Assembly: GCF_903642205.1 (NCBI RefSeq)
Contig: NZ_CAHJWH010000011.1
Span: forward strand, 1 to 38,635
From: Caulobacter sp. S45
Lineage (GTDB): Bacteria; Pseudomonadota; Alphaproteobacteria; Caulobacterales; Caulobacteraceae
Direction of reading: 5' to 3'
Length of the DNA: 38,635 nucleotides
Shown: piece by piece, positions 1 through 38,635 of the stretch
Position numbering within the stretch: the stretch's first letter is position 1
How the letters are laid out: every line of letters starts with the position of its first letter
Notes under the pieces: generated by a model
The model's database searches: none
Told to the model about the DNA's origin: nothing
Seen by the model: the letters and a program-made list of their open reading frames with translations, nothing else
Translations under genes and position numbers: made by a program

Positions 1-1746
1 GCCGCCGGCGTGACCAAGGCCTGGACGCGCGCGCTCGAGCTGACCCACCGGCTCACGGCCGACGCCGGGCGCCCGCTGGCGGCCGTGCTGGACGATCTGG
101 CTGGGCGCCATGGCGACGCGCCCGCCCTGCTGTCGGCCGACTGCGCCTACAGCTTCGCCGACCTGGCGGCGCGGACGCGGCGCTACACCCGCTGGGCGCG
201 GGTGCAGGGGTATGGCGCAGGCGACGTGGTGGCGCTGCTGGCGCCCAACCACCCGGATTATTTCGCCGCCTGGGTGGGGATCAGCCGCACTGGCGCCACC
301 GTCGCCCTGCTGAACACCAACCTGGAGGATCGCGCGCTCGCCCACTGCCTGCATGTCGCCGACGCGCGGGCGCTGCTCGTCGCGCCCTCCCTGCAGGACG
401 CCTACGCCAGCGCGGCGGCGCACCTGGAACGGGCGCCGGGGCTCTGGCCGCTACACGCGGGCGGCCTGGACCTCACCGCCTATGCAGACGGCCCGCTCTC
501 GCCCGAGGAGGCGACCGGCGCCGCGCTTGCGGACCGGGCGCTGCTGATCTTCACCTCCGGCACTACGGGCCTGCCCAAGGCCGCCAATGTGAGCCACGCC
601 CGGGTGCTGACCTGGTGCGGCTGGTTCGCCGGCATGATGGACGCCGCGCCGGACGACCGGCTCTACAACTGTCTGCCGATGTACCACAGCGTCGGCGGCG
701 TGGTGGCGGTGGGGGGCGTGCTGCTGCAGGGCGGATCGGTCTTCGTGCGCGAGCGCTTCTCGGCGCGGGCGTTCTGGGACGAGGTGGTCGCCTACGACTG
801 CACCCTGTTCCAGTACATCGGCGAGCTGTGCCGCTTCCTGCTGAACAGCGCGCCGCATCCGCTGGAGCGCGCCCACGCCTTGCGGCTGGCCTGCGGCAAT
901 GGCCTGCGCGAGGAGGTCTGGACCGCCTTCCAGGCGCGCTTCTCCGTCCCCCGGGTGCTGGAGTTCTACGCCGCGACCGAGGGCAGCTTCTCGCTCTACA
1001 ACGTGGAGGGCAGGCCGGGGGCGATCGGGCGCGTGCCGCCCTTCCTCGCCCACCGCTTCCCCGCCGCCATCGTCCGCTATGATCCCGAGACCGGCGCGCC
1101 GGTGCGGGATGAAGACGGCCACTGCGTCCGCTGCGCGCCAAACGAACCTGGCGAGGCCATCGGCCGGATCGCCACCGCGGAGCAGGGCGGCGCGAACCGC
1201 TTCGAGGGCTACACCAGCGGTGCGGAGAGCGATCGCAAGGTGTTGCGCGACGTGTTCGCCCCCGGCGACGCCTGGTTCCGCACCGGCGACCTGATGCGCC
1301 GGGATGCCGCCGGCTTCTTCTACTTCGTCGACCGCGTGGGCGACACCTTCCGCTGGAAGGGCGAGAATGTCTCCACCGCGGAGGTCGCCGACGTGCTCGC
1401 CGCCTGCCCCGGCGTGACGGCCGCGGCGGTCTATGGCGTGGAGCTGCCGGGCTGCGACGGCCGCGCGGGCATGGCGGCGTTGACCACCGGGGGGGGGGTC
1501 GACCTGGCCGAGCTGGCCCGCCGGATCGCCGCCGGCCTGCCGTCCTACGCCCGCCCGGTGCTGCTGCGCCTGTGCGACGACCTGGCGGCCACCGAGACCT
1601 TCAAGCTGAAGAAGGCAGCGATGGCTGAGGAGGGGTTCGATCCGGGACGGGTGGGCGATCCGCTGTTCCGGCTGGAGGACGGCGTCTACGTCCCACTGGA
1701 TTTGGCTGCCCATGCCGGGCTCGTGAATGGGACGCTGCGGGTCTGA
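1..1746 (+). CDS. Long-chain acyl-CoA synthetase, FATP/VLCS type (5' end probably outside window)
   Basis: This is an AMP-forming acyl-CoA ligase that would activate long-chain fatty acids with ATP and CoA. Counting from the GTG at 10, the P-loop TSGTTGLPK is at residues 182-190, YAATEGS at 320-326, FRTGD at 423-427 and the FATP signature DRVGDTFRWKGENVST at 441-456. The last of these separates it from FadD-type ligases. The reading frame is open to base 1 and GTG 10 has no visible ribosome site, so the true start probably lies upstream. From GTG 10 the product is 578 residues, close to the usual 590-620. A run of ten G at 1489-1498 lies in frame near the C-terminus. It converges on fliJ across a palindromic repeat. 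The family is clear; the fatty acid preference is unknown. Confidence 0.9.
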   Translation, partial: AAGVTKAWTRALELTHRLTADAGRPLAAVLDDLAGRHGDAPALLSADCAYSFADLAARTRRYTRWARVQGYGAGDVVALLAPNHPDYFAAWVGISRTGATVALLNTNLEDRALAHCLHVADARALLVAPSLQDAYASAAAHLERAPGLWPLHAGGLDLTAYADGPLSPEEATGAALADRALLIFTSGTTGLPKAANVSHARVLTWCGWFAGMMDAAPDDRLYNCLPMYHSVGGVVAVGGVLLQGGSVFVRERFSARAFWDEVVAYDCTLFQYIGELCRFLLNSAPHPLERAHALRLACGNGLREEVWTAFQARFSVPRVLEFYAATEGSFSLYNVEGRPGAIGRVPPFLAHRFPAAIVRYDPETGAPVRDEDGHCVRCAPNEPGEAIGRIATAEQGGANRFEGYTSGAESDRKVLRDVFAPGDAWFRTGDLMRRDAAGFFYFVDRVGDTFRWKGENVSTAEVADVLAACPGVTAAAVYGVELPGCDGRAGMAALTTGGGVDLAELARRIAAGLPSYARPVLLRLCDDLAATETFKLKKAAMAEEGFDPGRVGDPLFRLEDGVYVPLDLAAHAGLVNGTLRV

Positions 1747-1771
1747 ACCGGGTCGGCGAACGTGCTGCGTG

Positions 1772-1871
1772 CTTCGAGACGCGAGCGAGCTCGCTCCTCA
1801 ACATGACGAGGGTTGTGCAAGGCCGACATCCTTCGTCATCCTGAGGAGCCCTCCAAGAGGGCGTCTCGAAG
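1772..1871. repeat. Composite inverted repeat between convergent genes
   Basis: Two arms of about 40 bases (1772-1811 and 1831-1871) are imperfect reverse complements. Both outer ends read CTTCGAGACGC and both inner ends resemble CTCCTCA..ATGACGA. Each arm carries its own small palindrome (around GAGCGAGCTCGC, and CCCTCCAAGAGGG). It lies between the stops of the acyl-CoA synthetase and fliJ genes, so it may also act as a bidirectional terminator. The layout is that of a dispersed REP/BIME-like element. Copy number cannot be judged from this window. Confidence 0.7.
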
Positions 1872-1889
1872 GACGCAGGCCCTTCGCCT

Positions 1890-2306
1890 TCAAGCCGCGC
1901 GGAACCGCCCCCTAAGCGCCAGCTCGTCCAGGGCGGCGGTCTCCAGCTTGGCAACTTTGCGCGTGGCCGTGAGGCGCGCGGTCTCCGCCAGCATCTCGTA
2001 TTTCTTCTGCTCCTCGAACGCGCGGGAGAGGGCGTCGCGGGCGCCGGCCTCCTCCATGGCGCAGACCTTCAGGTCGGCGTCGGCCTTGGCGCGGCGTGCT
2101 TTCAGGCCTTCACGGAAGCCGACCAGATACCAGCCGGCGGAGGCGTCCAGGGTGGCGCGGGCGGTTTCCTCACGGCCTTCCATGGCCAGGCTCTCCAGCA
2201 CCAGCTCGACGGCGACCCGGCGGTCGGCGATCTCGCGCAGGCGCTTCTGCAGCTGTTCGACCTCGAGGTCGGCCAGCTTGATCAGCGAGGCCATCCAGTT
2301 GCTCAT
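1890..2306 (-). CDS. fliJ: Flagellar export protein FliJ
   Basis: A 138-residue, highly charged, almost wholly helical protein with the heptad pattern of the FliJ coiled coil, for example LEVEQLQKRLREIADRR near residues 14-30. FliJ is the stalk-like chaperone of the flagellar type III export gate. It inserts into the FliI hexamer and helps couple export to the proton motive force. The gene starts 13 bases after the fliI stop, the usual fliI-fliJ operon order. An alternative ATG four codons in would give MASLIKL. Sequence identity in this family is always low, so the call rests on length, coiled-coil character and position behind fliI. Confidence 0.85.
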   Translation of the reverse strand: MSNWMASLIKLADLEVEQLQKRLREIADRRVAVELVLESLAMEGREETARATLDASAGWYLVGFREGLKARRAKADADLKVCAMEEAGARDALSRAFEEQKKYEMLAETARLTATRKVAKLETAALDELALRGRFRAA

Positions 2307-2319
2307 GCGCGTCGTTCAC

Positions 2320-3672
2320 TCATTGCAGCAGGCCCAGCATGGGCGCGGTGGCCAGGATGTCGGCGAGCGCCCCGAAGGCCTCGTCCAGGGTGCTGGCCTC
2401 GTCCTTGTCCTGGGACAGGAAAGCCTCCAGCGCCGGGTTCAGCTTGATCGCCCGATCGATGGTGGGGTCGGAGCCCGCGCGGTAGGCGCCGATGCGGATC
2501 AGCTCCTCCATGTTGGCGTAGGCCGACAGGACTTCGCGCGCCTGGCGGACGATCGCCCGTTCCGGCGTCGTCTGGCAGCCCGGCATGGTGCGGCTGATCG
2601 ACTTCAGCACGTTGACGGCGGGGAAGCGGCCGCGCTCCGCGATCGCCCGCTCCATGACGATGTGGCCGTCCAGTATGCCTCGGACCGCGTCGGCGATCGG
2701 CTCGTTATGGTCGTCGCCGTCCACCAGCACGGTGAAGATGCCGGTGATGGGTCCGGCCGTCGTGCCGTCGGGGCGGATCGGGCCGGGGCCGGCGCGCTCC
2801 AGGAGCTTGGGAAGTTCGGTGAAGACGGTGGGCGTGTAGCCCTTGGTGGTGGGGGGCTCGCTGGCGGCCAGGCCGATCTCGCGCTGGGCCATGGCGAAGC
2901 GGGTGACGCTGTCCATCATGCACAGGACCTCAAGGTCCTGGTCGCGCAGGAACTCGGCGATGGCCAGAGTCAGGTAGGCGGCCTGGCGGCGCTTCAGGGC
3001 CGGCTCGTCTGAGGTGGCGACCACCACGATGGCGCGCTGCAGGCCCGCTTCGCCGAGCGTCTCCTCGATGAACTCCCGCACCTCGCGGCCCCGCTCGCCG
3101 ATCAGGCCGACCACGACAGCGTCGCAGGTGGCCTCCCGCGCCAGCATGGACAGCAGCACCGACTTGCCGACGCCGGAGCCCGCGAACACGCCGAGCCTCT
3201 GGCCCCGGCAGCAGGTGGTGAACACGTCCATGGCCCGCACGCCCAAGTCCAGCCGCGCGCCGACCCGGCCGCGGGCGTGGGCGGCGGGGGGCGCGGCGCG
3301 GAGCGGGTAGGGGACAGGGCCCTGGGGCAGCGGCCCTTTGCCGTCGATGGGCGCGCCGAAAGCGTCGATGATGCGGCCGCGCCAGGCGAGGGTGGGGCGA
3401 ACCGCGTCGCCCTCGGGGCGGATGCGGATCTCGGCGCCGGGCGCCACGCCCTCCACCGCGCCGAAGGGCATGAGCAGGGCGCGGGTGTCGCGGAAGCCGA
3501 CGACCTCGGCGGGCAGCCACTCGTTGCGTGGGCGTTCTATGTCGGCGCGGGCGCCGATGGGCAGGCGGGTCAGGCCGCCGCGCGCCTCGATCAGCAGGCC
3601 GTTCACCGCGGCGACGCGACCGGAGACGGTCAGCGGGTCGATCCGCTCCACCGCGGCGATCAGGTTGCGCAA
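2320..3672 (-). CDS. fliI: Flagellum-specific ATPase FliI
   Basis: This is the cytoplasmic F1-beta-like ATPase of the flagellar type III export apparatus. It unloads substrates from chaperones and feeds them to the export gate. The 450-residue length is typical. Walker A GSGVGKS is at residues 165-171, the catalytic-glutamate segment GERGREV at 192-198, the Walker B region [10 protein letters not shown] at 249-258, and the type III ATPase segment [21 protein letters not shown] at about 275-295. The first gene of a fliI-fliJ unit; no other flagellar genes are in the window. The ATG start ([13 protein letters not shown]) gives a full N-terminal beta-barrel domain. Confidence 0.97.
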
Positions 3673-3753
3673 AGCTAGGGACCTCGTCGGCCACGCGGGG
3701 GACTGGAGCCACCCTCGCTCGGTAGCCCTAACCAGGCGTGAACGGCCTGCCCG

Positions 3754-4989
3754 TCAGGCGGCCTTCGGCGGTCGCATGACGGCGACAGCCACCAGCACCG
3801 CGGCGGTGATCGCGGCGATGATCAGGAAGGCCGGCGAGAAGCCGCCCGTATCGTCCTTCAGCATCCCGGCCATCAGCGGTCCGGCCGAGGCCAGCGTCGA
3901 GATCAGGCAGGTGGTGGAGAACAGCTCCAGGTTCCGCTCGCGCCCATAATAGTTCAGCAGCAGCACGGTGGCGGCCAGGTAGTTCAGGCCATAGCCCGCA
4001 CCCACAGCCACGGCGTAGACGCCGATAGACGCCGCACCCCGCGCACTGGCCAGCACCAGCAGCCCCGTCACAAGCAGGCCGAGCGCCAGTATCACCAGCC
4101 GGCGGGGATCGACCCGCTCGCCGAGCCACCCACCTGCGGCGCGCGCGCCGACGCTGACGCCGGCCTGCAGGCTGAGCGCTGCGCCCGCGGCGGCGGCCGT
4201 GACGCCCCGCCCGGTCAGGTGGGCGACCGAGACGCTGTTCACCGTCACCTCGCACAGCAGATTGGCGGTGTAGGCGGCGGTGATCACCCAGAAGGGCCAG
4301 GAGCGCAGGGCCTGCCTCACCGTCCAGGCGCGCCGGGTGCGATAGATCGGCGGCCGCGGCGCGCCCGTGGCCTCCACCGCCGAAGGCTCGGTCTGGGGCG
4401 GCGAGGCGTCGTGGACCACCAAGGCTGCAACGGCGCCCAGTGCTAGGCTGGCGACCGCCAGCAGCGTCCAATACCCGCGCCAGCCTCCCCGCGACCCCTT
4501 GGCCAGCAGGTAGAGCCAAGGCCCCGCCACGCCGCCGAGGCCGGCGAGAGTAAAGTAGGTCCCGAGCGCCGCGGAGACATGCCGGAACGAGCGCGCGATG
4601 ACGTAGGCCCCCGGGATGATGGTGGCGAGGGCGAAGCCCAGGCCTTCCAGCGCCGCACCGAGGTAGTAGAGGCCGATGTCGTGCGCTGTGGCGAGGCAGG
4701 CGAAGCCTGCGGCCAGCGCCGCGCCCCCGAGCAGGAGAGTGGCGCGGACGCCGAGCGTGCGGATCACCAGGGCGGGCGCATAGCTCGCCAGGCCGCAGGT
4801 GATCGCCAGGATCGAGAAGCCCATCCCCGCCTGGGTCCAGCTCCAGCCCAGCGCCGTCACCATGGCCGGCAGCACCACGCCGAGCGAGCTGAACGTGCCC
4901 GCGATGGCGAGGAAGAACAGGGCGCTGAGAACGGCCAGGGTGGCCAGGGCGCGAGGTGGGGGGACGCTGGCCTGCGTGGAGAGGCTCAT
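3754..4989 (-). CDS. MFS transporter, about 12 membrane segments
   Basis: A 411-residue integral membrane protein of the major facilitator superfamily. Hydrophobic segments run through most of the protein, in two halves separated by a polar loop (about residues 195-230, rich in P, T and R). The first helix, LATLAVLSALFFLAIAGTFSSL, follows a short cytoplasmic tail. The general look, with an N-terminal SSLGVVLPAM and a second half opening with SWPFWVI, resembles monocarboxylate/oxalate-type MFS proteins. The substrate cannot be told. The start chosen is the ATG at 4989. The frame stays open far upstream, but that part is antisense to asd and reads as low-quality protein. It stands alone between fliI and the divergent asd. 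Confidence 0.88.
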   Translation of the reverse strand: MSLSTQASVPPPRALATLAVLSALFFLAIAGTFSSLGVVLPAMVTALGWSWTQAGMGFSILAITCGLASYAPALVIRTLGVRATLLLGGAALAAGFACLATAHDIGLYYLGAALEGLGFALATIIPGAYVIARSFRHVSAALGTYFTLAGLGGVAGPWLYLLAKGSRGGWRGYWTLLAVASLALGAVAALVVHDASPPQTEPSAVEATGAPRPPIYRTRRAWTVRQALRSWPFWVITAAYTANLLCEVTVNSVSVAHLTGRGVTAAAAGAALSLQAGVSVGARAAGGWLGERVDPRRLVILALGLLVTGLLVLASARGAASIGVYAVAVGAGYGLNYLAATVLLLNYYGRERNLELFSTTCLISTLASAGPLMAGMLKDDTGGFSPAFLIIAAITAAVLVAVAVMRPPKAA

Positions 4990-5283
4990 CCTGCGGCTAT
5001 GGGCGAGATGGGGCGCGGCCGCAATGATCGGCGCGGCGGGGAGCGTGTTCCGGGCCTCCTGCCTCTCGCCCACGGGGGATCGGGTGGATTGTGGCCGCTG
5101 AGGGCATGGGGGCGCTTGCAACCGTCGTAATGGCGAGCCTGCCCGCGACGCAGCCCGCAGGAGGTCGTCGACATCCCGAAGCTGAAATGTGCTCCCAGCC
5201 GAGCGGGCCTTGTAAGCCCCGCCCCTGCGGCGTAGGTCCACGGCCTTTCCGGACGCGGGTCGTAGACGAAGTAGGAGAACGCG
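4990..5283. other. Divergent intergenic region between MFS gene and asd
   Basis: A stretch of 294 bases with no credible gene, between two divergent starts. It should hold the promoters of both, but I see no convincing -35/-10 pair. The only clear signal is a ribosome site, AGGAGAA at about 5273-5279, ahead of the GTG of asd. Confidence 0.5.
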
Positions 5284-6312
5284 GTGGGTTATCGCGTCGC
5301 GATCGTGGGCGCCACGGGCAATGTGGGCCGTGAGATGCTGGTCATCCTGGACGAGCTGAAGTTCCCCGTGGACAAGCTCCACGCCCTGGCCTCGCGCAAG
5401 TCCAAGGGCCTTGACATCGAGTTCGGCGACCACGTGGTCAAGTGCGAGGACATCGAGGATTTCGACTTCTCCACCGTCGACCTGGTGCTGATGTCGGCGG
5501 GGGGGACCGTGTCCAAGGCCTGGTCGGAGAAGATCGGCCGGGCGGGCGCGGTGGTGATCGACAACTCCTCGGCGTGGCGCATGGACCCCGACGTGCCGCT
5601 GATCGTGCCGGAGGTGAACCCCGACGCGATTATGGGCTTCGCCAAGAAGAACATCATCGCCAATCCCAACTGCTCCACCGCCCAGCTGGTGGTGGCGCTG
5701 AAGCCGCTGCACGACGCCGCCAAGATCAAGCGGGTGGTGGTCTCCACCTATCAGTCGGTGTCGGGCGCCGGGAAGGCCGCGATGGACGAGCTCTGGACCC
5801 AGACCAAGAACGTCTTCGTGCTTGGCCCCACCGACCCGAAGACGTTCACCAAGCAGATCGCCTTCAACGTCATCCCCCACATCGACGACTTCATGGAGGA
5901 CGGCTACACCAAGGAAGAGTGGAAGATGACGGCCGAGGTGAAGAAAATCCTCGACCCGAAGATCAGGCTCACCGCCACCTGCGTGCGCGTGCCGGTCTTC
6001 GTCGGCCACTCCGAATCGGTGAACGTGGAGTTCGAGCGCGAGCTGGACGAGGACGAGGCGCGCGACATCCTGCGCGAGAGCCCGGGCGTGGTGGTGGTCG
6101 ATAAGCGCGAGGACGGCGGCTACATCACCCCCAAGGAGAGCCAGGGCGAGTTCGCCGTCTATGTCAGCCGCATCCGCACCGATCCGACGGTGGAGAACGG
6201 GCTGGCCTTCTGGTGCGTGTCCGACAACCTGCGCAAGGGCGCGGCGCTGAACGCGGTGCAGATCGCCCAGCTCCTCGACCAGCGCGGCCTGCTGGTGAGG
6301 GAGGACGCATGA
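5284..6312 (+). CDS. asd: Aspartate-semialdehyde dehydrogenase
   Basis: It reduces L-aspartyl-4-phosphate with NADPH to aspartate semialdehyde, the branch point to lysine/diaminopimelate, threonine and methionine. The 342-residue length is usual. The dinucleotide motif GATGNVG is at residues 9-15. The catalytic cysteine is C130 in NPNCSTAQ, and SVSGAGKAAMDEL follows at about 158-170. The acid/base histidine lies in VFVGHSESVN. The start is GTG (GYRVAIVGATG), supported by AGGAGAA a few bases upstream. Its TGA overlaps the ATG of the next gene (ATGA), so the two are probably translationally coupled. Confidence 0.97.
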   Translation: MGYRVAIVGATGNVGREMLVILDELKFPVDKLHALASRKSKGLDIEFGDHVVKCEDIEDFDFSTVDLVLMSAGGTVSKAWSEKIGRAGAVVIDNSSAWRMDPDVPLIVPEVNPDAIMGFAKKNIIANPNCSTAQLVVALKPLHDAAKIKRVVVSTYQSVSGAGKAAMDELWTQTKNVFVLGPTDPKTFTKQIAFNVIPHIDDFMEDGYTKEEWKMTAEVKKILDPKIRLTATCVRVPVFVGHSESVNVEFERELDEDEARDILRESPGVVVVDKREDGGYITPKESQGEFAVYVSRIRTDPTVENGLAFWCVSDNLRKGAALNAVQIAQLLDQRGLLVREDA

Positions 6313-6794
6313 GCACGGCCTATGACTTCGCGCCCCGGGCAGCCGATGGGACGTCCGCGCCGTTGGACGCCTATTGCGGCAAGGTGCTGCTGATCGTCAA
6401 CGTGGCCAGCAAGTGCGGCTTCACCCCGCAGTACACCGGGCTGGAGGCGCTGCAGCGCAAGTACGCCGGGCGGGGTCTGGAGGTGCTGGGCTTCCCCTGC
6501 AACCAGTTCGGGGCCCAGGAGCCCGGCGACGCCGCCGAGATCGCCAGCTTCTGCTCCCTGACCTACGAGGTCAGCTTTCCCGTGCTCGCCAAGATAGAGG
6601 TGAACGGCGAGAAGGCCGATCCCCTCTACGCCTTCCTCAAGTCCGAGAAGCCTGGCCTGCTCGGCACCGAGGCCATCAAGTGGAACTTCACCAAGTTCCT
6701 GGTCGGCCGAGACGGCCAGGTGGCGGGCCGCTACGCCCCGACGGTAAAGCCGGAGGCGCTGGAAAGCGAGATCGAGCGGCTACTGGAGGGATGA
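6309..6794 (+). CDS. Glutathione peroxidase family thiol peroxidase
   Basis: A 161-residue cysteine-type member of the GPx family, which reduces hydrogen peroxide and organic hydroperoxides. The peroxidatic residue is C36 in NVASKCGFTPQY, where some homologues have selenocysteine. Q66 and N65 lie in FPCNQFG, and W125-N126 in KWNFTKF, completing the usual catalytic set. C64 and C82 are candidate resolving cysteines. Most bacterial proteins of this kind use thioredoxin rather than glutathione, so the reductant is uncertain. It starts inside the asd stop (ATGA overlap). No signal peptide, so cytoplasmic. Confidence 0.95.
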   Translation: MSTAYDFAPRAADGTSAPLDAYCGKVLLIVNVASKCGFTPQYTGLEALQRKYAGRGLEVLGFPCNQFGAQEPGDAAEIASFCSLTYEVSFPVLAKIEVNGEKADPLYAFLKSEKPGLLGTEAIKWNFTKFLVGRDGQVAGRYAPTVKPEALESEIERLLEG

Positions 6795-6968
6795 CCCTGA
6801 GTGCTCTGGCCGGGTCGCCGGATCGCTTGGGTCTTTGATCCTGCGGTCTGGCCGGAGGGCTTGTATCGTAGAGGGCGCTGTCTTGCGCCAGGTATGTCCC
6901 ACGCCTAGGTTCGGCTACGATACGCTGACCTTTCGCCGCGTCTCCTCTCCTCCGCCGCCGAGCGCCCC

Positions 6969-8699
6969 ATGTCCCGTCCTGATCTTCCGTCGCCGCTCGC
7001 CCGGGCGCTTGACGCGCGCGGCTATGCGGAACTGACGCCCGTGCAGCTGGCGGTGATCGAGCCCCAGGCGGCGGGGCTCGACCTGCTGGTCTCCGCGCGC
7101 ACGGGCTCGGGCAAGACGGTGGCCTACGGGCTGGCGCTGGCGGGCGACCTGCTCGGCGCTGGCGAGCGGCTGAAGCCGGCCGGCGCGCCGCAGGTGCTGG
7201 TGATCGCACCGACACGCGAGCTGGCCCAGCAGGTGCAGCGCGAGCTGGAGTGGCTTTATGCGGAAGCGGGCGCGCGGGTGGTGGCCTGCGTCGGCGGCAT
7301 GGACCCGCGGCGCGAGCAGAGGGCCCTGGCCGCAGGCTGCCACATCGTGGTGGGCACGCCCGGGCGGCTGCGCGACCACCTGGAGCGCGGTCAGTTGCGC
7401 ACCGAGGCGCTGGCGGCGGTGGTGCTGGATGAGGCCGACGAGATGCTCGACCTCGGCTTCCGCGAGGAGCTGGAAGCGATCCTGGACTCGAGCCCGGCGG
7501 AACGGCGGACCCTGCTGTTCTCCGCCACCCTGCCCAAGCCCATCGTGGCCCTGGCCCGGCGCTACCAGAAGCCGTCCGCCCTGCGCATCACCGCCAGCGC
7601 GGGCGAGACGGCGCACGCCGATATCGATTACCGAGCCATCGCCGTGGCGCCCAGCGATGTCGAGCATGCGGTGGTGAACCTGCTGCGCTATTACGAGGCC
7701 GGCGCGGCGCTGGTCTTCTGCACCACGCGCGAGGCGGTGCGGCGGCTGCACGCCAACTTGGTGGAGCGCGGCTTCTCGGTCGTGGCGCTGTCGGGCGAGC
7801 TGACCCAGGCCGAGCGCACCCATGCGCTGCAGGCGCTCCGTGACCGCCGCGCCAGCGTGTGCGTGGCCACCGACGTGGCGGCGCGCGGCATCGACATCCC
7901 GGACCTGGACCTGGTCATCCATGCGGAACTGCCCAATGATGCGGAGACCCTGCAGCACCGCTCTGGCCGCACGGGGCGGGCGGGTCGCAAGGGCGTGTCC
8001 ATCCTGCTCACGCCCCACCCCCGCCGTCGACGGCTGGAGGCGCTGCTGCGGCTTGCCCACATCCAGGCGAGCTGGGCGCCGCCCCCGACCGCGGACGAGG
8101 TGCGCGAGCGGGACCAGGCGCGTCTGGTGGACCAGCTCCGCCCCTCCGGCGAAGCGTCGGAGGACGACGTCGCAGTGGCGCGCGCCCTGCTGGCCGAGTC
8201 CGAGCCTGAGCAGGTGGTGGCCGCCCTGGTGCGCGCGCGCCGGGCCGGCCTGCCGGCGCCGGAGGACTTGGTGGACGCCACGCCAGAGCCGGTCGCCCGG
8301 CCGGCGCCTGCGGCGCGCACGGGCTTCGAGGGCTCGGCCTGGTTCCGCATCGACATCGGGCGCAGCAAGAATGCGGAGGCGCGCTGGCTGCTGCCGCTGA
8401 TCTGCCGCCGGGGCCGCGTCACCAAGTCCGACATCGGCGCGATCCGGGTGTTCGACCGGGAGACACGCTTCGAGATCGCCGCCAGCGCTGCGGCCCGCTT
8501 CGCCGCCGCGGTCCAGGAGGGGGCGGACGACGTGCGCATCGTCCCCCTGGACGAGCCCGACCTGGCCCCCGCCCGCGACCGGAAGCGGCCGCCCAAGCGC
8601 GCCGACACCGCGGGCGCTCAAGCCGCGCCGAGGCCCGCCTCCCGCCCGCAGAGCTCGCGGAAGCAGCTCGGCAAGTTCAAGGGCGCGCCGCGCAAATAG
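6969..8699 (+). CDS. DEAD-box ATP-dependent RNA helicase with DbpA-type RNA-binding domain
   Basis: 576 residues. The helicase core shows the Q motif LTPVQ (22-26), Walker A ARTGSGKT (43-50), PTRELA (81-86), DEAD (154-157), SAT (185-187), ATDVAARGIDIP (300-311) and HRSGRTGRAG (330-339). A DbpA-like RNA-binding domain follows at about 453-525 (WFRIDIGRSKN, then GRVTKSDIGAIRVF), and then a basic tail rich in K, R and P. Proteins with this layout (DbpA, CsdA/DeaD) remodel rRNA during large-subunit assembly or act in cold adaptation. The domain order fits either, so no gene symbol is given. It stands alone, with 174 bases before it. Confidence 0.95.
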   Translation: MSRPDLPSPLARALDARGYAELTPVQLAVIEPQAAGLDLLVSARTGSGKTVAYGLALAGDLLGAGERLKPAGAPQVLVIAPTRELAQQVQRELEWLYAEAGARVVACVGGMDPRREQRALAAGCHIVVGTPGRLRDHLERGQLRTEALAAVVLDEADEMLDLGFREELEAILDSSPAERRTLLFSATLPKPIVALARRYQKPSALRITASAGETAHADIDYRAIAVAPSDVEHAVVNLLRYYEAGAALVFCTTREAVRRLHANLVERGFSVVALSGELTQAERTHALQALRDRRASVCVATDVAARGIDIPDLDLVIHAELPNDAETLQHRSGRTGRAGRKGVSILLTPHPRRRRLEALLRLAHIQASWAPPPTADEVRERDQARLVDQLRPSGEASEDDVAVARALLAESEPEQVVAALVRARRAGLPAPEDLVDATPEPVARPAPAARTGFEGSAWFRIDIGRSKNAEARWLLPLICRRGRVTKSDIGAIRVFDRETRFEIAASAAARFAAAVQEGADDVRIVPLDEPDLAPARDRKRPPKRADTAGAQAAPRPASRPQSSRKQLGKFKGAPRK

Positions 8700-8719
8700 C
8701 TCGTCCGGCGCATGGGGCT

Positions 8720-9487
8720 CTATGGGCGCGGCTGGAGCCTGATCTGGAACAGCTTGGGCCAGTTCTTGCCGGTGACGAACAGCCGGTCCTGGGCGGCGTC
8801 ATAGGCGATGCCGTTCAGCACGTCGGTGCGGCCCGGCGTGACGTCGGCCTGGGGAAGCAGGCCGGCCAGGTCTATCCAGCCGACCACGTGACCCGTGGCG
8901 GGGTCGATGCAGGCGATCAGGCTGGTCTGCCAGATGTCGGCATAGATCTCGCCCTTGACCCACTCAAGTTCGTTGAGGTTCTGGACCGGGCGACCGTCGT
9001 CGGTGACGTGGATGCGGCGCTCCTCGCGCATCGTGACCGGATCGAGCACCCGAAGGTCGGGCGTGCCGTCACTCATGTAGATGTGGTGGGCGTCCTTGGT
9101 CAGCGCCCAGCCCTCGCCGGGATAGGGGAACTTCGCCGTCGCGCTCAGCGTGCGCGCGTCGTAGACGTAGCCGAAATGCTCCTGCCAGGTGAGCTGATAG
9201 AGCCGTCCGCCCCAGCGCACGATCCCCTCGCCGAAGTCGGCCGCCGGGAGGTCGTGCTGCTGCAGCACCTCGCCCGTGTCCAGCCGCTCCCTGCGCACGA
9301 AGGAGTGGCCGGGAAGGCCGGTCGACTCCCACAGCACCCCGTCCTCGTAGAAAAGCCCCTCGGTGAAGGCGTTTACGTCGTGGGGGAAGGTGCGCACCAC
9401 CTGGTAGGTGTAGACGGGCGTTGCGGCGCAGGCGGCCAGCGGGGCTGCGGCGATCAGCAACGAAGCCAGCAGAGTTTTGAAGCCCAC
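8720..9487 (-). CDS. Exported glutamine cyclotransferase (five-bladed propeller type)
   Basis: 255 residues starting at a GTG, with an N-terminal signal sequence (FKTLLASLLIAAAPLAACAA). LAAC at residues 17-20 could be a lipobox, so it may be a lipoprotein rather than soluble in the periplasm. The mature part has the hallmarks of the plant/bacterial QC propeller family: FTEGL, LNELEWVKGEIYADIW, LNGIAYD and GKNWPKLF. The family forms pyroglutamate at N-terminal glutamine of exported peptides. The frame runs on to an ATG at 9547, but those extra residues are encoded by an intergenic repeat. GTG 9487, with GAGG about 9-12 bases upstream, is the better start. Confidence 0.88.
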   Translation of the reverse strand: MGFKTLLASLLIAAAPLAACAATPVYTYQVVRTFPHDVNAFTEGLFYEDGVLWESTGLPGHSFVRRERLDTGEVLQQHDLPAADFGEGIVRWGGRLYQLTWQEHFGYVYDARTLSATAKFPYPGEGWALTKDAHHIYMSDGTPDLRVLDPVTMREERRIHVTDDGRPVQNLNELEWVKGEIYADIWQTSLIACIDPATGHVVGWIDLAGLLPQADVTPGRTDVLNGIAYDAAQDRLFVTGKNWPKLFQIRLQPRP

Positions 9488-9507
9488 GACGATCCTCGGC
9501 CTCGCAT

Positions 9508-9656
9508 ATCCTCCCCTGCGAAGCGGGGGAGGGGGACCACGCGGCACGCGTGGTGGAGGGGGCTGCTCGGGCTCTGCGGCTTGCGCCCCGCCCTACCAGC
9601 CCCCTCCGTCACGGCGCGTTCGCGCCGCGCCACCTCCCCCGCTCCGCGGGGAGGAT
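9508..9656. repeat. Composite mirrored palindromic repeat downstream of glnA
   Basis: Two arms of 57-59 bases (9508-9564 and 9598-9656) are imperfect reverse complements of each other. Both outer ends read ATCCTCCCC and both inner ends GGAGGGGGCT. Each arm holds further short hairpins (CCACGCGGCACGCGTGG; GGCGCGTTCGCGCC). It lies between the glnA stop and the start of the glutamine cyclotransferase gene and may fold as a large cruciform or terminator after glnA. Confidence 0.75.
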
Positions 9657-9663
9657 GAACAGA

Positions 9664-11070
9664 TCAGCAACTATAATACATGTCGAACTCCACCGGGTGG
9701 GGGTGGAGCTGCAGGCGCCTGACCTCCTCCATCTTCAGCTCGATGTAGGCGTCGATGAAGTCGTCGTCCATCACGCCGCCCTTCTTGAGGAAGGCCCGGT
9801 CGCGGTCGAGGTTCTCCAGGGCCTCGCGGAGCGAGCCGCAGACCTCGGGCACGTTCTTCTGTTCGGCCGGGGGCAGGTCGTACAGGTTCTTGTCCATCGG
9901 GCCGCCCGGATCGATCTTGTTCTCGATCCCGTCCAGGCCCGCCATCAGCAGGGCCACAAAGGTCAGGTAGGGGTTGCCCATGGGATCGGGGAAGCGGACC
10001 TCGATGCGCTTGCCCTTGGGGCTCGACACCCAGGGGATGCGTATCGAGGCGGAGCGGTTGCGGGCGGAATAGGCCAGCTTCACTGGAGCCTCATAGCCCG
10101 GCACCAGCCGCTTGTAGCTGTTGGTCGTGGAGTTGGCGAAAGCGTTGATGGCCTTGGCGTGCTTGATGATGCCGCCGATGTAGAACAGGCAGGTCTCCGA
10201 CAGGCCGGCGTACTTGTCGCCGGCGAACAGCGGCTTGCCATCCTTCCAGATCGACTGGTGGCAGTGCATGCCCGAGCCGTTGTCGCCGAAATAGGGCTTG
10301 GCCATGAAGGTCGCGGTCTTGCCGTAGGCCGAGGCCACGTTGTGGATCACGTACTTATAGAGCTGCGTCCGGTCGGCCATGGTCAGGAGGTCGCTGAACT
10401 TCAGCCCCAGCTCGTGCTGGGCGGGCGCCACCTCGTGGTGGTGCTTCTCGGGGTCAAGGCCCAGCTCGCCCATCACGCTCAGCATCTCGCCGCGGAGGTC
10501 CTGGGCGCTGTCCGTGGGATTGACGGGGAAGTAGCCGCCCTTGGGGCCGGGCCGGTGGCCCATGTTGCCCTCTTCGTAGACCTTGCCGGTGTTGGCCGGA
10601 AGCTCCACGGAGTCGAAGCTGTAGCCGGTGTTGTTGTAGCTGGTGGTCCACTTCACGTCGTCGAAGATGAAGAACTCGGCCTCGGGTCCGAAATAGACCT
10701 GGTCGCCCACACCGGCCGACTGGACGTAGGTCAGCGCCTTCTTGGCGATGGAGCGCGGGTCGCGGTTGTAGGGCTCGCCGGTGTCAGGGGTCACCACGTC
10801 GCAGAACAGGAACAGCGTGGTCTGCTGGTAGAAGGGGTCGATGTAGGCGGTCTTCAGGTCCGGCCGCAGCAGCATGTCGCTATCGTTGATCGCCTTCCAT
10901 CCGGCGATGGAGGAGCCGTCGAACATGGTGCCTTCGGTCAGGAAGTCGTCGTCCACGAGGTCCAGGTCGAAGGTGACGTGCTGCAGCCGCCCACGGATGT
11001 CGGTGAAGCGGACGTCGACGTACTTGACTTCCTTTTCCTTGATCAGGGCGTGGACTTCTTCGGGCGTCAT
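9664..11070 (-). CDS. glnA: Glutamine synthetase, type I
   Basis: It makes glutamine from glutamate, ammonia and ATP, and is the main ammonia-assimilating enzyme. 468 residues, the standard GSI length, starting [15 protein letters not shown]. Visible motifs are the beta-grasp segment [18 protein letters not shown], the active-site stretch [12 protein letters not shown], and [10 protein letters not shown]. The adenylylation site NLYDLPP puts the modified tyrosine at residue 397, so this is the GlnE-regulated I-beta class. It is the last gene of glnK-amtB-glnA, 77 bases after amtB with no obvious terminator between. A long out-of-frame-like extension upstream to 11292 is shadow sequence over amtB. 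Confidence 0.98.
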
Positions 11071-11147
11071 GAAAGGCTCCGGGGAGGGTGACTGCGCGTG
11101 TGGATGAGCGGACGGCGCGCTGCTGAGGTTTCGTGTGGCGAGACCGG

Positions 11148-12626
11148 CTAGTCGTGCATCGCCTCGCCGTGGAGCGCAAGGTCGAGCCCCATGACTTCCT
11201 GCTCTTCGGTGACGCGGAGGCCGGTGGTGAACTTGCAGACCATCAGGATCAGGAAGGTGACGACGCCAGACCAGACGATGGTGCCGACGCAACCCTCGAA
11301 CTGGGTGAGAACGGAATGCACCTTGCCGGCCGGGTTGATGGCCGCATCGGCGAACACGCCGGTGAGCAGGGCGCCGATGAAGCCGCCCACCCCGTGCACG
11401 CCGAAAGCGTCCAGGCTGTCGTCATACTTGAAGGCGTTCTTCAGCCACACCGCTGAGGCGTAGCAGCCCGCCCCTGCGATCAGGCCGATCCACAGGGCGC
11501 CGGTGGGATTGACGAAGCCTGAGGCCGGGGTGACGGCCACCAAGCCCGCTACCGCGCCGGAGGCCATGCCGAGCAGGGTCGGCGTCTTGCGATGCCACCA
11601 CTCCACCGCCATCCAAGACAGGGCGGCTGCGGCCGTGGCGATCTGGGTGTTGGCCATGGCCGCGCCGGCCAGGGCGTTGGCGCCGACCGCCGAGCCGGCG
11701 TTGAAGCCGAACCAGCCGACCCAGAGCAGGCTCGCCCCGATCATGGTGTAGACGAGGTTGTTGGGCGCCATGTTGTCGTGGCCCAGGCCCTTGCGCGGGC
11801 CGAGCACCAGCGCACACACAAGGCCGGCCACGCCGGCGTTGATGTGCACCACGGTGCCGCCGGCGAAGTCGAGCACGCCCAGGCCGCCCAGGAACCCTCC
11901 GCCCCAAACCCAATGGGCGATGGGCGCATAGACGAAGATCGACCACAGCATGGTGAACAGCAGCAGGGCGGAGAACTTGAACCGCTCCGCGAAGGCGCCG
12001 CAGACCAGGGCCGGCGTGATGATGGCGAAGGTCATCTGGTACATCATGTAGACGTACTCAGGGATGGTCAGCGTCGCGCCGGCGATCTGGTACGGCTTGT
12101 CCATGGATACGGACTTCAGCATGAAGTTGGCCGTCCCGCCCCAGAACCTGTTGGCGCTCGGGCTCGGATTGGCGCCGAAGGCGATGGAGTAGGTGCAGAC
12201 GAACCAGGTCAGGGTCACCACCGCAGTGATGGCGAACGACTGGGCGACGGTGGCGATCACGTTCTTCTTGCGCACCATGCCGCCGTAGAACAGCGCCAGG
12301 CCCGGGATGGTCATCATCAGCACCAGGGCGGCGGAGGTGAGCATCCAGGCGGTGTCGCCGGTGTCGATCTTGAACGGCGCGGCGGAAGCCGCCGGCGCTG
12401 TCGTACCGGTCGCGGGCGCCGCGGCCGGCGAGGCGGCGGGTCCGGTCGCATTCAGGGCGGGGGTGGCCGTCGCCGTGCTAGCGGGTGGCGCCGCGCCACC
12501 CGGCGCGGTCTGGGCACGAAGTGGGTGCGCCGTCGGCAGGACCGCGAGCCCTGCGGCCAGGGCGAGGCTCGCGAGCCCGCGCGAGCGCGGACGTGCGGAG
12601 GCGAAGCTGAGCGGGAAGGGGATCAT
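11148..12626 (-). CDS. amtB: Ammonium transporter AmtB
   Basis: 492 residues. It has a signal sequence (about 1-39, ending HPLRAQ), then an Ala/Pro/Thr-rich linker to about residue 85, and then the 11-helix Amt channel opening at [18 protein letters not shown]. The twin pore histidines are H261 ([10 protein letters not shown]) and H411 ([16 protein letters not shown]). It conducts ammonium through the inner membrane and is blocked by unmodified GlnK. It starts 19 bases after the glnK stop. The periplasmic linker is longer than in E. coli AmtB, a variation also seen in other alphaproteobacterial Amt proteins. Confidence 0.96.
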
Positions 12627-12645
12627 GTCGCTTGTCTCCCGCCGA

Positions 12646-12984
12646 TCAAAGCGCGGCCCCGCCGGTCTCGCCCGTGCGGATGCGCACGGCCTTCTCCACG
12701 TCCAGCACGAAGACCTTGCCGTCTCCGATCTTGCCGGTGTGGGCGGCGGCGCGGATGATCTCGACGGCGCGCTCCACCAGATCGTCGGCCACGACGACTT
12801 CGACCTTCACCTTCGGCAGGAAGTTGATGGCGTATTCCGCGCCGCGGTAGATCTCGGTCTGACCCTTCTGACGTCCATAGCCCTTCACCTCGGTGATGGT
12901 CAGCCCGTCGACGCCGGCGGCGGTCAGGCTTTCACGCACATCGTCGACCTTGAACGGCTTGATGACCGCCATGATGAGCTTCAC
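12646..12984 (-). CDS. glnK: PII nitrogen regulatory protein (GlnK type)
   Basis: 112 residues, the exact PII length, from a GTG (KLIMAVIKPFKVDDVRE). The uridylylation site Y51 is in the T-loop (EIYRGAEYAINF). The 2-oxoglutarate/ATP site residues around G37 and K40 and the C-terminal signature GKIGDGKVFVLDVEKAVRIRTGE are all present. Trimeric PII proteins bind ATP/ADP and 2-oxoglutarate and control AmtB, NtrB and GlnE. The linkage to amtB argues for GlnK; GlnB is the alternative name. AAGGGG stands about 11 bases before the GTG. An earlier ATG in the longer frame adds unrelated residues and was not used. Confidence 0.96.
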   Translation of the reverse strand: MKLIMAVIKPFKVDDVRESLTAAGVDGLTITEVKGYGRQKGQTEIYRGAEYAINFLPKVKVEVVVADDLVERAVEIIRAAAHTGKIGDGKVFVLDVEKAVRIRTGETGGAAL

Positions 12985-13113
12985 GGTACATGATCCCCTT
13001 GCGCGACAGCCCTTCCAGGCGTGGCGCACCTGCGCGTTTGAGGACAGCCAGGTCCGGCCGGTCCAGCCTGACGGTGTCAGGTGAGCCCGCACCCCGCGGA
13101 TTTCTGGCGAGAT

Positions 13114-13130
13114 TGCATCGTGCAGGTGCT
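13114..13130. promoter_or_regulatory. Putative NtrC-binding dyad upstream of glnK-amtB-glnA
   Basis: The 17-base site TGCATCGTGCAGGTGCT matches the enteric NtrC pattern TGCACC-N5-GGTGCA at 10 of 12 defined positions, one mismatch in each half. It lies about 130 bases before the glnK start and 117 before ntrB, where an NtrC enhancer would be expected. A lone half-site-like CGCACC is at 13025-13030. This is a single motif match made by eye, so it is suggestive only. Confidence 0.4.
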
Positions 13131-13246
13131 ATGACAGCTCGTCGGCTTACATTTTGGGCATCTGCCGTACTCATCAACGATTGCGCAGGACGTAGGCATA
13201 CCGCCTCTGCCGACAGACGCTCAATCCTATGGCAAGGATCGCTTTC

Positions 13247-14362
13247 ATGCCGCCAACTCGAACAGTCCTACAGGATGCGAGCGAACGCGATGCTCTAAAT
13301 GCCGCGGCGTTCGACGCCGCCCCCTGGCCATCGCTCGTGTTCTCCCCGGACGCCAAGGTGCTGGTCGCCAACGAGGCGGCGGAGATGCTGTTCGGGCAGG
13401 CGCTGGCCGGCCTGTCGCGCCGGCCGCTGCTCTCCATGCTGAGTCCTGAAAGCGAGCTCGCCACGCTCTTCGCCCAGGCGTGGCGGGAAGGCGGCGTGGC
13501 TCGGCGCTCGGCGGTGGAGGTCGCCATCCTGGGCGCCCCGAGCTTCGAAGCGGAGATCGCCTTCGCCGCCCTGCCGGGTGGCCGGATGCTGGGGACCTTC
13601 TACGTGGAGAGCCAGGGTTCGCGACTTGAGCGCGCCAGCGAGGCGCTGCGCTCGGTCGCCGGCATGGGACGCACCCTGGCCCACGAGATCAAGAACCCGC
13701 TGGCCGGCATCCGAGGCGCCGCCCAGCTGCTGAAGCTGGGCGCCAGTCCCGCCGACACCCCGCTCGCGCAGGTGATCGTCGACGAGGTGGATCGCATCCG
13801 CCGCCTCGTGGATCAGGTCGAGGCTTTCTCCGACGAGCGGGTGACCGCCAAGCGCGCGGTGAACATCCACCGCGTGCTGGACCGGGTTCGCACCCTGGTG
13901 GCCAGCGCCTTGGGGGGCGAGGTTCAGTTCGCCGACGCCTACGATCCTTCCTTGCCGATGGCGCTCGGCGACGAGGACCAGCTGGTCCAGATCTTCCTGA
14001 ACGTGGTGAAGAATGCAGCCGAAGCGGCGCTGGAGCGGGGCGACGGCCGCGGAGAGGTGACCATCGCCACCGGCTATCGTCCGGGTGCGCGCGTGCAGGC
14101 GGGGCGTCAGGGTTGGCGAAACGCACCGCTGGAAGTGCGGGTCTTGGACAATGGCCCAGGTGTCCCCGCCGACCTTCGGCACCGCCTGTTCGACGCCTTC
14201 GTCACCACCAAGGACCGCGGCATGGGGCTCGGCCTGACCCTGGTCGCCAAGCTGGTCGACTCCCACGGCGGCCTCATCGAGCTCGAGTCCGAGCCCGGCC
14301 GCACCGTCTTCCACATCCTGTTGCCGATCGCGCCCGACGCGATGTCCTACCCGGAGTCCTGA
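13247..14362 (+). CDS. ntrB: Nitrogen regulation sensor kinase NtrB
   Basis: A cytoplasmic two-component kinase that phosphorylates NtrC under nitrogen limitation and, with PII bound, dephosphorylates it. 371 residues from ATG 13247: a PAS-like domain at about 20-120, the H-box with H146 in GRTLAHEIKNPLAGIRGAAQLLK, the N-box around N256 (NVVKNAAEAA), DNGPG at 301-305, and GMGLGLTLVAKLV. No transmembrane segment, as expected for NtrB. AAGGA lies 8 bases before ATG 13247, so it is preferred over ATG 13229, which has no ribosome site. It is divergent from glnK. The dusB/nifR3 gene that often precedes ntrB in this class is absent. Confidence 0.95.
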   Translation: MPPTRTVLQDASERDALNAAAFDAAPWPSLVFSPDAKVLVANEAAEMLFGQALAGLSRRPLLSMLSPESELATLFAQAWREGGVARRSAVEVAILGAPSFEAEIAFAALPGGRMLGTFYVESQGSRLERASEALRSVAGMGRTLAHEIKNPLAGIRGAAQLLKLGASPADTPLAQVIVDEVDRIRRLVDQVEAFSDERVTAKRAVNIHRVLDRVRTLVASALGGEVQFADAYDPSLPMALGDEDQLVQIFLNVVKNAAEAALERGDGRGEVTIATGYRPGARVQAGRQGWRNAPLEVRVLDNGPGVPADLRHRLFDAFVTTKDRGMGLGLTLVAKLVDSHGGLIELESEPGRTVFHILLPIAPDAMSYPES

Positions 14363-14366
14363 TCCC

Positions 14367-15782
14367 TTGAGCGCCAACCAGAAGGTCCTGATCGCCGACG
14401 ACGACACCTCCATCCGCCTGGTGCTGAGCCAGGCCTTCACCCGGGCCGGCTTCCAGGTGCGGGCCACCGGTTCGGCGGCGACGCTGCTCAAGTGGGTGTC
14501 GGACGGGGAGGGCGACCTGGTGATCACCGACGTGGTGATGCCCGACGAGAACGCCTTCGACGTGCTGCCGCGCCTGCGCAAGATGCGGCCCCAGCTGCCG
14601 GCCATCGTCATGAGCGCGCAGAACACCCTGCTCACCGCCGTGAACGCCGCACAGATCGGCGCCTTCGACTATGTCCCTAAGCCCTTCGACCTGGACGAGA
14701 TGGTGGGGGTGGCGCGCCGCGCCCTGGCGCGGCCGGCGGACGCCGTGCGGGCGCGGGCCCAGGCGCGTGCGCTGCGGGACGAAGGCCTGCCGCTGATCGG
14801 CCGCTCCCCGCCGATGCAGGATGTCTACCGTACCCTGGCGCGGCTGGTGGACACCTCGCTGAACGTCATGATCACAGGCGAGATCGGCACCGGCAAGGGG
14901 TTGGCGGCCCGAGCCCTGCACGACCTCGGCAGCCGACGCGACACCCCCTTTGTCACCGCCCAGCTCGGCGGCCTGTCCGCCCAGCGTGTAGACGAGGAGC
15001 TGCTGGGCCATGGCGATCGACCGGGCAGGCTCGTGGAAGCGGACGGCGGAGTGCTGTTCCTGGACGAGGTCGGCGACTTGTCCCTGGACGCCCAGGCGCG
15101 GCTGATGCGCATCGTGGAGTCCGCCGAGCGGCCCACCCACCCGGTCACCGGCCGGCGGCTCGACCTGCGCATCCTGGCCTCCTCCCGGGCCGACCTGCGT
15201 GAGCTGGTGCGACAGGGACGGTTCCGTGACGACCTGCTGCTGCGTCTGAACGTGGCGGTCATGCACCTGCCGCCGCTCCGCGACCGGCTGGACGACCTGC
15301 CGGATCTAGCCCGTGCCTTCCTGTTCCGGGCCCAGCGGGACGGGGCGCCGGGGAAGACGCTGGACGAGTCCGCGTTGCAGCGCCTGGTGCGCCATAGCTG
15401 GCCCGGAAATGTGCGCGAGCTGGAGAACCTGATGCGCCGGCTGGCGGTGCTCTATACCGAAGACTTCCTGACCGAGCGCCTGATCGAGCGCGAGCTGCAG
15501 GAGGATGCCGCCCTGCCCAGCGTGGCCGAGCCGGCCCACACGGTGGAGGACCTGGTGGAGCAGACCCTGAGCGGCCAGTTCAGCGCCCCTGGCGGCGAGC
15601 TGCCGGCTGCGGGGCTCTACGATCGCACCCTGGAGAGCATCGAGCGGCCGTTGATCCGCATGACGTTGCGCGCGACCCGCGGCAACCAGATCAAGGCTGC
15701 CGAGGTGCTGGGCATCAACCGCAACACGCTGCGCAAGAAGATCGAAGTCTTGGGGATCGACGTCAGCCGACGGCGGAGCTGA
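14367..15782 (+). CDS. ntrC: NtrC-family response regulator lacking the GAFTGA loop
   Basis: 471 residues: receiver domain (phospho-acceptor D55 in ITDVVMPDE; K105), AAA+ domain with Walker A GEIGTGK (171-177) and Walker B VLFLDE (229-234), and a C-terminal Fis-type helix-turn-helix (NQIKAAEVLGINRNTLRKK). Where sigma-54 activators carry GAFTGA, the chain goes directly from LLGH (212-215) through GDRP to GRLVEADGG. The sigma-54 contact loop is therefore missing. Rhodobacter capsulatus NtrC lacks it too and activates sigma-70 polymerase. The start is TTG, four bases after ntrB, with GGAG upstream; later starts would break the receiver. Downstream ntrY-ntrX are absent. Confidence 0.95.
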   Translation: MSANQKVLIADDDTSIRLVLSQAFTRAGFQVRATGSAATLLKWVSDGEGDLVITDVVMPDENAFDVLPRLRKMRPQLPAIVMSAQNTLLTAVNAAQIGAFDYVPKPFDLDEMVGVARRALARPADAVRARAQARALRDEGLPLIGRSPPMQDVYRTLARLVDTSLNVMITGEIGTGKGLAARALHDLGSRRDTPFVTAQLGGLSAQRVDEELLGHGDRPGRLVEADGGVLFLDEVGDLSLDAQARLMRIVESAERPTHPVTGRRLDLRILASSRADLRELVRQGRFRDDLLLRLNVAVMHLPPLRDRLDDLPDLARAFLFRAQRDGAPGKTLDESALQRLVRHSWPGNVRELENLMRRLAVLYTEDFLTERLIERELQEDAALPSVAEPAHTVEDLVEQTLSGQFSAPGGELPAAGLYDRTLESIERPLIRMTLRATRGNQIKAAEVLGINRNTLRKKIEVLGIDVSRRRS

Positions 15783-15794
15783 GCCGGCGGACCG

Positions 15795-16004
15795 TCAGTT
15801 CAGGGGCGGCGCGTCGGCCGGAGTCGCAGCGGAAGCGGTCGCCGAGGACATGTCGAGATAGCTCGCAAGGCCTGTGCCCGAGATGGCCATCAGGGCGCAG
15901 CCAGCCGCCGCGATGACGAGGCGCTTCAAGGGTAAGAACCTCGATAGAGGCGGCCAGCCCGTCTCGGCGAGAGGCGCATGATCCTGATGGATAATGGCGG
16001 ACAT
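15795..16004 (-). CDS. Small predicted single-span membrane protein, unknown function
   Basis: 69 residues. A polar N-terminus (about 1-27) leads into one hydrophobic segment (LKRLVIAAAGCALMAISGTGLASYL, about 27-51) and a short Ala/Ser/Pro tail. I do not recognise a family. Support for it being real: an ATG start, a weak AGCAGG ribosome site, a plausible hydrophobic design, and a gap that would otherwise be 300 bases empty. Against it: short length and no similarity I can cite. It sits between ntrC (convergent) and cysS (same strand, 80 bases upstream). Confidence 0.45.
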   Translation of the reverse strand: MSAIIHQDHAPLAETGWPPLSRFLPLKRLVIAAAGCALMAISGTGLASYLDMSSATASAATPADAPPLN

Positions 16005-16084
16005 CGAAGGCCTGCTGAACTCAACTCATTTGGTAAGGCGCGAACACGTGGGCTGACCCCCGGTTCCGCCCGCCGTTCAACTTG

Positions 16085-17503
16085 CTACGCCTTCAGCCGC
16101 CAGCTCGCCGCGCCGCCGGGACCGTCCAGCACCTCCACGTTCAGGGCGCCCAGCTCGCCTCGGATCCGGTCGGCCTCGGCCCAGTCTTTGGCCTTGCGGG
16201 CCTCGGCCCGACTTGCGATCAGCGCCTCGACCCGCGCGCTGAGATCGGCATCGGCATTGCCCTTGAACCAAGTCTCCACATCGGTTTGCAAGACGCCGAG
16301 CAATCGGCCGGTGACTACGATTTTGGCAATTGCCTCGGCCACGTTCTCCCGCGCTATAGAAGAGTTCTGCACATTCAGGCGCACATCTTTGACATAGTTG
16401 CCGAAGTAGCTCAGCGCTAAAGGCGTATTCAGATCGTCGTTCAAGGCCTGGAGGACGCCTTCATGGGGCTCTGCATCAAGGCTGGCGGACGTCTCAGCTG
16501 GATCAAGCTCAGAAAGAAACCTGAGAGCGTCGTAGATGCGGTCCAGCGTCCTGCGCGACTGCTCCAGCAGCTCGCCCGTCCAGTCCAGCGGCGCGCGGTA
16601 GTGGGCCGACAGCAGGGCCCAGCGCACCACCTCGCCCGGAACCTGCTTGAGCAGGTCGTGCACCAGCAGCACGTTGCCCAGGCTCTTGGACATTTTCTCG
16701 GCTTCGAGGGTCAGGAAGCCGTTGTGCATCCAGTAGCGGGCGTAGCCGGCCTCACCGTCGGCGGCGCAGACGCCCTGGGCGATCTCGTTCTCGTGGTGGG
16801 GGAAGATGAGGTCATGACCGCCGCCGTGAATGTCCACGGGAAAGCCCAGCTCCGCCTCGATCATGGCCGAGCATTCTATGTGCCAGCCCGGACGGCCAGG
16901 TCCCCAGGGGCTAGCCCACGCAGGCTCGCCGGGCTTGGACGGCTTCCACAGGGTGAAGTCGGCCGGACTGCGCTTGTGGGCGACTACATCCACCCGGGCG
17001 CCGGCCTGCATATCTTCGAGCGATCGGCCGGACAGGGCGCCATAGGCCGGGAAGCTCGACACGTCGAACAGCACGTCGCCCTCGGCCACATAGGCGTGGC
17101 CGCGCTTTACCAGCGTTACGATCATCTCGATCATCTGTGGCACATGGGCCGTGGCGCGGGGTTCAAGCGTCGGCTTCAGCACGCCGAGCGCCGCCATGTC
17201 CGCCTCGTAGACCTCGGCGAACCTGGAGGCGATGACGGAGATATCAACCCCTTCGCGCTCGGCGGCGGCGGCGATCTTGTCGTCCACGTCCGTGATGTTG
17301 CGGGCGTATATCACCTCTTCTCCGCCATAGGCGCGGCGCAGCAGGCGAAATAGGACGTCGAACACCACCGCAGGGCGGGCGTTGCCGATATGGGCGTAGC
17401 TGTAGACGGTGGGGCCGCAGACATAGAGCGTCACGCGCGAGGGATCGAGGGGTGTGAACGTGACCTTCCCGCGGCGCAGGGTGTCGTGGATGTGCAGGGT
17501 CAT
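16085..17503 (-). CDS. cysS: Cysteinyl-tRNA synthetase
   Basis: It charges tRNA-Cys with cysteine. 472 residues. C29 in YVCGPTVYSYAHIGNARP is the first zinc ligand, with the HIGH-type motif HIGN at 38-41. The other ligands fall in WHIECSAM and GGGHDLIFPHHENE, and the KMSKS motif is EKMSKSLGN. The C-terminal part (ARKAKDWAEADRIRGEL) is typical. A patch coding for about residues 340-420 (about 16250-16500) is visibly lower in GC than its surroundings, with more AT-ending codons, yet the protein is intact. Not in an operon with its neighbours. Confidence 0.97.
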   Translation of the reverse strand: MTLHIHDTLRRGKVTFTPLDPSRVTLYVCGPTVYSYAHIGNARPAVVFDVLFRLLRRAYGGEEVIYARNITDVDDKIAAAAEREGVDISVIASRFAEVYEADMAALGVLKPTLEPRATAHVPQMIEMIVTLVKRGHAYVAEGDVLFDVSSFPAYGALSGRSLEDMQAGARVDVVAHKRSPADFTLWKPSKPGEPAWASPWGPGRPGWHIECSAMIEAELGFPVDIHGGGHDLIFPHHENEIAQGVCAADGEAGYARYWMHNGFLTLEAEKMSKSLGNVLLVHDLLKQVPGEVVRWALLSAHYRAPLDWTGELLEQSRRTLDRIYDALRFLSELDPAETSASLDAEPHEGVLQALNDDLNTPLALSYFGNYVKDVRLNVQNSSIARENVAEAIAKIVVTGRLLGVLQTDVETWFKGNADADLSARVEALIASRAEARKAKDWAEADRIRGELGALNVEVLDGPGGAASWRLKA

Positions 17504-17590
17504 ATGACGCGATCGATCAGGAATTTGAACGCTCTGCTGCTCAGTCGGCAGAACGGGGTGGGACTTGAACTTCGACCCACCTCATAGCCC

Positions 17591-17685
17591 GTCATCCTCG
17601 GGCTTGTCCCGAGGATCAAGTCCGGCGCCCGTCCCAGCGCCCCGCTAACGGACGGCCGGATCCTCAGGACGAGCCTGAGGATGAC
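17591..17685. repeat. Inverted pair of palindromic intergenic repeats
   Basis: A 27-base unit at 17591-17617 (GTCATCCTCGGGCTTGTCCC..) and its imperfect reverse complement at 17659-17685. Each unit is itself a hairpin (CCTCGGGCTTGTCCCGAGG; CCTCAGGACGAGCCTGAGG). It lies after the HPr gene stop and upstream of cysS, so it could serve as a terminator for the chvI-ptsH run. It shares the GTCATCCT core with the repeat at 1772-1871. Confidence 0.75.
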
Positions 17686-17711
17686 GAGCGAGGGAGGAGG
17701 GTTGTCAAGGC

Positions 17712-17990
17712 CTATCGCTCCTCGTCGAAGCGGTCGGCGATCAGCTGGCAGAGGTCTTCCAGCGCGGCGCTCGCCTCCGCGCCCTCGGCGGTGATCTCCA
17801 GCTGCGAACCCGGTCCGGCGCCCAGCATCATAAGACCCATGATCGACTGGGCGTCGACGGTCTGGCCCTCGCGGGTGACCTGGACCTTGGCGTCGTACTG
17901 GGCTGCGGCCTTGACGAACTTGGCGGACGCCCGGGCGTGGAGGCCGCGGGCGTTGACGATCTCCACGGTGCGCGAGAGCGCCGGCCTCAC
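17712..17990 (-). CDS. ptsH: HPr-family phosphocarrier protein
   Basis: 92 residues. The phosphorylated histidine is H18 in ARGLHARASAKFV, and the HprK target serine is S49 in AQSIMGLMMLGA. It carries phosphate from EI to EIIA proteins; in alphaproteobacteria without PTS permeases it acts in regulation. The GTG start overlaps the EIIA stop (GTGA), so the two are translationally coupled. The long frame reaching 18479 is EIIA shadow upstream of this point. No ptsI/ptsP is in the window. Confidence 0.94.
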   Translation of the reverse strand: MRPALSRTVEIVNARGLHARASAKFVKAAAQYDAKVQVTREGQTVDAQSIMGLMMLGAGPGSQLEITAEGAEASAALEDLCQLIADRFDEER

Positions 17991-18391
17991 TTCTCCCCCG
18001 CCAGCACGTAGGACGCCACCGAGATGTACTTGCGCCCCGCCTGCTGGGCGTAGGCCACGCAGGTGGGCAGGTCCTCGCGCCCGCGAATGCTGGCCAGCTT
18101 GATCAGCATGGGCAGGTTCAGCCCCGCGATCACCTCCGCGTGGGCCTCGTCCATGGCGGAGATGGCGAGGTTGGATGGCGTGCCGCCGAACATGTCGGTC
18201 AGCAGGATCACACCGCCGCCGCCGTCCACGGCCTTGGCCGCCTCCACGATCTCGCGGCGGCGCCGTTCCATGTCGTCCTCCGGCCCGATGCAGATGGCGC
18301 GGACCGCAGTCTGCGGGCCCACTACATGCTCCATCGCCGAGACGAACTCCTCGGCGAGCCGGCCGTGGGTGACGATCACCAGCCCGATCAT
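17987..18391 (-). CDS. PTS EIIA component, mannose/fructose family
   Basis: 134 residues with the EIIA-Man fold signature. Phospho-histidine H9 is in GLVIVTHGRLAEEF, and the switch segment LLTDMFGGTPSNLA is at about 63-76. It would accept phosphate from HPr. With no IIB, IIC or IID partner nearby, a regulatory rather than transport role is likely, as in other alphaproteobacterial chvG-hprK-linked loci. It lies 84 bases after hprK and overlaps the HPr gene by four bases. Confidence 0.93.
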   Translation of the reverse strand: MIGLVIVTHGRLAEEFVSAMEHVVGPQTAVRAICIGPEDDMERRRREIVEAAKAVDGGGGVILLTDMFGGTPSNLAISAMDEAHAEVIAGLNLPMLIKLASIRGREDLPTCVAYAQQAGRKYISVASYVLAGEK

Positions 18392-18475
18392 GCCTTCCCC
18401 TTGCCCACGACCGGCCGGAACGTCCGGCGACGGTGGGCCTGTGCAGGCCGCTAGATACCTTGGCTGCGGGTCCTG

Positions 18476-18943
18476 TCAAAGCTCACGCCGCAGCGCCGCG
18501 TCCAGCGCCCGTTCCAGCCGAGCCAGGGTCCCGACCTCAAGGAGCGCAAGGCGCAGTCGCGGCAGTGCGAGGGCGAGCAGGTCATACCGCATCGGCGGCG
18601 GCATCCGCTCCACGGGTTCCGCCTGCGTGGCGGCTTCCACCGCAAGGTCCAGGCGAACGAAGGGCAGGGTAGGCTCGCACCTCACGCCCACGCCCCGCAC
18701 TTCGATCAGGCCCGCCAGCGGGGCAGGTGCGGCTCCGTACAACGCGCCCCCGCTGCGCCAGACGTGCACCCGATCATCGGCGGTCAGCCTCCAGCCCGAC
18801 GACAGGGCCCGAAGCGCCAGATCGCTCTTGCCGGAACCGGAGGGACCTTGGAGCAGGACGCCGCACCAGCGTCCACGACGCCGCGCCGCTATCAGGGTGG
18901 CGTGGAGGATCGGCCCCTCTGACAGCGGACCTCTTCCGCTCAC
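18476..18943 (-). CDS. hprK: HPr kinase/phosphorylase, short alphaproteobacterial form
   Basis: 155 residues, about half the length of Firmicutes HprK. It keeps the catalytic C-terminal domain: Walker A GPSGSGKS (33-40), the acidic pair in LTADDRV (about 56-57) and the family segment AGLIEVRGVGV (77-87). It would phosphorylate and dephosphorylate HPr on the serine seen at S49. The missing N-terminal domain is normal in this class. The GTG start overlaps the chvG stop by four bases (GTGA), so sensor and HPr kinase are made together. Confidence 0.93.
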   Translation of the reverse strand: MSGRGPLSEGPILHATLIAARRRGRWCGVLLQGPSGSGKSDLALRALSSGWRLTADDRVHVWRSGGALYGAAPAPLAGLIEVRGVGVRCEPTLPFVRLDLAVEAATQAEPVERMPPPMRYDLLALALPRLRLALLEVGTLARLERALDAALRREL

Positions 18944-20577
18944 ACCCGAGCCGCCGGCAGCTCCACCCGGAACGTCGCGCCTGCGATCGCGCCATCCGGC
19001 CCCGCCCGGTTGAGGGCCGAGAGCCGCCCGCCGTGCGCCTCTACGATCTGGCGCGCGATGGACAGTCCCAGCCCCGAATGGCCGCCGAAGGCGGAGCCGC
19101 CGGGCAGCTGGCCCTTGGGCCGGTTGGTGTAGAAGCGGTTGAAGATGCTCTCCAGGTTGTCGGCGGGAACGCCAGGGCCGTCATCCTCGACCTCCGCAAC
19201 GACCAGGGGTCCACCGTCCCGCCTGAGGGGGCTCAGGCGCACCCGGACTGCGCCGCCGGGCGGGCTGAAGGAGTGCGCGTTGTCGATCAGGTTGCGGAAC
19301 ACCTGCCCGAGCGGACCCTCCCGACCGGCCACCCGGTACGACGCCGCCGGGTCGGCCAGGATCAGCCGCACCTCGACGCCTCCTGCCTGAAAGTCGTAGA
19401 GCCCCACCACGTCGGCCAGGAAGCGGGCCAGGTCGAGCGTGCGCGGGTTGTCGCGCGACAGCTCCGCGTCCAGTCGCGAAGCGTTGGAGATGTCGGTGAT
19501 CAGTCGGTCCAGCCGCTTCACGTCGGCCGCCAGCACCGCGGCCAGGCGGTCGCGCCCCGCGCCGGGGGGGAGCATCTCCATGGTCTCCAGCGCCGACCGC
19601 ATCGAGGTCAGCGGGTTCTTGATCTCGTGGCTGACATCGGCGGCAAACCGCTCGATGGCGTCCATGCGGGTAGTCAGCGCGGTGGTCATGGCGTCGAGCG
19701 AGCGGGCGAGATCGCCCACCTCGTCCTGGCGCTTGGCCATGTCCGGCAGCGAGATGGCCCGGGCGCGAGACAGGCGTACGCTGTCGGCGGCGCGCGCCAG
19801 CCGCCGGATCGGCTCGGCGACCGCCCCGTTCAGCAGGATTGAGGAGCTCAGCACCGCCGCCACCGCAATGAGGATGAAGGGCGTCAGCGCCGTGCGCTGC
19901 TTGGCCACGATCTGATCCACGTCGCCGGCCTCGATGGTCAGGTCGCCCAGCACCGCCTGCACATGCTGGATCGGCACCGAGACGCTGACCAGCCGGCCGC
20001 CGCCCTCGGCTGAGCGAACCTGGGCGATCGGACGCCCGGTCAGGGCCAGCGCCACCTCGGCCTGCTCGGCGGAGTGCGCTCGCGCCTCGCGCTCGGCGCG
20101 ATGGTAGAAGGGCGACCAGGGCCACTGGAAGGGCGGATGGCCTGCGCGTCCGGCCGGGGGCAGGGGATGCTCGGTCACCTTGTCGGCGATGACGTCGGTG
20201 TCGGCGATAAGCTTGCCGCGAGCGTCGTACAGGCGCGCGTGCTCCGTACGGGGTATGGCCAGGAGTTCCAGGATCTCGCGCGCGGCGTCCGCGTCCATGG
20301 CGGGCTCCGGGTCGCCGGTCGTCGCCGCCTTGACGATGACGTAGGAGATCAGCTGGGCCTGGGTGGACAGGCTGTCGATGCGCGCCTGCACCAAGCCCCT
20401 GCTGAACTCGTTCAGCACCAGCGCCCCGACCACCAGGATCGCCAGGCCCAGCAGGTTCAGCCCCAGGATAAGCCGTCCGAGCCGCGAGCCGCCCATGCCG
20501 AGGAGGCGGCGATGGTCGGCGAGGTCGTCGGCACGGGAGGGGCTGCGGGCCGACGGCGCCGCGTTTATCGCGCTCAC
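18940..20577 (-). CDS. chvG: Membrane sensor histidine kinase ChvG
   Basis: 545 residues from GTG 20577. A transmembrane segment at about 34-56 (LGRLILGLNLLGLAILVVGALVL) precedes a periplasmic sensor domain of about 170 residues. A second membrane segment (LTPFILIAVAAVLSSSILL, 231-249) follows, then a HAMP domain and the H-box with H317 in FAADVSHEIKNPLTSMRSAL, then the NLIDNAHSFSP N-box, EDDGPGVP, and GHSGLGLSIARQIVEAHGG. ChvG senses acid or envelope stress and phosphorylates ChvI. The frame extends to 20742, but that part crosses a palindromic repeat; AGGG before GTG 20577 supports the shorter form. Confidence 0.93.
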   Translation of the reverse strand: MSAINAAPSARSPSRADDLADHRRLLGMGGSRLGRLILGLNLLGLAILVVGALVLNEFSRGLVQARIDSLSTQAQLISYVIVKAATTGDPEPAMDADAAREILELLAIPRTEHARLYDARGKLIADTDVIADKVTEHPLPPAGRAGHPPFQWPWSPFYHRAEREARAHSAEQAEVALALTGRPIAQVRSAEGGGRLVSVSVPIQHVQAVLGDLTIEAGDVDQIVAKQRTALTPFILIAVAAVLSSSILLNGAVAEPIRRLARAADSVRLSRARAISLPDMAKRQDEVGDLARSLDAMTTALTTRMDAIERFAADVSHEIKNPLTSMRSALETMEMLPPGAGRDRLAAVLAADVKRLDRLITDISNASRLDAELSRDNPRTLDLARFLADVVGLYDFQAGGVEVRLILADPAASYRVAGREGPLGQVFRNLIDNAHSFSPPGGAVRVRLSPLRRDGGPLVVAEVEDDGPGVPADNLESIFNRFYTNRPKGQLPGGSAFGGHSGLGLSIARQIVEAHGGRLSALNRAGPDGAIAGATFRVELPAARV

Positions 20578-20660
20578 GTCACAGCCCTGAGGCCCCTGAG
20601 TAGCCGACGTCGCTTCCGATCCCCTCCATCGCAGACAGGAGACTACGCCCGTAGGGAGGG

Positions 20661-20723
20661 AGAGGGCCACACGAGAGCGCGGAAGTCTTATCGAAGCGGC
20701 TTCCACGCTCTCGCGCGGCCCCT
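20661..20723. repeat. Inverted repeat inside the chvI-chvG gap
   Basis: Arms at 20661-20685 (AGAGGGCCACACGAGAGCGC..) and 20700-20723 are imperfect reverse complements, separated by a 14-base loop. A second, perfect hairpin follows at 20745-20761 (CCCCATC-CGT-GATGGGG), 17 bases past the chvI stop. No T-run accompanies either, so they look more like an inserted palindromic element, or a processing or attenuation site, than a classical terminator. Confidence 0.65.
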
Positions 20724-20777
20724 CGGTCGGCATCGCGGCCACATCCCCATCCGTGATGGGGAGGATGAGCGGAGCGG

Positions 20778-21506
20778 CTACGTCTCGCGATATCTGTATC
20801 CGACGCCGTACAGCGTCTCGATGGCGTCGAACTCGGGATCGACCACGCGGAACTTCTTGCGCATGCGCTTGACGTGGCTGTCGATGGTGCGGTCGTCCAC
20901 ATAGACCTGGTCGTCATAGGCGGCGTCCATCAGGTTGTCGCGGCTCTTCACGAAGCCGGGGCGCTGGGCCAGCGACTGCAGCAGCAGGAACTCGGTCACC
21001 GTCAGCTTCACCGCCCGCCCCTCCCACAGGCAGTCGTGACGCTGGGGGTCGAGCGTCAGCTTGCCCCGTTTCAGCGGCTTGGCGGCGGCCGCGGCGGCGG
21101 CCTGGGCGGCGGTCGGCGGGGTGTCGGGGTCCTCCTCCGCATCCGCCCGGGCGCGCCGCAACACCGCCTTCACTCGCTCGATCAGCAACCGCTGGGAAAA
21201 CGGCTTGTGCATGTAGTCGTCGGCGCCGAGGTTGAAGCCCAGGATCTCGTCGATCTCCTCGTCCTTCGACGTCAGCATGATCACCGGCAGATCGGAGGTC
21301 TGGCGAAGCCGCCGCAGCACCTCCATGCCGTCCATGCGGGGCATCTTCACGTCCAGGATCACCACGTCAGGGGGTTCGCTCTCCAGCGCCTGCAGCCCTG
21401 ACACGCCGTCATGGAAGGCCTTGACCTCATGGCCATGACTTTCCAACGCCAGTGACACGGAGGTGGTGATGTTCTCGTCGTCGTCGATGAGCGTGATCTT
21501 CGCCAT
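20778..21506 (-). CDS. chvI: OmpR-type response regulator ChvI
   Basis: 242 residues. The receiver domain has acidic residues D8-D10, phospho-acceptor D52 ([12 protein letters not shown]) and the conserved lysine in DDYMHKPF. A linker of Ala repeats at about 130-145 leads to the winged-helix DNA-binding domain ([22 protein letters not shown], then [14 protein letters not shown], then GVGYRYRET). It is the partner of ChvG, controlling envelope, acid-stress and metabolic genes in alphaproteobacteria. It leads the chvI-chvG-hprK-EIIA-HPr run, 200 bases before chvG. The pckA gene usually found divergent from chvI is not here. Confidence 0.95.
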
Positions 21507-21615
21507 GCTTCGAAGGTGATCCGTTCGTGACCCAGCCGCAAGCCGTGCCTCAGCCCACCTGCTTCAGGCAAATTTAAGCCGCGACCGCCACATTACACGG
21601 GTACGGAGGACGATT

Positions 21616-23331
21616 TTGGCTGAAGAGCCGGTACATTACGAAGTCTTCATCCGTCGCACTGTGACGTCCGGTTGGACGCTTGAGCTGGCGACGGAGGCGC
21701 GCCTGCAGGCTTTGCACACCGCCGAGGACGCACTGAAGGAGCAGCGCGCCGTCGGCGTGAAGGTCAGCAAGGAGTCCCGCCAGGCATCTGGCCGCTATTC
21801 GAGCTTGGTGATCCTCTCCCGGGGCGAGCTGGAGCCGCCCCGCAGGAAAGGGCGCGCCGAAGCGGAGACCGCCGTCCCGCTTTGCGTAAGCCCGTCCGAT
21901 CTCTACTCGGTCCACGCCCGCGAGCGTATCGCCCGTCTGCTGGAAGGCTGGCTGGTCCGCCAGAACGCCACCGCCTTCGAACTCCTGCACCGGCCAGACC
22001 TGGTGGAGCGGTTGGACGCCGCAGGGCTGGAGCTGCAGCACGCCATCCAGAAGGTCGCCATTCCTGAGGCGCAGGCCACCGGCGTCTCCATTCACGAGAT
22101 CATCCGCCGCTATCAGAAACTTACGGAGGCGGCGGTGGCGCGGCTGCTCGCCGACCGTCGCAAGGGGCTGTTCCCCGATGTTTCCCACGACGGACTGGCC
22201 GCCTGCCTGCGCCGCGCCCAGGAGGCCGCCGAGCCGACCTATGTGCTGGGCGCTGCGGTAGCGGGGGCCCTGGCCTCGGAAACAGGCTGGGCGGCCAAGA
22301 TCAGTCGCCTGCTCGACATCGCCGACAGCATGGGCGAGGCGCCCGGCCTGAGCCTGCTGCTGCAGGTCATCGAGCAGCCCCTGGCGGAGATCCTCGGCGG
22401 CCGCGCTGCTTTGGGCGAGCTCCTCGGCGGCGCTGCCGATCTTGGACGCACCCTCGCCCTGATGGTGCGGCTGGTGGCTCCGGATGCAGTGGACATCCTG
22501 GCCCGCAACGATCCCGGCCTGGCGGGAGCGATCCCTCCCGTGACGCCGGAGGCGGCCCGCCTGGCCTGTTGGTTGGAAGGGACGACCTTCGAGGCGGTCC
22601 GAGCCGCCCTCGTCCGGCGGGTGCTGGGAGAGCTGCACGGCCCCCGCCGTCTGCACCCCGGCGACCCGGCCGCGGAACTCCAGACCCTGCGCGCGCTGGC
22701 GCGCCTGCTGATCCTCAGCCCCGGCGCCGCCTCGCCCGAGGACGTGCAGTCCGCCTTCGTCGACCGGTCTCGCCGGCTTGTGGGCGCCGACTTCGTCCAA
22801 AGCTATGTCGACCAATGGGGTGGCGGTGTGTTGGGGGAGGCGCAAGCCCTGGTCCGGCTCGCGGAGAATGTCGTGGGCGCAGCCAACAAGCGCGCTGCAG
22901 GCGCATGGCTGAAAGCTGCCGTCGGATCCCTGCGCTTCGAGCGTGAGCTGCGGACCGGCGCTGACAGCCCCGCCGTCAAGCTGGCCCAACTCGTCGAGCT
23001 GCGGAACGCGCTGGCCCGGACCGGGCTGGAGCCGGAGGAGCGGAGCGAAATCACCGCCAAGCTCGGTGAAGTCGCCGACCTGGTCGAGGCCAAGGCCCAC
23101 CTGATCGCCTCCATCGTGCGCGCGCCGTCCGGAGCGGCTCATCGGCTGCTGCTGTTGCTGCATCTGGCCAACGGCGATTCGGCGCCGCTCGGTCCGGTGT
23201 CGACCCGCGCCAGGACGGAGGTCCTGAAGCTGGTCCGCGATGCAGGTGTGCGCGCCGAGCTGGCGGCCTCGCAGCCGGGCGAGATGGAGCGGGTGCGACA
23301 GATGCTGCAGACAGCCGGCCTGGCGGCCTGA
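21616..23331 (+). CDS. Conserved-looking protein of unknown function, 571 residues
   Basis: I do not recognise a family. The start is TTG, fixed by GGAGGA five bases upstream (21605-21610). Residues 1-70 look like a small alpha/beta domain (HYEVFIRRTVTSGWTLELATEARLQALHTAEDAL, then VGVKVSKES). The rest is almost all helical, rich in Ala, Leu, Glu and Arg. No signal peptide or membrane segment is evident, and I see no nucleotide-binding, metal or catalytic motif. Strong GC-ending codons and the clean ribosome site make it a real gene. It diverges from chvI across 109 bases, so it could share regulation with it, and converges on the lipoprotein gene 16 bases from its end. Confidence 0.85.
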   Translation: MAEEPVHYEVFIRRTVTSGWTLELATEARLQALHTAEDALKEQRAVGVKVSKESRQASGRYSSLVILSRGELEPPRRKGRAEAETAVPLCVSPSDLYSVHARERIARLLEGWLVRQNATAFELLHRPDLVERLDAAGLELQHAIQKVAIPEAQATGVSIHEIIRRYQKLTEAAVARLLADRRKGLFPDVSHDGLAACLRRAQEAAEPTYVLGAAVAGALASETGWAAKISRLLDIADSMGEAPGLSLLLQVIEQPLAEILGGRAALGELLGGAADLGRTLALMVRLVAPDAVDILARNDPGLAGAIPPVTPEAARLACWLEGTTFEAVRAALVRRVLGELHGPRRLHPGDPAAELQTLRALARLLILSPGAASPEDVQSAFVDRSRRLVGADFVQSYVDQWGGGVLGEAQALVRLAENVVGAANKRAAGAWLKAAVGSLRFERELRTGADSPAVKLAQLVELRNALARTGLEPEERSEITAKLGEVADLVEAKAHLIASIVRAPSGAAHRLLLLLHLANGDSAPLGPVSTRARTEVLKLVRDAGVRAELAASQPGEMERVRQMLQTAGLAA

Positions 23332-23347
23332 CTTGCCGCCGCAGGGC

Positions 23348-23872
23348 TCAGCCCAGCTTGCCACGATTCAGGCGGCCGAGATCGCCCTCATAGCCGACCA
23401 GCCGCCACACGCCATCCTCGTCATGGAACACCAGGGTGCAGGGTCCCTCGTGGCGTGTCACCACGCACACCGACCCGTCGCCGATGGCGTGCAGGAAGGC
23501 GTCGATCTGAAGCCGGTTGGGTAGGGGCTGGTCGGGTGAGTAGCCCACCCGGATCGCCACGGCGCGGAAGGTCTGGGGCTGCACGAGGGCGTCCACGCCC
23601 ACGTCCACCAGAGGACCCGCGAGCACGGCGCCAAGCGCCTGCCAGCTGGCGTTTCCGTGGGTCTGGGCCTGCTCGGCGATCAGGCGGGATTTCAGCTGCG
23701 CCTTCAGCGCTGGCCGGTCTACGTGGGCGTCGAAGGTCTGCTGGTCGCCGTCGCGGATCGCCACCAGGAAGGCGTGGATGTCGCCGGCCGCCTCGAACTT
23801 CGGCACGGTCGCGCAGCCGCCCAATGCGATGGCGAGCAGGGCGGGGGCGGCGAGACGGCGGAGCAGGCGCAT
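23348..23872 (-). CDS. Putative lipoprotein, DUF2939-like
   Basis: 174 residues from ATG 23872, chosen over a TTG two codons upstream because AGAGG then has normal spacing. An N-terminal signal (RLLRRLAAPALLAIALGGC) ends in the lipobox LGGC. The mature part, with FLVAIRDGDQQTFDAHVDRPALKAQLKSRL and later VWRLVGYEGDL, resembles the DUF2939 group of small envelope proteins of unknown role. It follows rimM by 11 bases, where trmD usually sits, so it is probably transcribed with the ribosomal operon. Confidence 0.75.
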   Translation of the reverse strand: MRLLRRLAAPALLAIALGGCATVPKFEAAGDIHAFLVAIRDGDQQTFDAHVDRPALKAQLKSRLIAEQAQTHGNASWQALGAVLAGPLVDVGVDALVQPQTFRAVAIRVGYSPDQPLPNRLQIDAFLHAIGDGSVCVVTRHEGPCTLVFHDEDGVWRLVGYEGDLGRLNRGKLG

Positions 23873-23883
23873 GGCCAAGACCT

Positions 23884-24423
23884 CTACTCCGGTTGCGGCG
23901 ATTGTTCGACGTCCGGCTCACGCTCGCCGACCTCCAGCGGCGGGACCACGACGATGCGCCGCTCCGCGAGCTTCACCTCCGGTACGACATCGCGCGTGAA
24001 AGGGACCAGACGGGTCGGCCCTCCCCTGCCGGGATCCAGTTCCAGCACATCGCCCGCGCCGAAGTTGTGCACGGCCTTGACCCGGCCGAGAGGTGCGCCC
24101 TCCAGCGTCGCCGCTTCCAGGCCGATGAGGTCGGCGAGATAGAACTCGTCCTCCTCAGGCGGCGGCAGGGCCTCGCGTGGCACGTAGAGGCGCAGGCCCC
24201 GCAGGGCGTCGGCCGCCTCCTTGCTGGCGACCTCCGCCGCACGCCCGATCACCGCGCCCTTCACGGCGCGCGCGGTCTGCAGCGTCAGGACGGCCGAGCC
24301 GTCCTCACGGGTCAGCGCTCGGTAGCGGAGCAGGGCGAGCGGGTCCTCCGTGTAGGCTGTGATGCGCAGCTCGCCCCGCACGCCAAACGCCCCAGCGACC
24401 CGGCCTACGAGGATGGGTTTCAT
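23884..24423 (-). CDS. rimM: Ribosome maturation factor RimM
   Basis: 179 residues from ATG 24423 (MKPILVGRVAGAFGVRGELRITAYTEDP). This N-terminal GRVAGAFGVRGELRI block and the C-terminal PRC-barrel (EDEFYLADLIGLEA, then GRVKAVHNFGAGDVLEL, then VPFTRDVVPEV) are diagnostic. RimM helps 30S head assembly near protein S19 and 16S processing. The frame extends to 24555 through repeat-like sequence that is not part of the protein. It is downstream of rpsP as usual, but no trmD or rplS follows. Confidence 0.96.
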   Translation of the reverse strand: MKPILVGRVAGAFGVRGELRITAYTEDPLALLRYRALTREDGSAVLTLQTARAVKGAVIGRAAEVASKEAADALRGLRLYVPREALPPPEEDEFYLADLIGLEAATLEGAPLGRVKAVHNFGAGDVLELDPGRGGPTRLVPFTRDVVPEVKLAERRIVVVPPLEVGEREPDVEQSPQPE

Positions 24424-24615
24424 CAGATCGCGATCCCTCCGCCTAGCAGCGGGAGGGGCAGCGGTGGGGATATATGCGCGACAGGCATGGAAACGGGCGG
24501 ATGGCGCGGCCAGCGCCCTTCGCTTCGTCACCCGGGCGCGCACCCCCACCCCCAACGCTTCCCCTTCGAGGGGGAAGGTAGGAGCGCCTCGCCGCCATCA
24601 CTGCCTGAGCAGAGC
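24424..24615. other. rpsP-rimM gap with palindromic, repeat-like sequence
   Basis: 192 bases between rpsP and rimM, long for this operon. It contains a strong hairpin, TTCCCC-TTCGA-GGGGGAA at 24559-24575, and C- and G-rich stretches near each end (GGAGGGGCAGCGGTGGGG; CACCCCCACCCCCAACG) that are roughly complementary. Without a T-run, the hairpin is more likely part of an inserted palindromic element or an mRNA processing site than a terminator. Confidence 0.5.
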
Positions 24616-25035
24616 TCAGGCCTCGGCGGTCTCGGCCACGGGCTCTTCAACCGACTCGGGTACAGGGGCGGCAGACGCGGCCGCGGCGGCTTCGGCGCGG
24701 TCGGCTTCGCGCTGGGCGCGCTCGGTGGCGCGTTCCTCGGCCTTCTTGCCGGGCTTGCCCTTCTGCGGGTTGTGGCCGTGCTTCCATTCGACCATGCCCT
24801 GGGTGGACAGGAAGCGGGCCACGCGGTCGGTGGGCTGGGCGCCCTTGGACAGCCACTCCTGCACCCGCTCCAGCTTCAGGGTGAAGCGCTCGGGATGGTC
24901 CTTGGCCAGCAGCGGGTTGAAGGTGCCCACCTTCTCGATGAAGCGGCCGTCGCGGGCCGAATGGCTGTCGGCGATGACGATGGAATAGTAGGGGCGCTTC
25001 TTGGCGCCGCCGCGTGCGAGACGAATTTTCAGCAT
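24616..25035 (-). CDS. rpsP: 30S ribosomal protein S16
   Basis: 139 residues. The S16 core ([20 protein letters not shown], then [14 protein letters not shown], then [13 protein letters not shown]) occupies about 1-85. It is followed by a Lys-rich stretch ([19 protein letters not shown]) and an Ala/Glu-rich acidic tail. E. coli S16 stops at 82 residues; such tails are common in alphaproteobacteria. It stabilises the 30S body. It lies 73 bases after ffh in the ffh-rpsP-rimM order. Confidence 0.98.
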
Positions 25036-25108
25036 TTCTCTTGATCCTTCAGGAGTTTGTCGGGTCTACGTTCCGCCTCGGGGATGAGGCGGGTTCAAGG
25101 GGCGGAGT

Positions 25109-26737
25109 TCACTTCTTCTTCGGCCCAGGCAGGCCGCGTCCCAGCCCCGGCAAGCCGCCGAGCCCGCCTGGCATCCCGCCGCCCAGGCCCTTCATCATGT
25201 CGGCGAGCCCCGGCGGCATCTCGGTCTCCTCGCCCAGGCCCTCGGGCAGCCGGCCAGCCCCCAGCGCCTTCAGCATGTCCAGGTTCACTCCGCCGCCCGG
25301 GCCGCCGCCGAGCGGGGAGCCCTTCATCCCGCCCATCATGCCGCCGGGCGGCGTGAACCCCTTGGGCATCCCGCTGCCCGCGCCACCGCCGCCCATGCCG
25401 AGCGCCTGGGCCATGGCGGCCATGTTCTTACCGCCGCCCCGGCTCATCATCTTGAAGGCGTCGGCCATCTGGCGGTGCTGCTTTAGCAGGCGGTTCAGGT
25501 CCATCACCTCCACGCCCGCGCCCTTGGCGATGCGGCGCTTGCGGGACGCGTTCAGGATGTCGGGCTTGCGCCGCTCCAGCTTGGTCATGGAGGTGATGAT
25601 CGCCACCTGGCGGTCGAACACCCTGTCGTCGATCCCGGCCTCGGCGATCTGCTTCTTCACCTTGGCGACACCGGGAAGCATCCCCAGGATGCCCTGCATG
25701 CCGCCCATCTTCTTCATCTGGCGGAGCTGGTCGGCGAGGTCGTCCAGGTCGAACTGGCCCTTGGCCAGCCGCCTGGCCATCTTCTCGGTCTTGGCCTGGT
25801 CGAAGTCGGCGGCGGCCTTTTCCACCAGGGCCACGATGTCGCCGGATCCCAGGATGCGCCCGGCCACGCGGTTGGCGTCGAACACCTCCAGCGCGTCGAG
25901 CTTCTCCCCGGCGCCCAGATACTTGATCGGCAACCCGGTGACGTGGCGCATGGACAGCGCCGCCCCGCCCCTGGAGTCGCCGTCGGTCCGGGTCAGCACC
26001 ATGCCGGTGAGCGGCAGGCGGTCGTGGAAGGCCTTGGCGGTGCGCACGGCGTCCTGGCCGGTGAGCGCGTCGGCCACCAGCAGGACTTCCTGCGGCGCCG
26101 CGATCCGGGCGATCTCCGCCGCCTCGCCCATCATCTGCTCGTCGAGCGTGGTGCGGCCGGCCGTGTCCAGGATCAGCACGTCGAAGCCGCCGAGCCGAGC
26201 GGCGTTCAGGGCGCGGCGGGTGATGTCGGGCGCCGACTGGCCGGCCAGGATCGGCAGCACCTCGACCTCGACCTGCCTGCCGAGGGTGGCCAGTTGTTCC
26301 ATGGCGGCGGGACGGCGGGTGTCCAGCGAGGCCATCAGCACGCGTTTGCGGTCGTAGTTGCGAAGCCGCGCGGCGAGTTTGCCTGAGGTGGTCGTCTTGC
26401 CCGAGCCCTGCAGGCCGGCCATCATCACCACGACGGGCGGTGCGGCGTTCAGGTTCAGCCCCACCGGCTGGTCGCCGCCCAGCATGTCCACCAGCCCGTC
26501 GTGGACGATCTTGACCACCTGCTCGGACGGCTTGACCGCCCGCAGCACGTCTTCGCCCGTGGCGAGGTCACGGGCCTTGGCGATGAAGTCCTTTACCGCC
26601 GGCAGGGCCACATCGGCGTCGAGCAGGGCCAGGCGAACTTCTCGGAGGGCCTCGTCGATGTCGGCGGGCGACAGCACGCCACGACCGGTCATCCGGTCGA
26701 AGACGGTCGTCAGCCTGTCGCCTAAGCTCTCGAACAT
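25109..26737 (-). CDS. ffh: Signal recognition particle GTPase Ffh
   Basis: 542 residues. The N domain comes first (MFESLGDRLTTVFDRMTGRGVLS). The G domain has G1 AGLQGSGKT at 108-116, LDTAGR, and TRTDGDSRGG. A methionine-rich M domain from about 320 binds 4.5S RNA and signal peptides. The tail is unusually rich in Gly and Met (GMGGGGAGSG, GGMMGGMKGS) and longer than in E. coli (453 residues). It targets nascent membrane proteins to FtsY/SecYEG. The last clear promoter region is the 215 bases before it, where I see no other gene. Confidence 0.98.
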   Translation of the reverse strand: MFESLGDRLTTVFDRMTGRGVLSPADIDEALREVRLALLDADVALPAVKDFIAKARDLATGEDVLRAVKPSEQVVKIVHDGLVDMLGGDQPVGLNLNAAPPVVVMMAGLQGSGKTTTSGKLAARLRNYDRKRVLMASLDTRRPAAMEQLATLGRQVEVEVLPILAGQSAPDITRRALNAARLGGFDVLILDTAGRTTLDEQMMGEAAEIARIAAPQEVLLVADALTGQDAVRTAKAFHDRLPLTGMVLTRTDGDSRGGAALSMRHVTGLPIKYLGAGEKLDALEVFDANRVAGRILGSGDIVALVEKAAADFDQAKTEKMARRLAKGQFDLDDLADQLRQMKKMGGMQGILGMLPGVAKVKKQIAEAGIDDRVFDRQVAIITSMTKLERRKPDILNASRKRRIAKGAGVEVMDLNRLLKQHRQMADAFKMMSRGGGKNMAAMAQALGMGGGGAGSGMPKGFTPPGGMMGGMKGSPLGGGPGGGVNLDMLKALGAGRLPEGLGEETEMPPGLADMMKGLGGGMPGGLGGLPGLGRGLPGPKKK

Positions 26738-26952
26738 TCGCGCCTCTTGGCCGCGCCACGCCCGGTTCCGCCCACCCGGCGCGCAAACGCCAGCGACCCC
26801 CGTGGACGATCACGTCGACGGAGGGCCTCGCCGCCCTCGTCCGGTTTGTCCGCATGGCGGGCCGGGGTCGTGGCGGTGGAGGGCGCGATCAGGGATGGCG
26901 CCGAAGGAACGAAACTAGGCGAGAAGGTCGTCCGGGTCAACGCGGCTCCGAC

Positions 26953-27026
26953 GATGGAGCGGGTAGCGGGAATCGAACCCGCATACTCAGCTTGGAAGGC
27001 TGCTGCACTACCACTGTGCTATACCC
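26953..27026 (-). tRNA. tRNA-Gly (anticodon TCC)
   Basis: 74 bases with an encoded CCA end. The acceptor stem is GCGGGTA/TACCCGC, the T arm CGGGTTCGATTCCCG, and the anticodon loop CTTCCAA has anticodon TCC (plus-strand 26992-26994). Reads GGA and, by wobble, GGG codons. Confidence 0.96.
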
Positions 27027-27137
27027 GCCAGCCTGTGTCGGTCGACTCGTCGGAGAGGCCAACTTTATAAACGCTGAGCCTATCATCCCATGTTGGTGAC
27101 AGTCAAAGAGTTCGGTCGCCGCCAACTCGATCTCAGG

Positions 27138-27212
27138 TGGCTCCGCGGGCAGGATTCGAACCTGCGACCAATCGATTAACAGTCGATTGCTCTACCGCTG
27201 AGCTACCGCGGA
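27138..27212 (-). tRNA. tRNA-Asn (anticodon GTT)
   Basis: 75 bases with an encoded CCA end. The acceptor stem is TCCGCGG/CCGCGGA, the D arm AGCTCAGCGGTAGAGC, and the anticodon loop CTGTTAA has anticodon GTT (plus-strand 27178-27180). The T arm is CAGGTTCGAATCCTG. It lies 111 bases upstream of tRNA-Gly on the same strand. Confidence 0.96.
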
Positions 27213-27287
27213 TCAGCGTGGAGGCGGGGTCATAGCCTCCGCCCGCTTGGCGCGCAAGCGGGCGGCCGCAGGTGGACCTGTGTTGGC

Positions 27288-28982
27288 TCAAGAGACCAGG
27301 GCGGAGCCGCGGCAGCGCAGCCCGTCAGCCCAAACATCCGCCTCACCTACCCGGACTCCGCTCAGCGCCTCAACCTGCCCCACGAGCGCATCCAGCGAAG
27401 GCGCGGCCTGCACCAGCAGGGCCTGCAGCTCTGGAGACAGGATGGCGGGCGTGAGGCCGGGCGAGAGCACGGGCGTCTGGACCTGCACGCTGACACCGCC
27501 GAGCAGTGAAGCGACGCTGGCCTGGGCGATGTCGTTGGTGAAGGCGCTCTTCATCGTGTCTGCAGCTATGTCGGCCTGGCTGAAGTGGACCGTCTGCCAA
27601 CTTGTCTGGCCGCCGCCGATGTCGACCCGGCTGTAGGCGGTTGCGCGCACCAGGACCGCATTGAGCAGTGTGGCGGTCTGCAGCGCGACGGGTGTGGTGA
27701 AGTTGCGCAGGGTGGAGGGGTCGATCTGGGCCAGGGCGAAGGTCCCGAGGCTCGGAGAGGCGGAGAGGTCCAGCCCCTGGTCCGCCGCGCTTGCGGGGCA
27801 CTGCATGGCCTGCAGCTTCGCCTGGGCGGACGCCGCTTCCACGTAGATCGGCAGGGTCACCAGCGCGCCGCCTGAGGCGGTGGAGAGCAGGCCCGGCGCC
27901 AGGCTTGCCTGGATGTAGAGCCGCATCTGCGAGGTTCGCACCACGATCTTGCCAGCGTCGGTGACGGTCAGCCACGGGGATTGGCTGGGCCGCTGACCGA
28001 TCGCCAGCCAAAGCGTCAGCTGAGCCACCCCTGGGACCAGTCCGTTCAACGACACGCTGAGCTCGCGCGATCCGCTGGCGGCGGTCAGCAATGCGGTCGA
28101 GAGGTTCATGGCGCCGACGGTCAGGCTCGCGCCGCTACCATCGGTGGTCTGGTCCTGGCTGCCGTACGGACCCAGATCGAGGATCGTTGACAGGGGCGTG
28201 GGCGGCAGGGCGGCGGAGGCGATGGCCAGGGCCTGTGCGGCGGCGGCGGTGGGCTGGCCGCTGGCCGTGAGGGTGTCGGCCAAGGCGGCGAGGGCGACGG
28301 AAGGGGCGATCGCGGTGGTAAGGACCTGGCTGAAGCTCAGCGCCTGCAGGCCCGCACGAGCCTGCAGCGCTGGCAGGTAGCGGAGCAGGTCCACGTTCGC
28401 CGAACCCAGCGCCTGGGAGTTCATCACCGAGAGCTGCACCTGGCTGCCGGTGAGCGCCGACAGCAGGGCGTTGGCCACGCCGCCGTTCAGCGAGGTCAAC
28501 CCCGACCCGATGGAGAAGGCGGCGAACCTGGCGCGGGCGGCGATGGCGGTGCGGGTGAGGGTAAGGCTGGGACGGCCGATCAGCAGGGCGGCGAAGTAGA
28601 GCGGCACGGGCGCCTGGAGCGTCACCTGCACGGCGTTGGGGCTTGAGGTGGAGGCGGTGAAACGCTGGGCGGCGGGGACCGAGGCGTCGGCCGCGTAGAG
28701 CCCCGTGACCGTCTGGGCTGTGACGCCGCCGGGCCAGGGGTTCAGGGCGGCGGTGGCCTGGGCGGTCGCGGCGGGGGACTGGGTTGAAGCGGGATCCAGG
28801 CTCTGGACAGACGCCATGGCCGCCAGATCGGCCACGCCCTGGAGCTGGCGGGTTTTCATGTAGATGTTCCCGAGGTCCACTCCGACCGCAGCGCTGCCGA
28901 TCAGGGCCAGCATGCAGAGCGCGGTCAGCATCGCTGCGACGCCGCTGCGGTCTGCGGCGAAGGCCTGAAGAAGCGGGCGCAC
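27288..28982 (-). CDS. TadG-like pilus/envelope protein
   Basis: 564 residues. The N-terminus FAADRSGVAAMLTALCMLALIGSAAVGVDLGNIYMKTRQLQGVADLAAMA is the TadG-like (Flp pilus assembly) signature: short cytoplasmic tail, one membrane segment at about 15-37, and a conserved D-rich segment. The remaining 500 residues would be exported and are rich in Ala, Leu, Thr, Ser and Gln, with few charges. I see no von Willebrand MIDAS motif. The start is GTG, one base after the TadE stop. The rest of the tad/cpa pilus locus is not in the window, so its link to pili is inferred. Confidence 0.8.
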   Translation of the reverse strand: MRPLLQAFAADRSGVAAMLTALCMLALIGSAAVGVDLGNIYMKTRQLQGVADLAAMASVQSLDPASTQSPAATAQATAALNPWPGGVTAQTVTGLYAADASVPAAQRFTASTSSPNAVQVTLQAPVPLYFAALLIGRPSLTLTRTAIAARARFAAFSIGSGLTSLNGGVANALLSALTGSQVQLSVMNSQALGSANVDLLRYLPALQARAGLQALSFSQVLTTAIAPSVALAALADTLTASGQPTAAAAQALAIASAALPPTPLSTILDLGPYGSQDQTTDGSGASLTVGAMNLSTALLTAASGSRELSVSLNGLVPGVAQLTLWLAIGQRPSQSPWLTVTDAGKIVVRTSQMRLYIQASLAPGLLSTASGGALVTLPIYVEAASAQAKLQAMQCPASAADQGLDLSASPSLGTFALAQIDPSTLRNFTTPVALQTATLLNAVLVRATAYSRVDIGGGQTSWQTVHFSQADIAADTMKSAFTNDIAQASVASLLGGVSVQVQTPVLSPGLTPAILSPELQALLVQAAPSLDALVGQVEALSGVRVGEADVWADGLRCRGSALVS

Positions 28983-28983
28983 C

Positions 28984-29526
28984 TCAGAACCCCCCGACCT
29001 GGACCGAAGCGCTGCGGACGATGGACGACGAGGGCATCGGGATGATGCCGTTCAGAGCCCAGAGCGGGCTGCCGGACGCGTCGTAGGCGATGTTGACCGT
29101 CATCACCTGCGACTGGTCGGCATAGCCGAGCTGGACCAGCTTGGGGCTCAGGAAGCCGTAGGTCGGCAGCTCGTTGGCAAGGCAGTTGGCGGCGAGCTGC
29201 TGTCGCTCACTGTCGGACAGGCCGCCCAGCGCGGCCCGCGCGGCGTCGTTGGCCAGCTGCTGTACCGAGTGAGCCATCAGGAAGTAGCCGCCATAGACCA
29301 TGATCCCGAGCAGCAGCATGATCAGGACCGGCCCGATGATCGCGAACTCCAAGGCCACCGCGCCGCTGGTGCAGAGCGGCGATCGCCCCGGCGGGTCCTG
29401 CAACCGAAAACGCCCTGACGCCGTGATCCGAGACGTGGTCGTGCCTTTGCGGACAGACGTCTCAGGCGCGGGCCGGACGGCCGTCGACGCACAGGTGCAG
29501 CGCGCTGAACATCCGACTCGAGCCAT
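28984..29526 (-). CDS. TadE-like pseudopilin
   Basis: The diagnostic part is SGAVALEFAIIGPVLIMLLLGIMVYGGYFLMAHSVQQLANDAARAA, a prepilin-like G/xxxxEF site running into one membrane helix, as in TadE/TadF. The remainder is a short exported domain ending SASVQVGGF. The start is unsure. ATG 29526 overlaps the preceding stop (TGATG) and adds about 55 residues of odd, charged leader. TTG 29403, with CAGGG upstream, would give a 14-residue leader and a 139-residue protein more like the family. TadE proteins are processed pseudopilins needed for Flp pilus biogenesis or secretion. Confidence 0.78.
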   Translation of the reverse strand: MARVGCSARCTCASTAVRPAPETSVRKGTTTSRITASGRFRLQDPPGRSPLCTSGAVALEFAIIGPVLIMLLLGIMVYGGYFLMAHSVQQLANDAARAALGGLSDSERQQLAANCLANELPTYGFLSPKLVQLGYADQSQVMTVNIAYDASGSPLWALNGIIPMPSSSIVRSASVQVGGF

Positions 29527-30266
29527 CACGCGGCGACCCGCATGGTGGCCGCAGACAGAGCCGGCAGGGCGATGCAGAGCGGCAGGTAAGCGGCCCGCCT
29601 GGGCTCCAGCACCAGCGAACCGCCCATGGCCTGGAGCAGGCGCTGCGGCGCGACCAGGTCCTGGCGGGCCGCGTCGCCGTGGTCCGCCAGCCTCGCCTCC
29701 GGCGTGCGGGACAGGATCAGGATGTGCGCCTCATGCCCGGTGAGCTCGACCGTGACCCGCACGTGGCCCGGCGCCTGCTCCATCGAGAGGGCGCGTAGGA
29801 TCAGGTGATAAACTACAGTGCGCAGGCGCCGGGGCTCCGCGCAGCAGACACCGTCGCGCGCCGGATGAACGTCGCGCAGCAGCGCCAGCTCGGCCTCTCG
29901 CGCGAGCGGTTCCAACCTTTGCAGAACGTCGCCGATGAGGGCCTGAACGGCGACAGGACCAAGGGCGAGGCCTGGGCCCGTGGCCAGGTCCCGGGTCCGA
30001 CGGTCGATCTCCAGGGTCGAAGCGGCGTAGGCGTTCAGGATCGGAGAGGCGACGAACGAAGGCGGGTGGGTCACCAGATCGACGGACGCCTGCCGGGCGC
30101 ACCGGACGTCGTTCGCAAGCCAGCCTTCTGCTCCCGGCCGGCTTTCCGCGGTGGAGGTCCTGCGACGCCTCAGAAGCCTCCCCAGATCGGCTCGGATCGA
30201 TGAGGCGAGCCCCTGGCCTATGTTCCTCGCGTGAGCATTTCCAGGCGGGATGGAGATGTCAGGCAC
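29526..30266 (-). CDS. Degenerate histidine-kinase/HATPase-like protein coupled to TadE
   Basis: 246 residues from GTG 30266, set by AGGGAG six bases upstream; the ATG at 30293 has no usable ribosome site. Residues 60-90 (VDLVTHPPSFVASPILNAYAAS) look like a decayed DHp helix with a possible phosphate-carrying H67. Residues 105-235 follow a histidine-kinase ATPase outline: DVLQRLEPLAREAELALL, then EPRRLRTVVYHLILRAL for the N-box, and LVAPQRLLQAMGGSLVLEPR for the end. The N-box asparagine is replaced and no DxGxG or GxGLGL is visible, so ATP binding is doubtful. It could be a phosphotransferase or a non-catalytic regulator. No membrane segment. It overlaps TadE by the TGATG junction. Confidence 0.7.
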   Translation of the reverse strand: MPDISIPPGNAHARNIGQGLASSIRADLGRLLRRRRTSTAESRPGAEGWLANDVRCARQASVDLVTHPPSFVASPILNAYAASTLEIDRRTRDLATGPGLALGPVAVQALIGDVLQRLEPLAREAELALLRDVHPARDGVCCAEPRRLRTVVYHLILRALSMEQAPGHVRVTVELTGHEAHILILSRTPEARLADHGDAARQDLVAPQRLLQAMGGSLVLEPRRAAYLPLCIALPALSAATMRVAA

Positions 30267-30345
30267 GTCGCTCTCCCTAAGGTAGAGTTGCATACCTAGC
30301 TCGACTACCTTTAAAGTTGGTGTCGGGATGTTGCGCGCACAGGTA

Positions 30346-30373
30346 GAAAGTCAGCCGACCCGGCTAGACTTTC
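30346..30373. repeat. Inverted repeat between polA and the kinase-like gene
   Basis: The arms GAAAGTCAGCC (30346-30356) and GGCTAGACTTTC (30362-30373) are complementary except for one bulged base, around a 5-base loop. It lies 89 bases beyond the polA stop and about 80 bases before the start of the kinase-like gene. No T-run follows on the minus strand, so it could be an operator as well as a terminator. Confidence 0.5.
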
Positions 30374-30461
30374 CCGCATCGCAGGTGAGGTCGGAGAAAA
30401 TCGGCCATCAAGCCTAAGACGTAAGGTCTCCCGGGAGGTCTGCGGGGCCGTTTCGTAGGCG

Positions 30462-33332
30462 CTAGTGCGCCTCGTCCCAGTTAGCGGCAGCGCGGGCGTC
30501 TACGGTGAGGGGGACCGACAAGGCCACGGCAGGCTCCGCCGCCTGCGACATGACCCGTGAAGCGAGCGCGCAGAGATCCGCCGCCTCCTCTTTCCGCGCC
30601 TCGAACACGAGTTCATCGTGGACCTGCAGCAGCATCCGCGCGCTGAGCCCTTCCGCCTTCAAGGCCGAAGGCATGCGGATCATGGCTCTACGGATGATGT
30701 CGGCGGCGGCGCCCTGGATGGGGGCGTTGATGGCGGCGCGCTCGGAGAACTGGCGCATGCCCATGGCCTTGGAGCGGATGTCGGGGATGTTGATGCGCCG
30801 CCCGAACAGGGTGGTGACGTAGGCGTGCTCGCGCACAAAGGCGCGGGTCTTGTCCATGTAGTCGCGGATGCCGGGGAAGCGCTCGAAATAGGTGCGGATG
30901 TAGGCGCCGGCCTCGTCCTGGGGGATGCCGAGCTGGTTGGACAGGCCGAACGCCGAGATGCCGTAGACGATACCGAAGTTGATCGCCTTGGCCCGCCTTC
31001 GGACCATGGGGTCCATGCCCTCGATCGGCACGCCGAACATCTCTGAGGCGGTCATGGCGTGGATGTCCTGGCCCTTGCGGAAGGCCTCCTTCAGCTGCGG
31101 GATGTCGCCGATGTGGGCCAGCAGCCGCAGCTCGATCTGGGAGTAGTCGGCCGAGACGATGACGTGGCCGGGCTCGGCAATGAAGCAGGTGCGAAGCTTG
31201 CGACCCTCCTCGGTGCGGACCGGGATGTTCTGCAGGTTGGGGTCGGAGGAGGAGAGGCGCCCCGTCGTGGTGGAGGCCAGGGCGAAGCTGGTGTGCACCC
31301 GGCCGGTTTTCGGCGAGATGGCGGTGACAAGGGCGTCGGCGTAGGTGCCCTTCAGTTTCGAAATCTGGCGCCAGTCCAGGATGGCGCGGGGCAGGGCGTG
31401 GCCCTGGAGCGCGAGGTCCTCCAGAACCTTCACGTCGGTGGACCAGGCGCCTGTGCCGGTCTTCTTGGCGCCGGGCAGGCCCATCTCGCCGAACAGCACG
31501 TCGCCGATCTGCTTGGGGCTGCCGAGATTGAAGGGGTGGCCGGCGAGCTGGTGCGCGCGCCCTTCCGCCTCCACCATCTTGATCCCGAACTCGTGAGAGA
31601 GCTGGCGCAGGCGATCGGGGTCCACCTTGATCCCGGCGCACTCCATTGTGGCCAGCATCTGCGGCATGGGCCGCTCCAGCGTCTCGTAGACGGTGAGCAG
31701 GCGCTCTCTCTGAAGGCGGGGCTTGAGCGCGTGGTAGAGCCGCAGCGTCACGTCGGCGTCTTCGGCGGCGTAGGCGGTGGCGGGCTTCAGCTCCACCTCG
31801 GCGAAGCTGACCTGCTTCTTGCCCACCCCCGCCACCTGCTTGAACGGGATGGGCACATGACCGAGGTGGAGCTGGGACAGCTCATCCATGCCGTGGTTGT
31901 GGACGCCGGCGTCCAGCACGTAGGACATCAGCATGGTGTCCTCGATGGGCGCCACGCGCACGCCGTAGCGGCTCATCACCGCCATGTCGTACTTGGCGTT
32001 CTGGGCCACCTTGAGCACGGTGGGGTCTTCCATCAGCGGCTTCAGCCGCTCTATGGCCTCTTCCAGCCCAAGCTGGGTCCAGTGCTCGCGCTCGGCGAGG
32101 TCGAGCCCTGCGGCGGCGCAGTGGCCGAGCGGTATGTAGGCGGCCTCGCCCGGGGTGATCGCCAGGGATATGCCGCAGAGGCCGGCGTTGGAGCAGGACA
32201 GGGCGTCGGTTTCGGTGTCGAAGGCGATCAGGCCGGCTTCGAAGGCGCGCGCGATCCAGGCGTCCAGCGTCTCCAGGTCCTGGATGCAGACGTAGGTCTC
32301 CGGGTCGATCTTCACCGCCTCAGGCGGGGGGGCTGCGGGCGTGGGGCTGCGGGCGGGCAGGCCGGCCATCTCGCCGACGCGGAGCGCGAGGCTCTTGAAG
32401 GTCATCTGGTCGAGGAAGTCGGCCAGCACCTTGGGGTCCGGCGCGCGCACCACGAAGTCGGACACCGGATCGGGCACCGGCGCGTCGTCGGCGAGCGTGA
32501 CCAGCTGGCGGGAGACGCGCACCTGGTCGGCGAAGTTGATCAGGGTCTCGCGTCGCTTGGGCTGCTTGATCTCGTGCGCGCGCTCCAGCAGCGTGTCGAG
32601 GTCGCCGTATTCGGTCAGCAGCTGGGCGGCGGTCTTGATCCCGATGCCCGGGGCCCCGGGCACGTTGTCCACGCTGTCGCCGGCCAGCGCCTGGACCTCG
32701 ATGACCTTTTCGGGGGGCACGCCGAACTTCTCGATCACCTCGGCGCGGCAGATCTTCACCTGCTTGACGGGATCGAGCAGGCAGGTCTGCTCGTCCACCA
32801 GCTGCATCAGATCCTTGTCGGAGGAGACGATCACCACCTCTCCGCCGGCGCGGGAGACCTGGCGGGCGTAGGTGGCGATCACATCGTCGGCCTCGTAGCC
32901 CTCCAGCTCTATGGCCGGCACGCCAAAGGCGCGCGTCGCCTCGCGGATCAGGGGGAACTGGGGGACGAGATCGGCAGGCGGGGGAGGCCGGTGGGCCTTG
33001 TACTGGTCATACAGTTGCGAGCGGAAGGTCTTCTCGCTGGCGTCGAACACCACCGCCAGATGGGTGGGCGCGCCCAGGCCCTTGCCGTCGTCGCCGTCGC
33101 GGGTGTCGCAGATCAGCTTCCACAGCATGTTGCAGAACCCGGACACCGCCCCGACCGGCAGGCCGTCCGACTTGCGGGTCAGCGGCGGCAGGGCGTGGAA
33201 GGCCCGGAAGATGTAGCCTGAACCGTCCACCAGATAGAGCCGCATGGGCTTGGCGGGATCGACCTCGACCGGGGCCGTGATCTCCAGGTCGGCGTCAGCC
33301 TCGGACGGGTCCAGCAGGGTGATCTCGCTCAT
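30462..33332 (-). CDS. polA: DNA polymerase I
   Basis: 956 residues with all three activities. The 5'-3' exonuclease is at about 30-330 (LYLVDGSGYIFRAFHAL, then LEGYEADDVIAT, then GDSVDNVPG). The proofreading exonuclease at about 345-560 keeps its acidic residues (FDTETDAL, NAKYDMAVM, YAAEDADVTLRL). The polymerase domain has motif A SADYSQIELR, motif B RRRAKAINFGIVYGIS and motif C QVHDELVFE. It fills repair gaps and removes Okazaki primers. The 29 residues before MRLYLVDGSG are acidic and outside the family core, so translation might start at that internal ATG. It follows the glycosyltransferase gene by 32 bases. Confidence 0.97.
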   Translation of the reverse strand: MSEITLLDPSEADADLEITAPVEVDPAKPMRLYLVDGSGYIFRAFHALPPLTRKSDGLPVGAVSGFCNMLWKLICDTRDGDDGKGLGAPTHLAVVFDASEKTFRSQLYDQYKAHRPPPPADLVPQFPLIREATRAFGVPAIELEGYEADDVIATYARQVSRAGGEVVIVSSDKDLMQLVDEQTCLLDPVKQVKICRAEVIEKFGVPPEKVIEVQALAGDSVDNVPGAPGIGIKTAAQLLTEYGDLDTLLERAHEIKQPKRRETLINFADQVRVSRQLVTLADDAPVPDPVSDFVVRAPDPKVLADFLDQMTFKSLALRVGEMAGLPARSPTPAAPPPEAVKIDPETYVCIQDLETLDAWIARAFEAGLIAFDTETDALSCSNAGLCGISLAITPGEAAYIPLGHCAAAGLDLAEREHWTQLGLEEAIERLKPLMEDPTVLKVAQNAKYDMAVMSRYGVRVAPIEDTMLMSYVLDAGVHNHGMDELSQLHLGHVPIPFKQVAGVGKKQVSFAEVELKPATAYAAEDADVTLRLYHALKPRLQRERLLTVYETLERPMPQMLATMECAGIKVDPDRLRQLSHEFGIKMVEAEGRAHQLAGHPFNLGSPKQIGDVLFGEMGLPGAKKTGTGAWSTDVKVLEDLALQGHALPRAILDWRQISKLKGTYADALVTAISPKTGRVHTSFALASTTTGRLSSSDPNLQNIPVRTEEGRKLRTCFIAEPGHVIVSADYSQIELRLLAHIGDIPQLKEAFRKGQDIHAMTASEMFGVPIEGMDPMVRRRAKAINFGIVYGISAFGLSNQLGIPQDEAGAYIRTYFERFPGIRDYMDKTRAFVREHAYVTTLFGRRINIPDIRSKAMGMRQFSERAAINAPIQGAAADIIRRAMIRMPSALKAEGLSARMLLQVHDELVFEARKEEAADLCALASRVMSQAAEPAVALSVPLTVDARAAANWDEAH

Positions 33333-33364
33333 GCCGGCAAGATAACCGCTGCCGGCCCGGCGAC

Positions 33365-34921
33365 CTAGCGCCGGCGAGCGATCGGCGGCGGCGCTCCGGA
33401 GCGAACCACCTTGCAGCCGGCCACGGTGGAGAGGTCGGCGCCTCGCTGGGACACGATGTTCCAGAATGCCGGATCACAGCTCGCCACGAGATCGCCGGGT
33501 CCCGCCGCCGCCAGGCCGTCCGGCGTGATGCGGCGCACCCGCAAGCCCTGCTCGCCCGCGAGCAGGGTGTAGAAGCGGAGCTGGGGTGCGTAGTCGGTGG
33601 GAACGCCGTCCGTGCGCCAGCCCAGGGTGCCCACACCGCCCTCCACGACATCGACCGCCCTGACGCCCTGCTGCTCCAGCGAGCGGAACAGCTCACCGTA
33701 CAGGGCCTTGGGCCGGAACTCCTGGCCGGGCAGGAAGTCCAGCCGCAGCCAGGCGGCGCGGCAGGCAATCAGGCCCAGGCCGAGCGCGAGGACGGCTGTC
33801 GCCAGCCCCGATCCAAAGCGGCCGGCTTGGCCACGCCGCCGCAGCGCGCGCAGGCCTTCACGTATGGCGAGGGCGCAGGCGATCGCCAGGAAGGGCAGGG
33901 CCGGAGAGGCGTAGTGGGCGAGCTTGGTGGCGCTGAGGCTGAGTAGGACGATCACGCCGACCACCACGCACAGCGCGAACATCAGCCCCTGCCGCGCCAC
34001 CCCTTTCGCCGTCAGCATGCCCAGCGGCGCGAGCAGGGCCGGGACGCCTGCGCTGAACAGGCCGAGGCCGAACACGGTGTCCAGATAGAACGAGGGCGGC
34101 CCCAGGTGGCCCTCGACCGCCGCGCCGAACCGGCCGCCAAGGTCGTTGGTCATGGCCGCACGGAGATAGCCAGGCGCGGCGTGCTCACGCAGGAGGACGA
34201 AGGCCGCCACGGGCAGCACCGCCGCCAACCCCGCTGCGGCGTACCACGGGCTCTGCATCGGGCGTCGCCACCGGCCGGTCAGCAGCAGGTAAGCGGCCAC
34301 GCCCACGCCTGGGAGGAGGCCCATGACGCTCTTGGTCAGCACGGCGCCCGACACCAGCAGGGCGACCGCCATAAGGTGGCCCGCCCCTGGCTTGCGGCGG
34401 TGGACCGCGAAGAACAGCTGATGGAGATAGCCGGTCGTGAACAGCCCGAGCAGCGCGTCGTAGTCGCCCGTACGCGCCCCGAATTCCCCGAAGAAGTTCA
34501 GGCTGCTCACCAGCAGGAAGGTCGACAATGCGGCGGCCGACACCGAGCCTGTGACCCGGCGGGTGAACGAGAAGGTCAGCGCCAGCGTGGCCATGGCCGC
34601 CATCATGGACGGCAGGCGCACCGACCATTCCGAAGGCCCGAACACGGCCATGCTGGTCCACATGCTCCAGATCAAGAGCGGCGGCTTGGTGTTCCATAGA
34701 TCCGGGCGCCCGCCGTAGGTGGTCACCAGGCTGAGGCCGCGCTGGTGCATCTCCAGCGCGTTCACCGCATTGCGCGACTCGTCCCAGAGCACGATGGGGA
34801 CCGTGCGGACGCCGATGAACAGGAAGGCACCGCACCCCGCCAGGACCGCCGTCAGCACAAGCTGCCGGCGCCGCCGAGGCGACATCCGCCAAGCCGAGGA
34901 CGGAGACGCCGCCAGACTCAC
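33365..34921 (-). CDS. GT-C/ArnT-like membrane glycosyltransferase (family 39 type)
   Basis: 518 residues from a GTG that overlaps the upstream stop (GTGA); another frame start at 34951 overlaps more. There are about ten or eleven hydrophobic segments, and a first periplasmic loop with LWDESRNAVNALEM, the DE-containing motif of PMT/ArnT-type enzymes. NTKPPLLIWSMW follows, as in bacterial GT39 members. Such enzymes move a sugar from an undecaprenyl-phosphate carrier to lipid A, protein or polysaccharide on the periplasmic side. The acceptor and sugar cannot be read from sequence. The C-terminal 100 residues are soluble. Confidence 0.85.
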   Translation of the reverse strand: MSLAASPSSAWRMSPRRRRQLVLTAVLAGCGAFLFIGVRTVPIVLWDESRNAVNALEMHQRGLSLVTTYGGRPDLWNTKPPLLIWSMWTSMAVFGPSEWSVRLPSMMAAMATLALTFSFTRRVTGSVSAAALSTFLLVSSLNFFGEFGARTGDYDALLGLFTTGYLHQLFFAVHRRKPGAGHLMAVALLVSGAVLTKSVMGLLPGVGVAAYLLLTGRWRRPMQSPWYAAAGLAAVLPVAAFVLLREHAAPGYLRAAMTNDLGGRFGAAVEGHLGPPSFYLDTVFGLGLFSAGVPALLAPLGMLTAKGVARQGLMFALCVVVGVIVLLSLSATKLAHYASPALPFLAIACALAIREGLRALRRRGQAGRFGSGLATAVLALGLGLIACRAAWLRLDFLPGQEFRPKALYGELFRSLEQQGVRAVDVVEGGVGTLGWRTDGVPTDYAPQLRFYTLLAGEQGLRVRRITPDGLAAAGPGDLVASCDPAFWNIVSQRGADLSTVAGCKVVRSGAPPPIARRR

Positions 34922-36489
34922 CGCGTCGCGATCGCCCAGCGGGCCGCGCAACGGCCGTACAGCACCAGGGTGTCGGGCTCCTCGCTGTAGCCCTTCCAGT
35001 TGATCGCGCCGGGGAAGGCCGCCTTCAGGCAGTAGCTGCGCGCGGCGGAAATCCGGTAGAAGGCGGCCCGCTTGTCGGGGGCGAGCAGGTTCAGGTCGCC
35101 CACCACTACCCAGTCATAGCCGCTCGCCAGTACGGCGTCCCAGGCCCGCGGCATGGGCGTGAAGGGCGGCGAGCCGGTACGGCTCCAGACATAGTAGGCC
35201 GGCCCTGCCGCGCCGCCACGATAGTTGGCGAACAGGTTCCGGGCGAACCAGGGCTGGACGCCGAAGCTGCGATCGCCGAGCCCGGCCACCGTCTCGAGGG
35301 GATGCGCCAGCAGGCGGACCTTCAGGGCCTCCGCGCCTGCGGGCGCTCCCGAATAGGGCTTGCCGATCTCCCTGAACCAGGCCTTGGCCGTGGCGACATC
35401 CTGGCAGAGCACCGCCACGGCCAGGCCGCCGATCAGCCAGCGTTGTCGCCAGGCGGGCGCCCGGCTGCGGCCCTCCCAACTGATCCAGGCCAGCATCAGC
35501 AAGGCCAGCCAGAGCACGCCCGAATGCCAGAGGTTGCCGAACTGCACCGCCGTGAACCCCAGGAAGGCCGCCAGCACGCCGCAGAACAGCCTCGCTCGGC
35601 CCGCAGCGGCGCTGAGCAGGCCGATGGGCGTGATCACCGCCGCGGTCACGGCCAGGCCGCCCAGCCGGCTCCATCCGGTCGGCGGCTGCATGGAGAAGAT
35701 GTCGAGCCGGTCGACCACCGCCTCGGACGCGAGGAGCGCCGCCCGCAGAAGCGAGAAGCTCCTATGGCCGGAGGGAGAGCTGATGTCGGCGGGCGGCCAG
35801 GCCTGCAGCGCGGCCGCCAAGCCGAGCAGGCCGCACAGGGCCAGAGCGGCCGCGGCGCCTGCGCGCCTCGCGGAGAGGTCGCCCCGGAGCGTCCAGGCGA
35901 ACTCCACCGCGAGCGGGACGGAGATGATGAAGCTATGGGCGTTGCAGTTGGCGAGCAGCCCCAGCAGCGCGGCGTAGCTGACAGGCGCCCGTCCCCGCCC
36001 CGGGAACAGCGTCGCGATCAGCGGCAGGAGGGCCGCGTCCAGAGCGTAGCTCCGCGCCACGACGGCGTACTGGAAGGCGAAGAAATAGGAGAAGGCCAGC
36101 CCGATCCGGAGTGCGATGGGGAAGGGCGATCTGAACAGCACGAGCCATGCACCCAGTGCGCTCAGGCATGAGCTGACCAGCCACAGCCCCTTGAAGGGAA
36201 GCCCGAGCCGCTGCGCCGCCTGGAGCAGCAGGTGCCAAAGGCCGGGCGAGCCCTCGTAGCGGACGGCGTGGGCCAGCAGGGTCCAGGGGCTGGCGTCCCG
36301 GGCGATCAGCCAGGCTTGCGCCTCGTCGAACCAGGGCCTGTGCACGTGCCCTCCGACCGCCAGCAGGAGCACCAGAGTCACGAAGGCGAGAGAGGGCGCC
36401 GCAGGCTGTACGCGGCGGCTCAGGACGGCGGCCCAGCGTCTGGCGTCGATGGCGTCCGCGGCCGGCCCATGGTCGGTGACAGTCGTCAT
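34918..36489 (-). CDS. Multi-span membrane protein, probable GT-C glycosyltransferase
   Basis: 523 residues with about ten hydrophobic segments. After the first helix comes HRPWFDEAQAWLIARDASPW, a loop with the DE pair typical of GT-C enzymes, then EGSPGLWHLLL. The C-terminal 130 residues are soluble (YDWVVVGDLNLLAPDKR). Overall it resembles uncharacterised GT-C proteins, and the donor and acceptor are unknown. The ATG start (MTTVTDHGPAADAID) is the only good one. Its stop overlaps the GTG of the next glycosyltransferase gene, so the pair probably acts on one surface glycan. Confidence 0.75.
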   Translation of the reverse strand: MTTVTDHGPAADAIDARRWAAVLSRRVQPAAPSLAFVTLVLLLAVGGHVHRPWFDEAQAWLIARDASPWTLLAHAVRYEGSPGLWHLLLQAAQRLGLPFKGLWLVSSCLSALGAWLVLFRSPFPIALRIGLAFSYFFAFQYAVVARSYALDAALLPLIATLFPGRGRAPVSYAALLGLLANCNAHSFIISVPLAVEFAWTLRGDLSARRAGAAAALALCGLLGLAAALQAWPPADISSPSGHRSFSLLRAALLASEAVVDRLDIFSMQPPTGWSRLGGLAVTAAVITPIGLLSAAAGRARLFCGVLAAFLGFTAVQFGNLWHSGVLWLALLMLAWISWEGRSRAPAWRQRWLIGGLAVAVLCQDVATAKAWFREIGKPYSGAPAGAEALKVRLLAHPLETVAGLGDRSFGVQPWFARNLFANYRGGAAGPAYYVWSRTGSPPFTPMPRAWDAVLASGYDWVVVGDLNLLAPDKRAAFYRISAARSYCLKAAFPGAINWKGYSEEPDTLVLYGRCAARWAIATR

Positions 36490-36635
36490 GATGCAAGCCT
36501 TGCACCGACGGGATTAAGCATTCCCTGCGGCGAGGTTCGCGGCGTGACTTGGCGACAAACACCTTGCGCCGTGCAGGTCGGCGTCCTTTAAGGCCGCCGC
36601 GTCCCGTCGCTCCCCAACGTCCGGAGGCCGTTCCC

Positions 36636-37865
<1,230 letters not shown>

Positions 37866-37898
37866 CGCTTCATCCATCCCTCGGGAGGGGGAGGAGCC

Positions 37899-38111
37899 TC
37901 AAGGCCTGTCGAGCTTTACGAAGTCGTAGCGGCCTCGCACGTCTTCCTGGAAAAAGCGGCCCTTCGACTCGGCGGCGAGCAGCCGCTGAAAGGTGAGGGG
38001 CGGGACGTCCAGGTAGGCGTACCACTCGCCGCTGGTGAAGCGTACGAACAGGGTGCGTGCGGCGGCCTCGTACTCCACCTGGGCTATGGCGTCCGAATCG
38101 ATGGCGGGCAT
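37899..38111 (-). CDS. KTSC-domain small protein
   Basis: 70 residues from ATG 38111 (MPAIDSDAIAQVEYE). The whole protein is one KTSC domain: EAAARTLFVRFTSGEWYAYLDVP, then FQRLLAAESKGRFFQEDVRGRYDF. The family is small, cytoplasmic and of unknown biochemical role, sometimes fused to lysyl-tRNA synthetase or nuclease domains. It converges on argG with 33 bases between stops. The longer frame to 38585 is antisense to usg and was not used. No strong ribosome site is seen. Confidence 0.8.
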   Translation of the reverse strand: MPAIDSDAIAQVEYEAAARTLFVRFTSGEWYAYLDVPPLTFQRLLAAESKGRFFQEDVRGRYDFVKLDRP

Positions 38112-38291
38112 GGACTTCAAACGGGATCGGGCGGGGGCTCCGGCGCCTTTGTCTAAGGCGCCAGACCCAGGATCGCTGCACCTTGCGGCAGACCTTGCCC
38201 AGCCTCCCGCATACGTGACGAACGCGTGAAACGGTCCATTAAGCCTGTGCTTCGTTTCTTCGTGCGTGCGATGGCGTGAGGAGTTCAGCCG

Positions 38292-38561
38292 ATGAGGACG
38301 GACGAGTTCGAGACCCAGCTGAAGGGTGGCCGTCTGACCACCGCCGAAGTGCTCTACTACATGCCCGATCACCCCAAGCTGCTGCAAAGCTTCATGTGGC
38401 AGACCCTGGACGTGGCGCCGGAATATCCCCGGGTGCACAGCTTCCTTGAGTACTGGCGCAAGGAGATCCAGGCGGTGATCCACTCGGTGCGGCTGAGCAC
38501 GGTGGGGATCGTCACGCCCGCGCGCGTGCGCTTCGCCGACATGGTCGGCACGCTGAACTAA
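38292..38561 (+). CDS. usg: Usg-family protein
   Basis: 89 residues (MRTDEFETQLKGGRLTTAEVLYYMPDHPKLLQSFMWQTLDVAPEYPRVHSFLEYW), matching the Usg family described upstream of trpF-trpB-trpA in Caulobacter. The function is unknown. GAGGAG at 38278-38283 sets the ATG. The trp genes, if present, would lie just outside the window. The last 25 bases begin with an ATG (38611) that could start a further gene, but too little is visible to say. Confidence 0.88.
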   Translation: MRTDEFETQLKGGRLTTAEVLYYMPDHPKLLQSFMWQTLDVAPEYPRVHSFLEYWRKEIQAVIHSVRLSTVGIVTPARVRFADMVGTLN

Positions 38562-38635
38562 GGCGCGTCGCCGCCCTCGGAACAAGGCTCCCTGCTTCCT
38601 ATTTAAGCGGATGAAGGCCCGCGTCCGGGTCGGAG

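Follow-up and report, generated by a model that had tools for sequence, protein, structure and literature searches.

The gene that precedes tadE and tadG in the window (the whole 38,635-nucleotide stretch of Caulobacter sp. S45 DNA analysed here) encodes a degenerate histidine-kinase (HK) core, which we consider, on a slim balance of probability, to be a soluble, catalytically dead and lineage-specific remnant of a hybrid-type HK that has been kept for protein binding. Judged from its sequence, the remnant would comprise the end of the second DHp helix followed by a CA-type domain. The protein is predicted to be incapable of binding ATP normally, of autophosphorylating or of relaying phosphate, because the catalytic motifs, part of the ATP lid and the H-box histidine have been lost. 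It may persist through a CA/DHp surface that still binds a putative partner, either a response regulator or another HK; the protein itself would then act as a competitor or scaffold, by analogy with DivL, which does so by other means.

The preliminary description had proposed an open frame of this extent encoding a soluble protein, and on both points we agree: the frame runs on the minus strand from a GTG at 30266 to a stop at 29526, specifies 246 residues, and yields a soluble-looking product whose hydropathy over 19 residues peaks at 1.57. The GTG start is supported because a gggagag stretch lies 5′ of it and an ATG occupies the aligned position in the sole close homologue, found in a congener (G001); the reading frame is unbroken in both genomes. 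A phage or plasmid origin of the HK-core gene was rejected, as PHROGs gave a best E of 0.053, no plasmid match was obtained at 1e-3 and no match was found in viral contigs.

Descent from an HK is well supported by sequence comparison. Using hhalign, residues 100–240 of the two-member family matched 15 reference HK cores with 97.6% probability (E 4.1e-12, 27% profile identity), against 9.5% for the best of 50 column shuffles run as a control, which constitutes detectable homology to the CA/DHp portion of HKs. Blastp against a set of 15 proteins from the locus frames, with composition correction off and only matches in true HK frames counted, gave 35% identity to an HK of another family member (G228) across residues 104–184 (E 1.6e-10). 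This HK was also the best weak match in a family-wide search with the two-member profile, in which 52 of 390 genomes passed an E of 1e-4; two of these represent the HK-core gene itself (E 6e-148 and 6e-142, in the window genome and G001), and the remaining 50 matched weakly, at 3.5e-8 at best and chiefly to residues about 103–187. NCBIfam returned weak HK matches only (best E 0.0017, far below that family's cut-off), the best match in a PDB sequence profile search was an HK (E 0.041), and no Pfam family was found in the protein at E 10. AlphaFold2 models of the full-length protein and of the core were of low confidence (mean pLDDT 36.2 and 41.5, respectively), and a Foldseek search gave no match at E ≤ 0.001. 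Canonical hybrid-type HKs of Caulobacteraceae, such as the 605-codon frame of G228 (L095), share the same DHp-end and CA register over residues 100–240. The parts of that frame follow what we take to be a GacS-like order; compared with such enzymes, the HK-core protein lacks both sensor and receiver domains, as well as the catalytic residues described below.

To place the missing motifs, we used spacings in the 15 reference HK cores, which were picked for canonical motifs and are thus canonical by construction. In 13 of the 15, the phospho-His lies 117–120 residues ahead of the second N-box Asn, the DxG follows that Asn by 27–29 residues, and GxGLGL lies 28–30 residues past DxG; the two off-pattern cores are HKs of the window itself (His–Asn 110 and 116; Asn–DxG 45 and 32; DxG–GxGLGL 24 and none). 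By this spacing the H-box His is expected at about residue 41, where the region reads TSTAESRPGAEG and contains no His. H154 and R158, which stand in place of the two N-box Asn, are both kept in the homologue (P0005). SRT was placed at the DxG position because the hhalign register sets it there and the 28 residues from R158 to S186 fit the reference spacing. The GxGLGL position reads AARQDL. With the retained MGG at 214–216, the ATP lid comes out about 17 residues short of the lids of L096 and of the canonical hybrid HKs. Together, the profile match and this motif register uphold the earlier reading of a decayed, HK-like gene or pseudokinase with an HK outline and no N-box Asn, DxGxG or GxGLGL; the protein thus has none of the residues of an active HK at the H-box, N-box, DxGxG or GxGLGL. 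The same description had put forward H67 as a phosphosite, a reading that we discarded since the homologue has Gln there and the H-box His would be expected about 26 residues away. The His residues that are kept in the homologue (H134, H154, H168, H178, H181 and H196) all fall in the CA part.

Table 1. Features of the degenerate HK core locus, in coordinates of the window.
Feature	Position	Strand	Evidence or remark
Degenerate HK core gene	29526..30266	minus	ORF; 246 aa; GTG start
Constrained core, residues 75–246 (end of DHp-like helix and CA-like region)	29529..30044	minus	identity, dN/dS
H67, phosphosite proposed earlier	30066..30068	minus	Gln in homologue
N-box remnant HLILR	29793..29807	minus	alignments; H154 and R158 replace the two Asn
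SRT (S186–T188) at DxG position	29703..29711	minus	hhalign register
Shortened ATP-lid region, GxGLGL absent	29658..29702	minus	18-column gap (hhalign)
MGG (214–216) near end of CA-like region, retained	29619..29627	minus	hhalign alignment
tadE-like gene	28984..29526	minus	PF07811 E 5.7e-12; doubtful start; conservation begins near residue 51
tadG-like gene	27288..28982	minus	PF09977 E 2.8e-12, PF13400 4.3e-6
tRNA-Asn	27138..27212	minus	also directly past tadG in G001 and G002
polA	30462..33332	minus	upstream neighbour in window genome and G001

Subsequently, we compared the window gene with its G001 homologue by Nei–Gojobori counting, a simple method applied to a single sequence pair whose average may include time before decay: residues 75–246 share 74% amino acid identity at a dN/dS of 0.22, and residues 1–74 are drifting, with 31% identity and a dN/dS of 0.75. 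The HK-core gene evolves far faster than its neighbours in the same genome pair, namely tadG (0.15), the core of tadE (0.11–0.13) and the upstream gene (0.07), which from its sequence we take to be polA. Since the catalytic losses are common to both homologues, they are older than the split of the two genomes, and a core held at a dN/dS of 0.22 afterwards argues for a retained non-catalytic role and against the gene simply rotting. If the core is truly under selection without a phospho-His and an ATP site, it would be a natural case of HK surfaces remaining useful after catalysis, though for the wider field this is a minor, lineage-specific gene. We give a modest chance to the possibility that it is instead in terminal decay, a leftover HK fragment between polA and tadE with no present function. 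The drift of the N-terminal third, the loss of every catalytic motif and the restriction of the strong-scoring gene to just 2 of 390 family genomes would all be expected of such a fragment; the frames left intact in both genomes, and the conservation of residues 75–246 even though the lesions predate the genome split, would not.

A remnant kept for binding has partial parallels. In the excerpts of PMC4211667, DivL, a Caulobacter pseudo-histidine kinase, illustrates that an HK core devoid of kinase activity can still work as an interaction module, and in those of PMC9491836 signalling is still affected by a ChrS variant whose CA domain is broken. The same DivL excerpts, however, describe a PAS-domain protein in which every HK box is retained, Tyr replacing His, whereas the HK-core protein is stripped of these boxes and carries no sensor domain. 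DivL senses DivK, a role that would be conjectural for the HK-core protein. We cite DivL and ChrS as analogies, not as established functional relatives.

The gene order polA–HK-core gene–tadE–tadG–tRNA-Asn is common to the window genome and G001, the only two of the 390 family genomes in which the gene was found at a strong score. The third genus member (G002), in which a first-pass search at E 0.01 found no HK-core gene, keeps tadE–tadG–tRNA-Asn at a place away from polA. That first pass covered 60 genomes including the window's own, 18 of which matched: the own genome and G001 strongly, and 16 weakly (best E 1.2e-4). In an order-wide draw, 4 of 398 genomes matched at 1e-6, comprising the HK-core gene itself and three weak matches, with G001 not among the matches listed; the family and order searches scored 6–7 candidates per genome in the genomes listed, so that very weak relatives may escape them. 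TadG relatives occur in 104 of the 390 family genomes (E ≤ 1e-30), and the flanks of 32 TadG loci contain the HK-core gene at that of G001 and at none of the 31 others; within the family it thus does not regularly accompany tadE/tadG. The expectation that the three genes keep company therefore holds from one side only: the HK-core gene stands beside tadE/tadG in both genomes that have it, but many family genomes have the pair and lack the gene.

The small signalling/surface module proposed earlier, in which the HK-core protein would be a dedicated regulator of the neighbouring tadE–tadG, accordingly finds no support past adjacency, the trio being confined to the window genome and one congener, and we regard it as improbable. 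It draws on the gene order kept in G001, and sensory proteins do adjoin the pair elsewhere, a divergent PAS-domain gene facing tadE at 17 of 30 loci. However, the pair stands without the HK-core gene in the third congener and at the 31 other loci, two close relatives can owe a shared adjacency to inheritance, and a search of the locus for consensus promoters and terminators found none, so that no shared promoter was recognized. The tie to TadE/TadG is weak, consisting of the adjacency seen in these two closely related genomes. A position ahead of tadE–tadG may still give shared transcription, although a functional link is conjectural; adjacency alone is no ground for interpreting this neighbourhood as a signalling operon. 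Lower still we rate the idea that a stand-alone, stripped HK core would serve as a phosphorylation-independent adaptor linking a two-component pathway to the export or assembly of this TadE/TadG pair, located apart from the main pilus cluster. The window genome has another tad-type cluster on C16, where TadE is matched twice and a prepilin peptidase is encoded, all within 2.5 kb.

The junctions between these genes had been described as a TGATG overlap with tadE, followed by a tadG start one base past the tadE stop. The latter is correct (28982 versus 28984). The TGATG is present as letters in the window but is absent from the homologue, and the tadE start is itself doubtful: the best start in G001 is an ATG about 93 bases past the stop of the HK-core gene, where the window reads ACG. 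In the window TadE frame, the GC content of the first 50 codons is 0.78 at codon position 2 versus 0.72 at position 3, compared with 0.45 versus 0.92 in the rest, and identity to the homologue is 36% in the first 50 codons and 91% in the remainder. Because the first 50 codons combine a non-coding-like GC pattern with low identity, the true tadE start probably lies downstream of the TGATG, with a TTG as a possible candidate. As a sign of translational coupling the overlap was rejected, being unconserved and attached to a doubtful start.

Two further readings concern the catalytic capacity of the protein itself. An alternative register, in which D195-H196-G197 would form the DxG and nucleotide would still be bound, seems very unlikely to us: MAFFT with two window HKs sets D195-x-G197 on their DxG, but the homologue has Arg in place of G197, this DxG would follow R158 by 37 residues instead of 27–29, and hhalign sets S186 at the DxG position. 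That the protein is a ChpT-like histidine phosphotransferase, as had also been suggested, is scarcely credible: it resembles ChpT, as the excerpts of PMC9981736 describe it, in being soluble with a degenerate CA-like domain, but ChpT (PF10090) keeps its phospho-His (CHDF/CHDL in the seven copies compared), and the identity was rejected primarily because no His occupies the H-box position and H67 is unconserved, and also because PF10090 gives no match to the protein, the window genome has a separate PF10090 gene at C202 (E 1.6e-31), and hhalign against the seven ChpT sequences scored 0.4%, a weak test in which HK cores reached only 29.8% against the same sequences.

Several observations were made around the tadE–tadG pair. 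The window tadG, which we compared with the TadG/CpaL minor pilins, matches Tad and Tad_C; the excerpts of PMC12607857 describe a von Willebrand A domain in CpaL, and Pfam found none in the window TadG. The tRNA-Asn(GTT) lies directly past tadG in all three genus members (window:27138-27212, L024:7730-7804 and L057:6222-6296) and stays with tadG even where the tadE–tadG pair is away from polA. It is about 110 bases from tRNA-Gly in the window; in G001, one methyltransferase-like and one O-antigen-ligase-like gene (L024:7817-9974), named by eye, separate these two tRNAs. An Rfam element between the genes of the locus was rejected, the matches being limited to two tRNAs. The tadE neighbours in G002 are polysaccharide-type genes too, again named by eye from translations.

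At 17 of 30 TadG loci, the upstream, divergent gene that faces tadE falls into a single cluster (L130, L137, L142, L147, L152 and others). The member tested contains PAS domains (PF08448, E 1.3e-15), and its N-terminus weakly resembles Phd/YefM antitoxins (E 6.1e-5, which is below the cut-off); the gene matched in one of nine genomes and is absent from G000, G001 and G002. Past tadG and in the same direction lies a helical-looking ORF of about 100 residues, belonging to a cluster of 17 ORFs (for example L146:3141-3578, L137:3164-3475 and L129:3116-3457, with tadG on the plus strand), one tested member of which had no Pfam match. Another family (f2) includes two genomes in which tadE is preceded, on its own strand, by a gene for a single-receiver protein that looks to us like CpdR (L061:10713-11072 and L062:10570-11193); tRNA-Val lies between that gene and tadE. 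Furthermore, an intact hybrid HK with canonical motifs converges on tadG in G297 and G274 (L137:3411-4628 and L142:3415-4632, tadG on the plus strand), and is just 24–25% like the window HK-core gene.
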